DNA of 64,000 nt. It comes from Streptomyces sp. NBC_01351 (GTDB lineage: Bacteria > Actinomycetota > Actinomycetes > Streptomycetales > Streptomycetaceae). The notes below the pieces were generated by a model. The model had not been told where the DNA came from and made no database searches. It worked only from the letters and a program-made list of their open reading frames with translations. Positions 1 through 64,000 of the stretch are shown here, one piece after another; the first letter of the stretch is position 1; each line of letters opens with the position of its first letter. Location of the stretch: positions 7,383,501 through 7,447,500 of the forward strand of contig NZ_CP108356.1 of NCBI RefSeq assembly GCF_036237315.1, read 5' to 3'. Both the position numbers and the translations under genes were made by a program.

Positions 1-1303
1 CGTGGTAGACGACCACGGTGTTGCCCTCGCCGCAGGCGGCGAGCATCCGGCCGTCGGGGGAGAACGCGAGGCGGTCGAGGTCGTCACAGGGCCCGGGCAG
101 GGCCGGGCCGGAAGGGGCGCCGGTCGACGGGTCCCACAGTCGTATGGTCCCGTCGTCGCCGATGGTGGCCAGGTGGCGGCTGTCCCGGGAGAAGGCCACC
201 GCCAGGGTCCTGCGGTCGTCGGCCTTGGGCAGGCTACAGACGGGGGCGCCGGTCGCGGTGTCCCACAGCAGGGTCTCGTTCCGGCCGGCCGTGGCCAGCA
301 GGGCGCCGTCCTCGGAGAACGCCGCCGAGAGCGGGCCGGTGATGTTCTCGGTGAGGGGTCCGCCGACGCTCGCACCGGTCGCGAGGTCCCACAGCCGCAT
401 CGCGTGCTTGCTCCTGAGCGCGGCCAGTATGCCCCCGTCGGGGAGGCAGACCAGTGCCCTGATCTCACCGAAGTGTCCGACCAGAGGCGGTCCGGCGGGC
501 TCGCCCGTCGAGGTGTTCCAGCACTGCACGGTCTCGTCGTCGTCGGCCGTGACCAGGGTGTGGCCGTCCGCCGTGAAGGCGACCGTGTCGATGGGGTGCC
601 GGTGGCCGCGCAGGGGTTCCCCCACCGGCTTGAGGGTCACGGCGTCCCACAGTCGCGCCGCGCCGTCCATGCCCCCGGTGGCCAGGAGGTGGCCGGTGGG
701 CGAGAACGCCAGCGTGAGGTTTCCGGATCCGCAGACGATCTCGCCCAGGGCGGTTCCGTGGAGCGGATCCCACAACTGCACCACCCCGTTCTCGCCGTGG
801 TCGCCGGCGACGGCGAGGAGACGGCCGTCGGACGAGAACGTCGCACACCGATTGCTCCCCGCACGCGTGGTGAGCACGTGGCCCAGGACGAAGCCGGTCC
901 CGCCGGGGGAGAGCGACGCAGGAGCCGCAGGGGGCGTGCGCGGCGATGTGGCCGGTGCGGGTGGCGGGTGGTGCCGGACCGGCTCCCGGGCGGCCAGTTC
1001 GCGCCAGCGGCGGCGCCAGGGTTCCAGCTCGGGGGAGTTGTGGGGAGGGACGGGCCGCTCCTGCCCGAACTCGTCGTAGGAGTGGAGGATCCGGACCAGG
1101 CCCATGAGACGGTCCAGCCCCGGAAGCCGCTCCCCGCGGAACGCGTCGCTCTGGGTGGACACCGGAAGCCGGATCCCGGTCCGGGACTTCGCCGCGCGCG
1201 CGGCGAGCTCCCGGTAGGACCGATGGCCCCGCTCGAGCCGGAGCCGACGCAAGTCCGCCGCGAGCGACGCCAGTTCTTCGCTGAATGCAGGCACGCTGTC
1301 CAT
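1..1303 (-). CDS. WD40 repeat protein with N-terminal HTH-like region (3' end outside window)
   Basis: Reading the minus strand from ATG at 1303 gives 434 codons without a stop, running off the left edge. The first ~95 residues are charged and helical and resemble the HTH-like head that precedes WD40 or NTPase modules in many actinobacterial regulators. After a Pro-rich linker (about 105-130) come seven WD40-type repeats, each with a core like AFSPDGRLLA followed by an LWD or similar end (for example AFSPTGHLLATGG, AFSRDSRHLATIG, AFSPDGRMLAACG). Seven blades would close a beta-propeller, a protein-interaction scaffold. No P-loop NTPase segment lies between head and propeller in the visible part, unlike STAND-type relatives. 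Function beyond scaffolding or sensing cannot be told. Confidence 0.85.
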   Translation of the reverse strand, partial: MDSVPAFSEELASLAADLRRLRLERGHRSYRELAARAAKSRTGIRLPVSTQSDAFRGERLPGLDRLMGLVRILHSYDEFGQERPVPPHNSPELEPWRRRWRELAAREPVRHHPPPAPATSPRTPPAAPASLSPGGTGFVLGHVLTTRAGSNRCATFSSDGRLLAVAGDHGENGVVQLWDPLHGTALGEIVCGSGNLTLAFSPTGHLLATGGMDGAARLWDAVTLKPVGEPLRGHRHPIDTVAFTADGHTLVTADDDETVQCWNTSTGEPAGPPLVGHFGEIRALVCLPDGGILAALRSKHAMRLWDLATGASVGGPLTENITGPLSAAFSEDGALLATAGRNETLLWDTATGAPVCSLPKADDRRTLAVAFSRDSRHLATIGDDGTIRLWDPSTGAPSGPALPGPCDDLDRLAFSPDGRMLAACGEGNTVVVYH

Positions 1304-1472
1304 CACCGCACAGGTTAGGGCCGTGCTGGCCGTGGTGCCGGACAATCCCGAACAGTGCTGAACAGTGCCGTTCCGCGGCGGAAATCCGGCGGAAATCCGG
1401 CGGTGTCCGGTGGCGGTCCGGGTTCGTCCGGCGCATGCGGCGCGCGGGCGCCGGGGGCGGTGGGATCGAGGC

Positions 1473-1667
1473 ATGACCACACCACCGGATACCGATCAGC
1501 CCTTCGTGACCCTGCACACCGCCGTCGTGCTGCTCGGTGCTCTGTTCGCCGGCTTCGTCGCCGGCGGGCTGAGCCACCTCGGCGGGGCACCTCCCGCGCC
1601 GGCGGTGCTGGCAGGGCTCGCCGCCGCCGGCGGGGCCGTGCCCGTGCTGCGTACGCTCATCCGCTGA
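1473..1667 (+). CDS. small hypothetical membrane protein (64 aa)
   Basis: A 64-residue ORF starting at ATG 1473 (MTTPPDTDQPF...). After a short polar head it has two hydrophobic stretches, about 12-32 (TAVVLLGALFAGFVAGG) and 38-58 (PAVLAGLAAAGGAVPVL), so a two-helix membrane protein is likely. Longer in-frame versions starting further upstream read as low-complexity Arg-rich sequence and are not credible. Its stop overlaps the stop of the convergent LacI-type gene by 11 bases. No family recognised; function unknown. Confidence 0.6.
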   Translation: MTTPPDTDQPFVTLHTAVVLLGALFAGFVAGGLSHLGGAPPAPAVLAGLAAAGGAVPVLRTLIR

Positions 1668-2697
1668 CGGGCGGGAGTTCGCCCGAGCCTCGGGGGATCA
1701 GGCGGGTCGGGAGTTCGATGCGGGTCGGGGGGAGGGCGGCGCCCGCCAGGCGTTGGAAGAGGCGGTCCGTGGCGACGCGGCCCAGGGCCGCCGCGTCCTG
1801 GGCCACCACCGTGATGCCCGGGCGCAGCAGGTCGGCCAGCTCGAAGTCGTCGAAGCCGACCAGCGCCACCGGGCGCGCCTGGGCGGCGAGGACCCGTACG
1901 ACCGTGACGGTCACCCGGTTGTTGCCCGCGAAGACGGCCGTCACCGGCTCCGGGTCCGCGAGCATCGCGCGGGCCGCCGCCGCGACCCGCTCCGGGTGCG
2001 TGGAGCCGAGGGAGACCCAGGAATCGGCCACCGGCAGGCCCGCCTCCGCCATCGCGGCCCGGTAGCCGCGCAGGCGCTCCGTCGCCGTGTGGATGCGCGG
2101 GTGGTCCCCGATGAAGGCGATCCGGCGGTGGCCGCCCGCGATCAGGTGGGCGACCCCGTCGCGGGCGCCGCCGAAACTGTCCGACAGGACGACGTCCGCG
2201 TCGATGCGGCCGGCCGGGCGGTCCACGAACACGGTGGCCACGCCGGCCCGCATCTCCGGTTCCAGGTAGCGGTGGTCGTCCCCGGCCGGGATCACGATCA
2301 GTCCGTCCACCCGGCGCGCGCACAGGGCCAGTGCCAACTCCCGCTCCCGCTCCGGGTCCTCGGCGCTGGAACCGTTGATGAGCAGCGCTCCGTGCGCCCG
2401 CGCCACCTCCTCCACCGCCCGGTTCAGCGGGCCGTAGAAGGGGTCGGCGAGGTCCTCCAGGACAAGGCCGACGGTGGCGGTCCGGCCCTTGCGCAGCACG
2501 CGCGCGCTGTCGTTGCGGCGGAAACCGAGGGCCTCGATGGCCTCCTGGACCCGTTTCTCCGTATCGGGAGTGACCCCCGGCTCGCCGTTGACGACCCGGG
2601 ACACCGTCTTCAGACCCACTCCCGCCCGGGCCGCCACGTCCTTCATGGTCGGCCGGTTGCCGTAGCGGGGCTCGGACGGGCGGCGGTTGTGGGCCAC
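1657..2697 (-). CDS. LacI-family transcriptional regulator
   Basis: 346 residues. GTG at 2697 is chosen because GGAGG lies 8 bases upstream; an ATG 17 codons later (2646) is the alternative. The N-terminal HTH reads TMKDVAARAGVGLKTVSRVV, the classic LacI/PurR recognition helix with hinge, followed by a periplasmic-binding-protein-like sensor domain (VGLVLEDLADPFYGPLN, IAFIGDHPRIHTATERLRGY, VALVGFDDFELADLLRPGIT). The family binds palindromic operators and responds to small ligands, often sugars; the ligand here is not evident because no sugar transporter or hydrolase is adjacent. It is transcribed divergently from the P-loop/NUDIX gene, which it may control along with itself. Confidence 0.95.
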   Translation of the reverse strand: MAHNRRPSEPRYGNRPTMKDVAARAGVGLKTVSRVVNGEPGVTPDTEKRVQEAIEALGFRRNDSARVLRKGRTATVGLVLEDLADPFYGPLNRAVEEVARAHGALLINGSSAEDPERERELALALCARRVDGLIVIPAGDDHRYLEPEMRAGVATVFVDRPAGRIDADVVLSDSFGGARDGVAHLIAGGHRRIAFIGDHPRIHTATERLRGYRAAMAEAGLPVADSWVSLGSTHPERVAAAARAMLADPEPVTAVFAGNNRVTVTVVRVLAAQARPVALVGFDDFELADLLRPGITVVAQDAAALGRVATDRLFQRLAGAALPPTRIELPTRLIPRGSGELPPVSG

Positions 2698-2721
2698 GGT
2701 GGGAAAACCTCCGGAGGTAGC

Positions 2722-2735
2722 GGGCAGCGCTCTGA
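2722..2735. promoter_or_regulatory. possible LacI-type operator
   Basis: The divergent gap between the LacI-type gene (start 2697) and the P-loop/NUDIX gene (start 2836) contains AGCGCT at 2726-2731. An AGCGCT core is common in operators of actinobacterial LacI proteins. The flanks are only partly symmetrical (GGGC on one side, CTGA on the other), so this is a weak candidate. Confidence 0.25.
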
Positions 2736-2835
2736 CCTTGAGGATAAGCACTCGGCTGATTAACGGGTTTCCATGGCAGGGTGGTGCGGGCAAGCCACTG
2801 GGGGCTCCGGACGAGCCATGGGGAGAGGGGTAGAC

Positions 2836-3873
2836 GTGATTGTCTGGATCAACGGCACCTTCAGCGCCGGGAAGACCAGCACGGCCCGCGAACTGACCGG
2901 AATCCTGCCGGACAGCACCCTGTTCGACCCGGAGTTCATCGGGGACGCGCTGCGCGTGTTGCTGCCGCGCAAACGGCTGGCGGAGGTGTCCGACTATCAG
3001 GACCTGCCGAGCTGGCGCCGGTTGGTGGTCGACACGGCCGCGGCGATGCTCGCCGAACTGGGCGGCGTCCTCGTCGTACCGATGACGCTGCTGCGCCAGG
3101 AGTACCGGGACGAGATCTTCGGCGGGCTGGCGGCGCGGCGGATTCCGGTGCGGCATGTGCTGCTCGCCCCAGCGGAAACGATCCTGCGGCAGCGGATCGC
3201 GACCCGGGAGGAGCCGGGGGAGCCGGAGGAGGTGGACCTCCGGGTGCGCCAGTGGGCGTACGACCACATCCCCGTCTACCAGAACGCGCTCGGCTGGCTC
3301 ACCGCCGACGCGCACGTCATCGACAACGGCGCACTGAGCGTGCTCGAGACGGCGCAGCGGATCGCCGAAGCCGTCCGCACCGAGACGGCCGGGCTGTGCG
3401 ACATCGTGCAGACCCCGGAGCCCACGCGCGAGACGGTGGCCGCCGGAGTGCTGCTCTTCGACGAGCACGACCGGGTGCTGCTGGTGGATCCGACGTACAA
3501 GGCGGGATGGGAGTTCCCGGGCGGGGTCGTCGAGGCCGGCGAGGCCCCGGCCCGGGCGGGCGTACGGGAGGTCGCCGAGGAGCTGGGCCTCGTACTGGAC
3601 CGGGTGCCGGGCCTGCTCGTCGTCGACTGGGAAGCCCCGCAGCCCCCCGGCTACGGGGGACTGCGGCTGCTCTTCGACGGCGGTCGGCTGACGGCGCGGG
3701 CGGCGGAGCGGCTCCGGCTGCCCGGGCCGGAACTGCGGGCCTGGCGCTTCGTCACCGAGTCCGAGGCCGCGGGGCTGCTCCCGCCGCACCGTCACGAACG
3801 CCTGCACTGGGCCCTGCGGGCCAGGGAGCGCGGTCACCCGCTGTACCTGGAGGCGGGGACCCCGGTCGGCTGA
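2836..3873 (+). CDS. fusion of P-loop kinase-like ATPase and NUDIX hydrolase
   Basis: 345 residues from GTG 2836, preceded by a GGGAGAGGGG ribosome site; an ATG at 2818 is possible. The N-terminal ~190 residues form a small P-loop domain beginning VWINGTFSAGKTSTARE (Walker A, residues 7-14), like TmrB or AAA_33 nucleotide-binding proteins. From about residue 200 a NUDIX fold follows, with the box GGVVEAGEAPARAGVREV then AEELG, fitting Gx5Ex7REUxEExGU. The NUDIX half should hydrolyse a nucleoside-diphosphate-linked compound; the P-loop half may phosphorylate or bind a related substrate. No stop or frameshift separates the halves. Divergent from the LacI-type regulator. Confidence 0.9.
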   Translation: MIVWINGTFSAGKTSTARELTGILPDSTLFDPEFIGDALRVLLPRKRLAEVSDYQDLPSWRRLVVDTAAAMLAELGGVLVVPMTLLRQEYRDEIFGGLAARRIPVRHVLLAPAETILRQRIATREEPGEPEEVDLRVRQWAYDHIPVYQNALGWLTADAHVIDNGALSVLETAQRIAEAVRTETAGLCDIVQTPEPTRETVAAGVLLFDEHDRVLLVDPTYKAGWEFPGGVVEAGEAPARAGVREVAEELGLVLDRVPGLLVVDWEAPQPPGYGGLRLLFDGGRLTARAAERLRLPGPELRAWRFVTESEAAGLLPPHRHERLHWALRARERGHPLYLEAGTPVG

Positions 3874-3929
3874 CCGCGGTCCCCGGCCGGTCCGTTCCGT
3901 TCTGTTCCGGGCCGGTCCGCTCCGGGCCG

Positions 3930-4628
3930 TCAGGAGGGCGTGTCGGCGGCGGTCTTGGCCAGGGCCGCCGCGGTGTCCGCCGTCAGGGGGTCGCCGTGGC
4001 CGAAGCAGGCGACGGAGGGAGCGAGCGCGGCCAGCCGGCGGAAGGAGTCGACGGCCCGGGCGCGGTCCACGTTGAACACGCCGAGCATCAGCGGGCCGAC
4101 GGCGGCGACGCAGTCGCCCGTGAACAGCACCCCGTGGTGGGGGAGGTGCACACCGATGCTGCCGTCCGTGTGGCCCGGCGCGTGGACCACGTACGCCCCG
4201 TCGCCGAAGCCCAGCGTGTCTCCGTCCTCCAGCTCCCCGTCGACCGGGGTGGGCGGGGCCCCGGGCACCACCGACAGGGCGTGTTCGTACAGCGGGACCT
4301 CCCAGTCCAGCAGTACCGGTTCGGGCACGGGCCGCTCGCCCCGGATCACGGGGGCGTCCAGCCGGTGGGCCAGTACGCGCGCGCCCCAGCGGGCGGCCAG
4401 CTCACCGGCCGCGCCGATGTGGTCGCCGTGGCAGTGCGTGAGGACGATCCGCTCCAGCCGCCCGGGCTCCAGCCCGAGGGAACGTATCGCCCCCTCGATC
4501 TCGGCGGCGGACCCGGCGTTGCCCGAGTCGATCAGGGTGAGGGCTCCGTCGTCCTGCCAGAGGTAGGCCTGGCCGATGGGGAAGCGGAGCATGTGGAGCC
4601 GGTTCGGGAGTACTTCGACGAGATCCAT
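3930..4628 (-). CDS. metallo-beta-lactamase-fold hydrolase
   Basis: 232 residues from ATG 4628. The metal site is plain: LTHCHGDH (residues ~63-70) gives the HxHxDH motif, followed by APGHTDGS, LFTGDCV and CFGHGDP for the remaining His and Asp ligands. Glyoxalase-II-like and lactonase-like members of the superfamily have this layout; the exact substrate (thioester, lactone or other) cannot be read from sequence. Length is typical for a single-domain cytoplasmic member; there is no signal peptide. It ends convergently with the P-loop/NUDIX gene and lies downstream of the M20 peptidase with a strong hairpin between. Confidence 0.93.
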   Translation of the reverse strand: MDLVEVLPNRLHMLRFPIGQAYLWQDDGALTLIDSGNAGSAAEIEGAIRSLGLEPGRLERIVLTHCHGDHIGAAGELAARWGARVLAHRLDAPVIRGERPVPEPVLLDWEVPLYEHALSVVPGAPPTPVDGELEDGDTLGFGDGAYVVHAPGHTDGSIGVHLPHHGVLFTGDCVAAVGPLMLGVFNVDRARAVDSFRRLAALAPSVACFGHGDPLTADTAAALAKTAADTPS

Positions 4629-4684
4629 GCGGCGAACGTACGCACGACCGGGCGCCCGGGGCGCGCGACTTCGCCGGGAGCGCG

Positions 4685-4717
4685 GTACGCCCAGAGCGCA
4701 CTGCGCCCTGGGCGTAC
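4685..4717. terminator. hairpin terminator after M20 peptidase gene
   Basis: Inverted repeat of 16 bases each side (GTACGCCCAGAGCGCA at 4685-4700 and TGCGCCCTGGGCGTAC at 4702-4717) with one mismatch and a single unpaired base at the centre. It lies just past the stop of the M20 dipeptidase (4736, minus) and before the start of the next minus-strand gene. There is no T run, as is usual for terminators in this GC range. Confidence 0.7.
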
Positions 4718-4735
4718 TCGCACGTGTTGCCGCGG

Positions 4736-6100
4736 TCAGCCGCGCTTGGATTCCGCGTAGTTGACGAGGAAGAGGGCCTCCGCCACCGACAGGCGCTCCA
4801 GCTCCTGCGGGGACACGCTCTCGTTCACCGCGTGGATCTGCGCCTGCGGCTCGCTCAGCCCGATCAGCAGCATTTCAGCCTCCGGGTACAGCTGGGTCAG
4901 CGTGTTGCACAGCGGGATCGAGCCGCCCATGCCCGCGACCTGCATCTCCTCGCCGGGGTAGGCCTCCTGCAGGGCCGCCGCCATCGAGGCGTACGCCGGG
5001 CTGCTCGTGTCCGCCTGGAACGGCTGCCCCTGGCCCACGACCTCCAGCTCCAGCCGCGCCTGCCACGGGGTGTGCGCCACGAGGTGCGCCTCCAGCAGCT
5101 TGACGGCCGCGGCGGTGTCCACGCCCGGCGGCACGCGCAGGCTGATCAGCGCGCCGGCGCTCGCGTGCACCGACGGGGTGGCTCCGACCACCGGCGGGCA
5201 GTCGATGCCGAGCACCGTCACGGCCGGGCGGGCCCACAGCCGGTCCGCGATCGTGCCCTCGCCGATCAGCTCGACCCCGTCCAGCACCTTCGCGTCGGCG
5301 CGGAAGTCCGCCTCCGGGTACTGCAGGCCCTCCCACACCGCGTCCGAGGCCAGACCGTCCACGGTCGTCGAACCGTCCGCCGCGCGCAGCGAGTCCAGTA
5401 CGCGGATCAGCGCGGCGAGCGCGTCGGGGGCGACCCCGCCGAACATGCCCGAGTGCAGGTTGCCGCCCAGCGTGTCGATCTTCACCTTGAGCAGGCACAT
5501 GCCGCGCAGGGTGGCCGTCACCGTCGGCAGGCCGAGGCGGAAGTTGCCCGCGTCGCCGATGACGATGGTGTCGGCGGTCAGCAGCTCCGGGTGCGCCTCG
5601 GCGTACTGCTGGAGGCCGCCGGTGCCCTGCTCCTCCGAGCCCTCGACGATCACCTTCACGCTGACCGGCACACCGCCGTTGGCCTTCAGCGCGCGCAGCG
5701 CCAGCAGGTGCATGATGAACCCGCCCTTGCAGTCGGCCGCGCCGCGCCCGTACCAGCGGCCGTCGCGCTCGGTCAGCTCGAAGGCGGGGGAGATCCAGGC
5801 GGCGTCGTCGAGCGGCGGCTGGACGTCGTAGTGCGCGTACAGCAGAACGGTCGGCGCGCCCTCGGGACCGGGCAGGAAGCCGTAGACGGACTGGGTGCCG
5901 TCGGGGGTGTCGAGCAGGGCCACGTCCTGGAAGCCCTCGACGCGCAGCGCGTCGGCCACCCAGTTCGCGGCGGCCTCGCTCTCGCTCTTGGGGAACTGTG
6001 CCCAGTCCGCCACCGACTGGAAAGCCACCAGCTCGGTCAGCTCCTGCTTGGCGCGGGGCATCAACGAGGTGATGGTCTCGGCGATCGGATTCTGGGACAT
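4736..6100 (-). CDS. M20-family dipeptidase / metallopeptidase
   Basis: 454 residues. ATG 6100 is chosen because AGGAG lies 7 bases upstream; a GTG two codons earlier is unlikely. Zinc-site motifs of the M20/CNDP-type family are present: LLYAHYDVQPP (first metal His and Asp), YGRGAADCKGG (bridging Asp region), VEGSEEQGTGG (catalytic Glu) and a C-terminal HAVNES segment. The dimerisation (lid) domain occupies about 190-360. Such enzymes cleave dipeptides or acylated amino acids in the cytoplasm. No signal peptide. Divergent from the geranylgeranyl-reductase-like gene. Confidence 0.95.
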   Translation of the reverse strand: MSQNPIAETITSLMPRAKQELTELVAFQSVADWAQFPKSESEAAANWVADALRVEGFQDVALLDTPDGTQSVYGFLPGPEGAPTVLLYAHYDVQPPLDDAAWISPAFELTERDGRWYGRGAADCKGGFIMHLLALRALKANGGVPVSVKVIVEGSEEQGTGGLQQYAEAHPELLTADTIVIGDAGNFRLGLPTVTATLRGMCLLKVKIDTLGGNLHSGMFGGVAPDALAALIRVLDSLRAADGSTTVDGLASDAVWEGLQYPEADFRADAKVLDGVELIGEGTIADRLWARPAVTVLGIDCPPVVGATPSVHASAGALISLRVPPGVDTAAAVKLLEAHLVAHTPWQARLELEVVGQGQPFQADTSSPAYASMAAALQEAYPGEEMQVAGMGGSIPLCNTLTQLYPEAEMLLIGLSEPQAQIHAVNESVSPQELERLSVAEALFLVNYAESKRG

Positions 6101-6278
6101 GGGCACGCTCCTCTTGGGTGCGACGTTGTGCGGTGTGTACGCCCCTGCATCCGCGGGGGTGTGCGTATGCCGGGTACGGCGAAAGACAGCCCCGATCCTC
6201 GCACAACGAGGTGAGGGGGTGTCTCGCTAGGATTTGCCCGGCATTGGAGCAACGGGTGATCAGGAGCAGCAACACATC

Positions 6279-7631
6279 GTGAGCAGCGACGACGACGTAC
6301 GCGACGCAGGCACGGGCGCAGACGCGGAGCAGTCCGCGCGGGGGGTGGGCGACGAGGTGACCGGGGATTCCGGGGATTCCGGGGAGGTCGCGGAGACCGG
6401 GGAGGGCCGGGTGGGCCGGGAGACCGGCGAAGTGTGGGACGTGGTCGTGGTCGGGGCCGGGCCGGCCGGGTCGTCGGCGGCGTACGCGGCGGCCAGGGCG
6501 GGACGCAGCGTCCTGCTGCTGGAGAAGGCCGAACTGCCCCGCTACAAGACCTGCGGCGGTGGCATCATCGGCCCCTCGCGTGACGCCCTGCCGCCGGGCT
6601 TCGTCCTGCCCTTCAAGGACCGCATCCACGCGGTGACCTTCTCGCTGAACGGGCGACTGACCCGGACCCGGCGTTCGAGGCAGATGCTGTTCGGGCTCAT
6701 CAACCGGCCCGAGTTCGACGCCGCGCTGGTCGCCGAGGCCGAGAAGGCCGGGGCCTCCGTCCGTACGGGTACGGCGGTGGCCAGGGTGGAGCAGCACGGC
6801 TCCGCGGTTCCCGACCGGCGCACGGTCGCCGTGGTGCTGGCCGACGGGGAGACCGTCCTGGCCCGTGCGGTGGTCGGCGCGGACGGCAGCGCGAGCCGGA
6901 TCGGCGCGCACGTCGGCGTGGAGATGGAGCAGGTGGACCTCGGCCTGGAGGCGGAGATCCCCGTCCCTGAGACCGTCGCCGAGGACTGGAAGGGGCGGGT
7001 GCTCATCGACTGGGGCCCGCTGCCGGGCAGTTACGGCTGGGTCTTCCCCAAGGGGGACACCCTCACCGTCGGGGTCATCTCGGCCAAGGGCGAGGGCGCC
7101 GCGACCAAGCGCTACCTGGACGACTTCATCGCCCGCCTCGGGCTCGCCGGATTCGAACCGGCAGTCTCCTCAGGGCACTTGACCCGCTGCCGCAAGAGCG
7201 ATTCGCCGCTCTCGCGGGGCCGGGTCCTGGTGGCGGGAGACGCGGCCGGGCTGCTGGAGCCGTGGACCAGGGAGGGCATCTCCTTCGCACTGCGCTCGGG
7301 GCGGCTGGCGGGGGAGTGGGCCGTCAAGATCTCCGAGGCGCAGGACGCGGTGGACGCGCGCCGCCAGGCCCTGAACTACGCCTTCGCGGTGAAGGCCGGG
7401 CTGGGCGTGGAGATGGGCGTCGGGCACCGGATGCTGACCCTGTTCGAGTCCAGGCCGGGGCTGCTGCACGCGACGATCACGGGCTTCCGCCCGGCGTGGC
7501 GGGCCTTCGCGCGGATCACCCGCGGCTCGACGACCCTCGCGGACCTGGTGCGGAGCCGGCCGCTCGCCCGCCGGGCGCTGCACGCGCTGGACGCCCGACA
7601 GGCCGCGGCGCGCGGTGGTGGGCGGGGGTAG
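6279..7631 (+). CDS. geranylgeranyl reductase family FAD-dependent oxidoreductase
   Basis: About 450 residues from GTG 6279; an in-frame TTG at 6234 could extend it by 15 residues, and AGGAG sits 12 bases before the GTG, so the start is uncertain. After an acidic Gly/Glu-rich head (to ~50) the dinucleotide-binding motif DVVVVGAGPAGSSAAYAA appears, then RYKTCGGGI and the second FAD motif RVLVAGDAAGLLEPWTREGI. These are hallmarks of the family that reduces isoprenoid double bonds, such as menaquinone side chains or archaeal-type lipids. A typical actinobacterial role is partial saturation of menaquinone, but no isoprenoid genes are adjacent, so the substrate is inferred only. Confidence 0.9.
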   Translation: MSSDDDVRDAGTGADAEQSARGVGDEVTGDSGDSGEVAETGEGRVGRETGEVWDVVVVGAGPAGSSAAYAAARAGRSVLLLEKAELPRYKTCGGGIIGPSRDALPPGFVLPFKDRIHAVTFSLNGRLTRTRRSRQMLFGLINRPEFDAALVAEAEKAGASVRTGTAVARVEQHGSAVPDRRTVAVVLADGETVLARAVVGADGSASRIGAHVGVEMEQVDLGLEAEIPVPETVAEDWKGRVLIDWGPLPGSYGWVFPKGDTLTVGVISAKGEGAATKRYLDDFIARLGLAGFEPAVSSGHLTRCRKSDSPLSRGRVLVAGDAAGLLEPWTREGISFALRSGRLAGEWAVKISEAQDAVDARRQALNYAFAVKAGLGVEMGVGHRMLTLFESRPGLLHATITGFRPAWRAFARITRGSTTLADLVRSRPLARRALHALDARQAAARGGGRG

Positions 7632-7810
7632 CCGGTCCCCTGCGGGGGGCTCGGCGGTGTCCCCTGCCCTGGCGAGGGCTGCGGGTGGGGGCTGGTGTGG
7701 TGCCCCCTGGCGGGGTGTCGGGAGGGGGCCGGTGCGGTGTCCCCTGCGGGGGGCCCGGCCGGGTGTCGTACGGGTCCGGCTGCGCCGGGGGCTGCGTAGG
7801 GGGCCGGTGC

Positions 7811-7926
7811 CGGGGTGGGGTGTCGTCCGGGACTCATGATTTATGGCGCCTGGGCGTGGCTTCGTTGGTGGGGCCGGGTGCTGCGCCACACATCACGTTT
7901 TACGTCCCGGACAACACCCCACCCCG
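7811..7926. repeat. long imperfect inverted repeat with 23-bp ends
   Basis: The ends 7811-7833 and 7904-7926 are inverted copies of each other (CGGGGTGGGGTGTCGTCCGG and three further bases against the complement) with one mismatch. The 70-base interior is partly complementary too: TGATTTATGGCGC near 7836 matches the complement of the segment near 7885-7897 with two differences. It sits in the gap between two convergent genes (stops at 7631 and 8207). It could be a bidirectional terminator or a small mobile-type repeat. Confidence 0.6.
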
Positions 7927-8009
7927 TCCCCGACCTGGGGGTCCCCCTCTGTCCCCGCTCGGGTGACGCTCTGTTTCCGTCTCGGGAGCTCTCCGGTCCT
8001 GGCCGGGCA

Positions 8010-8140
8010 AATCCAGCCCCTCCGGCGTTTGAGGAGTGGGGGTCCCCCCGGACGGAGTCTGGGGGAGGGTACGGGGCGGAGCCCCGGATCTTTGAGCCGC
8101 GCCGGCGATTGAGGCGCGGGGGGCTGGGGGCGGCGCCCCC
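8010..8140. repeat. Streptomyces-type intergenic repeat
   Basis: This stretch contains AATCCAGCCCCTCCGGCGTT followed by TGAGGAG and GGGGCGGAGCCCC, which I recognise as a motif widely scattered in Streptomyces intergenic regions, usually past gene ends. It includes a second part with GCGCCGGCGATTGAGGCGC (near 8100-8117). No coding potential is evident on either strand. Recognition is from memory; copy number in this genome is unknown. Confidence 0.55.
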
Positions 8141-8206
8141 GGTTTCGGGAAGGGGCGGGGTGGGGGACAGGCTCCGCACAGCGGGACCGGGGAGGGCGTG
8201 GAGGCC

Positions 8207-8671
8207 TCAGTTCGAGACCGTGATCCGGAAGACGGGGTGGTCGCCGGCCGCCGCCCGGAGCTCGGCGTCGGAGGACGTGGCCGTCACGCCCTGGAAGAAC
8301 CGGTTGACCTCCCAGCCCCACTTCTCCAGGTAGGCCCGCAGGACGGCGGCCTTCTCCACTTCGTCGGTGATCTCGGTGGCGGTGAAGTTCCGGACCTTGC
8401 GGCCCACGCGCAGCTCGCCGCCGCCCGCGACGCGCATGTTGCGGACCCACTGGGAGTGGCCGCGGGCCGAGACCAGGTACTGCGCGCCCTCGTACGTGTG
8501 GGGGTTGACCGGGATCCGCTGCATCTCCCCGGACTTGCGGCCGCGGACCGACAGTTCGGCGGTGCCGGCCAGGCTGATGCCGAGGCGGGCCAGCTTGCCG
8601 AAGAGGGCGTTGAAGCGGGTGGCGAAGGGGCCGGCCTGGACGTAGTACGGGGTGGGTGCGTTCGCGTTCAT
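8207..8671 (-). CDS. nitroreductase family deazaflavin (F420)-dependent oxidoreductase
   Basis: 154 residues from ATG 8671, with GGAGG 5 bases upstream. The fold signature of the Ddn/F420-type split-barrel family is present: ELSVRGRKSGEMQRIPVNP (residues ~41-59), YLVSARGHSQWVRNMR, GGELRVGRKVRNFTATEI. The RGRKSG...R pattern is the cofactor-phosphate-binding part in this family, and W-V-R-N begins the second conserved block. Substrate unknown; some members reduce quinones or nitroaromatics. It is divergent from a TetR regulator, with three operator-like palindromes between them, so it is probably repressed by that regulator. Confidence 0.9.
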   Translation of the reverse strand: MNANAPTPYYVQAGPFATRFNALFGKLARLGISLAGTAELSVRGRKSGEMQRIPVNPHTYEGAQYLVSARGHSQWVRNMRVAGGGELRVGRKVRNFTATEITDEVEKAAVLRAYLEKWGWEVNRFFQGVTATSSDAELRAAAGDHPVFRITVSN

Positions 8672-8695
8672 GGTGGCCTCCGAGGGCTTATTTCG

Positions 8696-8779
8696 AGAGC
8701 AGTGCTCTCGCTTGAGAACAGTGTGCACGGATCGCCGCTCCAAAACAAGAGCGGTGCTCTCTGAATAGAGCGGCGCTCC
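8696..8779. promoter_or_regulatory. three matching palindromic operators in a divergent promoter
   Basis: Three copies of a 13-base palindrome lie between the reductase gene (start 8671, minus) and the TetR gene (start 8803, plus): AGAGCAGTGCTCT at 8696-8708, AGAGCGGTGCTCT at 8748-8760 and AGAGCGGCGCTCC at 8767-8779. A weaker relative, GAGAACAGTGTGCAC, is at about 8714-8728. The placement next to a TetR gene and the exact half-site repetition (AGAGC/GCTCT) make these strong candidates for that regulator's binding sites. Confidence 0.75.
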
Positions 8780-8802
8780 GGGTTTGTGGCAGACTGGCCC
8801 CT

Positions 8803-9501
8803 ATGAACACCGTGCGAGGGGCAAGGGAACGAGCCCGTATCGAGGTCACCGCCGCCATCAAGGACGAGGCGCGGCGCAGGCTCGCCGACGAGGGCGCCGC
8901 GAAACTGTCGCTGCGCGCCGTAGCGCGCGAGCTGGGCATGGTCTCCTCCGCCCTCTACCGCTACTTCCCCAGCCGTGACGAGCTGCTCACCGCGCTCATC
9001 ATCGACGCGTACGACAGCCTCGGCGCCGCCGCCGAGCAGGCCGACGCCCGGGCCCTCGCCGCCGGGGCTCCGCCCCGCGCCCGCTGGATCGCGGTCTGCG
9101 AGGCCGTCCGGGCCTGGGCGTTGGAGCACCCGCACGAGTACGCGCTCGTCTACGGCTCGCCCGTGCCCGGCTACAGCGCCCCCGTCGACACCGTCGGTCC
9201 CGCCTCCCGCGTCGGGAACGCCCTCATCGGGATCCTCCGTGCCGGCTACGAGGGCCGCGGCCTCGCGCTGCCGCCGCTGCCCGCCGCCCTGCGGGCCGAG
9301 GCCGACCGGATGACCGCGGACTTCGCCGAAGGGCTGCCCCCGGAGGTCACGGCCGCCCTGGTCGCCGCCTGGGCGCAGCTGGCCGGGCTCGTCTCCTTCG
9401 AGCTGTTCGGCCAGTTCAACCGGGTCGTCGAGGACCGGGCCGCCTTCTTCACGCACGCCGCGGGTCAGCTGGCGCAGGGGGTCGGGCTGCCCGCCGTATG
9501 A
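8803..9501 (+). CDS. TetR/AcrR-family regulator (WHG-type C-terminal domain)
   Basis: 232 residues from ATG 8803. The N-terminal HTH reads LSLRAVARELGMVSSALYRY followed by FPSRDELLTALI, the standard TetR DNA-binding region at residues ~36-66. The C-terminal part (WIAVCEAVRAWALEHPHEYALVYG) matches the WHG-type ligand domain found in many actinobacterial TetR proteins. No good Shine-Dalgarno is seen upstream. It should repress the divergent deazaflavin-type reductase and itself through the palindromes at 8696-8779; the inducer is unknown. A hairpin follows its stop. Confidence 0.94.
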   Translation: MNTVRGARERARIEVTAAIKDEARRRLADEGAAKLSLRAVARELGMVSSALYRYFPSRDELLTALIIDAYDSLGAAAEQADARALAAGAPPRARWIAVCEAVRAWALEHPHEYALVYGSPVPGYSAPVDTVGPASRVGNALIGILRAGYEGRGLALPPLPAALRAEADRMTADFAEGLPPEVTAALVAAWAQLAGLVSFELFGQFNRVVEDRAAFFTHAAGQLAQGVGLPAV

Positions 9502-9505
9502 CGGG

Positions 9506-9528
9506 GCGGGCGGTGCGCATCCGCCCGC
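9506..9528 (+). terminator. hairpin terminator after TetR gene
   Basis: Perfect 8-base inverted repeat GCGGGCGG (9506-9513) and CCGCCCGC (9521-9528) around a 7-base loop, starting 5 bases after the TetR stop and followed by TCGCTCTTCTGTTCC, which is T-rich for this genome. Confidence 0.65.
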
Positions 9529-9637
9529 TCGCTCTTCTGTTCCTCGTATGAATGAGGGCCGTTCCGGCGTGCAGGAGGGGCCGCCCGGCTAGTGTTCCTC
9601 GGGCCGCCCACCCCTTGCCGCCGCCGGAGGAACGTTC

Positions 9638-10591
9638 ATGCCCCGCGCCGTGAAGGCCCTCTACGCCATCCTCGTCACCGTCTTACTCGCCGCGCCGGCG
9701 CCGGCCGTCACCGCGTCGGCGCGCGACGCGCCCCCGACCGCACTCGCCCCGGAGCCGATCCTCGCGCCCCGGATATCCAGCGTACGTGGCCTGGAAATCG
9801 GCGTCCCGGCCTACGTGTGGGCGGACGACCCCGTCCTCACCGACCTCGCCGCCACCCGCCCGGCTCCCTCGGTGGTCGTGCTCAACCCGGGCAACGGCGA
9901 CTCACCGTTCGACGCCCCCTGGCAGGCCCGCGCCGACGCCCTGCGCCGCGCCACCACCGCCACCGGCGAGAAGACCAAGGTGCTCGGTTACGTCCACACC
10001 GACCACGGCAACCGCGACATCGCCGCGGTCAAGGCCTCCGTGGACAACTACCTCCGGCCCGCCGACGGCGGCGACGGCCGCCTCCACGTCGACGGCATCT
10101 TCTTCGACGTGGTCAGCCGCGACTGCGGCCCGGGCAACGCCACCCGCGACCACTACACGGAGCTGCGCCGCTACGTGCAGGCCGTCATGGACGAGGTCGA
10201 TCCGGCCGTCCCCGACCTCGTCGTGAACAACCCCGGCACCCCCATCGCCGATTGCTACCTGGAGCCGGGCCGCCGGACCGCGGACGTCTTCGTCACGTAC
10301 GAGGACACCTACGCGGCGTACGCCGGCGGCGGCTGGCTCGGCGGGAACGTCTTCGACCCCGTGGGCGGCTACCGCTCCGGCGAGGAACTCGACCCGAGCG
10401 GCACGGCGTTCTGGCACCTCGTCCACGCGGTCCCCGACGCCGCCGCGATGCGGACCACCCTGCGGACGGCCTTCACCCGGGGCGCGGGCTACGCCTACGC
10501 GACCAGCCGGACCATGCCCAACCCCTGGGACGCCGCCCCGAGCTGGCCGTACCGCGCCCAGACCGCGTACGCGGCCACCCTCGGGGAGTGA
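9638..10591 (+). CDS. secreted spherulation-specific family 4 protein
   Basis: 317 residues from ATG 9638 with GGAGGA 6 bases upstream. A signal peptide is clear: KALYAILVTVLLAAPAPAVT then an Ala-rich cleavage region near residue 30. The body has the features of the spherulin-4 family (TIM-barrel, glycoside-hydrolase-like): GVPAYVWADDP, VVVLNPGNGDS, VLGYVHTDHGNR, HVDGIFFDVVSRDCG, VVNNPGT, VFVTYEDTYAAY and FWHLVHAVPD. The family is related to endo-alpha-galactosaminidase-type barrels, but activity of members like this one is not firmly known. Probably exported. No operon partner. Confidence 0.88.
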   Translation: MPRAVKALYAILVTVLLAAPAPAVTASARDAPPTALAPEPILAPRISSVRGLEIGVPAYVWADDPVLTDLAATRPAPSVVVLNPGNGDSPFDAPWQARADALRRATTATGEKTKVLGYVHTDHGNRDIAAVKASVDNYLRPADGGDGRLHVDGIFFDVVSRDCGPGNATRDHYTELRRYVQAVMDEVDPAVPDLVVNNPGTPIADCYLEPGRRTADVFVTYEDTYAAYAGGGWLGGNVFDPVGGYRSGEELDPSGTAFWHLVHAVPDAAAMRTTLRTAFTRGAGYAYATSRTMPNPWDAAPSWPYRAQTAYAATLGE

Positions 10592-10643
10592 GCGGGGGCC
10601 GGCGCCGGGGCGGCCGGTCGGCGGCGCGTCGGAGGGGTCGGCC

Positions 10644-10898
10644 CTACCGCCTGCCGTCGTCCTCCGGGCCGCCGGTGAACCGCCACAGGACGTGGGCGAC
10701 CCGGGCCAGGAACACCGCCGCCGCCACGCACCCGCCCGCCACCGCCAGGACGTGGTCCGCCTCCGGGGACAGGGAGAACGCCAGGGAGGGCCCGTACACC
10801 GCCCCGAACGCAAACGCCGCGGCGAAGCCCGCGCTGACCAACGCGTAGCCGATCTCGATCGTGATCGCGTCCTGGTCCGCCCGCGTCCGTCGCCCCAT
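10644..10898 (-). CDS. small two-helix membrane protein
   Basis: 84 residues from ATG 10898. After the head MGRRTRADQDAITIEIGYAL there are two hydrophobic segments, about 14-38 and 46-66, and a charged tail (GGPEDDGRR). I associate this pattern (RDAITIEIGYAL plus two helices) with a Streptomyces-specific DUF6332-like family, but that is from memory. A longer version starting at 10949 adds unlikely sequence. Function unknown. Convergent with the spherulin-4 gene. Confidence 0.65.
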   Translation of the reverse strand: MGRRTRADQDAITIEIGYALVSAGFAAAFAFGAVYGPSLAFSLSPEADHVLAVAGGCVAAAVFLARVAHVLWRFTGGPEDDGRR

Positions 10899-10964
10899 GT
10901 GAGCAGTGTCGCCGCGCGCACTGCCCGTCACAAGGGTGCCGCGACGCAAGCGGCCCCCGACACG

Positions 10965-11003
10965 GATTCCGGCGGCTCAGATTCCGGCGGCTCAGATTCC
11001 GGC
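10965..11003. repeat. 15-bp tandem repeat carrying the stop codon
   Basis: GATTCCGGCGGCTCA occurs at 10965-10979 and again at 10980-10994, with a partial third copy (GATTCCGGC) at 10995-11003. The last copy contains the C-terminal codons and stop of the minus-strand mycothiol-type gene, so the gene end has been duplicated in tandem downstream of its own stop. Confidence 0.8.
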
Positions 11004-11735
11004 CGTCGCCTTCCACAGCCGGGCCAGCGACAGGTCGCCGGTCACGCCCGGGCCCGCCAGCGGGACACGGTTCCAGAGGGCCGAGTACAGCCAGGCCGCC
11101 TCGCCCATCAGCTCGCAGTCGGCCGCGTCCTCCGTCGTACCGCGCACCGTTCGCGCCGGCTCCGGGGACAGGTGGACCGTCCAGGACGCGCCCGTATCGG
11201 CCGCCCGGATCCGCAGCACCTTGGGCTCCGGCGTACGGACCCGGCTGCGCGGGCGGGCGTGGAAGCCGGTCAGCAGCTCGTCCACCCCGTCCTCCGCGAA
11301 CCGCGCCTCCACCGGCGAGTACGCCACGCCCAGCGCGGCCTCCGCGTCCAGCCGGTGCACCGAGGTCTCGTGGGCCTGGCGCCGCGCCCAGAAGGCCAGC
11401 GGCGACGGCGGGGCCGTCGGGAGGAAGGTCCAGCACTGGACGTCGGCCGGAGCCTCGGTCAGGGTACGGACCAACTCCGCGTGGCCTTCCCGGAACCAGG
11501 CCAGCAGCTCGCCGCCGGCCAGCTCGGGCGCGTCCGGGAACCCGACCGGCTCCAGGTGTCCCTCCCCGACGTATCCGGCGGCCCAGCGGTGCACGGAGCC
11601 CGTGTGCCGCAGCAGGTCGGTCACGTGCCACCCCGGACACGTGGGCACCGCGGCGTCCGTACCGGCCCGTTCGGCCAGATCGGCGAGCAGCTCGCCCTCC
11701 CGGGCAACCGTCTTCACGTATTCGTTGATCTCCAT
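10992..11735 (-). CDS. maleylpyruvate isomerase family mycothiol-dependent enzyme
   Basis: 247 residues from ATG 11735. The N-terminal DinB-like four-helix domain carries the metal-site segments seen in the family: TCPGWHVTDLLRHTGSVHRW (His ~37 and ~44) and FWARRQAHETSVHRLDAE (residues ~136-152, His-Glu-x-x-x-His). The C-terminal half (VLRIRAADTGASWTVHLSPE) is the second domain common to these actinobacterial proteins. The family uses mycothiol as cofactor for isomerisation or conjugation; the substrate is not evident. Divergent from the AlkB-like gene by only 36 bases. Confidence 0.9.
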   Translation of the reverse strand: MEINEYVKTVAREGELLADLAERAGTDAAVPTCPGWHVTDLLRHTGSVHRWAAGYVGEGHLEPVGFPDAPELAGGELLAWFREGHAELVRTLTEAPADVQCWTFLPTAPPSPLAFWARRQAHETSVHRLDAEAALGVAYSPVEARFAEDGVDELLTGFHARPRSRVRTPEPKVLRIRAADTGASWTVHLSPEPARTVRGTTEDAADCELMGEAAWLYSALWNRVPLAGPGVTGDLSLARLWKATAGI

Positions 11736-11771
11736 ACGGGGAGTCTCGCAGCCGAAGCCGACAATGGAGAG

Positions 11772-12437
11772 ATGGACGGGGAACTCTTCCCGCGCGAGCG
11801 TGCCGTGATCGCTCCCGGCGCCGTGCACGTGCCGGACTGGCTCGGGGCCGGGCGTCAGCGCGAGCTGCTGGACGCCTGCCGCGAGTGGGCCCGCCCGCCG
11901 GCGGGCCTGCGCACCGTACGCACCCCTGGGGGAGGGGTGATGACCGCCCGGCAGGTGTGCCTGGGGCTGCACTGGTACCCGTACGCGTACGCGCCCACCG
12001 CCGTCGACGGGGACGGGGCGCCCGTCAAACCCATGCCGCGATGGCTCGCCGAGCTGGGGCGGAAGGCGGTGGCCGACGCCTACGGCCGGGTACCGGACCG
12101 CGAGGTTGAGTACGACATCGCGCTCGTCAACTTCTACGAGGGCGACTCCCGCATGGGCATGCACCGCGACGCCGAGGAGAAGTCCGGGGCCCCGGTCGTC
12201 TCGCTGAGCCTCGGCGACAGCTGTGTCTTCCGCTTCGGCAACACGACCTCGCGCGGCCGCCCGTACCGGGACGTCGAACTGCGCAGCGGGGATCTCTTCG
12301 TCTTCGGGGATTCGAGCCGTCTGGCCTACCACGGCGTGCCGAAGGTCCTGCCGGGCACGGGCCCGCAAGGGCTCGGCCTCACCGGGCGGCTGAACATCAC
12401 CCTCCGGGTCGGCGGCCTCGGCCCTGACCGGGCATAG
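11772..12437 (+). CDS. AlkB-like 2-oxoglutarate/Fe(II) dioxygenase
   Basis: 221 residues from ATG 11772, with GGAGAG directly upstream. Iron ligands appear as MGMHRDAEE (His-x-Asp, residues ~135-143) and LAYHGVPK (distal His ~190); the 2-oxoglutarate-binding part GRLNITLR follows. VNFYEGDSRMGMHRD and VVSLSLGDSCVFRFG are typical of the AlkB family, which removes alkyl lesions from DNA or RNA bases by oxidative dealkylation. Length fits bacterial AlkB. Probably a nucleic-acid repair enzyme; a tRNA or other substrate cannot be excluded. symbol alkB is withheld because paralogues are common. Confidence 0.92.
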   Translation: MDGELFPRERAVIAPGAVHVPDWLGAGRQRELLDACREWARPPAGLRTVRTPGGGVMTARQVCLGLHWYPYAYAPTAVDGDGAPVKPMPRWLAELGRKAVADAYGRVPDREVEYDIALVNFYEGDSRMGMHRDAEEKSGAPVVSLSLGDSCVFRFGNTTSRGRPYRDVELRSGDLFVFGDSSRLAYHGVPKVLPGTGPQGLGLTGRLNITLRVGGLGPDRA

Positions 12438-12479
12438 GGGCGGCGTCCGGCGCCCTCCGATCATGCGAGGATCGATGCC

Positions 12480-13733
12480 ATGAACGGCAACGGGGCCCCG
12501 CCGCGGGGTGGGGATACGACCACGGCGTCCACGTATGCATCGCGGACCAAGCTGGAGCGCGGCCGCGGGGCGCTGGGCCCGGCGTTGGAGCTCGTCCACA
12601 CCGGTCGCGCCCCGACGCGCGCCGTGCTGACCGCCGAGCTCGGGGTCACCCGGGCCACCGCCGGGGCCGTCGCCGCCGAACTGGAGGCGCTCGGGCTGAT
12701 CCGCGTCGACTCCCGCCCCGGTGGCGCGGGCGGCACCCAGGGCCGGCCCTCGCACCGCCTGTCGGTCGCCGAGAACGGTCCCGTCGCGCTCGCCGCCCAG
12801 GTGCACCCCGACGGCTTCCGCGCCGCCCTGGTCGGCCTCGGCGGCCGGATCGTGGCCACCGCCCCCGGCAAGATCACCGTCTCCGCCGACCCGGCGCAGG
12901 TGCTCGGCGCGGTCGTCGACGCGGGCGCGCGGCTGCTGGAGGAGAGCGGGCGGCGCTGCGTCGGAGCCGGGCTCGCGGTGCCCTCGGCCGTCGCGGAGCC
13001 CGAGGGCACGGCGCTGAACCCGCTGCACCTGGCCTGGCCGCCCGGTTCTCCCGTACGGACCATCTTCGAGCAGTGCGTGAAGGCGGCCGGCATCGACGGC
13101 CCGGCCCTGACCGGCAACGACGTCAACCTGGCGGCACTGGCCGAACACCGGCACGGCGCGGGGCGCAGCGCGCAGCACCTGCTGTGCGTGGCCACCGGGC
13201 ACCGCGGGGTCGGCGGCGCGCTGGTGCTGGACGGCCGCCTGCACAGCGGAAGCTCCGGCCTGGCCCTGGAGGTCGGCCACCTCACGGTGAACCCCGAAGG
13301 GCGGGCCTGCCACTGCGGCGGCCGCGGCTGCCTGGACGTGGAGGCCGACCCGCTGGCCTTCCTCACCGCGGCGGGCCGCACGCCCGGCCCGGAGGTCTCG
13401 CTGCTCCAGCAGGCCCGCGACCTGCTGCGCGACGAGCCGGCGGAGCCGTCGGTCCGCGCGGCCACCGAGGAGCTGATCGACCGGCTCGGGCTCGGCCTCG
13501 CGGGCCTGGTCAACATCCTCAACCCGGACCGCATCATCCTCGGCGGCCTGCACCGGGAACTCCTCCACGCCGACCCGGAGCGCCTGCGCGCGGTGGTGGC
13601 CGACCGCAGCCTGTGGGGCCGCAGCGGGGGAGTCCCGATCCTGCCGTGCACCCTCGACCACAACAGCCTGGTCGGCGCGGCGGAACTGGCGTGGCAGCCG
13701 GTACTGGACGATCCACTGGGCGCCCTCGCGTAG
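12480..13733 (+). CDS. ROK-family protein (sugar-responsive repressor or kinase)
   Basis: 417 residues from ATG 12480. A winged-HTH-like N-terminus (LELVHTGRAPTRAVLTAELG, VTRATAGAVAAELEALGLI) precedes the ROK fold. Diagnostic pieces are GLAVPSAV, TGNDVNLAALAEHRHGAGRS, GLALEVGHLTVNPEG and the zinc-binding CHCGGRGCLD at about 279-288, followed by VNILNPDRIILGG. With an HTH present it is most likely a transcriptional repressor of the NagC/XylR group. In the ATP-binding/sugar region the Asp of the usual ENDVN motif is kept (GNDVNLAAL). No sugar operon is adjacent, so the ligand is unknown. Confidence 0.92.
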   Translation: MNGNGAPPRGGDTTTASTYASRTKLERGRGALGPALELVHTGRAPTRAVLTAELGVTRATAGAVAAELEALGLIRVDSRPGGAGGTQGRPSHRLSVAENGPVALAAQVHPDGFRAALVGLGGRIVATAPGKITVSADPAQVLGAVVDAGARLLEESGRRCVGAGLAVPSAVAEPEGTALNPLHLAWPPGSPVRTIFEQCVKAAGIDGPALTGNDVNLAALAEHRHGAGRSAQHLLCVATGHRGVGGALVLDGRLHSGSSGLALEVGHLTVNPEGRACHCGGRGCLDVEADPLAFLTAAGRTPGPEVSLLQQARDLLRDEPAEPSVRAATEELIDRLGLGLAGLVNILNPDRIILGGLHRELLHADPERLRAVVADRSLWGRSGGVPILPCTLDHNSLVGAAELAWQPVLDDPLGALA

Positions 13734-13755
13734 GGGCGGGACCCGGGAGGCAGGT

Positions 13756-14015
13756 GTGAGGATGGGGCAATGCGCGCTTCGCACGATCCCGTCCTCCCCC
13801 CTCACGCCCGCCTCTCTCGCTGCCTGGCGTGAGGAGGTCTCGGCGACCCTGCCCGCCGTGACCCGCGGATTCGAGGAGAAGCACGGTGGCGCTCCCGGGG
13901 TGCTTCTGACGAAGTCGGCTTCGAACGGATCACGAACGGCCTCGCCGAGTTTCTCGACCTCCTGCGCCGCTCGGTCCACCGCTTCGACCGGACCGGAGAG
14001 CCCGGCTTCGTGTAG
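13756..14015 (+). pseudogene. possible frameshifted gene remnant
   Basis: Two adjoining reading frames look protein-like but are not continuous. In frame with 13756 the segment TPASLAAWREEVSATLPAVT then RGFEEKHGGAPGVLLT is plausible up to about 13908; then plausible sequence continues one frame over as DEVGFERITNGLAEFLDLLR then RSVHRFDRTGEPGFV, ending with TAG at 14013-14015. Together they would be a protein of roughly 85 residues interrupted by a frameshift. No family recognised. It could also be a chance pairing of frames; the rest of the 353-base gap (13734-14086) holds nothing else I can support. Confidence 0.3.
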
Positions 14016-14086
14016 GACCGGCGGCGCCCGGCGGCTTCGGCCGGCCGAACGGTCCGGGGCCGAGTGCGGGGGAGAGCGGCGGGGGG

Positions 14087-14629
14087 TCAGCCGGGGCCCG
14101 GGGTGATCGAGGCCGCTACCGGCAGCGCCGGTGGGACGGCTCTGGGGTCGATGCCTGGGGATGCCTCTCGCGCGGGCTCTCGTACGGGCAAGGACTTGAG
14201 CTGGAGCGGCTGCGACGGGGGCTGTGGGGTGGGGGCCGCCCGGAGGGAGAACCAGACCGCCTTGCCCGGGGCGTCGGGGCGGTGACGCGCCCCCCATGCC
14301 TCGCTGACCGCCTCCACGAGCGCGAGCCCGCGACCGCAGGTCGCCAGCTCCTGCGGCGTCTGGGGCACCGGGAGCCGCGGATCGCTGTCGATGACCGAGA
14401 CGGTGAGGCGCCCGAGGCGGAGTTCGATCTCCACCGTGCAGGTCTTGTCCGGCTGCGCGTGGCGGTGGACGTTGCTCAGCAGTTCCGTCACGCCGAGCGC
14501 AGCCCGGTCTATGAGCGGATCGAGCTGCCAGTGGCGCAGCTGCGCGGAGACGATCCTGCGGATTTGGCCGATCCGCGACGGCAAGGCCTGCAGTTCGACG
14601 ACGCAGTGCCTGCGGGAATGACTGATCAC
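14087..14629 (-). CDS. anti-sigma-factor-type ATP-binding protein (HATPase_c_2)
   Basis: 180 residues from GTG 14629 with GGAG about 8 bases upstream. It has the GHKL ATPase motifs of the RsbW/SpoIIAB-like family: ALGVTELLSNVHRHAQPDKT (N box with Asn, residues ~45-64), VSVIDSDPRLPVP (G1 box, Asp) and TCGRGLALVEAVSEAWG (G2). The last ~50 residues are a Pro-rich tail with no fold apparent. Streptomyces has many such proteins, which bind sigma factors or anti-anti-sigma factors, or work with SpoIIE phosphatases. No partner gene is adjacent, so its target is unknown. Confidence 0.9.
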   Translation of the reverse strand: MISHSRRHCVVELQALPSRIGQIRRIVSAQLRHWQLDPLIDRAALGVTELLSNVHRHAQPDKTCTVEIELRLGRLTVSVIDSDPRLPVPQTPQELATCGRGLALVEAVSEAWGARHRPDAPGKAVWFSLRAAPTPQPPSQPLQLKSLPVREPAREASPGIDPRAVPPALPVAASITPGPG

Positions 14630-14830
14630 GGCTGCGACTCCCCGACATGAGTGTTACGGGTGCTGCACCCTCGGTAATGCTCCACCAGGGTCACCCAAGG
14701 TGCGCCACAGTGCAACCGAACGCGTCCGAAAGCGATCCGCATGGAAACCCAAAGCGACTGTTTGTGCAGGTGAGAGAGGTACATTGCGAAAGCAGGGGGC
14801 GAGGAACACACGCACGAAGGAGCACGGCGC

Positions 14831-16012
14831 ATGAGCACCACCGGCACAACCGGCGCGGCCGACACGACTGCCACGACCGCCACGAGCGGCGCGACCGTCA
14901 CGACCATCACCACCGTCGACGTGGACCGCAGCGACGCGGAGTACCGCGCGTGGCTGAAGGAAGCCGTTCGCAAGGTCCAGGCGGACGCCAACCGTTCGGC
15001 GGACACGCACCTGCTGCGCTTCCCGCTCCCCGAGGCGTGGGGCATCGACCTCTACCTCAAGGACGAGTCCACGCACCCCACCGGCTCGCTCAAGCACCGC
15101 CTGGCGCGCTCGCTGTTCCTCTACGCCCTCTGCAACGGCTGGATCCGACCCGGCCGCCCGGTCATCGAGGCCTCCTCGGGCTCCACCGCCGTCTCCGAGG
15201 CGTACTTCGCGAAGCTGATCGGCGTCCCGTTCATCGCGGTCATGCCGAGGACCACCAGCCCGGAGAAGTGCCGACTCATCGAATTCCACGGCGGCGAATG
15301 CCACTTCGTGGACGACTCGATGAAGATGTACGAGGAGTCGGCGGAGCTCGCGGCCAGTACGGGCGGCCACTACATGGACCAGTTCACGTACGCGGAGCGG
15401 GCCACCGACTGGCGCGGCAACAACAACATCGCAGAATCGATTTACCAGCAGCTGCGCCTGGAGCGCTTCCCCGAACCGGCCTGGATCGTCGCGACCGCCG
15501 GCACCGGCGGCACCTCCGCGACCATCGCGCGCTACGTGCACTACATGCAGCACGACACCCGGATCTGCGTCCCGGACCCGGAGAACTCCTGCTTCTTCGA
15601 CGGCTGGACGAACAACGACCCGGACGCGAGCAGTGACTGCGGCTCGCGCATCGAGGGCATCGGTCGGCCCCGGATGGAGCCGAGCTTCGTACCGGGCGCC
15701 ATCGACCGGATGATGAAGGTCCCGGACGCGGCGAGCGTCGCCGCGTGCCGCGCGCTGGAGCAGGCGATCGGCCGCAAGGCGGGCGGCTCCACCGGAACCG
15801 GCCTGTGGAGCGCCCTGAAGATCGTCTCCGAGATGGTGGCCGAGGGCCGCACGGGCAGCGTCGTCACCCTGCTCTGCGACTCGGGCGACCGCTACCTGGA
15901 CAAGTACTACTCCGACCAGTGGCTGACCGGGCAGGGGCTCGACCTGGCCCCGTACGCGAAGACCATCGACACGCTCCTGACGACGGGGGTCTGGCGCGAG
16001 CCGGCCGGCTGA
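14831..16012 (+). CDS. PLP-dependent cysteine synthase-like protein (Cds1-type L-cysteine desulfhydrase)
   Basis: 393 residues from ATG 14831, AAGGAG 9 bases upstream. The first ~30 residues are a Thr/Ala-rich extension. The PLP lysine lies in [11 protein letters not shown] (Lys88), followed by [20 protein letters not shown] (the SSGSTA loop that contacts the cofactor), the phosphate-binding loop [15 protein letters not shown] and a C-terminal [13 protein letters not shown]. This fits the cysteine synthase superfamily and in particular the mycobacterial Rv3684/Cds1 group, reported as L-cysteine desulfhydrase (releasing H2S, pyruvate and ammonia). Activity here is inferred from that resemblance. 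Single-gene unit in a 200-base leader with unusually many A and T bases. Confidence 0.88.
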
Positions 16013-16115
16013 CGGTCTGTCCGCTCCTGCTCCCGCCCGTGGGTGTTCGCGGTGACGGCCGTGGCGTGACGGTGACAGACTGGTGACGAAATCTCCCTGC
16101 TCCCAAGGGGGTTGA

Positions 16116-16949
16116 GTGGCTACGCTCGGCGAACTCGGCAGCACGGCGGCGATCGGGGGAGCCATGGCGGGCATCGGGTACAACAGGCCGGAGCGGGACG
16201 CTCGGACGCGGGCCCAGACCGGTCGTGTGGCGGGGCGTGGGGCCGGCGGGGGAGAGGTCGGCGGCGAGGTGGGTGGTGTGCGGGCGGCCGCCCTCGAGTG
16301 CCCGAGCTGTCATCGGTCCGACCAGGTTCGGGCCGTCCCCGCCGTGTGCCTGAGCGGGCACCGCCGGTTCGGCGTGGTCGGCTCCGGGGGCGACGAGCAG
16401 CGTACGGAGACCCGCGAGGTCGTCCCGCACCTGGCCGACGCGCTGGCCCCGATCCCGCCCGCGCCGGTGACCGGGGGCCGGACCGCCCTGGGTGTGCTGC
16501 TCGTCCTGGTGGCGATCGGTACGTTCATCGGCGGCGCGGCGGGCGGGAAGTGGTTCGCCGACGCGCCGAAGAGCGCGCCCGAGGCGCAGTGGGCCGGCGG
16601 GGGAGCGCACAGCTGGGAGACCCGGCCCGACGCCGGGGCCGAGCTCCTCTTCCTCGGCTGGATCTCCGCGTTCGCCCTGGTGGGGGCGGTGCTGTTGATC
16701 CGCTCGACCGTACGGATCCGGCGCGCGTTCCAGGCGCGGATCGCGGCCGGGCAGGAGGCGGCCGAGGAGGTCTGGGCCCGGGGCTGGTGCTGCGAGCGGT
16801 GCGCGGCCGTGCACTTCGCCGGAGGTCCGGCGATGAGCCTGCAGGAGTTCCGGACGCAGGTCTGGGACGCGGGCGGCTACGGGGACCTGGCCCGCGTCTA
16901 CCGGGTGACCGGCCGGGCGCGGGAGGTGGATCCGGCTCCCGGCTACTGA
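16116..16949 (+). CDS. hypothetical membrane protein with zinc-ribbon-like ends
   Basis: 277 residues from GTG 16116 with AAGGGGG 6 bases upstream. A Gly/Arg-rich head (to ~60) leads to CPSCHRSDQVRAVPAVCLSG, resembling half a zinc ribbon, and the C-terminal part has CCERCAAVHFAGG, a second CxxC. Between them lie two hydrophobic helices (TALGVLLVLVAIGTFIGGAA, about 122-142, and ELLFLGWISAFALVGAVLLI, about 171-190). The pattern suggests a membrane protein with cytoplasmic metal-binding knuckles. No family recognised. The stop overlaps the convergent SRPBCC gene by 7 bases. Confidence 0.8.
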   Translation: MATLGELGSTAAIGGAMAGIGYNRPERDARTRAQTGRVAGRGAGGGEVGGEVGGVRAAALECPSCHRSDQVRAVPAVCLSGHRRFGVVGSGGDEQRTETREVVPHLADALAPIPPAPVTGGRTALGVLLVLVAIGTFIGGAAGGKWFADAPKSAPEAQWAGGGAHSWETRPDAGAELLFLGWISAFALVGAVLLIRSTVRIRRAFQARIAAGQEAAEEVWARGWCCERCAAVHFAGGPAMSLQEFRTQVWDAGGYGDLARVYRVTGRAREVDPAPGY

Positions 16950-17431
16950 TCAGCCGCGCGCCGCGCGGCCAGGCGGGCGTCCAGAGCACGGACCGCCTGG
17001 CGGAAGGAGTGGCCGAGCGCCGGGCGGGACGCGGTGAGGGCGAGGCGGAAAGGGGCTGCGCCGTCCGCCGCGAAGGTCCAGCGGACATGGGTGCCGGACC
17101 CGTGGGGTGTGAGCCGCCATTCCTCCAACAGGGCCCGGACGCCGGGGGCGTTGGTCGTGTCGACCCGGTACGCGTAACGCTGCTCGGGATCCGAGGCCAT
17201 GATCGTCTCCTCGAAGCGGACCCCGCCCAGCAGCTTCACCTCGCGGCCCGCGCCCCCGTGGGTGGGGCGGGCCAGGGTCACCGCCCTGAACCAGCGCGGC
17301 CAGCCCTCCACTTCCTGGGCCAGGGCCCGGTAGACGTCCTCGGGCGCCGCGGCGACCTCGGCGGCGAAGACCAGCCGCACCGGCGCGTCCTCTATGAAGT
17401 CCAGCCCCACCGGGCGAAGTCGGCGAGCCAT
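16943..17431 (-). CDS. SRPBCC-fold (START/Bet v1-like) protein
   Basis: 162 residues from ATG 17431, with AGGGGGT about 7 bases upstream. The sequence has the polyketide-cyclase/SRPBCC pattern: FAAEVAAAPEDVYRALAQEV (first strand and helices), WPRWFRAVTLARP, FEETIMASDPEQRYAYRV, LEEWRLTPHGSGTHVRWTFA and a long C-terminal helix (GHSFRQAVRALDARLAARRA). The fold forms a hydrophobic pocket; functions range from lipid binding to cyclisation and cannot be narrowed here. Divergent from the large membrane lipase-like protein at 17646. Confidence 0.88.
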   Translation of the reverse strand: MARRLRPVGLDFIEDAPVRLVFAAEVAAAPEDVYRALAQEVEGWPRWFRAVTLARPTHGGAGREVKLLGGVRFEETIMASDPEQRYAYRVDTTNAPGVRALLEEWRLTPHGSGTHVRWTFAADGAAPFRLALTASRPALGHSFRQAVRALDARLAARRAADQ

Positions 17432-17645
17432 GGCGGTACCCCCTGGGTGAGACGGCGGACGTGCGCGCGACACCATAGCGGCACTCGCGCCAGAAGTCCG
17501 TAGCAGCCGGCCTGAGTCCGGGGAAGGTCCCTGGGGAGGGTGCCGGCGCAGGGTGCCCGGGCAGGGTGCCTGGGCAGGAGCCGTGTCGGGCGGGATGCTG
17601 GAGTCCCTCCCTCCCCGGAAGAGTTCCCCACGCCCGGAGGCTGCC

Positions 17646-20045
17646 GTGCCGGACACGCCCCTACCGAAGCCGCCCGTACCGAAACAGCCCCCCGCGCCCA
17701 CCACACCCCTCGCCCTGGAGCTCCTCGTCCACGGCGTCGCGGGCGCCGCCCCGGGCGAGTTGCTCGGCGACCCGCGTACCGTGCGGGTCTCCGGCGACTC
17801 CACCGCCGCCGTCTTCCGCCGCACCGAGGACGCCGACGCCGAGGCGCACCCCGAGCGGTACGCCGGACGGCCCGTCCCCGAGGCCTACTGCTGGTCCCGG
17901 CTCACCTCCGGCAACGGCGCCCGCGCGCTGTGGCTGCTGCTCCTGCCGTTCATGGTCGCCAACCTCGCCCACTGGGCCCGCCCCGCTAGCCCCGCCCGGA
18001 CCGCCCCGCGCGCCGTCCGTGCGTACGGGGTCCTCGTACGGATCCTCGCGCTGAGCCTGACCGTGCTGCTGATCGCGGCCGCCTGCGAGGTCGCGCTCGA
18101 CCTGTTCGCGTGGCAGTGCGCGGGCTCCGGCGCCTGCGCCGCCTCCCGGTCCTGGCTCCGCTTCCTCGCGCCCGGCGGCGGCTGGTGGGCCGAGCCCGGC
18201 CGTCGCCTCGCGCTCGGCGCGCTGGTCCCGGCCGCGTTGACCGGGCTGCTCTGGTACCTGTCGAACCGCACCTGGAGCGCCTACGAGTCCCAGCCGCCGC
18301 CCGCCGGCGCCGCCGACCCGGACGCCGCCTCGGGCACGGGGCCCGCGCTCGGCCGCCCCGGATTCTGGTACGGGCGCCGCCTCGTGGCCCGGCTGCGCGC
18401 GGCGCACACCGCCGCGGGCCTGCTCACCGTGGCGGTGGCCGTCTCCGTGCCCACCGCCCGCCACGACCGCATGGCGGCCGCCGGCGTCCCCGTACTGGAA
18501 GCCCTCGGGTGGGCCACCCAGGCCCTGCTCGCCGCCGGAGCCCTTGCCGTGGCCTGGGTCGTCTGCCGACGCGGCCGGGCCGAGGTGCGGGCCGACCACC
18601 ATCTCGACCGGGCCGCCGTCACGCTGCTGCCCGGCGCGTGCCTCGCGCTGCTGCTCGGCGTCCTCGTGCACGCCTGCTGGGCCCGCCCCGGCTGGACCGC
18701 TACCGGGCGGCTCCCCGGGGACTTCGCCTTCGGCGTGCTCATGCTGGGCCAGGGCGGCTGCGTGCTCGCCCTCGCCGCCGTCGCCCGGTACCTCCATCGC
18801 CGGGCCCCCGACCGGCCCGCCGCCCTGGGCGGCCTCGGCGGGCCCGCCGTCGCGATGCTGGGCTGCGCCCTCGGCGGGGTGATGTCCGGCGGGGTCGCCC
18901 AGCGCGTCGCCGACTGGCTGGACGGCGGAGCCACGCCCGGAGCTGTCGGCGCCCCGCTGCCCGGGCCGCCCGTGCTGCTGTCCTGGCAGGCCGCCGTATT
19001 ACCCCCGCTGCTCCTCGTACTGGCCCTGCTCGCCGCCTGGTTCGCGGTGCGCGGAGCCCGCGCCCGGCGCCGGATCGCCGCAGGCGTCGCCGCCGAGTAC
19101 CCGGGGGAGACGCCGAACGGGCCGCGCAGCCGCCGGATCGCGGGGGCACGGGCCGCCGCCGCGCTCACCGACTCCGCGCCCTGGTTCGTCGCGGCCGTCT
19201 CCGGGATCACCCTGCTGCTCGGCGCCGGAGCGCTCGCCGGGGCCTGGACCGGCGGGCTGGTGCCCGGTGAAGCGGCCCGGGGGAGCGGGCCGCTGCTGGA
19301 GGCCGCCGCCCGTACCGCACAGGACGCCGGGTCCTGGCTGATCGGCCTCGGCTTCGTCCTCTTCGTGACCTGGGGCCGGCGCGCCTACCGGGACCCCGCC
19401 GCGCGCCGCACCATCGGCATCCTGTGGGACGTCGGCACCTTCTGGCCGCGCGCAGCCCACCCCTTCGCCCCGCCCTGCTACGCCGAGCGCGCCGTCCCCG
19501 ACCTGACCTGGCGGATGACCGGCTGGACCGGCCGCACCGGCGGCCGCCTCGTCATCTCCGGCCACTCCCAGGGCAGCGTCCTCGCCGCGGCGGCCGTCTG
19601 GCAACTGCCGCCGGCCGTCCGCCGCCGGGTCGCCCTGCTCACCTACGGATCCCCGCTCGCCCGCCTCTACGGCCGCTGGTTCCCCGCCTACTTCGGCCCG
19701 GGTCCGCTCACCGCGCTGCACGGCGAGCTCGACTGCTGGCGCAACCTCTGGCGGGCCACCGACCCCATCGGCGGCCCGGTGCTCCCCGGGGCGGGCCAGG
19801 ACGTGGACCGCGGCCCGCTCGCCGACCCGATCGCCTACGGCCGCAGCGCCGAGCACCCGCTGCCCGCGCCGATCCTGGGCCACTCCGACTACCAGGCCGA
19901 CCCGGCCTTCACCGCCGAACGCGACGCGCTCCTCGCCCGGTTGGAGACGGCAGAGGGGGCCGCCCTACCCGGCCAACGGCCCGCCTTCAGCAAGGAGCGG
20001 GCAGCACGGGCAGCGCCGGCAGATCCGCCGGGAACAGCAGGGTGA
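17646..20045 (+). CDS. large integral membrane protein with lipase-like GxSxG domain
   Basis: 799 residues from GTG 17646, GGAGG 6 bases upstream. The N-terminus begins LALELLVHGVAGAAPGELLG, where LVHGV resembles an oxyanion strand of alpha/beta hydrolases. A long middle (about 90-610) holds around ten or more hydrophobic helices. Near residue 640 LVISGHSQGSVLAAAAVWQL gives a GHSQGS nucleophile elbow, followed by VALLTYGSPLARLYGRWFPA and a histidine-containing end (ILGHSDYQAD). The hydrolase strands therefore seem split around the membrane region. I infer a membrane-embedded esterase/lipase; substrate unknown. The last 59 bases overlap the end of the convergent beta-helix/AAA gene. Confidence 0.82.
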   Translation: MPDTPLPKPPVPKQPPAPTTPLALELLVHGVAGAAPGELLGDPRTVRVSGDSTAAVFRRTEDADAEAHPERYAGRPVPEAYCWSRLTSGNGARALWLLLLPFMVANLAHWARPASPARTAPRAVRAYGVLVRILALSLTVLLIAAACEVALDLFAWQCAGSGACAASRSWLRFLAPGGGWWAEPGRRLALGALVPAALTGLLWYLSNRTWSAYESQPPPAGAADPDAASGTGPALGRPGFWYGRRLVARLRAAHTAAGLLTVAVAVSVPTARHDRMAAAGVPVLEALGWATQALLAAGALAVAWVVCRRGRAEVRADHHLDRAAVTLLPGACLALLLGVLVHACWARPGWTATGRLPGDFAFGVLMLGQGGCVLALAAVARYLHRRAPDRPAALGGLGGPAVAMLGCALGGVMSGGVAQRVADWLDGGATPGAVGAPLPGPPVLLSWQAAVLPPLLLVLALLAAWFAVRGARARRRIAAGVAAEYPGETPNGPRSRRIAGARAAAALTDSAPWFVAAVSGITLLLGAGALAGAWTGGLVPGEAARGSGPLLEAAARTAQDAGSWLIGLGFVLFVTWGRRAYRDPAARRTIGILWDVGTFWPRAAHPFAPPCYAERAVPDLTWRMTGWTGRTGGRLVISGHSQGSVLAAAAVWQLPPAVRRRVALLTYGSPLARLYGRWFPAYFGPGPLTALHGELDCWRNLWRATDPIGGPVLPGAGQDVDRGPLADPIAYGRSAEHPLPAPILGHSDYQADPAFTAERDALLARLETAEGAALPGQRPAFSKERAARAAPADPPGTAG

Positions 20046-22473
20046 GCTCGTCCGTGCTCGGCTCCGACAGCTGCGCCACCCGCCCCGCGTGCCGCTCGAC
20101 CATCGACTCGAAGGTCTGGCGCGCGGTGCGGCCGTTGCCGAACGCCGGACCCTTGGGCAGCTCCGTGAAGTACGTCAGCAGCGCCTCACAGGTGCCCTGG
20201 CCCAGCCGGTACTCGTGCTCCTCCGCCTGCTGCTCCACGATCCGCAGCAACTCCTCGGGGCCGTAGTCGCCGAAGGTGATCGTCCGCGAGAAGCGGGAGG
20301 CGACGCCCGGATTGACCGTCAGGAAACGGTCCATCTCCGCCGTGTACCCGGCGACGATCACCACCACGGCGTCCCGGTGGTCCTCCATCAGCTTGACCAG
20401 CGTGTCGATGGCCTCGCGCCCGAAGTCCCGGCCCGAGTCCTCCGGGGCCAGCGCGTACGCCTCGTCGATGAACAGCACCCCGCCGCGCGCCCGGTCGAAG
20501 GCCTCCTGCGTACGGATCGCGGTGGAGCCGATGTGCTCGCCGACCAGATCCACCCGGGACACCTCGACGAGGTGGCCGCGCTCCAGCACCCCGAGGGAGG
20601 CCAGGATCTCTCCGTAGAGCCTGGCGACCGTGGTCTTGCCGGTGCCGGGGGAGCCCGTGAAGACCAGGTGCCGGCGCACGGAGGCCGCCTTCAGCCCCGC
20701 CTGCTGCCGCCGCCGGCCCACCTCGATCATGTCGGTGAGCGCGCGCACCTCGCGCTTGACGCTGTCCAGGCCCACCAGCGCGTCGAGCTGGCCCAGTACC
20801 TCGCCCGAGCCCCGTTCTTGCGCCGCAGGGCCGCCGTCCGGCCCGGCGGCGGCCGGGCGCGGCAGGGGCACTTCGGCCGCCGGCGGTACTCCCCCAGCCA
20901 CCGCTGGGAGGGGCCCCCTGCTCCGCGCCGCCGTGACCGTACGGATCCCCGCGCGCTCCCCGGCGAACGCGCCGCCCGAGGCCGACTGGGCCGCCGCCCG
21001 CGTACCCGACTCGTCTGCGGTGCACTCCTCGACGGCCGGCCCGTCCTCCGAGAACTCGTAACCCCCGCGGGCGCAGCGCTCGGTGTGGCAGCGGGTCAGC
21101 GTGGTGCGGCAGCCGTCGATGACGTGGAAGCCGAAACCGGAACTGCCTTCCACCCGGCAGGCCGTGAAGGTGCCGCGCCCGCCGGCCGACACGTAGAACC
21201 CGGCCTCGGCGGGGGAGGTGACCGTGCACCGCTCCAGGGCGGGGTCGGCGCCCTTGGTGACGATCACGCCGGTCTGCACCGAGTCGATGGTGCAGTTGGC
21301 GAGGGTGCCGCCGCTGCCGTGGTCGCGGAACCAGGCACCCGTGCCCGCCTCGCGGATCCGGCAGTCGTCGAGCTGGGCGGTGGCCCCGTCGCTCACCGAG
21401 ACGGCGGTGTTGCGCACCTGCGAGAGATCGCTGTCGACCACGTCCACGCGCGAGCCCCGGTCCAGCACGAACAGCGCGTCCGGTACGTCGTGCACCCGGC
21501 AGGAGTCGAGCTTGACGGTGGCCCCGTCACTGATCCACACCGCCGGATAGTCGCCGGTGCTGTCGTGGATCTCGCAGGACTCGGCGTCGACCCTGGTCCC
21601 CGGATCCCACACCGACAGGCCGTTGCGGCCGAACCGGCGCACGGTGGTGCGGCTGAGCGTGAGCACCGACCGGGACCGGAGGTCGACCGCGTTCTCCGGG
21701 ATGTCGTGGATGTCGCAGCCCGCCAGGGTGAGCACGGCGTCGGTGTCGAGGGTGACCCCGTCGGCCGAGGTCCGGTGCACCGCGCAGTCCGTCAGCCGGG
21801 CCGTGGCCCGCGCGGCGATCTGCACGCCGGCGCCCTTGATCTCGTACACCTCGCAGCCCAGTGCCTCCAGCCCGGAACCCTCGCCGGTGACACCGATCCC
21901 CGCGCCCGTGGCGTGGTGGATCCGGCAGCGTTCCAGCCGGGGCCGGCCGCCGCCGCGCACCGAGACGCCCGTCTGCCCGGCGGCCACGACCTCGCACTCC
22001 TCGAACACCCCGCCGCCGCCGTCCAGTACGGCGATCCCGACGCCGGTCGGATTCTCCACCGTGCACCGCCGCACCAGGGGCCGGGCCCCGGAGCCGCGCA
22101 CCTCGATGCCGGCTGCGGAGCGGGTGCTGACCCGCAGGTCGGTGAGCTCGGGCGAACCGTCCTCGACCAGCAGCGCGGGCGCCGCCCGGTCCTGGCCCTC
22201 CAGGTGCAGGTCCTGGACCACGGCCGAGGCGCGCACGGTCAGCGCGACCCCGTCGAGCGGGGCGATCCGCACCGACCCCAGCCCGCCCTCCGGCCCGCGC
22301 AGGGTGACGGCGTGGTCCAGCACCAGGTTCTCCCGGTAGGTGCCCGGGGAGATGGACAGCACGTCCCCGTCGCCCGCGACCGCGAGCGCGGCGGTCAGCG
22401 TCGGATACTCACCGGAGCGGCGCCGCCACCGCGAAGACCCGCCGTGCGTCACCTGGACCGTGCCCTGAACCAT
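19987..22473 (-). CDS. right-handed beta-helix protein fused to CbxX/EccA-type AAA ATPase
   Basis: 828 residues from ATG 22473. Residues ~20-490 are about 20 short repeats with a pattern like VxxCxIHxxxGxGVxVxxGAxxxL (for example LEGCRIHHATGAGIGV-type and LDDCRIREAGTGAW), typical of pectin-lyase-like parallel beta-helices. A Pro/Ala linker (490-550) leads to an AAA domain of the CbxX/CfqX group: LVFTGSPGTGKTTVARLYGE (Walker A), GGVLFIDEAYAL (Walker B), IVAGYTAEMDRFLTVNPGV and SRFSRTI (Arg finger). CbxX-type ATPases include EccA of type VII secretion, which act as substrate-remodelling motors. No type VII genes are nearby. The fusion suggests a repeat scaffold that presents or selects the client. 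Confidence 0.93.
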   Translation of the reverse strand: MVQGTVQVTHGGSSRWRRRSGEYPTLTAALAVAGDGDVLSISPGTYRENLVLDHAVTLRGPEGGLGSVRIAPLDGVALTVRASAVVQDLHLEGQDRAAPALLVEDGSPELTDLRVSTRSAAGIEVRGSGARPLVRRCTVENPTGVGIAVLDGGGGVFEECEVVAAGQTGVSVRGGGRPRLERCRIHHATGAGIGVTGEGSGLEALGCEVYEIKGAGVQIAARATARLTDCAVHRTSADGVTLDTDAVLTLAGCDIHDIPENAVDLRSRSVLTLSRTTVRRFGRNGLSVWDPGTRVDAESCEIHDSTGDYPAVWISDGATVKLDSCRVHDVPDALFVLDRGSRVDVVDSDLSQVRNTAVSVSDGATAQLDDCRIREAGTGAWFRDHGSGGTLANCTIDSVQTGVIVTKGADPALERCTVTSPAEAGFYVSAGGRGTFTACRVEGSSGFGFHVIDGCRTTLTRCHTERCARGGYEFSEDGPAVEECTADESGTRAAAQSASGGAFAGERAGIRTVTAARSRGPLPAVAGGVPPAAEVPLPRPAAAGPDGGPAAQERGSGEVLGQLDALVGLDSVKREVRALTDMIEVGRRRQQAGLKAASVRRHLVFTGSPGTGKTTVARLYGEILASLGVLERGHLVEVSRVDLVGEHIGSTAIRTQEAFDRARGGVLFIDEAYALAPEDSGRDFGREAIDTLVKLMEDHRDAVVVIVAGYTAEMDRFLTVNPGVASRFSRTITFGDYGPEELLRIVEQQAEEHEYRLGQGTCEALLTYFTELPKGPAFGNGRTARQTFESMVERHAGRVAQLSEPSTDELTLLFPADLPALPVLPAPC

Positions 22474-22572
22474 GGTGCTGTCGTGCCCCCGCCCTCGTAC
22501 TCGCCGTGCCGATGCGACCGATCTGGTCTGGCCGCCCCACCGTAGCGCGCGCGGCGCCGGTGAGTGGCCAGG

Positions 22573-23184
22573 TCAACTGCCCGCGCCCGCCCGGCCCCAG
22601 TCAGGTCCGGCAGCCGCCCAGGCGCGGTCCAGACGTATGTACCGCCGATGCATGAGCCTGCGTACGACCAGCCGCCGGACCGTTTCCACCAGCGCGGCCG
22701 CGCCGATCGCGATCGCCAGGCCCACGGCCCCGGCGTGCAGGGCCGCGGAGGACGGGTCGAGCGGCTGTCCGACGAGCCTGCCGCGCGCGTCGGTCCATAT
22801 CCGGAACCGGTCGCCGGGCCGCGGCGGTTCCTCCGCGGCCGGCACCGTGCCCTGGTGGCTGCTGCCGTCGGGAGCGGTCCACGAGGCCACGATCTGCGTC
22901 CGGCGCGGGGCAGTCCGCTGCGCCGACGGGTCGGCCGAGTCTGCCGCGGCCGACTCGGGAGCCTGCCGGAGCACCACCGCCGGTACGAGGTGCCGCTCCT
23001 GCCGCTGCTCGCGCGCGGCCTGCTGCAAGGTCCCGTCCACCGTGAGGCCCGCGACCCAGCCGAGGGCCGGAGCCACCACCAGCACGCACACCAGCGCGGC
23101 GAACGCCACCCATGCCTCGAAGAGATCGGTCGGCCGGCGCAGCGGATTGCGCCGCCACCGCCACACTCCCATTGCCGTCCACAC
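22573..23184 (-). CDS. Rv1733c-type membrane protein
   Basis: 203 residues from GTG 23184, chosen because GGGGGAG lies 8 bases upstream; ATG four codons later is the alternative. It opens WRWRRNPLRRPTDLFEAWVA then a hydrophobic helix (~22-45), a soluble domain of about 100 residues (LVPAVVLRQ..., RTQIVASWTAPDGSSHQGTV, GDRFRIWTDARGRLVGQP) and a second helix (~147-170) before a basic tail. That layout is the one of Mycobacterium Rv1733c-like proteins, common in Streptomyces. Two-helix topology puts the middle domain outside the membrane. Function unknown. About 100 bases upstream of the beta-helix/AAA gene on the same strand (22473), possibly cotranscribed. Confidence 0.85.
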   Translation of the reverse strand: MWTAMGVWRWRRNPLRRPTDLFEAWVAFAALVCVLVVAPALGWVAGLTVDGTLQQAAREQRQERHLVPAVVLRQAPESAAADSADPSAQRTAPRRTQIVASWTAPDGSSHQGTVPAAEEPPRPGDRFRIWTDARGRLVGQPLDPSSAALHAGAVGLAIAIGAAALVETVRRLVVRRLMHRRYIRLDRAWAAAGPDWGRAGAGS

Positions 23185-23423
23185 GGTTTGGCTCCCCCTG
23201 CCTCCGCGAGCTCCGCCTGCCTGCGCGTCCAAGCCTCCCGCACGCCCCGGTAACGCGCATTCCGGGACGCGCGAGACATGTGTCACCGGATTCGGTGCGA
23301 TCTCCGTCCCGGCTGTTCACGCGTCTCGACTGATCCAACGGCGTGGTCGTGCCGGTTGGTTCCAGTCGGAACGCAGAGCCCCTCGAAGGTGTCATTCCGG
23401 TGGGTCTGCGCGGGTCATTCCTG

Positions 23424-24248
23424 TCATTCCAGGACGCGAACCTCGTCGCCGACGCGCACGGTACCGAGCCGCACCGGCACCAGGTGCCGCCCGAAGGCCA
23501 GCGACTTGCCGATCCGCCGGTGCTTGGCCAGCGTCTTCAACGGCTCCTTGCCCCGCTCCGCCGTCCGCTGGTCGGTGGTGGTCACGATGCACCGCCCGCA
23601 CTCGCGGACCCCGCGGAACTCGGCGTCGCCGATCGCCACGCGCCGCCAGCCGTCCTCCGCCCACGCCTCCGCCCCGGCCACCACCACATTGGGGCGGAAC
23701 CGGTTCATGGGCAGCGGACCCTCCTCGGGATGGTCCCCCTGCGCGATCAAGGAGTTGAGCGCGTCCAGCGACGCGAGGGTGGCGAGCAGCAGCGGATAGC
23801 CGTCGGCCAGGCTCACCGTCTCGCCCGGCAGCGCGTAGTCCGGGTCGACGGGCCGGCGCACGGCCGGATCGTCCATGTACGTGAGCCGCGCCGGCACGCC
23901 GAGGTACTCGCCGAACCAATCGGCCGCGGCGTCCGCCGCGATCACCGTCTCGACCTTCTTCCCGAACAGGAAGACCGGCTCCAGCGGCCCCGGTGCCGGA
24001 ACCTCCACCACCAGCTCCGCCATGCCCGGCGCGGACACCGCGATCCGGCCGCCGCCCACCGGACGCGCCGAAGCCAACGCCAGCCGCGGCTGCTGGCGTT
24101 GGGTGATGACCATGCCCTCGGTGTCGACCAGCGCCCACCGCCGGTCCCCGGACAGACCCCAGGGCTCCACGGCCACCTCGTCGGGAGCGGTCCCCGCTAC
24201 CGACTTGACGGGATGGACGTGGAGCGCCTGGACATACAAGTTCGACAT
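23424..24248 (-). CDS. MOSC domain protein (mARC-like)
   Basis: 274 residues from ATG 24248; no clear ribosome site. The N-terminal MOSC_N beta-barrel (LHVHPVKSVAGTAPDEVAVE, GLSGDRRWALVDTEG) precedes the MOSC domain with MNRFRPNVVVAG, FRGVRECGRCIVTTTDQRTA (conserved Cys ~229, the molybdenum ligand in MOSC enzymes) and KSLAFGRHLVPV. Members bind the sulfurated molybdenum cofactor and reduce N-hydroxylated compounds (mARC, YcbX). The natural substrate is unknown. A molybdate-uptake locus lies in the same window (58671-62028), giving a possible source of metal, though the genes are far apart. Confidence 0.92.
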   Translation of the reverse strand: MSNLYVQALHVHPVKSVAGTAPDEVAVEPWGLSGDRRWALVDTEGMVITQRQQPRLALASARPVGGGRIAVSAPGMAELVVEVPAPGPLEPVFLFGKKVETVIAADAAADWFGEYLGVPARLTYMDDPAVRRPVDPDYALPGETVSLADGYPLLLATLASLDALNSLIAQGDHPEEGPLPMNRFRPNVVVAGAEAWAEDGWRRVAIGDAEFRGVRECGRCIVTTTDQRTAERGKEPLKTLAKHRRIGKSLAFGRHLVPVRLGTVRVGDEVRVLE

Positions 24249-24300
24249 AGGAGAATACTGCCAGCCCCGTCGGCCACCCAAGCGCCTGTCATCGGATCGG

Positions 24301-24831
24301 TCAGTAGCCGCGCCCCTGGTAGGGGCGGCCGTACGGGTCCTCGTACGAGGCGCCCTGGACCGGAGCCGGCACCTGCACGGGAACCTGCATCGGGCGCGGC
24401 GCGGCCGGACGCATCGCCTCGTAGCCGGTGGCCGCGGCGACCGGGCGGGGCTGCTGCGGCTGGGGCTGCGGCATGTAGCCGGCGCGGGCTCCGACCGGCT
24501 GCTGCTGCGGGATGTACGGCGCGGGCGCGTGCTGCAGCGGCATCGGCTGCTGAGCGGCCTGCTGCTGGTACGGGTACCCGTACGCGGGCGCCTGCTGCTG
24601 CGGCATCGCCGGGGGGAGCGCGGCCGGCAGGGCGGGCAGGGCCGAGGCGAGGGCCGGGAGGTACCCACCGCTCGAATACCCGGCACTGGGGGACTCGTAG
24701 GCGGCCGGGACGCGGATCGGGGCGATCTGCGGAGTGCCGCGTTCGGCGACGAGGGAGTCGTAGATGGGGGTGTCCGGGAAGGAGGGCGCGGAGTAGTAAC
24801 CGCCGCCATAAGTGGAGCGGGGGGAGGTCAT
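24301..24831 (-). CDS. Pro/Gln/Tyr-rich DUF6643-like protein
   Basis: 176 residues from ATG 24831. The N-terminus (TSPRSTYGGGYYSAPSFPDT, then PIYDSLVAERGTPQIAPIRV) is highly characteristic and I associate it with a Streptomyces family named DUF6643; the rest is low-complexity Pro/Gln/Ala/Tyr with motifs such as PQQQ and YPYQQQAAQQ. No transmembrane segment beyond a short Ala/Leu stretch (~58-75). Such sequence is probably disordered and may bind partners; no enzyme motif is seen. A perfect 12-bp hairpin lies 58 bases upstream of its start. Confidence 0.82.
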   Translation of the reverse strand: MTSPRSTYGGGYYSAPSFPDTPIYDSLVAERGTPQIAPIRVPAAYESPSAGYSSGGYLPALASALPALPAALPPAMPQQQAPAYGYPYQQQAAQQPMPLQHAPAPYIPQQQPVGARAGYMPQPQPQQPRPVAAATGYEAMRPAAPRPMQVPVQVPAPVQGASYEDPYGRPYQGRGY

Positions 24832-24888
24832 GGGACCTAAGTTAAGCCCACGACTTCACGGGGTCCATAGCGAGGTGTCACCAACACC

Positions 24889-24918
24889 GCTCTGACCTGC
24901 ATATTCGCAGGTCAGAGC
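24889..24918. promoter_or_regulatory. perfect 12-bp hairpin in the gap upstream of the DUF6643-like gene
   Basis: GCTCTGACCTGC (24889-24900) and GCAGGTCAGAGC (24907-24918) are perfect complements around ATATTC. It lies in a 258-base AT-richer gap between two minus-strand genes: past the end of nothing on the plus strand, downstream of the HpnB-type gene's own stop side is 25090, so it sits between that stop and the DUF6643-like start. It could be a terminator of the HpnB-type transcript or a leader structure of the DUF6643-like gene. Confidence 0.6.
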
Positions 24919-25089
24919 CCCACCTTTCACTTGACGTTCACGTGCACGATTTCGACCCGTCCGCACCACCTTGTTCCTACTCGTACTCACCGGTTGCGTG
25001 GTGCACGGATTTGTTGTTGACGCAGTGTCACAACTCGGTGACCTCGGATGACGTTGGTTTTGACCGCAGTTCGTTGGTGATTTGCCGTT

Positions 25090-26268
25090 TCAGGCGTCGC
25101 TCGGCCGGGCATAGGTACGGCCCTTCCAGGCGGCTCCCCGTCCCCGGTAGTGCTGGACGGCCGAGTCGACGGTCATCAGCAGGTACAGGAACGCGGTGAA
25201 CGGAAGCAGCGGCGCGAGGGCGGCCGGCTGGCGGTAGTAGCGGAGCATCGGCAGGTAGGTGCCGGCCATCAGCAGCCAGGCCAGACCGCCGGCCCAGGCG
25301 ACGGCCGGGTATCCCGTCGCCAGTCCCGCCAGCAGGGCGGCCGGCGGCACGAGGTAGACCAGCACGAGCCCGGCGACGGTGCCCGCCAGGAGGAGGGGCT
25401 GGTGGCGCAGTTGCGCGTACGCGCTGCGGGAGACCATCCGCCACAGGTCGCCGAGCACGGGGTACGGGCGCACGCTGTCCACCCGCTCCGCGAGCCCGAG
25501 CCAGATCCGTCCCCCGGACCGCTGCACGGCGCGGGCCAGGGACACGTCGTCGATGACGGCCTGCCGGATGGAGTCCGGCACCCCCGCCTTCACGGCCGCG
25601 CGCGTGCGCAGCAGGACGCAGCCACCGGCCGCGGCCGCGGTGCGGGCGCCCGGGCGGTTGATCCGGCGGAACGGATAGAGCTGGGCGAAGAAGTAGACGA
25701 AAGCAGGTACGAGGAGCCGCTCCCAGAAGCCGGCGACGCGCAGCCGGGCCATCTGGGAGACCAGGTCGAGGTCGGCGGAGGTCGCGGCGGCGACCAGCTC
25801 GCGGAGGCTGTCGGGCTCGTGCGCGATGTCGGCGTCGGTGAGGAGGAGGAAGTCCGGTTCGACGGGATGCGCGGCGCGGGCGTGCGCGATGCCGTGGCGC
25901 AGCGCCCAGAGCTTCCCCGTCCAGCCGGGGTCGGGGTCGCCGGGGGAGACGACGGTGAGCGGCAGCCCGGGCTGCTCGTGCGCCAGTCGGAGCGCGAGGG
26001 CGGCGGTGCCGTCCGTGCTGCCGTCGTCCACCAGGACCACCTCGGCCTCGCCGGGATAGTCCTGGGCGATCAGTGACGGCAGGCTCAGCGGCAGCACCTC
26101 GGCCTCGTCCCGCGCGGGCACGACGATCGCCACGGACGGCCAGTGGGTGGGGGCGGTGCGGCGGGGCAGCCGGACGTCGGTGCGCCAGAACATGCCCTGG
26201 GCGAGGGTGAGCCAGAGCCAGGCGGCGAGGGAGGCGTAGGCCGCGCAGGCGGCGGTGAGGAGGCCCAT
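25090..26268 (-). CDS. HpnB-type glycosyltransferase (GT2, hopanoid-associated family)
   Basis: 392 residues from ATG 26268; the start is not backed by a clear ribosome site. A leading hydrophobic helix (LLTAACAAYASLAAWLWLTL) precedes a GT-A domain: SVAIVVPARDEAEVLPLSLP (nucleotide-binding start), VVLVDDGSTDGTA, FLLLTDADIAHEPDSL (DxD-like metal site), and AVIDDVSLARAVQRSGGRIW (catalytic-loop ED-type region). Several C-terminal helices (about 290-375) anchor it in the membrane. The family is named for hopanoid clusters, but no squalene-hopene genes are near, so the acceptor lipid is open. Divergent from the nucleotidyltransferase gene. Confidence 0.88.
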   Translation of the reverse strand: MGLLTAACAAYASLAAWLWLTLAQGMFWRTDVRLPRRTAPTHWPSVAIVVPARDEAEVLPLSLPSLIAQDYPGEAEVVLVDDGSTDGTAALALRLAHEQPGLPLTVVSPGDPDPGWTGKLWALRHGIAHARAAHPVEPDFLLLTDADIAHEPDSLRELVAAATSADLDLVSQMARLRVAGFWERLLVPAFVYFFAQLYPFRRINRPGARTAAAAGGCVLLRTRAAVKAGVPDSIRQAVIDDVSLARAVQRSGGRIWLGLAERVDSVRPYPVLGDLWRMVSRSAYAQLRHQPLLLAGTVAGLVLVYLVPPAALLAGLATGYPAVAWAGGLAWLLMAGTYLPMLRYYRQPAALAPLLPFTAFLYLLMTVDSAVQHYRGRGAAWKGRTYARPSDA

Positions 26269-26425
26269 GTCGGCAGTGTGCCGGGCCCTGCGGGGCCTGT
26301 CGCGGACCTGGCGGCGGCCGGTGCGCCGTCCGCGCATTGCCGGGGGCCGGGCGGGGCCGGGCGGGGGCCGGACGGGGCGGGAAAAGTCGTCGCCGCCGAT
26401 CACGGATTGCGCCACCCTGACCTGT

Positions 26426-27265
26426 ATGAACGCAGACCCTGCCGGTCGCACCGCCGCTGCGGGGGGCGCCGACCCCGAAGGCGCCGACCCCGCCGGCGTC
26501 GACCAGGCGCGACGCCTCGCCCGCGCGCTCTTCCCCGATGCCCTCGCCGTGGTCCTCGCCGGATCGACGGCGGCCGGTCGGGCGGGCGCCACCAGCGACC
26601 TGGACGTCGCGGTGCTCGTCAAGGACGGCGGCGAGACCTACCGGGAGACGATCCGCTTCGAGGGGCGGGTGGTGGAGCTCTTCGTCCACACCCGTGCCGG
26701 ACTCGAGGAACTCTTTGCCGCGGACGTCGCCGCGCGACGCGGGACCCTGCAGAGCATGTACGCCACCGGGCTCGTCCTCCTCGACGTGGACGGTGCGGCC
26801 GGACGGGCCCGTGCGCGGGCTGAGACCGACCTGCGGAAGGGGCCGCCGGCGTGGGATCCGCAGACGGTCGAAACGAAGCGGTACGTGCTGACGGACGCGC
26901 TGGACGACCTCTCCGACGCGGGCGACCGCATCGAGCGGCTCGCGGTGGCCGGAGTCGTACTCGGCGCCGCCGCCGAGCTGCTCCTCGAGCACCACCAGGC
27001 GTGGTCGGGCGGCGGGAAATGGCTCCCGCGGCGCCTGCGGGAAGCGGACGCGCGGCGCGGAGGCGCGCTGCTGGAGGGGCACCTGCACCTGTGCGAGTCC
27101 GGAGACCCGGGCCCGATGCTGGACGCGGTGTCGGAGATCCTCGATCTCGTGGGCGGCCCCCTGCGCGAGGGATACCGGCGCACCTGGCACGGCGTCATCG
27201 AATCGCTCGCGCTTCCCGGCACCGCTTCGGGCGCCCCGGCTTCGGCTGCGGCCGGGCGGGGCTGA
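26426..27265 (+). CDS. Pol-beta-like nucleotidyltransferase domain protein
   Basis: 279 residues from ATG 26426. After an Ala/Gly/Asp-rich head (~30 residues) the catalytic motif VVLAGSTAAGRAGATSDLDV (GSx10DxD, residues ~46-65) appears, with a third acidic position expected in FEGRVVELFVHT. The C-terminal ~130 residues are helical (YVLTDALDDLSDAGDRIERL, AAELLLEHHQAWSGGGKWLP), like the HEPN/KNTase C-terminal bundle. Relatives nucleotidylate antibiotics or proteins (MNT-type antitoxins). No toxin partner is adjacent, so the target is unknown. Confidence 0.88.
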   Translation: MNADPAGRTAAAGGADPEGADPAGVDQARRLARALFPDALAVVLAGSTAAGRAGATSDLDVAVLVKDGGETYRETIRFEGRVVELFVHTRAGLEELFAADVAARRGTLQSMYATGLVLLDVDGAAGRARARAETDLRKGPPAWDPQTVETKRYVLTDALDDLSDAGDRIERLAVAGVVLGAAAELLLEHHQAWSGGGKWLPRRLREADARRGGALLEGHLHLCESGDPGPMLDAVSEILDLVGGPLREGYRRTWHGVIESLALPGTASGAPASAAAGRG

Positions 27266-27300
27266 GGGCGCAGCCCGAACCGGGGGCGTGCGGGCGGGGC

Positions 27301-27549
27301 GGTGCCCCGCCGGGGTGTCTCCTCGGCTCGCGCACTCGGGTACGGCTTCGACCGGTGAGCGGTCGCCCATGCGCTCGGCCTGTGGGGACACCCCGCCGTG
27401 TCCCCACCCCGGCGGCGGTGCGACGGTGCCGACGGCGGAGGGGAGTGGGGACGTGCCGGGATGTCCCCGCAGGCCGAGCGCGCAACCACGCTTGGCGGCC
27501 GACAGCTGCCTCAGTGCGCGAGGGCGAGGAGACGCCCCGGCACGGCACC
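27301..27549. repeat. 249-base imperfect palindrome: two inverted modules of the intergenic hairpin family
   Basis: The arms 27301-27416 and 27434-27549 are inverted copies with scattered differences. Each arm carries a module in the order CCGGGG(T/C)GTCTCCTCG ... GCGCTCGGCCTG(T/C)GGGGACA(C/T)CCC, the same order as in the repeats at 49766 and 57538. In the left arm CGGGGTGTC (27311-27319) pairs perfectly with GACACCCCG (27387-27395). It fills the gap between two plus-strand genes (27265 and 27642). No coding potential. Confidence 0.7.
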
Positions 27550-27641
27550 ACGGACCGACCCACTCGACTCGGCCCCGCCGAAGTGAGCCGCACATCGCCG
27601 AGCCCCGCAGGGTGCGGCGGCGCGTCGACTAAGGTGGCCGC

Positions 27642-28433
27642 GTGAAGATCGCCCTCATGGACTCCGGAATCGGCCTCCTCGCGGCCGCCGCGGCAGTGCG
27701 GCGGATGCGGCCGGACGCGGACCTGATCCTGTCCAACGACCCCGACGGGATGCCCTGGGGGCCGCGCACCCCCGCCGACCTCGCCCAGCGGGCGCTCGCC
27801 GTGGCCAAGGCCGCTGCCGCGCACCGCCCGGACGCGCTCATCGTGGCCTGCAACACCGCCACCGTGCACGCTCTGGACACCCTGAGGGCGGAGCTGGAGC
27901 CGGGCATCCCGGTCATCGGAACCGTGCCGGCGATCAAGCCGGCCGCAGCCGACGGCGGCCGTGTGGCGATCTGGGCCACCCCCGCCACCACCGGCAGCCC
28001 TTACCAGCGCGGGCTGATCCGCGACTTCGCTACCGGGGCCCGGGTCACCGAAGTGCCCTGTCCCGGGCTCGCCGACGCCGTGGAGGCGGCCGACGATGCC
28101 GCCGTGACGGCAGCCGTCGCCGCGGCGGCCGCGCTGACTCCCGCCGACGTCACCGACGTGGTGCTCGGCTGCACGCACTACGAGCTGGTCGAGACCCCGA
28201 TCCGGGCCGCCCTGGCCGCGCGGACCGGCGGAGCCGACCTGGTCTTCCACGGTTCCGCGGAGCCCGTGGCCGTGCAGGCGCTGCGCCGAATCGGCGCCCG
28301 GCCCGAGCCGGACCTGCCCCGCACGGGCGGACTGACCGTCCTGTGCAGCGGGCGCGAGGGGAACCTTCCCGCCGCCGCGCTCGGGTACGCCGAGGGACGG
28401 CTGCTCGCGGGCCACGGCGCGCCCGTCGGGTAG
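27642..28433 (+). CDS. Asp/Glu racemase family protein (glutamate racemase-like)
   Basis: 263 residues from GTG 27642, with AAGGTGG about 6 bases upstream. Both catalytic cysteines of the family are present: LIVACNTATVHALDTL (Cys ~70) and VVLGCTHYELV (Cys ~184). IALMDSGIGLL at the start and VIGTVPAIKPAA match MurI-like enzymes, which interconvert L- and D-glutamate for peptidoglycan. The N-terminal motif is MDSGIG rather than the usual FDSG-G-x-x-V pattern, and the protein is diverged, so it may be a secondary racemase rather than the essential MurI. Monocistronic; the ABC-F gene follows after its own promoter. Confidence 0.85.
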   Translation: MKIALMDSGIGLLAAAAAVRRMRPDADLILSNDPDGMPWGPRTPADLAQRALAVAKAAAAHRPDALIVACNTATVHALDTLRAELEPGIPVIGTVPAIKPAAADGGRVAIWATPATTGSPYQRGLIRDFATGARVTEVPCPGLADAVEAADDAAVTAAVAAAAALTPADVTDVVLGCTHYELVETPIRAALAARTGGADLVFHGSAEPVAVQALRRIGARPEPDLPRTGGLTVLCSGREGNLPAAALGYAEGRLLAGHGAPVG

Positions 28434-28491
28434 TCCCCGGGCGAGCTCCGTGGGGGACCCGCCCCGACTTCCCGCAGCGAGACGGAACGTC

Positions 28492-28520
28492 TTGCGTCAC
28501 GCTCGTGCGTGGGTTACGGT
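28492..28520 (+). promoter_or_regulatory. predicted sigma70-type promoter of the ABC-F gene
   Basis: TTGCGT (28492-28497) and TACGGT (28515-28520) are spaced by exactly 17 bases, close to the -35/-10 consensus used by the main Streptomyces sigma factor. The expected start of transcription is near 28527, about 50 bases before the TTG start codon. Confidence 0.55.
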
Positions 28521-28536
28521 TGGACGCATTACGAGA

Positions 28537-28553
28537 CGAGACGTTTCGTCTCG
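28537..28553. promoter_or_regulatory. palindromic operator at the ABC-F transcription start
   Basis: CGAGACG-TTT-CGTCTCG is a perfect 7-base inverted repeat around TTT, preceded by an extra CGAGA half-site at 28532. It lies 16-33 bases past the predicted -10 box, where a bound repressor would block transcription. No regulator gene is adjacent, so the binding protein is unknown. Confidence 0.6.
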
Positions 28554-28576
28554 AATATCGACCGAAGGAATTGCCC

Positions 28577-30187
28577 TTGCGCGCTCCACTCGCCTCCACC
28601 CAGATCGTCCTGTCCGAGGTCACCAAGAGCTACGACACCCACGTCGTCCTGGACCGCGTCAGTTGTACGGTCCGGCCCGGCGAGCGCGTCGGCGTCGTCG
28701 GCGACAACGGCTCCGGCAAGTCCACCCTGCTCCGGCTCCTCGCCGGCCGGGAGCGGCCCGACCACGGCGAGGTCACCGTCACCGCGCCCGGCGGCGTCGG
28801 GCACCTCGCGCAGACCCTCGACCTCCCGCCGTCCGCCCGCGTCGGCGACGCCATCGACCTCGCGCTCGCCGACCTGCGGGCCTTGGAGCGCCGGATCCGA
28901 GCCGCTGAATCCCTCCTGCACCAGGCCGGCCCCGAGGAGCTCGCCGCGTACGCGGAGCTCCTCGCCGCCCACGAGGCGCGCGGCGGCCGCGATGCCGGCC
29001 GGCGCATCGCGACCACCCTGCACCGCCTGGGCGAACGCACCGCCCTGGATCCGGACCGCCGGCTCGGCACCCTGTCCGGCGGCCGGCGCTCCCGGCTCGC
29101 GCTCGCTGCCGCCCTCGCCGCCGAGCCGGAACTCCTGCTGCTCGACGAACCGACCAACGACCTGGACGACGAGGCGGTCGGCTGGCTGGAGGAGCGCCTG
29201 CGCGGCCACCGCGGAACCGTCGTCGCCGTCACTCACGACCGGCTCTTCCTCGACCGCGTCACCACCGCCGTCCTGGAGGTGGACCAGGACACCCGGACGG
29301 TACGTCGCTACGGAGACGGCTACGCCGGGTTCCTGACCGCCCGCACCGCCGAACGGGCCCGCCGGCAGCGGGAGTACGAGGAATGGCGCGAGGAGGTCCG
29401 GAGCGCCGAGAGGCTCGCCGACACCAACATCGGGCGATTCGCGGCGATCCCGCGCAAGCTGCCCCGCGGCTTCAGCGGAGCCGGCGCCTTCCGGGCCCGC
29501 TCGCGGACCCACGGCGCCGCGAGCCGCATCCGCGCCGCCCGCGAGCGGCTGTACAGGCTGACCGAGAACCCGGTTGCGCCGCCCCCGAAGCCGCTCTGCT
29601 TCACCGGGCGGTTCGCGGTGGGCTCGGCCGGGGTCGTCGAGCTGGCCGACGCGGCCGTGCCCGGACGGCTCGGACCGCTCTCGCTGACACTCGCGCCGGG
29701 GGAGCGGCTGCTGGTGACCGGGCCCAACGGGGCGGGGAAGTCGACACTGTTGCACCTGCTCGCCGGTGAACTCCAGCCCGAGCAAGGCCTCGTACGCACA
29801 CCGCCGCGGGTGGGGCTGCTCCGGCAGGACGACCCGTGGGCACGGGAACTCCGCTCGGTCGTCGAGGCGTTCGGCGAGGAACACGCCGACCGGGTCGCCG
29901 CGCACGGACTGCTCGCCCCGCGCGACCTCACCCGGCCGGTGTGCGCCCTTTCGGCGGGCCGGCGCCGCAAGCTGGAACTGGCCCGGCTGGTGGAGCGGCC
30001 CCTCGACCTGCTGCTCCTGGACGAGCCGACGAACCACCTGGCCCCTGCGGTGGTGGAGGAACTGGAGGCGGCCCTGGCCCACTTCGCGGGGACCCTGGTC
30101 CTGGTCACGCACGACCGGCGGCTGCGCGCGGCCTTCCGCGGACGCCGCCTGGAGCTTCAGCGCGAGCCGGTCGCGGCGAGCCGCTGA
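28577..30187 (+). CDS. ABC-F family ATP-binding protein
   Basis: 536 residues from TTG 28577, chosen because GAAGGA lies 7 bases upstream and the first family residues follow. Two ABC ATPase modules lie in one chain without membrane helices: first VGDNGSGKSTLLRLLAG, TLSGGRRSRLALA and LLLLDEPTNDLDD; second VTGPNGAGKSTLLHLLAG, LSAGRRRKLELA and LLLLDEPTNHLAP. The linker (about 235-330) is Arg-rich, as expected for the ribosome-contacting arm of ABC-F proteins. Such proteins protect or rescue ribosomes, and several in Streptomyces confer resistance to macrolide, lincosamide or similar drugs. A self-protection role is inference. The end overlaps the convergent ADP-ribosylglycohydrolase gene by 31 bases. 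Confidence 0.92.
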   Translation: MRAPLASTQIVLSEVTKSYDTHVVLDRVSCTVRPGERVGVVGDNGSGKSTLLRLLAGRERPDHGEVTVTAPGGVGHLAQTLDLPPSARVGDAIDLALADLRALERRIRAAESLLHQAGPEELAAYAELLAAHEARGGRDAGRRIATTLHRLGERTALDPDRRLGTLSGGRRSRLALAAALAAEPELLLLDEPTNDLDDEAVGWLEERLRGHRGTVVAVTHDRLFLDRVTTAVLEVDQDTRTVRRYGDGYAGFLTARTAERARRQREYEEWREEVRSAERLADTNIGRFAAIPRKLPRGFSGAGAFRARSRTHGAASRIRAARERLYRLTENPVAPPPKPLCFTGRFAVGSAGVVELADAAVPGRLGPLSLTLAPGERLLVTGPNGAGKSTLLHLLAGELQPEQGLVRTPPRVGLLRQDDPWARELRSVVEAFGEEHADRVAAHGLLAPRDLTRPVCALSAGRRRKLELARLVERPLDLLLLDEPTNHLAPAVVEELEAALAHFAGTLVLVTHDRRLRAAFRGRRLELQREPVAASR

Positions 30188-31083
30188 GCCAGTGCGCGGA
30201 GGCCGTCGGCGTCCAGGACGCGGTCCCCGAATCCGGGCAGCGGCACGTGGAGTGCGGCCGTCCAGCGGCCGGGGATCGCCCGCTGCCCGTACACCGCCCC
30301 GGCCAGGGCCCCCGTCACCGCCGCCACGGTGTCGGTGTCCCCGCCCAGGTCCACGGCGGCCCGCACGGCCTGGGCGAACCCCGTGGTGGTCCGCACTGCC
30401 CACACCGCCGAGCCCAGGCAGGGCCACACCGCCCCGTTGAACTCGGTGGCCAGGCCGGGGTGCCAGTCGGGGGCGAGCACGCGCCCGTACCGCTCGCGGT
30501 GGGCCGGGTGGACCGCGGCGAGCGTCGCCGGGAGCGCGGCCAGCGGGTCGGTTCCGTCCATGGCCACCCGTACGAGCTCGTGCAGCACGGCCGTGCCCTC
30601 CCAGGCCGCCCGGTCGCCGTGCGTCAGCGCCGCGATGCGCCGGGCGGCGGCCATGGTCTCGTCGCGCCCGGCGGCCGCGAAGTACACCGCCGAGGTGGCC
30701 GCCCGCATCAGGGAACCGTTGCCCGCCGCGCGGGCGTTGATCTGGAAGTGCAGGGCGGCCGCGAGGTCCCAGGGTTCGCCGTTCGTCAGCACGTCCTCGG
30801 TCTGGAGCCCGATGTCCTTCGGCTCGCCCGCCGCCCAGCGCTGGAAGCGGGCGAAGACGTCCGGGAGGTCCAGGCCGCCCCGCTCCAGCAGGGACTCGCC
30901 GACCAGGACCGCCATCTGGGTGTCGTCCGTGGCCTCGCCGGGATCCCAGCCGCCGCCCCCGGACATCTCCTCGCCGCGCGCGGTCAGAGCGCCCGCCGGG
31001 CCGAACTCGTACGGTGCGCCGAGCGCGTCGCCCGCCGCCGAGCCCAGGACGGCGCCCACGGCCCGGTCGAGCCGGGTGGTCAC
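30157..31083 (-). CDS. ADP-ribosylglycohydrolase family protein
   Basis: 308 residues from GTG 31083 (GGAGG 4 bases upstream). Metal-ligand motifs of the DraG/ARH family are clear: GSAAGDALGAPYEF at the start, ATDDTQMAVLVGE (T-D-D, residues ~51-63) and VDLGGDTDTVAAVTGALAGA near 260. These enzymes remove ADP-ribose from protein (Arg or Asn), from DNA, or from small molecules, using two Mg ions. Its GTG start overlaps the TGA of the upstream TetR gene (GTGA), so the two are translated as a unit. That coupling suggests regulated reversal of an ADP-ribosyl modification; no ADP-ribosyltransferase is adjacent. Confidence 0.95.
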   Translation of the reverse strand: MTTRLDRAVGAVLGSAAGDALGAPYEFGPAGALTARGEEMSGGGGWDPGEATDDTQMAVLVGESLLERGGLDLPDVFARFQRWAAGEPKDIGLQTEDVLTNGEPWDLAAALHFQINARAAGNGSLMRAATSAVYFAAAGRDETMAAARRIAALTHGDRAAWEGTAVLHELVRVAMDGTDPLAALPATLAAVHPAHRERYGRVLAPDWHPGLATEFNGAVWPCLGSAVWAVRTTTGFAQAVRAAVDLGGDTDTVAAVTGALAGAVYGQRAIPGRWTAALHVPLPGFGDRVLDADGLRALAQRLAATGSR

Positions 31084-31655
31084 GGTGCCTCCGCGGGGCG
31101 TGCGGCGGCCAGCAGGTCGCGGGTGAAGCGGTCCAGGTCGTCGAGGCCGGCCGCCGCCAGGGTGCCCGGCGCACCCGCCAGCAGGTGGGGGATCGCGCCG
31201 TGCAGGGCGAGGGTCAGGGCGCGGGCCGCTTCCGGTCCGGCCGGCAGCCCGGCCGCGTGCAGCAGGTGGGCGTGTGCGGCGAAGTCCGAGGTGCCGATCG
31301 GATCCAGCAGCGCCGCGAGCCACGGCCGCCGCGCGGCCTCGGTCTGGAGCTCCAGATAGGCCAGTACGCGCGGCCGCCCGGGCCCCGCCACGTCCCGCAG
31401 CAGCCCTGCGAGCAGGGCCGCCAGCTGCTGGGGGTCGCCGGGCGGGGGCCCGGCGGTCAGCGCCAGGTACTGCTCCAGGCAGCGCTCGGCGACGGCCCGC
31501 AGGAGCGCGTCGCGGGTCGGGAAGTAGTTCTTGGCCGTGCCCGTCGGCACGTCGGCGGCCGCGTCGACCGCCCGGTGGGTGAGCCCGCGCCCACCCGCCT
31601 CCGCCAGTACGGCGACCGCCGCGTCCCGCAGCCGGTCCCTTCGGTCCTGATTCAC
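31080..31655 (-). CDS. TetR-family regulator
   Basis: 191 residues from GTG 31655; no spaced ribosome site is seen, so it may be leaderless or start slightly differently. The HTH reads GGRGLTHRAVDAAADVPTGT then AKNYFPTRDALLRAVAE, residues ~21-57. The C-terminal domain (LAYLELQTEAARRPWLAALL) is of TetR_C type. It overlaps the ADP-ribosylglycohydrolase gene by four bases and is divergent from an FAD monooxygenase; a 15-base inverted repeat lies between. It probably represses both directions, with an inducer connected to the monooxygenase substrate. Confidence 0.93.
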   Translation of the reverse strand: MNQDRRDRLRDAAVAVLAEAGGRGLTHRAVDAAADVPTGTAKNYFPTRDALLRAVAERCLEQYLALTAGPPPGDPQQLAALLAGLLRDVAGPGRPRVLAYLELQTEAARRPWLAALLDPIGTSDFAAHAHLLHAAGLPAGPEAARALTLALHGAIPHLLAGAPGTLAAAGLDDLDRFTRDLLAAARPAEAP

Positions 31656-31668
31656 CTTGCCAGCTTAA

Positions 31669-31708
31669 CCACGCCCGTGGTACCACGGATGTAGTACCAC
31701 GGGTGTGG
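31669..31708. promoter_or_regulatory. inverted-repeat operator between TetR and FAD monooxygenase genes
   Basis: CCACGCCCGTGGTAC (31669-31683) and GTACCACGGGTGTGG (31694-31708) are inverted copies with one mismatch, spaced by 10 bases. Inside the left half, CCGTGGTACCACGG (31675-31688) is itself a perfect 14-base palindrome. The site lies between the divergent starts at 31655 and 31744, a normal position for a TetR-type operator. Confidence 0.7.
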
Positions 31709-31743
31709 TGGTCGGGTCTCCGTGTCGATGAAGGGAACGAGTC

Positions 31744-32856
31744 ATGGGCGGCAACAGCGGTACGGCCCTCGTCGTCGGCGCCGGAGTCGGCGGACTCGCC
31801 ACCGCCATCGGGCTGCGCCGGGCGGGCTGGGAGGTGACCGTCCTGGAGCGCCGGGCCGCACTCGAACGCTACGGAACCGCCTTCGGGATCCACCCCACCG
31901 CCCAATCCGCCCTCGACCGGCTCGGCCTCGGCGACGCGCTGCGGGCGCGCGCCGTCCCGTACCGCGACGGGTGGATCCGGCGGCCCGACGGCACGGTGCT
32001 CGCCGCCCTCCCGCTCGAACGGATCGAGCGCAAGGCGGGCCGGCCCGAGCTCCTCGTATCCCGCCCCTACCTGATCGACGCCCTGCTCGCCGAGCTCGAC
32101 AGGCTCGGCGGCACGAAGATCGAGTACGGGCGACCCCTCGCCGGCGAGGCCGCGAGCTTGGTCGCCGACCCGGCCACCGACCAAGCCGTCGGCCGGGCCG
32201 CCGCCCCCGCCCCCCTGCCGCCCGGCGTGGACCTCCTCGTCGGCGCCGACGGCATCAACAGCGCCGTCCGCACCGCGCACTTCGGCGCCCGCAGCCGCCC
32301 GCGCCGCATCGACACGGTCGCCTGGATCGGCACCGCGGGATTCGAGACGGGCGTGTACGGCGAGACCTGGGGCGCGGGCCGCTTCTTCGGCATGACCCCG
32401 GTGGAGCCCGGCCGCACCAACTGGTACGCCACCGTTCCCGAGGCCACCACCGCCGACGAGCTGCGCGGTGCCTTCGCCGACTGGCACGACCCCATCCCGC
32501 GCGTCCTCGCCGAGACCGACCCCGCCACGTGGATCCGGTACGAGATGCGCCACCTCTACCCCGCGCTCCCCGCCTTCACCGCCGCCGGCCGGGTCGCCCT
32601 CGTCGGCGACGCCGCCCACGCCATGACGCCCAACCTCGGGCAGGGTGCCTGTACCGCCCTGCTCGACGCCGAGGCCCTGACCCGCGCGGTGGCGGAGCGC
32701 GGCCCGGCCGGGCTGCCCGCGGCGCTGCGCGCGTACGGGGCCGAGCGCCGCCGCAGCGCCCAGCGGGTGGCCTTCGCCTCGCGGAACCTGCACCGCTTCA
32801 TGAGCGCCCGCCGCCCCGCCCTGCGCGACGCGCTCGTCGGGCTGCTGCCCGGCTGA
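31744..32856 (+). CDS. FAD-dependent monooxygenase (PHBH/aromatic hydroxylase type)
   Basis: 370 residues from ATG 31744, GAAGGGA upstream. The first FAD motif is ALVVGAGVGGLATAIGLRRA with the ribose-binding Glu in VLERRAALE; DLLVGADGINSAVR is the DG motif; VALVGDAAHAMTPNLGQGAC is the GD motif. These three define class A flavoprotein monooxygenases, which hydroxylate aromatic or polyketide substrates using NAD(P)H and O2. The substrate is unknown. Divergent from a TetR gene with an operator between, which suggests induction by its own substrate, such as a xenobiotic or drug. Confidence 0.94.
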   Translation: MGGNSGTALVVGAGVGGLATAIGLRRAGWEVTVLERRAALERYGTAFGIHPTAQSALDRLGLGDALRARAVPYRDGWIRRPDGTVLAALPLERIERKAGRPELLVSRPYLIDALLAELDRLGGTKIEYGRPLAGEAASLVADPATDQAVGRAAAPAPLPPGVDLLVGADGINSAVRTAHFGARSRPRRIDTVAWIGTAGFETGVYGETWGAGRFFGMTPVEPGRTNWYATVPEATTADELRGAFADWHDPIPRVLAETDPATWIRYEMRHLYPALPAFTAAGRVALVGDAAHAMTPNLGQGACTALLDAEALTRAVAERGPAGLPAALRAYGAERRRSAQRVAFASRNLHRFMSARRPALRDALVGLLPG

Positions 32857-32982
32857 CCCCCGCCCGCGCCACCCGGGAGCGGAACCTCAAGTTTCATTGA
32901 GGTCAAGAGCGGGCAGACGCGCGTTGCGGCGACCGGGCGAGAGGCGGTGGCGCCGATGCGGAACGTGAGTACGCTGCACAAC

Positions 32983-33498
32983 ATGACGGTTCACCCCCCA
33001 GGTCCGCTCTGGACGGGCCGGGCCTCCAACCGCGTGCAGTGGCTGCTGGCGGCGGCCGGTGCGGCCTGTCTGGCGCTCGGCATCGAACTCGCCGTCGACA
33101 ACGCCTGGACCTCCGGTTACGTGCCCCTGCTCATGTCCGTGGTCGGCTGCCTCGCCGCAGGGCTGCTGATCCTCTTCGGCACCCTCGCCTTCGTGCACGT
33201 CGCCGTCACCGTCGACGCCGAGGCCCTGGAAGTGCGCTGCGGCCACATGGGGCTGCCCCGCCGGAAGATCCGGCTCAGCGAGGTGGCCTCGGCCGAGTTC
33301 GTCCCCCGGATCACCCCGCAGCAGTGGGGCGGCTGGGGCTACCGCTGGCGCCCTGAGAAGGGCACCGCGGTCATCGTCCGGCGCGGCGAGGGCGTGGAAC
33401 TGAGACTCGGCGACGGGAAGCTGTTCACGGTCACCGTCGACGACGCCGAGAACGCCGTCCGGGTCATCCGCACCCACCTCCGGGCCCTCGCCCGATAG
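32983..33498 (+). CDS. PH-domain-like membrane protein
   Basis: About 171 residues if ATG 32983 is used; ATG 32956 or GTG 32947 upstream would extend it by 9-12 residues and none has a clear ribosome site. Two hydrophobic helices (about 18-36 and 44-66) are followed by a soluble domain: VTVDAEALEVRCGHMGLPRR, FVPRITPQQWGGWGYRWRPE, GTAVIVRRGEGVELRLGDGK and VDDAENAVRVI. This resembles bacterial PH-like or DUF3093-type domains facing the cytoplasm. Function unknown. Confidence 0.75.
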   Translation: MTVHPPGPLWTGRASNRVQWLLAAAGAACLALGIELAVDNAWTSGYVPLLMSVVGCLAAGLLILFGTLAFVHVAVTVDAEALEVRCGHMGLPRRKIRLSEVASAEFVPRITPQQWGGWGYRWRPEKGTAVIVRRGEGVELRLGDGKLFTVTVDDAENAVRVIRTHLRALAR

Positions 33499-33541
33499 GT
33501 CCTTACCGGCACTGTGACCGCGGGGACGTACACTCCGCCAG

Positions 33542-35167
33542 ATGAGCAGCAGTGTCACCCGCACGGCCGGGAACGAGCCCACGAAGCCCGCCGGCCCCGC
33601 TGAAGGCGCCCCCCGGACGCAGGGCGGCGTCTTCCCCCCGATGGGGCCCCGGACGGTCCTGTGGCTGGTGCGCGTCCCGCTCGCGGCCCTCGCCGGGGTG
33701 CTGCTCTACCTCAGCTTCCCGCCCCGCCCCTTGTGGTGGCTGGCCCCCCTCGCCCTCGCCCTGCTCGCCGGCTGCCTCCACGGCCGCCGCGCCCGGGCCG
33801 GGTTCGGCCTCGGGCTCCTCGCCGGGCTCGGTTTCCTGCTGCCGCTCCTCATCTGGACCGGCGAGGAGGTCGGTCCCGTGCCGTGGCTGGCGCTCGCCGC
33901 CGTCGAGGCCCTCTTCATCGGCCTCACCGGCCTCGGCGTCGCCCTCGTCAGCCGGCTCCCCGCCTGGCCGGTCTTCGCCGCCGCCGTCTGGGTCGCCGGG
34001 GAGGCCCTGCGCGCCCGGGCCCCCTTCGGCGGCTTCCCCTGGGGCAAGCTCGCCTTCGGGCAGGCCGACGGGGTCTTCACCCCGCTCGCCGCCCTCGGCG
34101 GCACCCCGCTGCTCTCCTTCGCCGTCGCCCTCTGCGGATTCGGTCTGTACGCGGCCCTGCGCGCGGTCCGCGAGCACCCCGGCTTCTTCACGGCCGCCCT
34201 CGCCACGTTCAGCCTCCTCGCCCCCATCGGCGCCGGCCTCGCCGCCCGCCCGCTGGTCTCCGACTCCGCCGAGAACGGCACGGCCGTCGCCGCCGTCATC
34301 CAGGGCAACGTTCCGCGCCTGGGCCTCGACTTCAACTCCCAGCGCCGCCAGGTGCTGGACAACCACGTCAAGCGCACCATCGAACTCGCCGAGGACGTCA
34401 AGGCCGGCCGCGCCCCCAAGCCCGACTTCGTCGTCTGGCCGGAGAACTCCTCCGACCTCGACCCGTACTCCCAGCCGGACGCGTACGACGCCATCGAGCG
34501 CGCGGTCAGGGCCATCGGCGTGCCCGTCGCCATCGGCGCCGTCGTGTCCCCGGAGACCGGCCCGCTGCGCAACACGATGATCCTCTGGGACCCGGTCAAG
34601 GGCCCCACCGAGACCTACGACAAGCGCAAGATCCAGCCCTTCGGCGAGCGCATCCCCATGCGTTCCTTCGTCCGGCTGTTCAGCTCCGACGTGGACCGGG
34701 TGCGGCGCGACTTCGGCCCCGGCAAGGACCCCGGCGTCTTCGACATGGCGGGCACCGGCGTCGGGATGGTCACCTGCTTCGAAGCCGCCTTCGACGACGC
34801 GGTCCGCTCCACCGTCCGGGACGGCGCCCAGGTGATCGCCGTACCCAGCAACAACGCCACCTTCGGCCGGACCCAGATGACCTACCAGCAGCTCGCCATG
34901 GACCGGATCCGCGCCGTGGAGCACAGCCGCACCGTCGTGGTCCCCGTCACCAGCGGGGTCAGCGCGGTCATCCGCCCCGACGGGAAGATCGTCCAGCAGA
35001 CGAAGATGTTCACCGCGGACGCACTGGTCGCCGAGATCCCGCTGCGCTCCACCGAGACCCCGGCCACCCGCCTCGGTCCGCTCCCGGAGTACGCGCTCCT
35101 GCTGCTCGCCGCGGGCGGGTTCGGCCTGGTCCTGACGCGCCGGATCCGCGCACGCCGGTCGGCCTGA
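33542..35167 (+). CDS. lnt: apolipoprotein N-acyltransferase
   Basis: 541 residues from ATG 33542. Residues ~35-250 form about seven membrane helices; the C-terminal half is the nitrilase-type catalytic domain. The triad of Lnt enzymes can be read as Glu in VVWPENSSDLD, Lys in YDKRKIQPFGERIPM and Cys in VGMVTCFEAAF. The enzyme transfers a fatty acyl chain to the N-terminal cysteine of lipoproteins on the outer face of the membrane. Many actinobacteria have Lnt, and in mycobacteria it is linked to a dolichol-phosphate mannose synthase; no such gene is adjacent here. A final helix (LLLLAAGGFGLVLTRRI) is near the C-terminus. Confidence 0.94.
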   Translation: MSSSVTRTAGNEPTKPAGPAEGAPRTQGGVFPPMGPRTVLWLVRVPLAALAGVLLYLSFPPRPLWWLAPLALALLAGCLHGRRARAGFGLGLLAGLGFLLPLLIWTGEEVGPVPWLALAAVEALFIGLTGLGVALVSRLPAWPVFAAAVWVAGEALRARAPFGGFPWGKLAFGQADGVFTPLAALGGTPLLSFAVALCGFGLYAALRAVREHPGFFTAALATFSLLAPIGAGLAARPLVSDSAENGTAVAAVIQGNVPRLGLDFNSQRRQVLDNHVKRTIELAEDVKAGRAPKPDFVVWPENSSDLDPYSQPDAYDAIERAVRAIGVPVAIGAVVSPETGPLRNTMILWDPVKGPTETYDKRKIQPFGERIPMRSFVRLFSSDVDRVRRDFGPGKDPGVFDMAGTGVGMVTCFEAAFDDAVRSTVRDGAQVIAVPSNNATFGRTQMTYQQLAMDRIRAVEHSRTVVVPVTSGVSAVIRPDGKIVQQTKMFTADALVAEIPLRSTETPATRLGPLPEYALLLLAAGGFGLVLTRRIRARRSA

Positions 35168-35204
35168 AGCCGGAGCCGCGCCCGGGGCCTCGTAGGGTCG
35201 GGGG

Positions 35205-35702
35205 ATGACCACACCCGATTTCATCCGCGAGATCCGCGCGACGGCCGGCCACCGGCTGCTCCTGCTGCCGGCCGTCACGGCCATCGTCTTCGACGACCGG
35301 GGCCGGGTGCTGCTCGGCCGGCGCTCCGACACCGGGCGCTGGTCCGTGGTCGGAGGCATCAGCGAGCCAGGCGAGCAGCCGGCCGAAACCGCCGTGCGCG
35401 AGGTCTACGAGGAGACCGCGGTGCACTGCGTCCCCGAGCGGGTGGTCCTCGTGCAGATGCTCGACCCGACCACCTATCCCAACGGCGACGTCTGCCAGTT
35501 CCAGGACATCACCTTCCGCTGCCGCGCCACCGGCGGCGAGGCCCGGGTCAACGACCACGAGTCCCTGGAAGTGGCCTGGTTCGAGCTGGACGCGCTCCCG
35601 CCCCTGGAGAAGTTCGCCCTCCTGCGCATCCACCAGGCGCTGCGCGACGAGCCCACGTGGTTCGAGATGCCCGCGGCCGAAAATGGTTCCGCCGTGCGTT
35701 AG
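35205..35702 (+). CDS. NUDIX hydrolase
   Basis: 165 residues from ATG 35205, 37 bases after the lnt stop, so probably in the same transcript. The NUDIX box reads GGISEPGEQPAETAVREVYE then ETAVH, fitting Gx5Ex7REUxEExGU with one deviation: the terminal G-U is A-V. The domain begins LLLPAVTAIVFDDRGRVLLG. It should hydrolyse a nucleoside-diphosphate derivative in the cytoplasm; the substrate is not defined. Its stop overlaps the convergent protease gene by four bases. Confidence 0.92.
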   Translation: MTTPDFIREIRATAGHRLLLLPAVTAIVFDDRGRVLLGRRSDTGRWSVVGGISEPGEQPAETAVREVYEETAVHCVPERVVLVQMLDPTTYPNGDVCQFQDITFRCRATGGEARVNDHESLEVAWFELDALPPLEKFALLRIHQALRDEPTWFEMPAAENGSAVR

Positions 35703-36505
35703 GGGCTGCCCCGGTCGGAGTCGGCGGTGTCGGCTGCCTCGTGGTACAGCTGTGCGGCCTGGTCTTTCATCACCGCGCTGTACGAGACCTCCGGTACGGT
35801 TCCACCGCCCTCGTAGCCGCCGAGAACCCCCGCCAGCGCGCCCTCCACCAGCCAGGGGCTGCCGCTGGTGCCGCCGGTGAGGTCCGGGCAGGCGATGCGG
35901 CGCTGGGTCGGGGAGATGAGTGCGGTGGTGTTCGCGCACCGCAGCGGGGCCTCCAGAGTGCGCGGGTAGCCGATGACCGTCGCCGTGGCGTCGGCCGGCT
36001 GCGCGGGGGCGACCGGGAAGCCGCCCACCAGGTCCTCGACGTACGCGCCCTGCCCCTCGTCCACCGAGGCCACCGGGGCCACCGTCGCGAAGGCGATGTC
36101 CGCGTCCGGGTCCTCGCCGTCCGTCCAGCTCGCGGCGGCGTGGACACCGGTGAGCCGCCACAGCCCGTACGGGGCCTCGCCGTCCCGGTAACCCGGGGCG
36201 AAGACGGTGCCGTCCGGGTCCTCCAGGCAGTGCGCGGCGGTGGCGATCAGATCGCGGCCGGCGCTGCGCACCACGGCGGCGGTGCAGAAGTGCCCGCCGT
36301 CGAGTCCGCCCGCGAAGAGGGGGCCCACCCGGTCGGCCGTGGCGTCGCGCCGGGCCTGCGCCGTGACGCCGAGCGGTGCGCCAGCCAGTGCGTCGGGCAC
36401 GTCCACGCTGATCAGCGCGGCCACGGCCGCCAGGGCGAGCAGGATCCGGGACGCCCGCCGCGCACGGGTGCGCCGAGCCGGTCGGTGGAGCGTGGGGTGG
36501 ATCAT
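35699..36505 (-). CDS. secreted trypsin-like serine protease
   Basis: 268 residues from ATG 36505. A signal peptide is evident: RRTRARRASRILLALAAVAA then LISVDVPDALAGA, cleavage likely near residue 42. The chymotrypsin-fold triad appears as ATAAHC (His ~91), DPDADIAFATVAP (Asp ~134) and TGGTSGSPWLVEG (Ser ~213). Two cysteines around the nucleophile region (LRCANTTALISPTQRRIACPD) could form a disulfide. Probably exported and active on extracellular protein. There is no propeptide-like domain. The next minus-strand gene begins about 100 bases upstream of nothing shared; monocistronic. Confidence 0.9.
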   Translation of the reverse strand: MIHPTLHRPARRTRARRASRILLALAAVAALISVDVPDALAGAPLGVTAQARRDATADRVGPLFAGGLDGGHFCTAAVVRSAGRDLIATAAHCLEDPDGTVFAPGYRDGEAPYGLWRLTGVHAAASWTDGEDPDADIAFATVAPVASVDEGQGAYVEDLVGGFPVAPAQPADATATVIGYPRTLEAPLRCANTTALISPTQRRIACPDLTGGTSGSPWLVEGALAGVLGGYEGGGTVPEVSYSAVMKDQAAQLYHEAADTADSDRGSP

Positions 36506-36610
36506 GCCCCCACCCTGCCCAGCGAACCTGTGGCCGGAGGTTGGGATTCCGTATGGATCTGCTGTGAATCCGGAGAATCCCGTGGACCCGGTGTGAAGCT
36601 CCGGGCAGAA

Positions 36611-38122
36611 CTACCCGCGCCGCTCGTACACCGTCACCCGGCGGCCACGGAGCTGCCGGTCCTCGACCACCGTGAAGTACTCCCGCAGGACGGCGGCCTT
36701 CGCCTTGTCCCGCTCCGCCGACGGCGTCTTCGCGACCTTCGCCGCGTCCGTCACGAGCAGCACCCGCCGCCGGTCGAGCAGCGCCGCCCGGATCCGTGCC
36801 GGGTCGGCCTCCTCGCCCTTGAGGGTGGCCGAGGCCACCGGGGTCCTGGCGAGGGCGATGTCGGCCAGGCCCGTGAAGGTGCCGGGGGAGACCAGCGCCG
36901 TGTCCCGGCGCGCGGCCGGTACGAAGAGCACCGCGTCCCCGTCCTGCTTCAGCCGGGCCACCTCACCTGCCACGGCGAGCACGTCGTCGACCCGGCTCGC
37001 CGGGGCCCGCTTGCCCAGCTCCACCGGCAGCAGCGCCAGTACCGCGATCCCGATCACCCCCGGCACGAGCAGACCCGACGCCCTCGGGAACCGGGGCGCG
37101 CAGGCCCGTACGGCCGCCCCCAGAGCGGCGCCGATCAGCAGGGCCAGGCCCACCATGCTGAACAGCACGTACCGGTCCAGGAAGAGGGGCTGGACCAGCG
37201 ACAGTCCGATCAGCCCCAGCTGCGGCACCGCCAGCAGCGGCAGTCCGACCGCGGCCGCCGAGAGCCGCGACCTGCCCGGGCGGTCCGACTGGTCCGGTCT
37301 GTCCGTGCGGTCCGACCGGTCCGACCTGCCCGTGCGGTCCGCCCATGCCCCGAGTGCGCCGATGGCGAGGAGGATCCCCGGGCCGATCAGCATGTGCCAG
37401 GTCAGCGGAGGTATCCACGACACCTGATCGGACTGGCCGCGGCTGAACAGGATCAGCGGCAGCGCCCCCGCCACCGCGCCAGCGCCGTATGCCGTCCAGC
37501 GCAGCCAGACGCCCCGCCCGGCCCGTACCCACCACAGGGTCACCGCGTGTGCGGGCAGGATCAGCAGCGACAGCCAGTTCAGCAGGGCGCACACCAGCAC
37601 GGTGAGCCCGTACGCGGCCCACCGCGGCCACGCCCGCCGCCGCCCGGGAGCCGCGGCGAGGACGGAGACCAGCAGCAGCGTAGACAGCGCGGCCCCCGCC
37701 GCGACCAGCGCGTAGGGCCGGCCCTCCTGCAGGTAGAACTGGACCGCCGGCAGCAGCCCGAGGGCCAGTCCGCCGCCGAGCCCGGCCCAGGGGCCCGCCA
37801 GTCGCCGCCCGATCAGCGCCACACAGCCGGCGGCGGCCGCGATCGCCAGCACCGACGGCAACCGCAGGGTGGTCGTACTCGCCCCGAACAGCTCGAAGAG
37901 GCCGTGCATCAGCAGGTAGTACAGCCCGTGCACGGCGTCGACGTTGCCGAGCATGTCCCAGATCTCGCCCGCCGAGCGCCCGGCGACCTGCCAGGTCGCC
38001 GCCTCGTCCCGCCACACGCTGTCCTGCCGGGAGATCCCCCACAGACCGAACGCCAGGGTCCACAGGAAGGGGATGGTCCATATGAGATGCCCGCGTCGGG
38101 CCGCGGGTATGTGGCAAAGCAT
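36611..38122 (-). CDS. GT39/PMT-like membrane glycosyltransferase
   Basis: 503 residues from ATG 38122; an in-frame GTG at 38182 would add 20 residues and neither has a strong ribosome site. About 11 hydrophobic helices cover most of the length. The first loop holds SVWRDEAATWQVAGR, a D-E catalytic-type pair (residues ~36-37) typical of GT-C enzymes that use polyprenyl-phosphate sugars (GT39/ArnT-like). A soluble C-terminal part (from ~385) follows. A cytoplasmic loop near 265-290 contains a repeat of Asp/Arg (RTGRSDRSDRTDRPDQSDRP) encoded by short tandem DNA repeats at 37280-37345. Acceptor unknown; protein mannosylation or cell-envelope glycan are options. Confidence 0.85.
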   Translation of the reverse strand: MLCHIPAARRGHLIWTIPFLWTLAFGLWGISRQDSVWRDEAATWQVAGRSAGEIWDMLGNVDAVHGLYYLLMHGLFELFGASTTTLRLPSVLAIAAAAGCVALIGRRLAGPWAGLGGGLALGLLPAVQFYLQEGRPYALVAAGAALSTLLLVSVLAAAPGRRRAWPRWAAYGLTVLVCALLNWLSLLILPAHAVTLWWVRAGRGVWLRWTAYGAGAVAGALPLILFSRGQSDQVSWIPPLTWHMLIGPGILLAIGALGAWADRTGRSDRSDRTDRPDQSDRPGRSRLSAAAVGLPLLAVPQLGLIGLSLVQPLFLDRYVLFSMVGLALLIGAALGAAVRACAPRFPRASGLLVPGVIGIAVLALLPVELGKRAPASRVDDVLAVAGEVARLKQDGDAVLFVPAARRDTALVSPGTFTGLADIALARTPVASATLKGEEADPARIRAALLDRRRVLLVTDAAKVAKTPSAERDKAKAAVLREYFTVVEDRQLRGRRVTVYERRG

Positions 38123-38283
38123 GAAGGTGCTGGAATCCTCGGTCTGGCGTTCGGGCGGAAAGCACCAGTCTATGGACGACACGGACGGTTTCCGGACCGC
38201 CTGTTGTGCACGACGGAGCGTGATCGCCGGGCCCCGCCGCCCCTAGCCTCACCGCAAGGAGCACGAACGAGGGGCGGTACCCG

Positions 38284-39573
38284 GTGAACTGGCTCATCCA
38301 CGACTACCGCGAGAGCGATCTCGCAGCGGTGGTCCACCTGATCGACACCACGGCCGAACTCGGCCAGGAATCCGTCTTCTCGCTCGCCGAGTGCATCAGC
38401 GCCCTCACCGACCGGCAGCCCTGCGTGGTCGCCGTCCACCAGGGCGTCCCGATCGGCGCGGCCCTCGCCTGCGTCACCGGCGAGCGGGCCTGGGTCATGC
38501 GCATCGCGATCGCCTCCGGCTGGCGCGGCCGGGGCCTCGCCAGTGCCCTGCTCGTCGAGCTGGAGCGGCGCCTCATCGCCGCCCGCGTCGGCCGCATCGC
38601 CTACGTGCTCCCGGAGGAGGACCTGCTCGGCGAGGGCCTGCTGAACGCCGGCTACACCCGGCAGCCGGCGGTCGCCTACTTCGAGAAGACCGAACCCCTC
38701 CACGGACCGGCGGCAGGGCTCCTCGCCGACCTCGGCGGGCGCTTCCTCCCCAACGACCTGTGGACCAAGGTCGCGGGCATGGAGACGGAGAAGGACCTCA
38801 TCGAGCGGCGCGTGGTGCTCCCGCTCGCCGAGCCCGAGCGGGCCGCCTCCCACGGGGTCCGGCCGCCGCGCGCCATCACCCTCTTCGGCCCGCCCGGCAC
38901 CGGCAAGACCACCTTCGCCCGCGCCATCGCCTCCCGGCTCGGCTGGCCGTTCGTGGAACTCCTGCCGTCCAGGCTCGCCGACGGGGGCAACCTGGCCACC
39001 GCGCTGCGCGACGCCTTCGCCCGGATCTCCGAACTGGAGCGGGTGCTCGTCTTCATCGACGAGGTCGAGGAGATCGCCCCCGTGCGCAGCGAGCCCGCCC
39101 AGCCCGGCGGCATGCACGGGGTCACGAACGAACTGCTCAAGCTGATACCCGGCTTCCGGGAGGGCGACGAGCGGCTGCTGGTGTGCGCCACCAACTCCAT
39201 CCGCTCCCTCGACCCGGCCTTCCTGAGGCCCGGACGCTTCGACTACCTGATCCCGATCGGCACCCCGGACGCCGGGGCCCGCGCCGCGATCTGGGCGCGC
39301 TACACGGCGGGGCGCGCGGACGTCGACGTGGCGGCGCTGGTGACGGCGACCGAGCTGTTCACGCCGGCCGACATCGAGCACGCGGCGCGGATCGCGGCGC
39401 AGGTGTCCTTCGAGCGGGACCTGGAGGCGGTGGGCGCGCGGGGTGCGGCGGCCGCGCAGCTGGGCGCGACCACGGAGGACTACCTGGCGGCGGTGGCGCA
39501 GTGCCGGCCGACGGTGACTCCGGCCATGACGGGCGAGTTCGAGGCCGACATCACGGCCCACGCCCGCTTCTGA
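38284..39573 (+). CDS. GNAT acetyltransferase fused to AAA ATPase
   Basis: 429 residues from GTG 38284. Residues ~1-140 are a GNAT domain: WVMRIAIASGWRGRGLASAL gives the acetyl-CoA-binding RGRG-type motif. From ~185 an AAA domain follows: AITLFGPPGTGKTTFARAIA (Walker A), RVLVFIDEVEEIAPV (Walker B), LLVCATNSIRSLDPAFLRPG (sensor 1) and RPGRFDYLIPIG (Arg finger), close to the FtsH/CDC48-like type, with a C-terminal helical lid. The combination suggests an ATP-driven remodelling or unfolding factor joined to an acyl-transfer function. No partner operon; a strong hairpin follows. I do not know this architecture as a named system. Confidence 0.9.
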   Translation: MNWLIHDYRESDLAAVVHLIDTTAELGQESVFSLAECISALTDRQPCVVAVHQGVPIGAALACVTGERAWVMRIAIASGWRGRGLASALLVELERRLIAARVGRIAYVLPEEDLLGEGLLNAGYTRQPAVAYFEKTEPLHGPAAGLLADLGGRFLPNDLWTKVAGMETEKDLIERRVVLPLAEPERAASHGVRPPRAITLFGPPGTGKTTFARAIASRLGWPFVELLPSRLADGGNLATALRDAFARISELERVLVFIDEVEEIAPVRSEPAQPGGMHGVTNELLKLIPGFREGDERLLVCATNSIRSLDPAFLRPGRFDYLIPIGTPDAGARAAIWARYTAGRADVDVAALVTATELFTPADIEHAARIAAQVSFERDLEAVGARGAAAAQLGATTEDYLAAVAQCRPTVTPAMTGEFEADITAHARF

Positions 39574-39628
39574 GCTCCGTCCCCCGGTTGCGGCGGGGGG
39601 CGGCCAAACCCGGTCAACGCGCGCGAAC

Positions 39629-39662
39629 GGCCCGCGGCCACTCCCCAAAGCGGCCGCGGGCC
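39629..39662 (+). terminator. hairpin terminator after GNAT-AAA gene
   Basis: Perfect 11-base inverted repeat GGCCCGCGGCC (39629-39639) and GGCCGCGGGCC (39652-39662) around a 12-base loop, 56 bases past the GNAT-AAA stop. The rest of this 319-base gap up to 39892 holds a second, weaker inverted pair, CACGTTCC (39696-39703) and GGAACGTG (39725-39732), and no gene. Confidence 0.7.
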
Positions 39663-39892
39663 TCCCGCGCGGACTTGGCATCCGTGCGGGACGGCCACGT
39701 TCCGGTTGGGGTGTATCGCCGGCTGGAACGTGACACGCATCGGTGCCGAAGGGCGTCCTGGGCGCCCTCGTCAACACGTTCGAGTCAACCAGCGGACGGG
39801 GGTTCCGGGCTTCGGCCGGACGGCCACGACCGCCTCGGCCGAAAGACCGAAGGACCGAAAGACCGGATCCGCGGATCGGCTACCGTCGGGCC

Positions 39893-40234
39893 ATGGGCTT
39901 TGTCATCTTCATGACGCTCCCGGGGTTGGCGATACTGCTCACCGCGACGGCGTTCCTCGACCTCGCGTTCGTCCGGGCGGGCCGCGCCGGACTGCTGCCC
40001 TGGCGGGGGAGCGGCAGCCGGGGACAGATATCGAGCACCGGCTTCGAGCAGCTGCACGCCAGCTTCTCGCCGGGCAAGCAGAACGAACTCAAGGAGCGCC
40101 AGAGCGCCCTCGTCATGCGCGACGACGAGGAGGACGGCGCCCCGCCCCGCACTCGCGTCGACCTCGACGGCGGCCTCGCCGTCATCCGCCTGCCCGCCCC
40201 GGGAACCCCGGCTACGGGCGGCAGCTGTACGTGA
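39893..40234 (+). CDS. DUF6191-like small protein
   Basis: 113 residues from ATG 39893; a longer reading from 39743 is low-complexity and unlikely. One membrane helix (FVIFMTLPGLAILLTATAFL, residues 3-22) is followed by RAGRAGLLPWRGSGSR, then ISSTGFEQLHASFSPGKQNE and MRDDEEDGAPPRTRVDLDGG. I associate this pattern with Streptomyces DUF6191 proteins from memory. Single-span topology with a cytoplasmic acidic tail is likely. Function unknown. Its last 23 bases overlap the end of the minus-strand Ig-like protein at 40212. Confidence 0.75.
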   Translation: MGFVIFMTLPGLAILLTATAFLDLAFVRAGRAGLLPWRGSGSRGQISSTGFEQLHASFSPGKQNELKERQSALVMRDDEEDGAPPRTRVDLDGGLAVIRLPAPGTPATGGSCT

Positions 40235-40814
40235 ACTCCACGGCCGCCGTGCGCCGCTCGGGCGACAGCAGCTGGAGCTCGGCCTTCGCCGGGTAGGTCC
40301 CCTGTCCCTTGAACGTCCACAGCAGGTGCAGCCGCGCCTCCCGCTGCCCGCGCGGCACCCGCTCGGTCAGTTGCTCGGAGTACGTGCCGTCGCTGCGCGC
40401 CCAGCGGTAGGTGAGCGTGCCCGGGCGCCCGTTCGTGCCCACGACGGCGACCACATCGGCGGCCGTGTCGCAGGGCGGGCCCTGGGGGTCGGTGCTCACG
40501 GCCAGGCCCCGGACCTCGATGGTGGGCCCGAACCGCTGCCACCCGAGGTACGCGATCACCGCGAGCAGCACCACCGCGGCGAGGGTGTACCGCCGCAGGC
40601 CGGCGCCCCGCCGACGGCCGGGCGCCGGCGGGGCGAAGGACACCGGGAACGGCGCGGGCATGGCCGCCGTGACGCCCGGTCCGAAACGGAGCACGGAACC
40701 CTCGACCCGGTCGGGCTCGACCGGGCCCGGCCCCTGGGGTCCGGTGAACCAGTGGCTGCCGAGGACGGTGGCGCTGTAGTCGTCGTCGCCCTGCGGGGCG
40801 CGGGGTTCGCTCAT
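40212..40814 (-). CDS. membrane-anchored protein with Ig-like extracytoplasmic domain, partner of the kinase
   Basis: 200 residues from ATG 40814, which overlaps the TGA of the kinase gene (ATGA), so the two are translationally coupled. A Pro/Gly-rich cytoplasmic head leads to one helix (YTLAAVVLLAVIAYLGWQRF, about 78-97). The outside part has Ig-like strand patterns (GTLTYRWARSDGTYSEQLTE, HLLWTFKGQGTYPAKAELQL) and ends AAVEFTYSCRP, with Cys ~117 (GPPCDTA) and Cys ~198 able to pair. The kinase has a similar extracytoplasmic domain. I infer that the two act together as sensor and co-sensor. Confidence 0.8.
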   Translation of the reverse strand: MSEPRAPQGDDDYSATVLGSHWFTGPQGPGPVEPDRVEGSVLRFGPGVTAAMPAPFPVSFAPPAPGRRRGAGLRRYTLAAVVLLAVIAYLGWQRFGPTIEVRGLAVSTDPQGPPCDTAADVVAVVGTNGRPGTLTYRWARSDGTYSEQLTERVPRGQREARLHLLWTFKGQGTYPAKAELQLLSPERRTAAVEFTYSCRP

Positions 40815-42412
40815 CGGGGCACGTCCTGACAGCGCAGCAGGTACTCGGAGTCGGAGGCGGAGGTGTTCCCGGCGGCGGGCTTGGTGGTGACGCGGACGCC
40901 GCCGTAGCAGCCCCGGTCCCGGCTGAAGGTGTGGTGTTTGACCACCGGGGCCAGTGAACCGGCCTGGATCACGAAGGACTCGGTGCCGTCGGCGACGGAG
41001 TAGGCGCCCCGCTGGCCGCCCAGGAACCACTCCACCACCACGGTGACCGGACCGGTGCCCGTGGCGGCGACCGTGATGGTCGCGTCGCCCTGGTACACAC
41101 CGGTCTTGAGCGACACGTCGACGCTCGTCACCTTCAGCGGCGGTGTCGGCGAGGTCGTGGGCGTCGGGGTGGGCGACGGGGTGACCGTCGGCTTCGGGGT
41201 CGGCGTGGGGCTCCGCGACGCGGAGAACGACGGGGAGGGCGAGGCGGACGCCGAAGGGCTCGGCGACGCCGAGGGGCTCGGACTCGGCGATGCGGAAGGC
41301 GAGGCGGTCGCGCTCGGAGCCGGGGAGGCCGAACCGGGAGGGGCGGGGCTCGTCGTGGCGAAGGCGCTGAGCGCCGCCGACCCGCCCGGGGAAGCGCCGA
41401 GCGCTCCCGTCGTCAGCAGCAGCGCGGCCCCCAGCACCAGGGCCGCCCCCGCCGCCAGCCAGCCGCGCCGGCCCGGGGCCCAGCCCTGGCCACTGCTCAG
41501 CGTGGTCGTCGCCACCGCCGTCGTTCCCGCGGCCGCGGCGCCCGCCGAGGGGAACAGCAGCGGCAGCAGCGCGGCGAGCGCCGCCAGCTTGCGCTGCCCG
41601 CGCTCCTCCCACTCGGGTCCGTACGCGGCCAGGGCCACGCCCTCCAGCTCCGCGACGAACGCTTCGGCGTTCTCCGGGCGTTGCTCCGGCTGCTTGGCCA
41701 GACCGCGCCGGATCAGCGGCCGTACGGGCTCGGGGGCCTCGGTCTCCGGCACCGGGGCCTCGATGTGCTGGACGGCGAGCTCCGCGAAGTTCTCCCCGTC
41801 GTACGGTTTGCGGCCGGTGAGGCACTCGAAGAAGGTAGCCGTCGCCGCGTACACGTCGGCGGCGGGGGAGGCCGGCCGGCCCTGCCACTGCTCGGGCGCC
41901 ATGTAGGCCGGGGTCCCGGCCACACCGGGAGTGCTCCCGCGGTTCGCGGCGATGCCGAAGTCCACCAGCTTCGAGGAGCCGTCCGCCGCGACCAGCACGT
42001 TCTCCGGCTTGTAGTCCCGGTGGACGACACCCTCCCGGTGCGCCGCGGCCAGCCCGAGCAGCGAGCCCTTCAGCACCACGAGCGCGGCCTCGGCGTCCGC
42101 CTGCCCGGACTGCTTCAGCAGTGCCCGCAGGGAGATCCCGTCCACCAGCTCCATCACGATGGCGGCGCCGCCGGGCGCCTCCACGTACTCGTACAGCCCC
42201 ACCACGTACGGGGAGCGCAGACCGCCGAGCAGCCGGGCCTCGGCGCGGAACTCCCCGATGAAGGCGGGGTCCTGGCGCAGCCGGTCGCTGAGGTACTTCA
42301 CCGCGACGGCCGTGCCCGTGCCGTCGTGGACGGCGAGCACCACGCGGCCGCTGCCGCCGGAGCCGAGTTCGCGGACCTCCGAGTATCCGGGGACCGTCCA
42401 CGTGTTCTTCAT
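40811..42412 (-). CDS. membrane Ser/Thr protein kinase with extracytoplasmic sensor domain
   Basis: 533 residues from ATG 42412, AGGGGG 8-9 bases upstream; ATG 42430 is possible but less well placed. The kinase domain (about 8-275) has RELGSGGSGRVVLAVHDG (P-loop), VAVKYL (Lys), VHRDYKPENVLV (catalytic loop with Tyr where Leu or Val is usual), LVDFGIA and GTPAYMAPEQW. A helix at ~318-340 is followed by a long Ser/Pro/Ala linker (~350-425) and an Ig-like domain (GPVTVVVEWFLGGQRGAYSV) with Cys pair near the end (RGCYGG, LLRCQD). It should transmit an extracellular signal by phosphorylation. Coupled to a second protein with a like domain (40212). Confidence 0.93.
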   Translation of the reverse strand: MKNTWTVPGYSEVRELGSGGSGRVVLAVHDGTGTAVAVKYLSDRLRQDPAFIGEFRAEARLLGGLRSPYVVGLYEYVEAPGGAAIVMELVDGISLRALLKQSGQADAEAALVVLKGSLLGLAAAHREGVVHRDYKPENVLVAADGSSKLVDFGIAANRGSTPGVAGTPAYMAPEQWQGRPASPAADVYAATATFFECLTGRKPYDGENFAELAVQHIEAPVPETEAPEPVRPLIRRGLAKQPEQRPENAEAFVAELEGVALAAYGPEWEERGQRKLAALAALLPLLFPSAGAAAAGTTAVATTTLSSGQGWAPGRRGWLAAGAALVLGAALLLTTGALGASPGGSAALSAFATTSPAPPGSASPAPSATASPSASPSPSPSASPSPSASASPSPSFSASRSPTPTPKPTVTPSPTPTPTTSPTPPLKVTSVDVSLKTGVYQGDATITVAATGTGPVTVVVEWFLGGQRGAYSVADGTESFVIQAGSLAPVVKHHTFSRDRGCYGGVRVTTKPAAGNTSASDSEYLLRCQDVPR

Positions 42413-42535
42413 CGTTGATGCCCCCTGCATGCGGAGATCCGTGGGTGACCGGACGCGGTCCGGCCCCCCACAGGGACTGTTCCTGATGCGGGACGTGCTT
42501 TCCGCCACGGCTGGTTCCCAACCGTGCCGGTCGTC

Positions 42536-43792
42536 TCAGGCCGCGGCCGAGACCGCTCCGATCATGGAGTGCAGACGGTCCGCCGCGGCCCGCCCGAAGG
42601 CAGGGTCGTTGATGTGGGTGTCGTAGTCGTGGAGCCGGGCGGCGCTGCCCCGCAAGCCGTCGCGCAGCGCCGAGAACAGGGCCCGGTCCGCGTCGGGGTC
42701 ATGGTAGGGCCCACCCGGCGCACCGAGCGTGGACAGTCCGCGGAGCGGGACGCAGACGGCCGTGGGGCCGGTCGCCGCGCGGAGTTTGGCGGCTACCCGG
42801 CGGCCGAGCTCCGTGCATTCCTCCTCGGTGGTACGGATCACCGTGATGGACGGGTTGTGCACGTGGACCCGGCGGTGGCGGACCCGCTCGGGCAGGGTTT
42901 CCGGCGGCCCGAACTTGACCATGTCCAGCGCCCCCAGGCTCACCACCTGCGGGATCCCGGCCCGCCCGGCGGCGCTGAGCCGGTCGGGGCCGGCGGTGAG
43001 GATGCCCCCGCACAGGTCGTCGGCGAGCTCGCTGAGGGTCAGGTCCAGGACGCCTGCGAAGACGCCCTGGGAGGCAAGGGTCTCCAGGGTGCGGCCGCCG
43101 GTGCCGCTGACGTGGAAGACGAGCACCTCGTAGCCCAGCTCCGTCAGCCGCTCGCGCGCCGCGTCCACGCCGATCGTGGTCACGCCCGCCATGCTCGCCG
43201 CGACCAGCGGACGCGAGCCCGCTCCGAGGCGCGGCGGGCGGTGCAGGTCCAGGGCGGCGCGGGCGAAGGCCTTGGCCATGCCGGCGACGGCCTCCACGGC
43301 GTTGGCCAGGACCGGTGCCGAGATGCTGTTGATCCCCGCGATGTCCACCACGCTGTACATCATCGTGATGTCCGCGGAGCCGACGTACGGGGAGACGTCC
43401 CCCGACGCCATGGACGAGACCATCAGTTTCGGTACGCCCAGCGGCAGCGCGCGCATCGCCCGGGTCGCGATGGACGTGCCGCCGCTGCCGCCGATCGCGA
43501 GCACCGCGTGCAGCCGGCCCTCGGCGTGCAGGCGTAACAGGGTCGCTTCCGCGCCCCTGGCCATCGTGGTCACGGCCGCGCCCCGGTCGGCGGCCGTGCG
43601 CAGTTCGGACAGTTCCGCTCCCGCTGCCCGGGCCACCGCTTCTCGCGGCACGTCCGCGGGCACCCGGGGTTCGCCCATGATTCCTGTATCGACCAGTACC
43701 ACTTCGACGCCGGTGCGCAGCAGCCTTTCGCGCAGCCAGCCGTACTCCACACCCTTGGTGTCCAGGGTTCCCACCAGCACGACGTTCGTCAT
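42536..43792 (-). CDS. Tm-1-like / UPF0261 ATP-binding protein
   Basis: 418 residues from ATG 43792; ATG 43807 five codons earlier is possible and neither has a ribosome site. The family's signature VVLVGTLDTKGVEYGWLRER is at the N-terminus, with LAIGGSGGTSIATRAMRALP (nucleotide-binding loop), LMVSSMASGDVSPYVGSADI, HVSGTGGRTLETLASQGVFA and VVSLGALDMVKFG. These match the bacterial homologues of plant Tm-1, in which the N-terminal domain binds ATP. In bacteria the enzymatic role is not known with certainty; several act near phosphoenolpyruvate-mutase-like proteins. Next gene upstream is a NUDIX hydrolase, 59 bases away. Confidence 0.9.
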   Translation of the reverse strand: MTNVVLVGTLDTKGVEYGWLRERLLRTGVEVVLVDTGIMGEPRVPADVPREAVARAAGAELSELRTAADRGAAVTTMARGAEATLLRLHAEGRLHAVLAIGGSGGTSIATRAMRALPLGVPKLMVSSMASGDVSPYVGSADITMMYSVVDIAGINSISAPVLANAVEAVAGMAKAFARAALDLHRPPRLGAGSRPLVAASMAGVTTIGVDAARERLTELGYEVLVFHVSGTGGRTLETLASQGVFAGVLDLTLSELADDLCGGILTAGPDRLSAAGRAGIPQVVSLGALDMVKFGPPETLPERVRHRRVHVHNPSITVIRTTEEECTELGRRVAAKLRAATGPTAVCVPLRGLSTLGAPGGPYHDPDADRALFSALRDGLRGSAARLHDYDTHINDPAFGRAAADRLHSMIGAVSAAA

Positions 43793-43851
43793 ATGTGCAA
43801 TGTCCATGCAAGTGGGGTTTGTTGGCAAGTAAAGGTCGGGTCAATGTCCGA

Positions 43852-44346
43852 TCAATCCTCCAATAGGGTCAACAGTCGCTCCAGAAACGGAATCTGAGCC
43901 GGAATCAGCTGATGTCGGGCCGCCGGGGGAGCGAACCAGGCCACCCGGTCCAGCTCGGGGAACTCCCGTACGGTCCCCGAGTGCGGCGGCCACTCCATGG
44001 AGAAGGTGCCCGGCACCATCAGCGCGGGGTCGAGGTCCGCCTCCACCGCCCAGATGGTCACCAGCTTCCCGCTGCTCAGCACCACGTCCCCCAGCGGCAG
44101 GTACTCGCCCTCCGGCGGCGGCAGCCCGAGCTCCTCGGTGAACTCCCGGCGGGCCGCGTCCCGCGGCGTCTCGTCCGGTTCGTACTCGCCCTTCGGGATG
44201 GCCCAGCCCCCGGCGTCCCGCCCGGACCACAGGGGGCCGCCCATGTGGCCGAGCAGGACCTCGATGCCGTGGTCCGCCGGGCGTCCCGCCGTCTCGCCGG
44301 TACGGCGGAAGAGGAGCAGCCCGGCACTGCGCTTCTTGTGGCTCAT
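43852..44346 (-). CDS. NUDIX hydrolase
   Basis: 164 residues from ATG 44346. The NUDIX box is GEYEPDETPRDAARREFTEE then LGL, in full agreement with Gx5Ex7REUxEExGU. The fold starts SAGLLLFRR and includes WAIPKGEYEPDE, which resembles the diadenosine-polyphosphate or diphosphoinositol type (PKG before the box). It follows the CDF gene by 30 bases on the same strand, so an operon with the transporter and the Tm-1-like gene is plausible. Confidence 0.92.
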   Translation of the reverse strand: MSHKKRSAGLLLFRRTGETAGRPADHGIEVLLGHMGGPLWSGRDAGGWAIPKGEYEPDETPRDAARREFTEELGLPPPEGEYLPLGDVVLSSGKLVTIWAVEADLDPALMVPGTFSMEWPPHSGTVREFPELDRVAWFAPPAARHQLIPAQIPFLERLLTLLED

Positions 44347-44376
44347 GAGCGGATGTATGCCCCGCCGGAAGCGAAC

Positions 44377-45486
44377 TCAGTGGTCGTGCGGCCCCTGCCG
44401 GTGCACCGGCCCGTGCGCCTCCGCGCAGTGGGGGTCGCTCAGGTCGTCGGGGCCCTCGCCCGCGCGGCCGACCGTGAGGAGGGATTCCTGCGCGTGGTCC
44501 ACCTGGAGGGTGGTGTGGGTGATCCCGTACTCCTTGGCCAGCAGCCGCTCCAGGTCCCGGCGTACGGCGTGGCAGTCGCCCGCCGGCTCCACGAGCACGT
44601 GCGCCGAGAGGGCCGCCTGGCCGGAGGTGATGGTCCAGATGTGCAGGTCGTGCACCTCGGTGACCGGCGGCTGTCCGACGAGCCGATCGCCGACCGCGTC
44701 CGGGTCCACGTGGGCCGGGGCGGCCTCCAGGAAGATCCGGCCGGACTCGCGGACCAGCCCGTAGCCCGCCTTGACCATCAGCGCCACCACCACGAGGGTG
44801 GCGATCGCGTCGGCCTGCCGGAAGCCGGTGGTCAGCACGATCAGGCCGGCGATGGCGGTCCCGATGAAGGCGAAGAGGTCGTTGAGGACGTGCTGGTAGG
44901 CGCCCTCCACGGCCAGGGAGGAACGGTTCGCCCGGGAGATGCACCAGGCCGCCGCCACATTGACGACGATGCCCGCGAGCGCCGTCACCACGACCATGCC
45001 GCCCTCGACCGGCGGCGGGTCCATCAGCCGTCGCACCGCCTCGTAGGCCAGCCAGGCCCCCAGCAGGAGCAGGGTCAGCCCGTTGGCCTGCGCGGAGAGT
45101 ATCTCCGCGCGCTTGAGGCCGTACGTGAACCCGCCGCGGGCGGGCCGGGCGGCCAGCCGCATCGCGATGAGCGCGAGGGCGATCGAGACGGCGTCCGTCA
45201 GCATGTGCGCCGCGTCGGAGATCAGGGCCAGTGAGTGGGCCATGATGCCGATGACCACTTCGATGGCCATGAAGCCGGCGATCAGGCCGAGGGCGATCGC
45301 CAGCCAGCGGCGGTCGGCGTCCGCGGACACGCCGTGGCTGTGGCCTCCGGGTCCGTGGTCGTGCCCGTGGCCCCCCGGCCCGTGCCCGTGGTCACGGCCC
45401 GCGTCGTAGTGCCCGTGCGCGGCCTCTCGGCCGTGGTCGTGCTCGTGCTCTCGCTCTTGATCGTGAGCCTGGTCGAGCCCGGACAT
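44377..45486 (-). CDS. cation diffusion facilitator (zinc-type exporter)
   Basis: 369 residues from ATG 45486, GGGGGA 5 bases upstream; ATG 45504 is the alternative. A His/Asp/Gly-rich N-terminus (HDQEREHEHDHGREAAHGHY, then GHGHDHGPGGHSHG) can bind Zn or similar metals. Six helices follow with the CDF metal sites SLALISDAAHMLTDAVSIAL (HxxxD in TM2) and YQHVLNDLFAFIGTAIAG (TM5). The C-terminal domain (VHDLHIWTITSGQAALSAHV) is the regulatory fold. It should export Zn2+ or Co2+ by H+ antiport. The His-rich C-terminal end (HRQGPHDH) adds another metal site. Divergent from the FHA-ABC operon. Confidence 0.95.
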   Translation of the reverse strand: MSGLDQAHDQEREHEHDHGREAAHGHYDAGRDHGHGPGGHGHDHGPGGHSHGVSADADRRWLAIALGLIAGFMAIEVVIGIMAHSLALISDAAHMLTDAVSIALALIAMRLAARPARGGFTYGLKRAEILSAQANGLTLLLLGAWLAYEAVRRLMDPPPVEGGMVVVTALAGIVVNVAAAWCISRANRSSLAVEGAYQHVLNDLFAFIGTAIAGLIVLTTGFRQADAIATLVVVALMVKAGYGLVRESGRIFLEAAPAHVDPDAVGDRLVGQPPVTEVHDLHIWTITSGQAALSAHVLVEPAGDCHAVRRDLERLLAKEYGITHTTLQVDHAQESLLTVGRAGEGPDDLSDPHCAEAHGPVHRQGPHDH

Positions 45487-45573
45487 GGCGTCCCCCGTCT
45501 CCATCGCACACCCGTGTGTTTCGGGTCCGTCGCGATGAAGTGAAGCGCACCCGGACGAGATGGGCAAAGGCTG

Positions 45574-45588
45574 CAACGGGGACCGTTG
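45574..45588. promoter_or_regulatory. palindrome in CDF/FHA-ABC divergent promoter
   Basis: CAACGG-GGA-CCGTTG is a perfect 6-base inverted repeat in the 181-base gap between the divergent starts at 45486 and 45668. It could be a binding site for a regulator of one or both genes; no regulator gene is adjacent. Confidence 0.35.
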
Positions 45589-45667
45589 TCATTACCCATA
45601 AGAGGCCCCTGACCTGCGGTGATGCCGCGCCGCTGCCGCGCCGGTCCGATCGTGGGAAAATTTGCTC

Positions 45668-48046
45668 ATGGTCCAGCGCCCCGGTGTGCCGACCGCCCCC
45701 GAGCTCGTTCTGGAGACCGACCTGGGGTCCACACGGATGAGCCCCGGCCGGAGCTACCACGTCGGCAGGGACCCCCTCTGCGAGATCTGCCTCGACGACG
45801 CCCGCGTCTCCTGGCACCACGCGATCCTGCGCCCCGAGGGGGACCACTGGACGATCGAGGACGAGGGCAGCACCAACGGAACCTGGGTCGACGGCCACCG
45901 CGTTCAGGAGTGGAGCGTCGGCGTCGGCACCGAGCTCCGTTTCGGCAGCGTCGAGGACGGCCCCCGCGCCCTCGTCGTCGGCCGGACGCCCTCCGCCGCG
46001 CCCGCCGCCGCCCGGCCGTCCCGCGTCTCGAACCCCGGCATGACCGGCACCTTCCGGCAGCCGACCACGGTGCGCCCGCTGGCCCCCCGTACCGCCGTGC
46101 GCATCGGCCGCGCCCCCGACAGCGACCTCGTCATCGACGACCTCGTCGTTTCCCGGCGCCACGCCGAACTGCGCTCCCTGGCCGACGGCAGCTACGAGAT
46201 CGCCGACCTCGGCAGCCACAACGGCACCTACCTCAACGGCGCCCGCATCGACGGGACCGCCCGTCTCACCGAGGGCGACATCGTCGGCATCGGCCACACC
46301 GCCTTCTGCCTCGTCGGCGACCAGCTCCAGGAGTACGTGGACACCGGTGAGGTGTCCCTCGACGTCCAGGACCTCCGGGTCACCGTCGACCAGGGCCGCA
46401 AGACCCTCATGGACGGCGTCTCCTTCCCCGTGGGCGCCAAGTGCCTGCTCGCCGTCGTCGGCCCCAGCGGCGCCGGCAAGTCCACCCTGCTCGGCGCCCT
46501 CACGGGCCTGCGCCCCGCCGACAGCGGCACCGTCCTGTACGACGGCCGCGACCTCTACCGCGACTACGCCGAACTGCGCAGCCGCATCGGCCTCGTGCCC
46601 CAGGACGACATCCTGCACGCCCAGCTCACCGTCCGCCGCGCGCTCGTCTACGCCGCCGAGCTGCGCTTCCCGCAGGACACCGCCAAGGCCGAACGCGAAG
46701 CCCGGGTCGACGAGGTGATCCGGGAACTCGGCCTCGTCCAACGGGCCGACCAGCCCATCCACAGCCTCTCCGGCGGCCAGCGCAAACGCGTCTCCGTCGC
46801 CCTGGAACTGCTGACGAAGCCCTCCCTGCTCTTCCTCGACGAACCCACCTCCGGCCTCGACCCCGGCATGGACCGCTCGGTCATGCACATGCTGCGCGGC
46901 CTCGCCGACGACGGCCGCACCGTCATCGTGGTCACCCACAGCGTGCTCAGCCTCGACGTCTGCGACCGGTTGCTGTTCCTCGCCCCCGGCGGGCGCGTCG
47001 CCTACTTCGGCCCGCCCCAGGAGGCCCTCGCCTTCTTCGGTTTCGAGGAGTGGCCGGAGGCCTTCGAGGCGTTCGAGACCCAGCAGGACCGCGACTGGGC
47101 GGGGGCCTACCGGGGCTCGCCCGCCCACCGCCGGTATGTAGACGTCACCGCCGGCCGGCCCGGGTTGGCCGAAGGCGCCGCGGGCGTCGCCCGGCCCGCG
47201 CCCCTGCCCCCGCCCAAGGCGCAGAGCTGGGGCTCCCAACTTTCCACCCTGATCCGCCGGTACGCCGCCGTACTCGGCGCCGACCGCACCTTCCTCGTCA
47301 TCATGGTCGCGCTCCCGTTCATGATGGGGGCCATGGCCCGCGCCCTCGCGGGGAGCAGCCTCACCGCCGAGACGGCTCTCAACGCCCTGCTCATCCTTAC
47401 CATCGGCGGAGTGCTCACCGGCGCCGCCAACGCCGTCCGCGAACTCGTCAAGGAACGGGTGATCTACCAGCGCGAACGCGCCGTCGGGCTGTCCCGGTCC
47501 GCCTACCTGATGTCCAAGGTGGTGGTGCTCGGCACCATCACCGTCGGCCAGGCCGTGGTGCTGACCCTGGTGGCTCTCGGCGGAGTGAAACTGAACGCCC
47601 CGGGAGGCAAGGGCGTGTTGATGCCGCCACTGATCGAGATCACCCTCGCCGTGGCCCTGCTGTCCTTCACCGCGATGATGCTCGGCCTGCTGATCTCAGC
47701 CCTCGTCCGCAAGGAGGAGGTCACCATGCCGCTGCTGGTCCTCCTCGCCATCGTCCAGGTCGTCTTCTGCGGCACCCTGCTGAAGCTCTACGACGTCGCC
47801 GTCCTCGAACAGGTGGCGTGGCTGGCGCCCGCCCGCTGGGCGATGGGCGCGATGGGAGGCACCATCCAGCTCAGTGCGATCGTCCCCGGCAACCTCACAC
47901 AGGACCCGATCTTCGACCACGAGGCCGGCGTGTGGCTGATCAGCATGTGCATGCTGCCCGCCCTGTCCGTGGTCTTCGGCCTCATGGTGTCCCGGCTGCT
48001 GCGCCGCCACGAGCCGGCCGTCATGCGGAAGCAGCCGCGGCGATGA
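45668..48046 (+). CDS. FHA-domain ABC exporter (Rv1747-like)
   Basis: 792 residues from ATG 45668. Two FHA phosphothreonine-binding domains come first: about 20-105 (VSWHHAILRPE, GSTNGTWVDG) and 130-215 (VVSRRHAELRSL, GSHNGTYLNGA). Next is an ABC ATPase (GPSGAGKSTLLGAL Walker A, HSLSGGQRKRVSVALE signature, LLFLDEPTSGLDPG Walker B) and about six C-terminal helices of ABC-2 type. The order matches mycobacterial Rv1747, an exporter whose FHA domains bind threonines phosphorylated by kinase PknF. Cargo is unknown; Rv1747 has been linked to cell-wall glycolipids. First gene of a three-gene operon ending in a kinase. Confidence 0.93.
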   Translation: MVQRPGVPTAPELVLETDLGSTRMSPGRSYHVGRDPLCEICLDDARVSWHHAILRPEGDHWTIEDEGSTNGTWVDGHRVQEWSVGVGTELRFGSVEDGPRALVVGRTPSAAPAAARPSRVSNPGMTGTFRQPTTVRPLAPRTAVRIGRAPDSDLVIDDLVVSRRHAELRSLADGSYEIADLGSHNGTYLNGARIDGTARLTEGDIVGIGHTAFCLVGDQLQEYVDTGEVSLDVQDLRVTVDQGRKTLMDGVSFPVGAKCLLAVVGPSGAGKSTLLGALTGLRPADSGTVLYDGRDLYRDYAELRSRIGLVPQDDILHAQLTVRRALVYAAELRFPQDTAKAEREARVDEVIRELGLVQRADQPIHSLSGGQRKRVSVALELLTKPSLLFLDEPTSGLDPGMDRSVMHMLRGLADDGRTVIVVTHSVLSLDVCDRLLFLAPGGRVAYFGPPQEALAFFGFEEWPEAFEAFETQQDRDWAGAYRGSPAHRRYVDVTAGRPGLAEGAAGVARPAPLPPPKAQSWGSQLSTLIRRYAAVLGADRTFLVIMVALPFMMGAMARALAGSSLTAETALNALLILTIGGVLTGAANAVRELVKERVIYQRERAVGLSRSAYLMSKVVVLGTITVGQAVVLTLVALGGVKLNAPGGKGVLMPPLIEITLAVALLSFTAMMLGLLISALVRKEEVTMPLLVLLAIVQVVFCGTLLKLYDVAVLEQVAWLAPARWAMGAMGGTIQLSAIVPGNLTQDPIFDHEAGVWLISMCMLPALSVVFGLMVSRLLRRHEPAVMRKQPRR

Positions 48047-48720
48047 CCTTCCCCGACGCGATCGCGGACTTCCACCCCACCCACGTCGTCCCGCAGGAGG
48101 GGCTGCCCGCCTGGGAGTCCCCCGACGCGACCCGGCCGACCGTCCCCCTGGACCCCTTCCTGCCCGTGCAGCTGCTGGCCCGCCGCGGGGACTGGGGCGA
48201 GGTCCTCTGCTCCAACGGCTGGTCCGCCTGGGTGGACGGCCGGCTGCTGATCGCCGTACCGCAACCGCCGCCCACGGCCGACGGGAAGCAGCCGGCGCGC
48301 GGCGAGGACCCCCGGCCCCTGCTCGCGCGCAGCACCCAGACCGTGGAGCGCTACCGGCGGGCCGTGGAGGAGCTCGGGTCGGGGCGCACGGACGCCGACG
48401 CCTTCCGGCGCTCCGTACGGGGCCTGCGCGCCGGGATCGTGCTCGACGGGGAGTCGGCGTGGCTCTACGACGAGACGTCCGGGCGGTGGCTGTACGGCGA
48501 CGGGAGCCACCTGAGCACGTACGCCGTCGGCGCGGGGCCGGGCGCCGCGCCCGGCGCGGAGACCGACCCGGTCGGGGTCCAGCTCGACGTACTGCCCGAC
48601 GGCGACGGCGACGGCGACGGCGGGGGCGGAGCGGGCGGCGCGGACGGGGCAGCTGTGCCGCCCGCAGGGCCCGTGGGGCACGCGCCTACGCAGGTCGTGG
48701 ACGGGCCGGGGGCCAAGTGA
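48043..48720 (+). CDS. SH3-like hypothetical protein in FHA-ABC/kinase operon
   Basis: 225 residues from ATG 48043, overlapping the previous TGA (ATGA). The first 70 residues look like a bacterial SH3 domain: VPQEGLPAWESPDATRPTVP, FLPVQLLARRGDWGEVLCSN and GWSAWVDGRLL. A middle helical part (VERYRRAVEELGSGRTDADA) and a second short domain ending GRWLYGDGSHL follow; the tail is a run of Asp/Gly (DGDGDGDGGGG). No membrane helix. It is translationally coupled to both neighbours, so it probably links the exporter and kinase; function unknown. Confidence 0.82.
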   Translation: MTFPDAIADFHPTHVVPQEGLPAWESPDATRPTVPLDPFLPVQLLARRGDWGEVLCSNGWSAWVDGRLLIAVPQPPPTADGKQPARGEDPRPLLARSTQTVERYRRAVEELGSGRTDADAFRRSVRGLRAGIVLDGESAWLYDETSGRWLYGDGSHLSTYAVGAGPGAAPGAETDPVGVQLDVLPDGDGDGDGGGGAGGADGAAVPPAGPVGHAPTQVVDGPGAK

Positions 48721-49700
48721 TGGGGGAGCCTTCCGGCCGGGAAGGGGCCTCCGGCCGCGAAGGGGGCTCCGGTCGCCCCTCGGACCTGCGGGGGAAACAG
48801 ATCGCCGGGTACCTGGTGGAGAGCGAGATCGGGCGCGGCGGCATGGCGGTCGTCTACCGGGCGAAGGACCTGCGGCTCGACCGGACGGTGGCGCTCAAGC
48901 TGCTGGCGCCCCAGCTGGCGCGCAACGACACCTTCCGGCAGCGGTTCGTCCACGAGTCCAAGGTGGCCGCGGCCATCGACCACCCGCACATCGTCCCCGT
49001 GTTCGAGGCGGGGGAGACCGAAGGGCTGCTGTACATCGCCATGCGCTACGTGGCCGGGGAGGACCTGCGGGCGATGCTCGACCGGACGGGCCCGCTGTCG
49101 ATGGAGACGGCCGCCCGGATCGCCGGGCAGGTGGCCTCGGCGCTGGACGCGGCGCACGACCACGGGCTGGTGCACCGCGACGTGAAGCCGGGCAACATCC
49201 TGGTCGCGCGCGGCACCGACAGCGAGCACCCGGAGCACGTGTACCTCACGGACTTCGGGCTGACCAAGAAGTCGCTGTCGCTGACCGGCTTCACGACGGC
49301 CGGGCAGTTCGTCGGGACCCTGGACTACGTGGCCCCGGAACAGATCTGGGGGAAGCCGGTGGACGGCCGGTGCGACGTCTACAGCCTGGGCTGCGTCGTC
49401 TACGAGACCCTGTCGGGCGCGCCGCCCTTCCGGCGCGACGACGACATGGCCCTGCTCTGGGCCCACCAGTACGATCCGCCGCCCCCGCTGAGCTCCCTGA
49501 GGCCGGGCCTGCCGGCGGCGGTGGACGCGGTACTGGCGAAGGCCCTGGCCAAATCGCCGGAGGACCGCTGGGACACCTGCCTGGAGTTCACCGGAGCCCT
49601 CCGCCACGCGGACACCCCGAAGCCGAAGCGAGCGGCCGCCGGACCGCCCTCCGCGCCGCCGGAGCCGCCGGGCTGGGCGCTGCCGGTGTTCCGGCGGTGA
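48720..49700 (+). CDS. Ser/Thr protein kinase of FHA-ABC operon
   Basis: 326 residues; the ATG at 48720 shares its A with the upstream TGA (TGATG). A Gly/Arg-rich head precedes a full kinase domain: ESEIGRGGMAVVYRAKDL (P-loop), TVALKLL (Lys), VHRDVKPGNILVARG, YLTDFGLTKKSLS and GTLDYVAPEQIWG (activation segment and APE). The domain ends ~300 and there is no transmembrane helix or external domain, unlike the PknF group. By position it is the likely kinase that phosphorylates the FHA exporter or its partners. The C-terminal 25 residues are Pro/Ala-rich. Confidence 0.95.
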   Translation: MGEPSGREGASGREGGSGRPSDLRGKQIAGYLVESEIGRGGMAVVYRAKDLRLDRTVALKLLAPQLARNDTFRQRFVHESKVAAAIDHPHIVPVFEAGETEGLLYIAMRYVAGEDLRAMLDRTGPLSMETAARIAGQVASALDAAHDHGLVHRDVKPGNILVARGTDSEHPEHVYLTDFGLTKKSLSLTGFTTAGQFVGTLDYVAPEQIWGKPVDGRCDVYSLGCVVYETLSGAPPFRRDDDMALLWAHQYDPPPPLSSLRPGLPAAVDAVLAKALAKSPEDRWDTCLEFTGALRHADTPKPKRAAAGPPSAPPEPPGWALPVFRR

Positions 49701-49730
49701 GGGGGCCGCGCCTTCCGGGGCGGGGCCGGG

Positions 49731-49775
49731 TGCGCGTGGGCCGGCCCGGCCGATGCGCGTGGGCCGGCCCGGCCG
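49731..49775. repeat. 22-base tandem duplication next to hairpin repeat
   Basis: TGCGCGTGGGCCGGCCCGGC plus CG occurs at 49731-49752 and again at 49754-49775, separated by one base. The second copy runs into the long palindrome that starts at 49766. Confidence 0.75.
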
Positions 49776-49920
49776 TGGCCGGGCGCGCGCCGGGGCGTCT
49801 CCTCGGGCGTCGAACGTGTCGGGGGGTCGGTGGGCCGAGGGTGGTTGTGTTCGACGCCCTGTGGGGACGCCCCGCCACACACCCGGCCCCGTCCGGGCCT
49901 GCGGGGACCGGACTGAGCCG
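49766..49920. repeat. long palindromic intergenic repeat, copy A
   Basis: The arms 49766-49815 and 49849-49899 are inverted copies around a 33-base loop. The inner part is GGGCGTCGAAC (49805-49815) paired perfectly with GTTCGACGCCC (49849-49859); next is CGGGGCGTC (49791-49799) with GACGCCCCG (49866-49874); the outer part continues with some mismatches. It is nearly identical to 57538-57692 and fills the 227-base gap between convergent genes (stops at 49700 and 49928). A bidirectional terminator role is possible. Confidence 0.85.
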
Positions 49921-49927
49921 GGGCAAG

Positions 49928-51220
49928 TCAGGGGGTCGGCTGCGTGGCCGCGGCCGGGTCGTCCACGCGGCCGCGGCGGTGCAGGGGGCGGGCCAGGAGG
50001 GCGCCGAGGAAGCCGGCCACCGCGCCCCAGAGGAGGCCGAGGCCGACCGTGCGCCACAGGACCGGGGCGAGTTCGACCGTGCCGCCCAGGCCGTCCACGT
50101 CGCCGAGGCCCAGGAGCGAGAGGCCGAACTGGGCCTGAATCCCGACGAGCAGACAGACCGTCAGGGTCGCCAGGCCCAGCGCCACGCCCAAGTGGAGCGC
50201 GTGCTGCCAGGGGCGTACGTGGGCGGGGGAGCGTACGGCCGCCAGGACGCCGGTGCCGAGCAGCAGGACGGCTGCCACCACCACCAGCCACCAGGCCCGG
50301 GCGTCCCGCTCGGCGAGCGAGGCCACGTCGATCGTGGAGAGGTCCGGGCCGCGCAGGACCTGGTCCAGGAGCTGCGGCATCGGCAGTCCGAAGGGGCCCT
50401 CGACCTTGCCCTCCCAGGCGCCGCCGAAGCCCAGGGTGAGCGCCAACCACATCAGGTTGGGCAGCCCCAGCAGGATCACGGCGAAGGTCCGCCCGGCATG
50501 GCCCTGGGTGGCCGCCACCACGATGCCGACACCGATGCCGAGCACCACGTACGCGAGGAGCAGCGCGACGGTGGCGAAGGCGGCGGGGCGCAGCGCCGTG
50601 TGGAAGCGGACCAGGCGGGCCGGGAGCGGGGCGCGGCGCGAGACCAGCAGGGCCACCAGCAACAGGCCGAGGATCCACAGGAGTCCGTACAGGAGCGTGG
50701 CGGGCAGGTCGCCCTCGAAGCCCACCGTCGGGGAGGAGTCGAGTAGTTCGCCGAGCTCGCCCAGGGGATTGTCCCCGGTGTCGATGGCGAAGGTCTGGCG
50801 GGCGAGCAGCGTCGCGCCGGTGAGTGCGAGGAGCCAGAGCACCACCAACGGGACGGCCCTGCCGAGGAGTTCGCGAGGCCGGGCCACCGCCCGGTTGTGC
50901 AGGGGGCGCAGGAAGCAGTAGCCGGCCGTGAGGGCGCCGGCCAGGCTCACCGAGAGCGGGAGCACGGACAGGCTCGCGTCCGCGTCCGCCAGGAATCCCG
51001 CGCTGCCCGTCACCTCGACGGAGCCGCCGGCCGCCATCACGACCACGGCGGCGACGACCCGGGGGAACGCGCCGCCCGGCAGGTCGCCCGCGCCGGCACA
51101 GGCCAGCCCGGCCGCGGCGACGGCGGCCATTACCGCGAAGGCGGCCAGGACCGTCAGGAAGGCGTCGCGCAGTGCCCCCGCGGAGCTCCCCGGCGATGGT
51201 GATCTCGTCGTATGGCTCAC
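49928..51220 (-). CDS. streptophobe-type polytopic membrane protein
   Basis: 430 residues from GTG 51220 (SHTTRSPSP...); the ribosome site is weak. About ten hydrophobic helices cover the whole length, separated by short loops (for example AFLTVLAAFAVMAAVAAAGL, VPLVVLWLLALTGATLLARQ, FATVALLLAYVVLGIGVGIV). I recognise the general pattern as the Streptomyces 'streptophobe' family, named for hydrophobicity, with no known function. No catalytic motif seen. Its stop is 28 bases from the edge of palindromic repeat A. Divergent from the DUF6777-like gene. Confidence 0.82.
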   Translation of the reverse strand: MSHTTRSPSPGSSAGALRDAFLTVLAAFAVMAAVAAAGLACAGAGDLPGGAFPRVVAAVVVMAAGGSVEVTGSAGFLADADASLSVLPLSVSLAGALTAGYCFLRPLHNRAVARPRELLGRAVPLVVLWLLALTGATLLARQTFAIDTGDNPLGELGELLDSSPTVGFEGDLPATLLYGLLWILGLLLVALLVSRRAPLPARLVRFHTALRPAAFATVALLLAYVVLGIGVGIVVAATQGHAGRTFAVILLGLPNLMWLALTLGFGGAWEGKVEGPFGLPMPQLLDQVLRGPDLSTIDVASLAERDARAWWLVVVAAVLLLGTGVLAAVRSPAHVRPWQHALHLGVALGLATLTVCLLVGIQAQFGLSLLGLGDVDGLGGTVELAPVLWRTVGLGLLWGAVAGFLGALLARPLHRRGRVDDPAAATQPTP

Positions 51221-51314
51221 CCTGCCACCGTAGGCAGCCTCGGCTTGCGAGCACCACCTGAACGGCGCACACAATGGTCCGGCAGGGAACTCCTCCTCCT
51301 GGGAAGAAGAGCCC

Positions 51315-52862
51315 GTGACCACGCAACCTTCCGGCCAGCAGCCGCCGTCACCAGATCGCCCGTCGGTGCCGCCGTCCGGCCGCCCCACGGGGCCGCCGTC
51401 GGGCCCGCTCTCGGGCGGGCAGCAGGGACCCCCGCCACCTCCTCCGCCGTCCGCGCCCCCCGGTGGGCCGGGTGCACCCGGTGGCCCGGGTGGCCCCGGT
51501 GACCAGCCGAAGGGCCCGTGGTGGCGATCCGTACCCCGGCTCGCCACCGCGCTCGTCGCCGTGGCGGTCGCCGTGGCCCTGGCCGTGGTCCTGACCCGGC
51601 CCAGCGGCACCAGTAACCAGGCCGACCGCGAGGTGTTCCTCCAGCCGGTCGCCGCCTCCGGACCCGACCCGTTCACGGCGTCGACCGCCACGAAGGAGGC
51701 CACGCCGCCGCCGGAGAGCCCACCGCCCTCACCGGAGGGCACCGCCACGGGCACGCAGACGGGTACCCGGAGCGTGAACGGCGCCTCGCCGGGCGTGTAC
51801 GGGGGCACCAACAACGCCGCCAGCTGTGACGTGGAGAAGCAGATCAAGCTGCTGGCGGCGGAGCCCGCCAAGAACAGCGCCTTCGCCTCGGCCCTCGGCA
51901 TCCAGCCCGCGGCCGTCCCCGCGTACCTCCGCTCGCTCACCCCGGTACAGCTGCGGCTGGACACCCGGGTCACGAACCACGGCTACCAGGACGGCAAGGT
52001 CACCAGCTACCAGGCCGTGCTCCAGGCCGGGACGGCCGTGCTGGTGGACGACCGCGGGGTGCCGCGGGTGCGCTGCGCCTGCGGGAACCCGCTGGGGCCG
52101 CCGGTGGCGCTGCAGGCCAACCCGAAGCGCTACGGGCAGGTGTGGAACTCGTACCAGCCGACCCGTGTCGTGGTCATCGCGCCGTCGGTGACCATCGTGA
52201 ACAAGTTCGTGATCTACGACCAGCGTGACCGGCACTGGTACGAGCGCGACCGCGGCGACCACCACGGCAAGCGCGACAGGCCGGTCCCGCCGCCGGTGAT
52301 CCCGACGCCGATCTTCACGCCGACCGGGACCCCGACCCCGACCTCGACCTCGACGCTGGATCCGCGGTCTCCGACCCCGTCCGTGTCGCCGACGTCGCCG
52401 ACTCCGTCGGTCTCGCCGACGGGAACCGCATCGCCCACGGAATCGCCTTCCGAGTCCCCCTCCGAGTCCCCCTCCGAGTCCCCTTCGGTATCCCCGTCGG
52501 AGTCCGGAACGGAATCGCCCTCTGAGTCCCCGTCCGAGTCCGCGTCGGTGTCTCCTTCGGTATCGCCGTCGGACACCCGAGCCCGGTCCGTCTCCCCGTC
52601 CGCGTGCCCGCCGGGCGGACCGACGACCGGACCCTGCCCGCCGGCCCCTTCCCTCTCGGTGACTCCGCAGCAGTCGGCCCAGCGGAGCCCGGCGGAACCA
52701 GCAACTCCGGCCCCGCCGACATCGGTGGCGCCGGAGCCCGAACCCCTGGTCACGGCGCGGCCTGAGCTGCCGCCCCCGCCGTCACCGACGCCGTCCGTGC
52801 TCGTCCGTCCCACGGAGGGCAGCGACGGAGGTGCCGGGAACGACGGAGGAACGCAGCAGTAG
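51315..52862 (+). CDS. DUF6777-like membrane-anchored protein with Ser/Pro-rich tail
   Basis: 515 residues from GTG 51315. A Pro/Gly/Ser-rich cytoplasmic head (~70 residues) is followed by one helix (LATALVAVAVAVALAVVLTR, about 75-95) and an extracytoplasmic domain (about 110-310): REVFLQPVAASGPDPFTAST, GVYGGTNNAASCDVEKQIKL, and CACGNPLGPPVALQ, in which Cys pairs are likely. The rest (310-515) is a long Ser/Pro/Thr stalk with repeats of SPSES. I associate the domain with DUF6777 from memory. Probably a surface protein spanning the cell wall; function unknown. Confidence 0.82.
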   Translation: MTTQPSGQQPPSPDRPSVPPSGRPTGPPSGPLSGGQQGPPPPPPPSAPPGGPGAPGGPGGPGDQPKGPWWRSVPRLATALVAVAVAVALAVVLTRPSGTSNQADREVFLQPVAASGPDPFTASTATKEATPPPESPPPSPEGTATGTQTGTRSVNGASPGVYGGTNNAASCDVEKQIKLLAAEPAKNSAFASALGIQPAAVPAYLRSLTPVQLRLDTRVTNHGYQDGKVTSYQAVLQAGTAVLVDDRGVPRVRCACGNPLGPPVALQANPKRYGQVWNSYQPTRVVVIAPSVTIVNKFVIYDQRDRHWYERDRGDHHGKRDRPVPPPVIPTPIFTPTGTPTPTSTSTLDPRSPTPSVSPTSPTPSVSPTGTASPTESPSESPSESPSESPSVSPSESGTESPSESPSESASVSPSVSPSDTRARSVSPSACPPGGPTTGPCPPAPSLSVTPQQSAQRSPAEPATPAPPTSVAPEPEPLVTARPELPPPPSPTPSVLVRPTEGSDGGAGNDGGTQQ

Positions 52863-52873
52863 CCGGATCGGTC

Positions 52874-52912
52874 CCGGTCGCGACGGGTGAACGACTCACC
52901 CGCCGCGACCGG
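52874..52912. terminator. bidirectional hairpin between convergent genes
   Basis: CCGGTCGCG-A-CGGGTGA (52874-52890) pairs with TCACCCG-C-CGCGACCGG (52896-52912), a 16-bp stem with one mismatch and a 5-base loop, between the convergent stops at 52862 and 52921. Confidence 0.75.
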
Positions 52913-52920
52913 CGTCGTGC

Positions 52921-53844
52921 CTAGCGCACCCGGCCGTAGATGTTCGGGTTGTAGGCGCTGAAGCTGGAGATGCGGACGTTCCTGCCCGGGCGGGGGGCCT
53001 CCAGGTACTGGCCGTTGCCGAGGTAGATCGCCACGTGGTGGATCCCGGACGCCGAGCCGTTCGAGGACCAGAACACCAGGTCGCCGCGGCGCAGGTCGGA
53101 GCGGGAGATCGGGGTGGTGGCCCGGTACTGGTCGGAGGCGACGCGGGGGAGGGACATCCCGGCGCTGCGGTAGGCGGCCTGGATCAGGCCTGAGCAGTCC
53201 CAGCCGTTGGGGCCGTTGCCGCCCCAGACGTACGGGTCGCCGAGCTGAGCGTTGGCGAAGGAGATGGCGCCCTCGGTGCCCTGCCGCACCGGGGTCCCGG
53301 AGCCGGTTGAACCGGAGGAGCCGGAAGAGCCCGAGGAGCCGGAGCCGCCGGTCGAGCCTCCCGAACGGCCCGCGTTGCGCTCGTACTTGTCGCGGTGGCT
53401 CGTCCAACGCCACCGGCCGGTGGCGTCCTTGTACCAGTAGACGCGGTCGGTGGCGTCCCAGCCCGCGCGGCCGCGGAACGTCGGCTCGGAGGTCCGTACC
53501 GTCGACGCCGAGCCGGCCGAGGCGGTGGAGCCCTTGCCCGACCCGCCCGATCGGCCGGTCTTCGCCAGGTACTTGTCGTGGTGCGAGGTCCAGCGCCACC
53601 AGCCGGTCTCGTCCTTGTACCAGTACTTCGAGCCGTCCCAGCCCGCGTGGGCAGGGGCCGGCTCGGCCGACGCGGTGCCCGCGCCGGCGCCCATCAGGAG
53701 GGTCGCGCCGATGGCGGCGACCACGGCCCCGCGCAGCGTGCAGCGGCGGCGGGCGGCGGAGGCCGTCACCGCCGTCGTACCGCCGGCGCAGCCGGTGCAG
53801 TCACAGCTGTCGGGTATTTCTTCGGTGAACTCGGGCGTGCGCAT
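52921..53844 (-). CDS. secreted NlpC/P60 peptidoglycan endopeptidase with tandem aromatic repeats
   Basis: 307 residues from ATG 53844, AAGGAATC about 7 bases upstream. A Cys-rich cytoplasmic head (CDCTGCAGG, ~18-26) precedes the signal-type helix (LRGAVVAAIGATLLMGAGAG, about 41-60) and an AxA site. Next are two copies of a tryptophan-rich repeat, YWYKDETGWWRWTSHHDKYL and YWYKDATGRWRWTSHRDKYE (about 79-98 and 135-155), then a Gly/Ser linker. The C-terminal NlpC/P60 domain (from ~190) has VWGGNGPNGWDCSGLIQAAY (catalytic Cys) and GIHHVAIYLGNGQYLEAP (His). It should cut peptidoglycan cross-links in the wall; the repeats may bind the wall or a partner. Confidence 0.93.
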   Translation of the reverse strand: MRTPEFTEEIPDSCDCTGCAGGTTAVTASAARRRCTLRGAVVAAIGATLLMGAGAGTASAEPAPAHAGWDGSKYWYKDETGWWRWTSHHDKYLAKTGRSGGSGKGSTASAGSASTVRTSEPTFRGRAGWDATDRVYWYKDATGRWRWTSHRDKYERNAGRSGGSTGGSGSSGSSGSSGSTGSGTPVRQGTEGAISFANAQLGDPYVWGGNGPNGWDCSGLIQAAYRSAGMSLPRVASDQYRATTPISRSDLRRGDLVFWSSNGSASGIHHVAIYLGNGQYLEAPRPGRNVRISSFSAYNPNIYGRVR

Positions 53845-53876
53845 GCATGATTCCTTTTCCATCGGGGGTGTGTTGC

Positions 53877-55277
53877 TCAGCGGGCGTCGGCGGCAGGGCC
53901 GCGCGCCGTGTAGAAGGCCACGGTCAAGTCCTTGACCAGGGCCTTGCGTTCGTAGTCGTCCAGGCCCACGAGCCCGCGGTCGGACATCCGGTGGACGGTG
54001 TCGTCGACCGCGTCGAGGACGGAGGTGAGGACGGTGTCGCGGTGGCGGGCGTCGATCGCCGCGATCCGGCGGCGCTGCATCGCGGCGGCGACCTCCGGGG
54101 CGTACTCGACGTGCAGCGGCCGCGCGGAGAACACCTCGATGCCGACGGCCCGGCAATCGGCGGCGAGCAGCCGGGTCAGCTCCTCGCCGACGGCTTCGGT
54201 GTCGCGCAGGGTCTCCGGCTCGGCGCCGTCCGCCGGGCGGAAGGAGTCGGCCGGCATCCGCGAGAGCACCCGGGCGGTCGCGCACTCCACCTGTCCGCGC
54301 AGGTAGGAGGCGTGGTCGTCGACGGCGAGCAGTGCGCGGGCGGTGTCCTTGACCCGCCAGACGACGAGGACCACGGAGCGCAGGGCGGTGCCCTCGGAGT
54401 CCATGACGGACAGCGGCTCACTGCGCCAGTGCCGCAGCCGTACGTCGACCCGCGCGTGCCGCCGCAGCGGGCTGGACCAGAGGAGTCCGGTACGGCGGAT
54501 CGTGCCGCGGTAGCGGCCGAAGAGGGTCAGCGCCCACGCGTGCCCGGTGCGGCCGCGGCGCAGCCCGCCGAGGGCGAGGAGGGCGACGGCGGCGCAGGCC
54601 AGGAGCGCGGCGAGCGGCCAGGCCTCGGAGGGGGTGGTGGTGAGGCGGAGGTCCTCGTGGCGCGCCAGGGCCGCGGCGCCGCCCGCGGCGAGCATTGCGG
54701 CCGCCAGGGCCCACCAGCCGGAACAGACCCGGGCGGGGCGCTCGGCGAGCTCGGCGTCGAGGACGGGCGGCAGGGTCCGTGCGCGGGCCGTGGCCGGGTC
54801 GGCGGAGGCAGGTGAGGCCGGGGAGGCCGGGGAGGCGGGAAAGGCCGGGCTGGGTCGGCCGGGGAAGGCGGGAGACGCCGGGGAGGCCGGGGGCGCCGGG
54901 GAGGCCGGGCCGGATCGGCCGGGGAAGGCCGGAGACGCCGGGGAGGCCGGGCCGGGCCGGGGTATGGCGCCGTCGGCCGCAGGTTGCCGGAGGGTGTCCG
55001 GGCCGTCGCGATCGCTGTCGGCGGGGGCCGGCTGCTCGTCGCGGAACAGCGGGGCCATGACGATCGGGTCCCGGTAGGGCCGGACGACCACACCGCGCGA
55101 GGCGGCGAGTGCGACGGGTATCCGCCCGGGCTCCGAGCCCTCGTCGGCCGCCGTCTCCCCGTCGTGTTTCCCCTCGCACTCCACTTCCTCGCCCGGCCCT
55201 CCGGTCGTCTTCGCCGCTTGCGACAAACCACACCCCACACAGCCATGGGCCCCAACGGCCCCGTGTCGGAGGGCCAT
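53877..55277 (-). CDS. SPFH/band-7 domain protein
   Basis: 466 residues from ATG 55277; the first residues look poor, and a TTG at 55226 (SQAAKTTGGPG...) is an alternative, so the start is uncertain. A disordered Pro/Ala region (about 85-160) with PASPAFPGR-type repeats precedes two hydrophobic helices (about 178-225). The C-terminal SPFH domain has IRRTGLLWSSPLRRHARVDV, VVLVVWRVKDTARALLAVDD, ECATARVLSRMPADSF and GIEVFSARPLHVEYAPEVAA. SPFH proteins form membrane microdomain scaffolds and interact with proteases. Follows the phosphatase divergent promoter; 32 bases separate it from the NlpC/P60 gene downstream. Confidence 0.88.
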   Translation of the reverse strand: MALRHGAVGAHGCVGCGLSQAAKTTGGPGEEVECEGKHDGETAADEGSEPGRIPVALAASRGVVVRPYRDPIVMAPLFRDEQPAPADSDRDGPDTLRQPAADGAIPRPGPASPASPAFPGRSGPASPAPPASPASPAFPGRPSPAFPASPASPASPASADPATARARTLPPVLDAELAERPARVCSGWWALAAAMLAAGGAAALARHEDLRLTTTPSEAWPLAALLACAAVALLALGGLRRGRTGHAWALTLFGRYRGTIRRTGLLWSSPLRRHARVDVRLRHWRSEPLSVMDSEGTALRSVVLVVWRVKDTARALLAVDDHASYLRGQVECATARVLSRMPADSFRPADGAEPETLRDTEAVGEELTRLLAADCRAVGIEVFSARPLHVEYAPEVAAAMQRRRIAAIDARHRDTVLTSVLDAVDDTVHRMSDRGLVGLDDYERKALVKDLTVAFYTARGPAADAR

Positions 55278-55343
55278 TGACGCCGCAATAGATGATCAAG
55301 AACTGATTGATCTTCGCGGAATCGTACAAGCGAGACATACGGG

Positions 55344-55379
55344 AAAGGTCCCGACAGGCCGGGACTTTGGTCCTTTTTC
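55344..55379 (+). terminator. hairpin plus T-tract in leader of phosphatase gene
   Basis: AAAGGTCCCG (55344-55353) and CGGGACTTT (55360-55368) form a stem with one bulged G, followed closely by GGTCCTTTTTC. A stem with a T run is unusual in this genome and lies 44 bases before the phosphatase start, so it may be a leader attenuator rather than a gene-end terminator. Confidence 0.5.
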
Positions 55380-55422
55380 ATGTCGATATGACCGGACGAC
55401 TGGAGGGTGAGACCCTGGCTGC

Positions 55423-57477
55423 ATGGCCCAGAGGGGAAGGAACCCCGAGGTCGACTGGCCCGCGCGGCCGGACACGAGCCTTGCGCTCAACCGCATGGGC
55501 ACCTTCGACTGGGACCTCGACAGCGGTCGGATGCACCTCGATCCCACCGCGCTGGAGGTCCTCGACCTGCGCCCGGACGAGTTCACCGGGACCCCCGCCG
55601 GACTGCGCTCGCGCATCCCGCCGGCCGAGGAGGCCCGGCTCGACGCCCGCGTCGCGCAGGCGCTCAAGGACGGCCGCAGCCACTACGGGGCGTACGTGCG
55701 CAGCCGCCACCGGGACGGATCACCGGCCTGGACCCACATCCAGGGGCACATCCTGCGGGATCCGAGCGGCCGCCCCTACCGCATCATCGGCATCCTGCGC
55801 GACGCCGCCCACGACCCCGGCGAGCCCGGCGCGGCCGGGGAGCAGGCCGAGGGACGGCGCCGCATGACCGGGGTCGTCGAGCGGACCACCGCGATCCTCG
55901 CCCACGCCCGCACCGTCAACGACGTGACCGACGTCCTCAAGGACCCCGAGGCCCTCGGGCACCTCGGCGCGGTCAGCGTGATGCTCGGCGTCGTCGACGG
56001 CGGCCGCATCCACCTCGTCGCGGAGGGGCAGCTGGGCTCGTACGTGCCCGAGATCGAGTACACGCGGATCGACGCGGAGCTGCCGATGAGCGAGGCCGTA
56101 CGCAGCATGCAGCCGGTCTACCTGGCCGCGCGGGAGGAGTTCCGGCGCCGCTACCCGCAGCTGTGGCCGTACATCGAGCCGCTGTCCGTGCGCAGTGGGG
56201 TCTACCTGCCGCTGATCGCCCAGGGCAGGGTCATCGGCGCGCTCGGACTGCTCTACACGCGCGAGGGCGAATTCACCGCCGAGGAGCGGAACCTGCTCAT
56301 GGCGCTCGGCAGCGGGATCGCCCAGAGCCTCCAGCGGGCCATCCTCTTCGAGCAGGAGCACGACCTGGCGGAGGGCCTCCAACGGGCCATGCTGCCCCGC
56401 CGGATCCCCGAGGTGCCGGGCGCGCTGATCGCCGTGCGGTACCGGTCCGCGCGGATGGGGCGGGACATCGGCGGCGACTGGTACGACGTGATCCCGCTCG
56501 GCGAGGGCCGGGTCGGGGTGATGATCGGCGACGTGGAGGGGCACGACACGGACGCCGCCGCCGTCATGGGCCAGCTGCGCATCGTGCTCCGCGCGTACAT
56601 CGTCGAGGGGCACACCCCGGGCACCGCGATGTCCCGGGCCTCGGCCTTCCTGCGGGAGCTTGCCACGGAGCGCTTCGCCACCTGCACCTACGTCGAAGTG
56701 GACCTCACCACGGGCATGCTCCGGATGGTCCGCGCCGGCCACCTCGACCCGATCGTCCGGCGCGGCGACGGCAGCTGCCACCGCATCCAGGTGGCGGGCG
56801 GACTTCCGCTCGGACTGCCCCCGCGCGAGCAGGAGGGGAGCGGCTCCGGCTACCCCGTCACCAGCCTCGAACTGCACCCGGGCGACACGCTGCTGCTGTG
56901 CACGGACGGCCTGATCGAACGGCCTGGCGCGGACCCCGACAGCGGGATGCGGGAGCTGATGGCGGCGGTCCACGGCGGCCCCGTCGACGTGGAGGAACTC
57001 GCCGACGTGCTGTGCGACCTCGTCGGGGACTCGGGCGGCGGGGACGACATGGCCCTGCTCCTGCTGCGCCGCCGCGGCACGCCCGCGCCGCGCGGCGGCG
57101 GCCCGCTGCGCCACCGGCTGGAACCGGGCGACACGGAGGCCCCGGCGATGGCCCGCCACCTGATCCGGGCGGCGGCGGCCGCGTGGGGCGCGCGGGACCG
57201 GGCCGACGAGATCGAACTGGCCGCGGACGAGTTGATGACGAACGCCCTCGTCCACACGGACGGCGGCGGTCACGTCAGCATGAGGCTCACGGCGGACGGC
57301 CGGATCCGGATCGAGGTCGAGGACTCCAGCAGCGCCCTGCCGAGGCGCCGCGAGGCGGGGGACTGGGAGGTGTCCGGGCGCGGCCTGATGCTGGTGGACC
57401 GGCTCTCGGACCAGTGGGGCGTGGAGCCTCGGGGCGGCGGGAAGTGCGTGTGGTGCGAGTTTGCGGTGGCAGGGTGA
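55423..57477 (+). CDS. PAS/GAF/SpoIIE phosphatase with C-terminal HATPase domain
   Basis: 684 residues from ATG 55423. Domains in order: PAS-like (about 25-125: TFDWDLDSGRMHLDPTALEV, THIQGHILRDPSGRPYRIIG), GAF (about 150-310: VYLPLIAQGRVIGALGLLYT), SpoIIE/PP2C phosphatase (about 325-545: DIGGDWYDVIPLGEGRVGVM and IGDVEGHDTDAAAVMGQLRI, with metal-binding Asp, and DDMALLLL at the end) and a HATPase_c_2 anti-sigma type domain (about 560-680: IELAADELMTNALVHTDGGG and GRGLMLVDRLSDQWG). Such proteins dephosphorylate anti-anti-sigma factors and can also act as kinase on them, controlling alternative sigma factors. Input is sensed by PAS/GAF. Target proteins are not adjacent. Confidence 0.95.
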   Translation: MAQRGRNPEVDWPARPDTSLALNRMGTFDWDLDSGRMHLDPTALEVLDLRPDEFTGTPAGLRSRIPPAEEARLDARVAQALKDGRSHYGAYVRSRHRDGSPAWTHIQGHILRDPSGRPYRIIGILRDAAHDPGEPGAAGEQAEGRRRMTGVVERTTAILAHARTVNDVTDVLKDPEALGHLGAVSVMLGVVDGGRIHLVAEGQLGSYVPEIEYTRIDAELPMSEAVRSMQPVYLAAREEFRRRYPQLWPYIEPLSVRSGVYLPLIAQGRVIGALGLLYTREGEFTAEERNLLMALGSGIAQSLQRAILFEQEHDLAEGLQRAMLPRRIPEVPGALIAVRYRSARMGRDIGGDWYDVIPLGEGRVGVMIGDVEGHDTDAAAVMGQLRIVLRAYIVEGHTPGTAMSRASAFLRELATERFATCTYVEVDLTTGMLRMVRAGHLDPIVRRGDGSCHRIQVAGGLPLGLPPREQEGSGSGYPVTSLELHPGDTLLLCTDGLIERPGADPDSGMRELMAAVHGGPVDVEELADVLCDLVGDSGGGDDMALLLLRRRGTPAPRGGGPLRHRLEPGDTEAPAMARHLIRAAAAAWGARDRADEIELAADELMTNALVHTDGGGHVSMRLTADGRIRIEVEDSSSALPRRREAGDWEVSGRGLMLVDRLSDQWGVEPRGGGKCVWCEFAVAG

Positions 57478-57537
57478 GGCAGGGCCGGGCCGGGCAGGGC
57501 CGGGGCCGGCCCGGCGGGGGTGGGGTCGGGGGTTGCC

Positions 57538-57692
57538 GGCCCGGCCGTGGCCGGGCGCGCGCCGGGGCGTCTCCTCGGGCGTCGAACGTGGCGAGGGGTC
57601 GGTGGGCCGAGTGTGGTTGCGTTCGACGCCCTGCGGGGACGCCCCACCGCACACCCGGCCCCGTCCGGACCGGCGGGCACCGGTCTGAACTG
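57538..57692. repeat. long palindromic intergenic repeat, copy B
   Basis: Near-identical to copy A at 49766: the first 53 bases match exactly and arm and loop lengths agree. Arms are 57538-57587 and 57621-57671. The inner stem GGGCGTCGAAC (57577-57587) pairs perfectly with GTTCGACGCCC (57621-57631). It fills the gap between convergent genes (stops at 57477 and 57704). Confidence 0.85.
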
Positions 57693-57703
57693 GGGGAAAC
57701 GGT

Positions 57704-58576
57704 TTAGACGGAGGCGTACGGGCCCTGGGCGGCCTTGGTGTTCTGCATGGCCGTGAGCTTGCGGACGAAGACGATGGCGAGTACCGCGGCGGCCACCATG
57801 AGGAGGTCGGAGACGAAACCGACCGATGAGGCGGTCTGCAGGGCCTCGGGGGTCTCGGCCTTCTTGTACAGCTGGGCGAAGATCCGGTCGGAGATCGCCG
57901 CGAGGACCCAGACCACCCACCAGCTCACGACCGGCGCGGTGGAGACGCGGCGGTGGGAGCCGTCCGGTGCCAGCTGGGTGCTGGCCGCCCAGATGTCCAC
58001 CGCGGTGCGGAACGGGAAGAACAGGTTGGCGAGGGGGATGAACCAGCCGCCGATGGCCCAGCCGCGGGTCTGGGTGAAGCCGTCGTGGCGGAAGATCTCG
58101 CCGTTGACGCGCACGCGGTAGAACCAGGTGATGAAGACGGCCGCCGTGCCGACCAAGGCCAGCAGCTGGAGGCTCCCGGCCACGCCGGTCAAGACGTCCG
58201 ACAGGTCCAGCGAGCTGTCCGAGACCTTGTCGGGGTCCGCGATCAGGTCCGTCATCAGGGACCGGGCGAACAGGTTGGCGCCGGACGAGAAGAGGTTGAC
58301 CGCCGCGGCGAGGCTCAGCAGGACCGTCAGCGCGGTCGCCAGGCCCTGCGGCGAGCGGAGCACGTCCACCGGCTGCAGCGGCGGCCCGGCGTACGGCGGC
58401 TGGCCGGGGTACGGGGCCTGGCCGGGGTACGGCTGTCCCTGGTAGGGCTGTGCCGGGTAAGGCTGGCCGGGATATGGCTGCCCGGCGCCGGGCTGCCCCG
58501 GGTAGGGGGCCGCTGCGTACGGCGGCTGAGCGGGCTGCTGCTGCGGCGGCGGTGAGCCGGGCGTGCTGAAGGACAT
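57704..58576 (-). CDS. DUF4328 membrane protein
   Basis: 290 residues from ATG 58576. The head (to ~65) is a Pro/Tyr/Gly/Gln-rich repeat (AAPYPGQPGAGQPYPGQPYP and so on), and four to five helices follow (ALTVLLSLAAAVNLFSSGAN, LQLLALVGTAAVFITWFYRV, SWWVVWVLAAISDRIF, VSDLLMVAAAVLAIVFVRKL). GWAIGGWFIPLANLFFPFRT is the family's conserved central part. DUF4328 proteins are actinobacterial and of unknown function. Convergent with the phosphatase gene across repeat B; 94 bases downstream of modBC on the same strand. Confidence 0.9.
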   Translation of the reverse strand: MSFSTPGSPPPQQQPAQPPYAAAPYPGQPGAGQPYPGQPYPAQPYQGQPYPGQAPYPGQPPYAGPPLQPVDVLRSPQGLATALTVLLSLAAAVNLFSSGANLFARSLMTDLIADPDKVSDSSLDLSDVLTGVAGSLQLLALVGTAAVFITWFYRVRVNGEIFRHDGFTQTRGWAIGGWFIPLANLFFPFRTAVDIWAASTQLAPDGSHRRVSTAPVVSWWVVWVLAAISDRIFAQLYKKAETPEALQTASSVGFVSDLLMVAAAVLAIVFVRKLTAMQNTKAAQGPYASV

Positions 58577-58670
58577 GACGGTGTACCCCCCACGGGAACG
58601 TACGACATTGTGAATGGTGCCAACGGGCGGGCGCAGGCACCGCCGACGCAGACCCTACGGCAGAGGTACG

Positions 58671-60611
58671 TCAGAGGCGTACGAGAGTGACCTCGGTGGC
58701 CTTCACGCTGGTCCACACCTCGGCGCCGTCGACGATGCCCAGCTCCGCGGCGGCCTCCGGCGTGATCTCCGCGACCAGGTCGGGGGCCCCGTTCGAGGAG
58801 ACCAGCACGCGCAGCCGGCTGCCGACCGCGGTGATCTCCCGTACGGTGCCCGGCCAGACGTTGCGGGGGCTGCCGCTCGGCTGCTTCCGGTGGACCGAGA
58901 CCGCCTCCGGGGCGATGATCGCGAGTGCCCGCGCCCCTTCCGGAAGCCGCTCGGCGACGACCAGTCGCCCGCCCGCCGCGAGGGCCAGCCCGTCGGCCGA
59001 GGCCGTGCCGGGCCAGGCGTTGCGGCCCAGCATGCGGGCCACCCACGGGGAGCGCGGGTGCCGGGTCACCTCGGCGGGAGCCGCGTCCTGCAGGGCGCGT
59101 CCGTCGGCGAGTACGAGGACCCGGTCGGCCAGGGACACCGCCTCGACGGGATCGTGCGTGACGATGAGGCAGACCCCGCCGAAGCCGGCCAGGTGCCTGC
59201 GCAGGGTGTGCCGCACGTGCGCCCGCGTCGTCTGGTCGAGGGCGGCCAGCGGTTCGTCGAGCAGCAGCAGCCGGGGCCGGGCGGCCAGGGCGCGGGCCAG
59301 TGCCACCCGCTGGGCCTGGCCGCCGGACAACTGGGCGGGCCTGCGCCGGGAGAGGTGGCCGACGCCGAGCCGGTCCAGCCAGGCCTGCGCCTCGCGGCGG
59401 GCCTCGGTGCGGGTCACGCCGTGGGCGCGCAGCCCGTAGGCGGTGTTGGCGAGGGCGTTCAGGTGCGGGAACAGGGCGCCGTCCTGCGGGACCCAGGCCA
59501 CCTGCCGCTTGTGCGGGGGGAGCGCGCTGACGTCGGTGTCGCCGAGCCGCAGGTCGGCGTGGGCGCGGGGGGTGAGGCCGAGCAGGGCGCGCAGCAGGGT
59601 GGTCTTGCCGGCGCCGTTCTCGCCGACGACGGCGATGGTGGTGCCGGGCTCGGCGTCGAGGGTGAGCTCGTTGAAACCGGTGACGGTGGCGTGCAGCGGC
59701 CAGTGGCCGTCGGACGGGACAGCGGCCGGTTCCGCCTCCGGCGCCTCGGCCGGCATCGAGCCCGCTGCCGGGGCGGGCGGCTCGTCGACCACCACCGGCG
59801 GCTCCGAGGCCGTGCTCGGAGTGCCCGTCCAGCGGCCTCGCAGGGCGACGAGCACGGCCATGGCGATGACGAGGAGCAGCAGCGAGACGGAGGTGGCGGC
59901 CTCGGGATGGTCCTGGAGCAGCAGGTAGACCTGGAGCGGCAGGGTCTGCGTGGTGCCGGGCAGGTTCCCGGCGAAGGTGATGGTCGCGCCGAACTCGCCG
60001 AGCGCCCGCGCCCACGTGAGGGCGGCGCCCGCGATCAGGCCGGGGGCCACCATCGGCAGGGTCACGGTGAAGAACACGCGGACCGGCGAAGCGCCGAGGG
60101 AGGCGGCGGTCTCCTCGTAACTCTGCTTGAGACCGCCGAGCGCGCCCTCCAGGCTGATCACCAGGAACGGCATCGCGACGAAGGTGGCCGCGACCACCGC
60201 GCCCGAGGTGTGGAAGGGCAGGGTGATCCCGAAGGTGTCCTCCAGCCAGGGGCCCATCACCCCGCGCCGGCCGAAGCCGAGCAGCAGGGCCACACCGCCG
60301 ACGGTCGGCGGCAGCACCATCGGGAGCAGGACCAGCGAGCGGACCAGGGCCTTGCCCTTGAACTCCACGCGGGCCAGCAGCCAGGCCAGCGGCACGCCGA
60401 GCAGCAGCGAGAACCCGAGGGCCCAGAACGACACCACCAGCGACAGCCGCAGGGCCTCGACCACGCCGGGGCTGGAGAGGTGGGCGCCGAGCTCGCCCCA
60501 CTGCGTGCGGGTGAGGATGCCGATCAGCGGCAGCAGCAGGAACGCGATGGCGAGCATCGCGGGCAGCGCCAGGGCCACGGGGGGCCGGGTGCGGGTACGG
60601 AGTCTGCTCAT
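58671..60611 (-). CDS. modBC: fused molybdate ABC transporter permease and ATPase (ModB-ModC)
   Basis: 646 residues from ATG 60611. The N-terminal ~250 residues are a ModB permease: five to six helices with the EAA loop ETAASLGASPVRVFFTVTLP and GEFGATITFAGNLPGTTQTL, a motif typical of molybdate/tungstate permeases. After a Pro/Ala-rich linker (~275-315) the ModC ATPase follows: VVGENGAGKTTLLRALLG, LSGGQAQRVALARALAARPR, LLLLDEPLAALDQTTRAHV and VTHDPVEAV. A TOBE domain (TVREITAVGSRLRVLVSSNG) ends the protein (~575-645). No stop or shift separates the two. Works with ModA upstream on the strand. Confidence 0.95.
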   Translation of the reverse strand: MSRLRTRTRPPVALALPAMLAIAFLLLPLIGILTRTQWGELGAHLSSPGVVEALRLSLVVSFWALGFSLLLGVPLAWLLARVEFKGKALVRSLVLLPMVLPPTVGGVALLLGFGRRGVMGPWLEDTFGITLPFHTSGAVVAATFVAMPFLVISLEGALGGLKQSYEETAASLGASPVRVFFTVTLPMVAPGLIAGAALTWARALGEFGATITFAGNLPGTTQTLPLQVYLLLQDHPEAATSVSLLLLVIAMAVLVALRGRWTGTPSTASEPPVVVDEPPAPAAGSMPAEAPEAEPAAVPSDGHWPLHATVTGFNELTLDAEPGTTIAVVGENGAGKTTLLRALLGLTPRAHADLRLGDTDVSALPPHKRQVAWVPQDGALFPHLNALANTAYGLRAHGVTRTEARREAQAWLDRLGVGHLSRRRPAQLSGGQAQRVALARALAARPRLLLLDEPLAALDQTTRAHVRHTLRRHLAGFGGVCLIVTHDPVEAVSLADRVLVLADGRALQDAAPAEVTRHPRSPWVARMLGRNAWPGTASADGLALAAGGRLVVAERLPEGARALAIIAPEAVSVHRKQPSGSPRNVWPGTVREITAVGSRLRVLVSSNGAPDLVAEITPEAAAELGIVDGAEVWTSVKATEVTLVRL

Positions 60612-60722
60612 CAGGGTTCCTGGCTGGGGCGGGCGGCGGCCGGCGGCTGCCGTGGGAAGCGTACGCGGCGACCCGCGCGGGCGGCCTTCGTACGGCCGGG
60701 AGGTCCGGGCACGCGGCCGGGA

Positions 60723-60791
60723 GCGCCGCGCACGCCGAGAGGGACTGCCCGTCCCCCCGGACCGGACAGTCCCTCTCGGCAGCCGCGGCGC
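60723..60791. terminator. strong hairpin between modA and modBC
   Basis: GCCGAGAGGGACTG (60734-60747) and CAGTCCCTCTCGGC (60767-60780) are perfect 14-base complements around a 19-base loop; GCGCCGCG (60723-60730) and CGCGGCGC (60784-60791) extend the stem. It lies after modA and before modBC, so it may lower downstream expression relative to modA, or protect the modA mRNA end. Confidence 0.75.
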
Positions 60792-60801
60792 GCGGCTCCG
60801 G

Positions 60802-61611
60802 CTACGGCTTCTGGAAGCCCGCGTCCTGGAGGATCTTCTGCGCCTCGGGGGTGCTCAGCCAGGCCACGAACGCGGCGGCGGCCTCGGCGTTCTTGGACCC
60901 CTTCAGCGTGGCGACCGGGTAGGAGGCGACCACGTTCTGCTCGTCCGGAATGTCCACGGCGACGACCTTGTCGCCGGACTTGGCGGAGTCGGTCTTGTAG
61001 ACGAGACCCGCGTCGGCCTCGCCCAGCTCGACCTTGCTCAGCACGGCACGGACGTTCGGCTCCTGGGAAACCGGCTTCACCTCGATCTTCTGGGCGTCGA
61101 GGATCTGCTTGCTGTACTTGCCGACCGGGACCTCGGGCGCGGCGAGCACGACCTTGATCTTGGTGTCGGCCAGGTCCTTGAGCGCGCCGATCTTGAACGG
61201 GTTGTCCTTGCCCGCGACGATGACCAGGCGGTTCTTGGCGATGATGGTGGAATCGCCGGTCTCGGCCTTGAGGCCGTCCATGGTCTTGGTGTCGGCGGTC
61301 GCCAGCGCGTCGGCCGGGGCGCCCTGCTTGACCTGGGCGGCGAGCTCCTGCGAACCGGCGAAGGAGAAGGTGATCTTCGTGCCCGGGTTGGCCTTCTCGT
61401 ACGCGGCGCCGGCCGCCTTGAAGACGTCGGTGAGGGAGGAGGCTGCGAGAACGGTGAGGTTCGCGGCCTTGGGCGCGGCGGAGGCGCCGGCGCCGGACGC
61501 GCTCTTCTTCCCGTCGGCGCTGTTGCCGCAGGCGGCCAGCGGGACGAGCAGGGCGGCGGTCAGCGCGGCGGAGGCGGCACGACGGCGGGCGGGGGTGGAG
61601 ATCGGGGACAT
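60802..61611 (-). CDS. modA: molybdate-binding lipoprotein
   Basis: 269 residues from ATG 61611. A lipobox is plain: AALLVPLAACGNSADG (Cys28). The mature part fits ModA: NLTVLAASSLTDVFKAAGAA then YEKANPGTKITFSFAGSQEL, QGAPADALATADTKTMDGLK, NVRAVLSKVELGEADAGLVY and a C-terminal WLSTPEAQKILQDAGF. Ser in ASSL and SFAGS contact molybdate in family structures. It is anchored outside and delivers molybdate (or tungstate) to ModBC. Lies downstream of the HTH-TOBE gene by about 20 bases, so likely in one transcript. Confidence 0.96.
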   Translation of the reverse strand: MSPISTPARRRAASAALTAALLVPLAACGNSADGKKSASGAGASAAPKAANLTVLAASSLTDVFKAAGAAYEKANPGTKITFSFAGSQELAAQVKQGAPADALATADTKTMDGLKAETGDSTIIAKNRLVIVAGKDNPFKIGALKDLADTKIKVVLAAPEVPVGKYSKQILDAQKIEVKPVSQEPNVRAVLSKVELGEADAGLVYKTDSAKSGDKVVAVDIPDEQNVVASYPVATLKGSKNAEAAAAFVAWLSTPEAQKILQDAGFQKP

Positions 61612-61632
61612 GAGCGGTTGCTCCTCGGTCGG

Positions 61633-62028
61633 TCAGATGCGGTCGATGTGCACGCTGGTGGACTTCACGCGGGCGGTAGCCCGCATTCCGACCTCCAGCC
61701 CCAGCTCCTCCACGGCCTCACGGGTGAGGAGGGAGACCAGACGGTGGGGACCCGCCTGGATCTCGACCTGGGCGGCCACGTCGCCGAGCCGGACGGCCGT
61801 GACGATGCCGGGAAAGGCGTTGCGTGCCGAGGTGTACGGCTCCTCGTCCTCGACGTGGGCACCCTGGCCCACTTCGATGGAGAAGGCGGCCAGGTCGCGG
61901 CCGTTGATCAGTCGACGGCCGGTCTCGTCGCGATGGGTCGTGACCCGGCCGGCGTCGGCCCAGCGGCGCGCGGTGTCCGGGCTGACGCCCAGCAGGCGTG
62001 CCGCCTGTCCGATGGTGTAGGACTGCAT
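61633..62028 (-). CDS. HTH-TOBE protein, likely molybdate-sensing regulator
   Basis: 131 residues from ATG 62028. The N-terminal part is a MerR/excisionase-type HTH (YTIGQAARLLGVSPDTARRW, residues 3-22, then ADAGRVTTHRDETGRRLING). The C-terminal TOBE domain (about 65-130) has RNAFPGIVTAVRLGDVAAQV, EIQAGPHRLVSLLTREAVEE and VKSTSVHIDRI; it binds molybdate in Mop/ModE proteins. The architecture differs from classic ModE (winged HTH plus two TOBE) and is common in actinobacteria upstream of mod genes. I infer repression of the mod operon when molybdate is plentiful. Confidence 0.88.
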   Translation of the reverse strand: MQSYTIGQAARLLGVSPDTARRWADAGRVTTHRDETGRRLINGRDLAAFSIEVGQGAHVEDEEPYTSARNAFPGIVTAVRLGDVAAQVEIQAGPHRLVSLLTREAVEELGLEVGMRATARVKSTSVHIDRI

Positions 62029-62059
62029 GTGCGACAAGGTAGGGGCATGTGGCGCGCAT

Positions 62060-62097
62060 TTGCAATCCAGCCAGGATGAAATGCCTGGTAGCTGCAA
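62060..62097. promoter_or_regulatory. candidate operator of the mod operon
   Basis: TTGCA (62060-62064) and TGCAA (62093-62097) flank an inner pair CCAGG and CCTGG around ATGAAATG. This two-level symmetrical pattern lies 32 bases upstream of the HTH-TOBE start in an AT-richer gap that also serves the divergent S4 gene. A candidate for autoregulation; the spacing is irregular, so confidence is low. Confidence 0.35.
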
Positions 62098-62162
62098 TCC
62101 CTCTTGTCGCATCCGCCAAAAGTCGTTCCGCCCCGACCCGTCCGCCTCGCTAGAGTCGGGGC

Positions 62163-62555
62163 ATGGCTGAAGAGGTATCGCGAACCGACACGGGCACAGT
62201 GCGGGTCGACGCGTGGATCTGGTCCGTGCGCCTGACGAAGACCCGCTCGATCGCGGCGACCGCCTGCAGGGCGGGCCACGTGAAGGTCAACGGGGAGCGC
62301 GCCAAGCCGGCGCAGTCGGTGCGCGCGGGTGACGAGGTGCGGCTCTACCACGCGGGGCGGGAGCGGATCGTGGTGGTCCGGCGGCCCGTGTCCAAGCGGG
62401 TCGGCCCGCCCGTCGCGGCGGAGTGCTTCATCGACAACAGCCCGCCGCCGCCGACCCCGGTCGAGGCCGCGGTGGTGGGCATCCGCGACCGTGGCGCGGG
62501 CCGCCCGACGAAGCGCGAACGCCGCGAGATCGAATCCCTGCGCGGCAGGCCTTAG
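62163..62555 (+). CDS. S4-domain RNA-binding protein (Hsp15/HslR-like)
   Basis: 130 residues from ATG 62163. The S4 motif is VRVDAWIWSVRLTKTRSIAA then TACRAGHVKVNGERAKPAQS and VRAGDEVRLYHAGRERIVVV, residues ~14-73, which matches the short HslR (Hsp15) family. HslR binds stalled 50S subunits carrying a nascent chain and helps recycle them. The tail (GRPTKRERREIESLRG) is basic and probably binds rRNA. Divergent from the mod operon. Confidence 0.93.
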   Translation: MAEEVSRTDTGTVRVDAWIWSVRLTKTRSIAATACRAGHVKVNGERAKPAQSVRAGDEVRLYHAGRERIVVVRRPVSKRVGPPVAAECFIDNSPPPPTPVEAAVVGIRDRGAGRPTKRERREIESLRGRP

Positions 62556-62586
62556 GCGGCTCCGGCCTCGCCCCGACAGCCTGCCC

Positions 62587-62874
62587 CTACGGGGACGAGC
62601 GCTCCGACATCATCTGTTCGACCCCGTCCAGCTCCCAGGTGCACCGGGGGCCGGTCGGGACGAGGTGCGGCTGGCGCACCATGATCCGGAAGGGGTGCGC
62701 CGGTTCCTCGGGGAGGACGCCCTCCAGCACCGTGGTCCCCGGTTCGTGCTCCTTGCGGTAGGCGATGACCTTGCCGTCGACGAGGAGCTCGATCTCGCCC
62801 GTCCTGCCGGGACCGACGTTCACGGTGATGGAGTGGTCCCCGTGGTCCACGTGGAAGTGGTGGCTGCGGTACAT
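62587..62874 (-). CDS. small conserved hypothetical protein
   Basis: 95 residues from ATG 62874, GGAGGTG about 6 bases upstream; a GTG four codons earlier is unlikely. The sequence (YRSHHFHVDHGDHSITVNVG, IELLVDGKVIAYRKEHEPGT, HPFRIMVRQPHLVPTGPRCT) predicts a compact beta-rich cytoplasmic domain with a His-rich first strand that might bind metal. No family recognised. Convergent with the S4 gene, 31 bases between stops. Confidence 0.75.
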   Translation of the reverse strand: MYRSHHFHVDHGDHSITVNVGPGRTGEIELLVDGKVIAYRKEHEPGTTVLEGVLPEEPAHPFRIMVRQPHLVPTGPRCTWELDGVEQMMSERSSP

Positions 62875-63009
62875 GGGCACCTCCACGGGGTCGCGACAGC
62901 CTCGGAGACGCGGTGGCCGCCGTGCATCACTCGGCTCCCACCATTGTGGGCTCGTACGGCGTACCCGCGCGCGGGGGCGTCAAACGGAGGAGCCGTCCCG
63001 CTCCGGCGG

Positions 63010-63639
63010 TCAGCCGGCGCTGCGCGGGAAGAACCGGACGGGAACGTCCGCCGTGTACGCGTTCTCGCCGGCGGGCAGGCAGTTGTCCTCGCGGACGGTG
63101 CCCAGCCCGTCGCAGTGTTCCGCGCTGAGCCGCAGGAACACGGTCGACGTGTGCGGGCCGACGCTCAGGGGGTGCAGCACGTCCGAGGCGAACATCGCGT
63201 AGATGACCCCGTCCTGTTCTTGGAGCAGGCGGATGGTCTCCGGGCCGAAGGAATAGGTCCGCTCGCGGCGCGTGCCGATGTCGTTGACGATCCGGCCGCC
63301 CAGGAACTTCGAGCGGAAGTCGTCCATCGGGTTCTGCTCCGAGGTGTAGCCGGGCGGGTACACGGCACCCGCGGAGCCGGTCGCCGTGCCCCAGCTCGGA
63401 AACGAACGCACCCATCGCTCGCCGGCGAAGGCCTCGCGGCAGGCGGGCGGGCCGATGATGCGCTCCCGGATGCCCAGGGCCGTGTTGAGGTTGGTGCCGT
63501 CGGGAGCCAGACAGTTGTGGTCCCGCGGCGGAACCACCCGCGCCTGCGTCTGCGCCTGCGCGGTGGCGCCACCCGCCGCGGCGAGCATCGCTGCCAGGAC
63601 CGCGGACACCACGGCCGAGCGGATCCGAGTGGATCTCAT
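63010..63639 (-). CDS. secreted hypothetical protein
   Basis: 209 residues from ATG 63639, AAAGG about 10 bases upstream. A signal peptide is clear (IRSAVVSAVLAAMLAAAGGA then TAQAQTQA, cleavage near 29). The mature region has four Cys (DHNCLAPDG, PPACREAF, AEHCDGLG, DNCLPAG) likely in two disulfides, and a body with VIYAMFASDVLHPLSVGPHT. No family recognised; the pattern suggests a small secreted domain with immunoglobulin- or jelly-roll-like strands. Downstream by 135 bases is the small gene at 62587. Confidence 0.78.
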   Translation of the reverse strand: MRSTRIRSAVVSAVLAAMLAAAGGATAQAQTQARVVPPRDHNCLAPDGTNLNTALGIRERIIGPPACREAFAGERWVRSFPSWGTATGSAGAVYPPGYTSEQNPMDDFRSKFLGGRIVNDIGTRRERTYSFGPETIRLLQEQDGVIYAMFASDVLHPLSVGPHTSTVFLRLSAEHCDGLGTVREDNCLPAGENAYTADVPVRFFPRSAG

Positions 63640-63796
63640 GGGCTGCAACCTTTCGGGTCTTCGTCGAAGGCCGCACCCGCCGCTCTTCCCGGCACCCGCG
63701 GCCCCGTTCACGAGCCGAGCATGACCCGGGGGCCCGGGGAGTCCGCCGCCGGACACACCCGCCGTCCGCCACGTGGCCGCACGACGGCCGCCGCAC

Positions 63797-64000
63797 TCAC
63801 CCGGGCGGCGTGACCAGGCCGAACTCGTAAGCGAGGATCACCAGGTGCACGCGGTCGCGGGCGTCGAGCTTCGTGAACAGCCGGGCCACGTGCGCCTTGG
63901 CGGTGGCCACGCTGATGCAGAGTTCCCCGGCGATCTCCGTGTTGGACAGCCCGCGGCCCACCAGGGTCAGCACCTCGCGCTCCCGGTCCGTGATTCCGCC
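63797..64000 (-). CDS. LuxR-family (NarL-type) response regulator, 3' end
   Basis: The last 67 codons before the stop at 63797-63799 are visible; the 5' part lies beyond the right edge. The visible part is a GerE/LuxR HTH: ITDREREVLTLVGRGLSNTE then IAGELCISVATAKAHVARLF and TKLDARDRVHLVILAYEFGL. This is the DNA-binding end of NarL-type response regulators, so a receiver domain and a histidine kinase gene are expected outside the window. Confidence 0.93.
   Translation of the reverse strand, partial: GGITDREREVLTLVGRGLSNTEIAGELCISVATAKAHVARLFTKLDARDRVHLVILAYEFGLVTPPG

Follow-up and report, generated by a model that had tools for sequence, protein, structure and literature searches.

The window, the whole 64,000-nucleotide stretch of Streptomyces sp. 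NBC_01351 DNA that was analysed (C1:7383501–7447500 of an 8.9-Mb genome), yielded one 164-nt direct repeat in a repeat search, at 49763–49926 (copy 1, + strand, genome C1:7433263–7433426) and 57535–57698 (copy 2, + strand, genome C1:7441035–7441198), 7.8 kb apart and 91% identical. Convergent genes flank each copy, ending at 49700 (+) and 49928 (−) around copy 1 and at 57477 (+) and 57704 (−) around copy 2. Copy 1 stands between a gene for a protein kinase domain protein (PF00069; 48717–49700, +, predicted start, TGA stop) and a gene whose product had no Pfam match at E ≤ 1e-5 (49928–51130, −, predicted start, TGA stop). The neighbours of copy 2 encode a protein with PAS, GAF and SpoIIE phosphatase domains (55423–57477, +, TGA stop) and a DUF4328 protein (57704–58369, −, predicted start, TAA stop). 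Gene predictions throughout are approximate, having been made with a codon-usage script whose training set was 28 window ORFs. The inner stem of copy 1 pairs GGGCGTCGAACG (49805–49816) with 49848–49859, and its second stem pairs GGGGCGTCTCC (49792–49802) with GGGGACGCCCC (49863–49873); the internal-loop bases TC (49803–49804) directly follow the 5′ side of the second stem. The inner stem of copy 2 lies at 57577–57588 and 57620–57631 (all stems on the + strand). A reading of this DNA from sequence only had reported a near-identical palindromic repeat in two convergent gaps, and the search confirmed both the repeat and the stems described.

On the minus strand, copies 1 and 2 fold better than 200/200 shuffles (z −4.5 and −5.9). 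Copy 2 likewise beats all shuffles on the plus strand (z −5.0), where the folding of copy 1 is unremarkable (z −0.9; 37/200 shuffles equally good). C-A pairs on the plus strand had been proposed to represent G-U pairs in minus-strand RNA. This holds for the subfamily that we call type B, to which both window copies belong (172 minus-type vs 56 plus-type wobbles, 45 copies), but not for type A (61 vs 51, 20 copies). One stem pair wobbles on the plus strand in every copy of the two types (65/65), so the wobbles do not fix the strand of the hairpin. No Rfam family matched the window at gathering score. A search for hairpins followed by a T tract returned seven terminator-like sites in 49500–58000, none of them within either element. 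Between the two copies, the window contains a terminator-like hairpin with a T run (55345–55374) and a G-rich degenerate repeat family (54797–54958).

Copies, subfamilies and insertion sites

The two window palindromes are members of a dispersed family of repeats, about seventy in this genome, that form hairpins. In a BLAST search against the genome itself, 40/40 scored candidates (of 243) were near-full-length matches with 87–100% identity. An oriented pattern allowing up to three mismatches found 67 copies (39 plus, 28 minus; one on contig C3) and its reversed control none, and a 5′-arm pattern found 86 matches against 4 for its reversed control. Outside the 67, two further two-armed hairpins lie near 2179793 and 6648076, and the 5′-arm scan also yielded some lone arms. 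The copies have a core of ~145 bp in common, more uniform than their outer ends, which diverge together with the flanks. A recent segmental duplication of one window stretch, with only two copies in existence, was part of the condition under which the sequence-only reading would have fallen. A near-identical pair 7.8 kb apart is what such an event would leave, but the 67 genome-wide copies with differing flanks refute it and leave it virtually no probability.

The outer ends sort the copies into 45 of type B and 20 of type A, with 2 unassigned; cores share a median identity of 92% among B copies and 87% among A copies. Type B sites comprise 24 convergent, 18 tandem and 2 divergent gaps and one unclear case. 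None of them (0/45) lies inside a predicted ORF, compared with 9/20 of type A (p = 5e-6). Convergent gaps hold 29 of the 55 clearly classified copies, tandem gaps 22; among background gene pairs, drawn from 464 kb of the same genome, 63/371 are convergent (p = 4e-8). Counted over all copies, TAG is over-represented among the stop codons that face the element from no more than 120 nt away (42/68), both against background genes (80/371, p = 1.6e-10) and against the stops of background convergent pairs (27/92, p = 5e-5); the window copies face TGA or TAA. Type B is a more uniform, probably younger subfamily at gene ends. In its bias towards convergent gaps and TAG stops, it bears out the preference for gene ends suggested earlier.

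The tetranucleotide CTAG occurs 60–150 nt 5′ of the core in 21/67 copies and 90–200 nt 3′ of it in 15/67, where about one is expected on each side, and near both edges in 6/67. Across the 67 copies, no consistent target duplication was found. An outer inverted repeat (p ≤ 0.02) was detected on the 5′ side of 17/67 copies (15 B, 1 A, 1 unassigned) and on the 3′ side of 10/67 (all B), counts that are partly circular, the probe having been picked out by eye in a subset of the same copies.

Orthologous sites were compared in related genomes. The site of copy 4660116 is empty in G083 and G167, with convergent stops 12 and 16 bases apart. Both stops at the empty G083 site are already TAG, so CTAG there is not a duplication. 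In G012, where gene order differs strongly, 1.2 Mb gave flank matches (some weak) for 13/67 sites and a comparison of both flanks for 4/67. Copy 7546395 corresponds there to a short gap, 79 bases between flank matches, without the element; both neighbour genes of window copy 1 are present, with other sequence between them in place of the element. At sites 2806354 and 1064454, G012 carries different CTAG-bounded palindromes beside the orthologous genes, and ten CTAG-bounded pairs occur in the 1.2 Mb. As an observation on that genome itself, its loci L190–L249 include two families of CTAG-bounded MITE-like palindromes, most of about 157–183 bp, with inverted ends GCCGTCTCTTTCGGATC and TGCTGTGACCGG (for example G012:C1:4697408–4697576 and 4580694–4580858); one neighbouring gene has this CTAG as its stop.

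These distributions bear on the bidirectional terminator that the sequence-only reading had put forward. A functional bidirectional terminator, or a hairpin that protects mRNA, retained in convergent gaps would account for the excess of convergent sites (29/55 vs 63/371, p = 4e-8) and for the stable folding of both window copies on the minus strand and of copy 2 on the plus strand. It accords poorly with the lack of a T-tract terminator call inside either window element, the 22/55 copies in tandem gaps, the 9/20 type A copies inside predicted ORFs and the compared sites in relatives from which the element is absent. A dedicated terminator role is not supported, and we regard it as very improbable; a terminator side-effect is possible.

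A further reading treats type B as a composite, in which a type A-like palindrome was captured by a TA- or CTAG-targeting MITE that a DDE transposase moves. In such genomes TA is rare outside stop codons, so capture would explain the gene-end habitat. The TAG excess at facing stops (42/68 vs 80/371 and 27/92), the CTAG enrichment (21/67 on the 5′ side, 15/67 on the 3′ side), the outer inverted repeats (17/67 and 10/67) and the CTAG-bounded MITE-like palindromes of G012, beside orthologous genes at two sites and with ten such pairs in 1.2 Mb, all point in this direction. Against it, a recognisable outer repeat is absent from most copies, by a probe count that is partly circular, both TAG stops are present at the empty G083 site, the window copies adjoin TGA or TAA stops, and the 5′-arm scan of the own genome found no insertion sequence with such ends. 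We consider capture a serious possibility, although the balance tilts away from it; it would refine, not replace, the mobile palindrome that we favour below.

With oriC placed near 4.216 Mb by dnaA and DnaA boxes, 48/66 chromosomal copies are co-directional with the replication fork (p = 0.0003), as are 34/44 of type B (p = 0.0004) and 13/20 of type A (p = 0.26). The bias is also present within convergent gaps (22/29, p = 0.008), so gene direction does not explain it. In nine other genomes no fork bias was seen (20/34 placed copies co-directional, p = 0.39; placed by hand, five G075/G227 copies on dnaA-less contigs excluded).

The Y1 transposases of IS200/IS605 and the RAYT proteins act on the single-stranded lagging-strand template. 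A REP/BIME element moved by such a tyrosine transposase would fit the fork co-direction (48/66 overall, 34/44 in type B), the hairpin with its conserved boxes and the inverted pairs ~170 bp apart in G070 and G204. Y1 genes were found in 5/11 pattern-bearing genomes and 4/29 others, but this excess falls short of significance (p = 0.08, or p = 0.10 with G070 moved from the 29 to the bearers), and 6/11 bearers have no Y1 match. The core motif was present in 0/12 distinct Y1 loci fetched with at least about 1.5 kb on each side (24 matches listed). The lack of fork bias in the nine other genomes (20/34) and in type A alone (13/20) and a unit far larger than 20–40 bp also speak against this mode of movement, which we consider unlikely.

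Conservation of the hairpin among Streptomyces

A strict stem pattern, which leaves the loop and two stem positions per side free, matched 11/392 Streptomyces genomes, own genome counted, and its reversed controls matched none. A covariance model (E ≤ 1e-4) detected related hairpins in at least 20/392 sampled genomes, again with the own genome counted, a lower bound set by scoring 10 candidates per genome. A loop-based pattern had matched 26/295 genomes and suggested a family confined to one species, its matches outside the own genome (1–2 each, 2–3 mismatches) being about equal to the reversed control; this picture was revised once the loop was left out of the pattern and the covariance model was run. 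Phage records held no match to the element, and plasmid records one partial match, from Streptomyces lavendulae (80% identity over 79% of the query). In the literature searched, mostly without subscription papers, we found no description of such a Streptomyces family, which is weak evidence of absence.

Covariation was assessed in 41 sequences from 11 genomes, in which 94.9% of pair cells are standard; pairing falls to 44–54% when the partner is shifted by 1–3 columns. Six pairs change on both sides, compared with 2.6 in shuffles (0/500 shuffles as high). Most stem positions are fixed by the search pattern, which leaves pairs 26–75 and 23–78 free on both sides. At columns 26–75, one and the same stem pair takes all four Watson-Crick forms between species (UA 14, CG 11, AU 9, GC 2, UG 1, unpaired 4). 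Measured by further pair types, the alignment does not exceed shuffles (137/500 as high). The loop measures 30–34 bases and varies between species, and the TC/TGC internal loop is conserved. This covariation shows that the hairpin is maintained, whether as DNA or RNA. The sequence-only reading had supposed a maintained structure, and compensatory substitutions between species indeed keep it.

Copies inside protein-coding genes

In the type A copies inside ORFs, the reading frame runs through the element, in linkers or tails, and 7/9 cases are fairly convincing; copies 2778315 and 5930005 are doubtful and were left out of the convincing set. Copy 5906321 has just 12 codons upstream, and a later start codon would put it outside the gene. 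Codons on either side of the element look coding in most cases, whereas the element itself scores as non-coding-like. The hosts include a polyketide synthase (in the linker after the ketosynthase), a DUF692 protein (MbnB/TglH/ChrH-like), a PucR regulator, a FecCD permease (at the N-terminus) and an RDD protein. In the five Pfam-matched hosts the element lies outside the domains, apart from ~4 residues that end one ketosynthase-associated match. Judged from sequence, the in-gene copies seem to be translated together with their host proteins. A sixth host (L055) is one long ORF that has no Pfam match and contains a near-identical type A pair in opposite orientations (C1:2381292 and 2382491); there the element is read on both strands, as follows from the opposite orientations.

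Several insertions are shared with orthologues. The DUF692 alignment covered 20 of 120 listed proteins, query included. Among the 19 relatives, the closest (Streptomyces sp. NPDC091371) has the translated element, 3/19 have an apparent degraded remnant and 15 are without it. RDD proteins of two other strains contain the element, and in G039 and G227 a polyketide synthase of the same kind has it at the same position. The PucR insertion is without orthologue support, because 0/19 aligned relatives carry the element.

Stop trimers in six frames number 0.22 (type B) and 0.35 (type A) per 146 nt, compared with 1.18 and 1.33 in dinucleotide shuffles, which makes stop trinucleotides on both strands about four to five times rarer than in the shuffles. 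Sequence beside type B copies has 2.7 per 146 nt, about twelve times the type B value of 0.22. The 23 elements of ten other genomes contain 12 stop trimers where 47 are expected. Per copy the depletion is not significant (on average 36% of shuffles are as low), and copies are non-independent.

A probable mobile palindrome and its known counterparts

The element is very probably a non-autonomous mobile palindrome, with a core of ~145 bp, whose family has spread in some Streptomyces. We infer movement from the dispersed copies, the empty sites and the patchy species distribution; the first two also agree with the earlier suggestion of a small mobile repeat with a preference for gene ends. The hairpin with its conserved TC/TGC internal loop would be recognised by an enzyme provided in trans, as the covarying stem suggests, perhaps in the form of folded single-stranded DNA. 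Insertions would survive where they are least harmful, behind stop codons or in flexible linkers; survival inside linkers is possible because few stop trinucleotides occur on either strand. The search for a mobilising gene found none, and neither Y1 co-occurrence nor the motif near Y1 loci gave support. The uniform core with variable outer ends is unpredicted by plain transposition and explicable by gene conversion.

We tentatively extend the mobile palindrome to one family with two habitats, a combination that we think rather doubtful as a whole. Type A, open in nearly all six frames, would enter the flexible linkers of ordinary proteins (polyketide synthases, a regulator and an MbnB/TglH-like enzyme) and turn into new protein sequence there. 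Type B, within a CTAG element that targets stop codons, would have expanded recently at sites behind genes, preferring one replication direction. Both would be mobilised by an undescribed enzyme acting on a folded single strand, and the family would keep providing Streptomyces with new protein linkers. It would also supply length variation in the linkers of natural-product enzymes. Frequent in-frame palindrome insertion is presented in reviews as a Rickettsia speciality (PMC10969869), and CGTC repeats are described as lacking a known transposase (PMC3733652). What moves palindromes, and what palindromes do to proteins, would become testable in a GC-rich, growable and engineerable host whose family spread recently, shares insertions inside genes with other strains and visibly decays.

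In behaviour, as distinct from family membership, the element appears most like the Rickettsia palindromic elements (RPE), palindromes of about 105–150 bp, many of which are described as lying in frame within genes (PMC10969869, PMC2229807, PMC3733652); RPE families counted as CGTC repeats are described as having no dedicated transposase (PMC3733652). The ~145-bp core, the 67 copies and the in-frame insertions (9/20 type A copies in predicted ORFs, some shared with orthologues) match this description. Host and GC content differ from those of RPE. Further differences are the second subfamily, which lies behind genes close to TAG stops and is biased in replication direction, and the covariation of the stem between species.

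The RUP element, a MITE, is linked to IS630. MITEs such as RUP and Correia are described as non-autonomous units of 70–300 bp near genes, with some in-frame fusions (PMC3733652, PMC2229807), and with terminal inverted repeats recognised by a transposase (PMC3733652). Unlike these, the present family has outer repeats in a minority of copies, and its 5′-arm scan found no parent element.

REP/BIME sequences are described as interspersed hairpins in high copy number that mostly lie behind genes and sometimes within them, often as inverted dimers (PMC3733652), and the present family is likewise a high-copy hairpin mostly behind genes and sometimes inside them. REPs measure 20–40 bp; CGTC types combine stems of 8–9 bp with loops of 4–5 bases, carry CGTC as a terminal tag and in most cases have a CCA tail (PMC3733652). 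The element differs in its 12-bp inner stem plus second stem and its loop of 30–34 bases, and CGTC lies inside the second stem instead of forming a terminal tag. Unlike GTAG REPs, no Y1 locus is flanked by the repeat (0/12 distinct loci, of 24 listed).

Two minor features of the genome adjoin the family. Matches resembling the 5′ arm at C1:3195208, 6203399 and 6815702 keep the CTCCTCGG box and have a different stem start; those at 3195208 and 6203399 are inverted ~170 bp from an element, resembling a BIME partner. At C1:7039215–7039424 and beside other copies, one arm is repeated in tandem on the 3′ side with a period of 40 bp.
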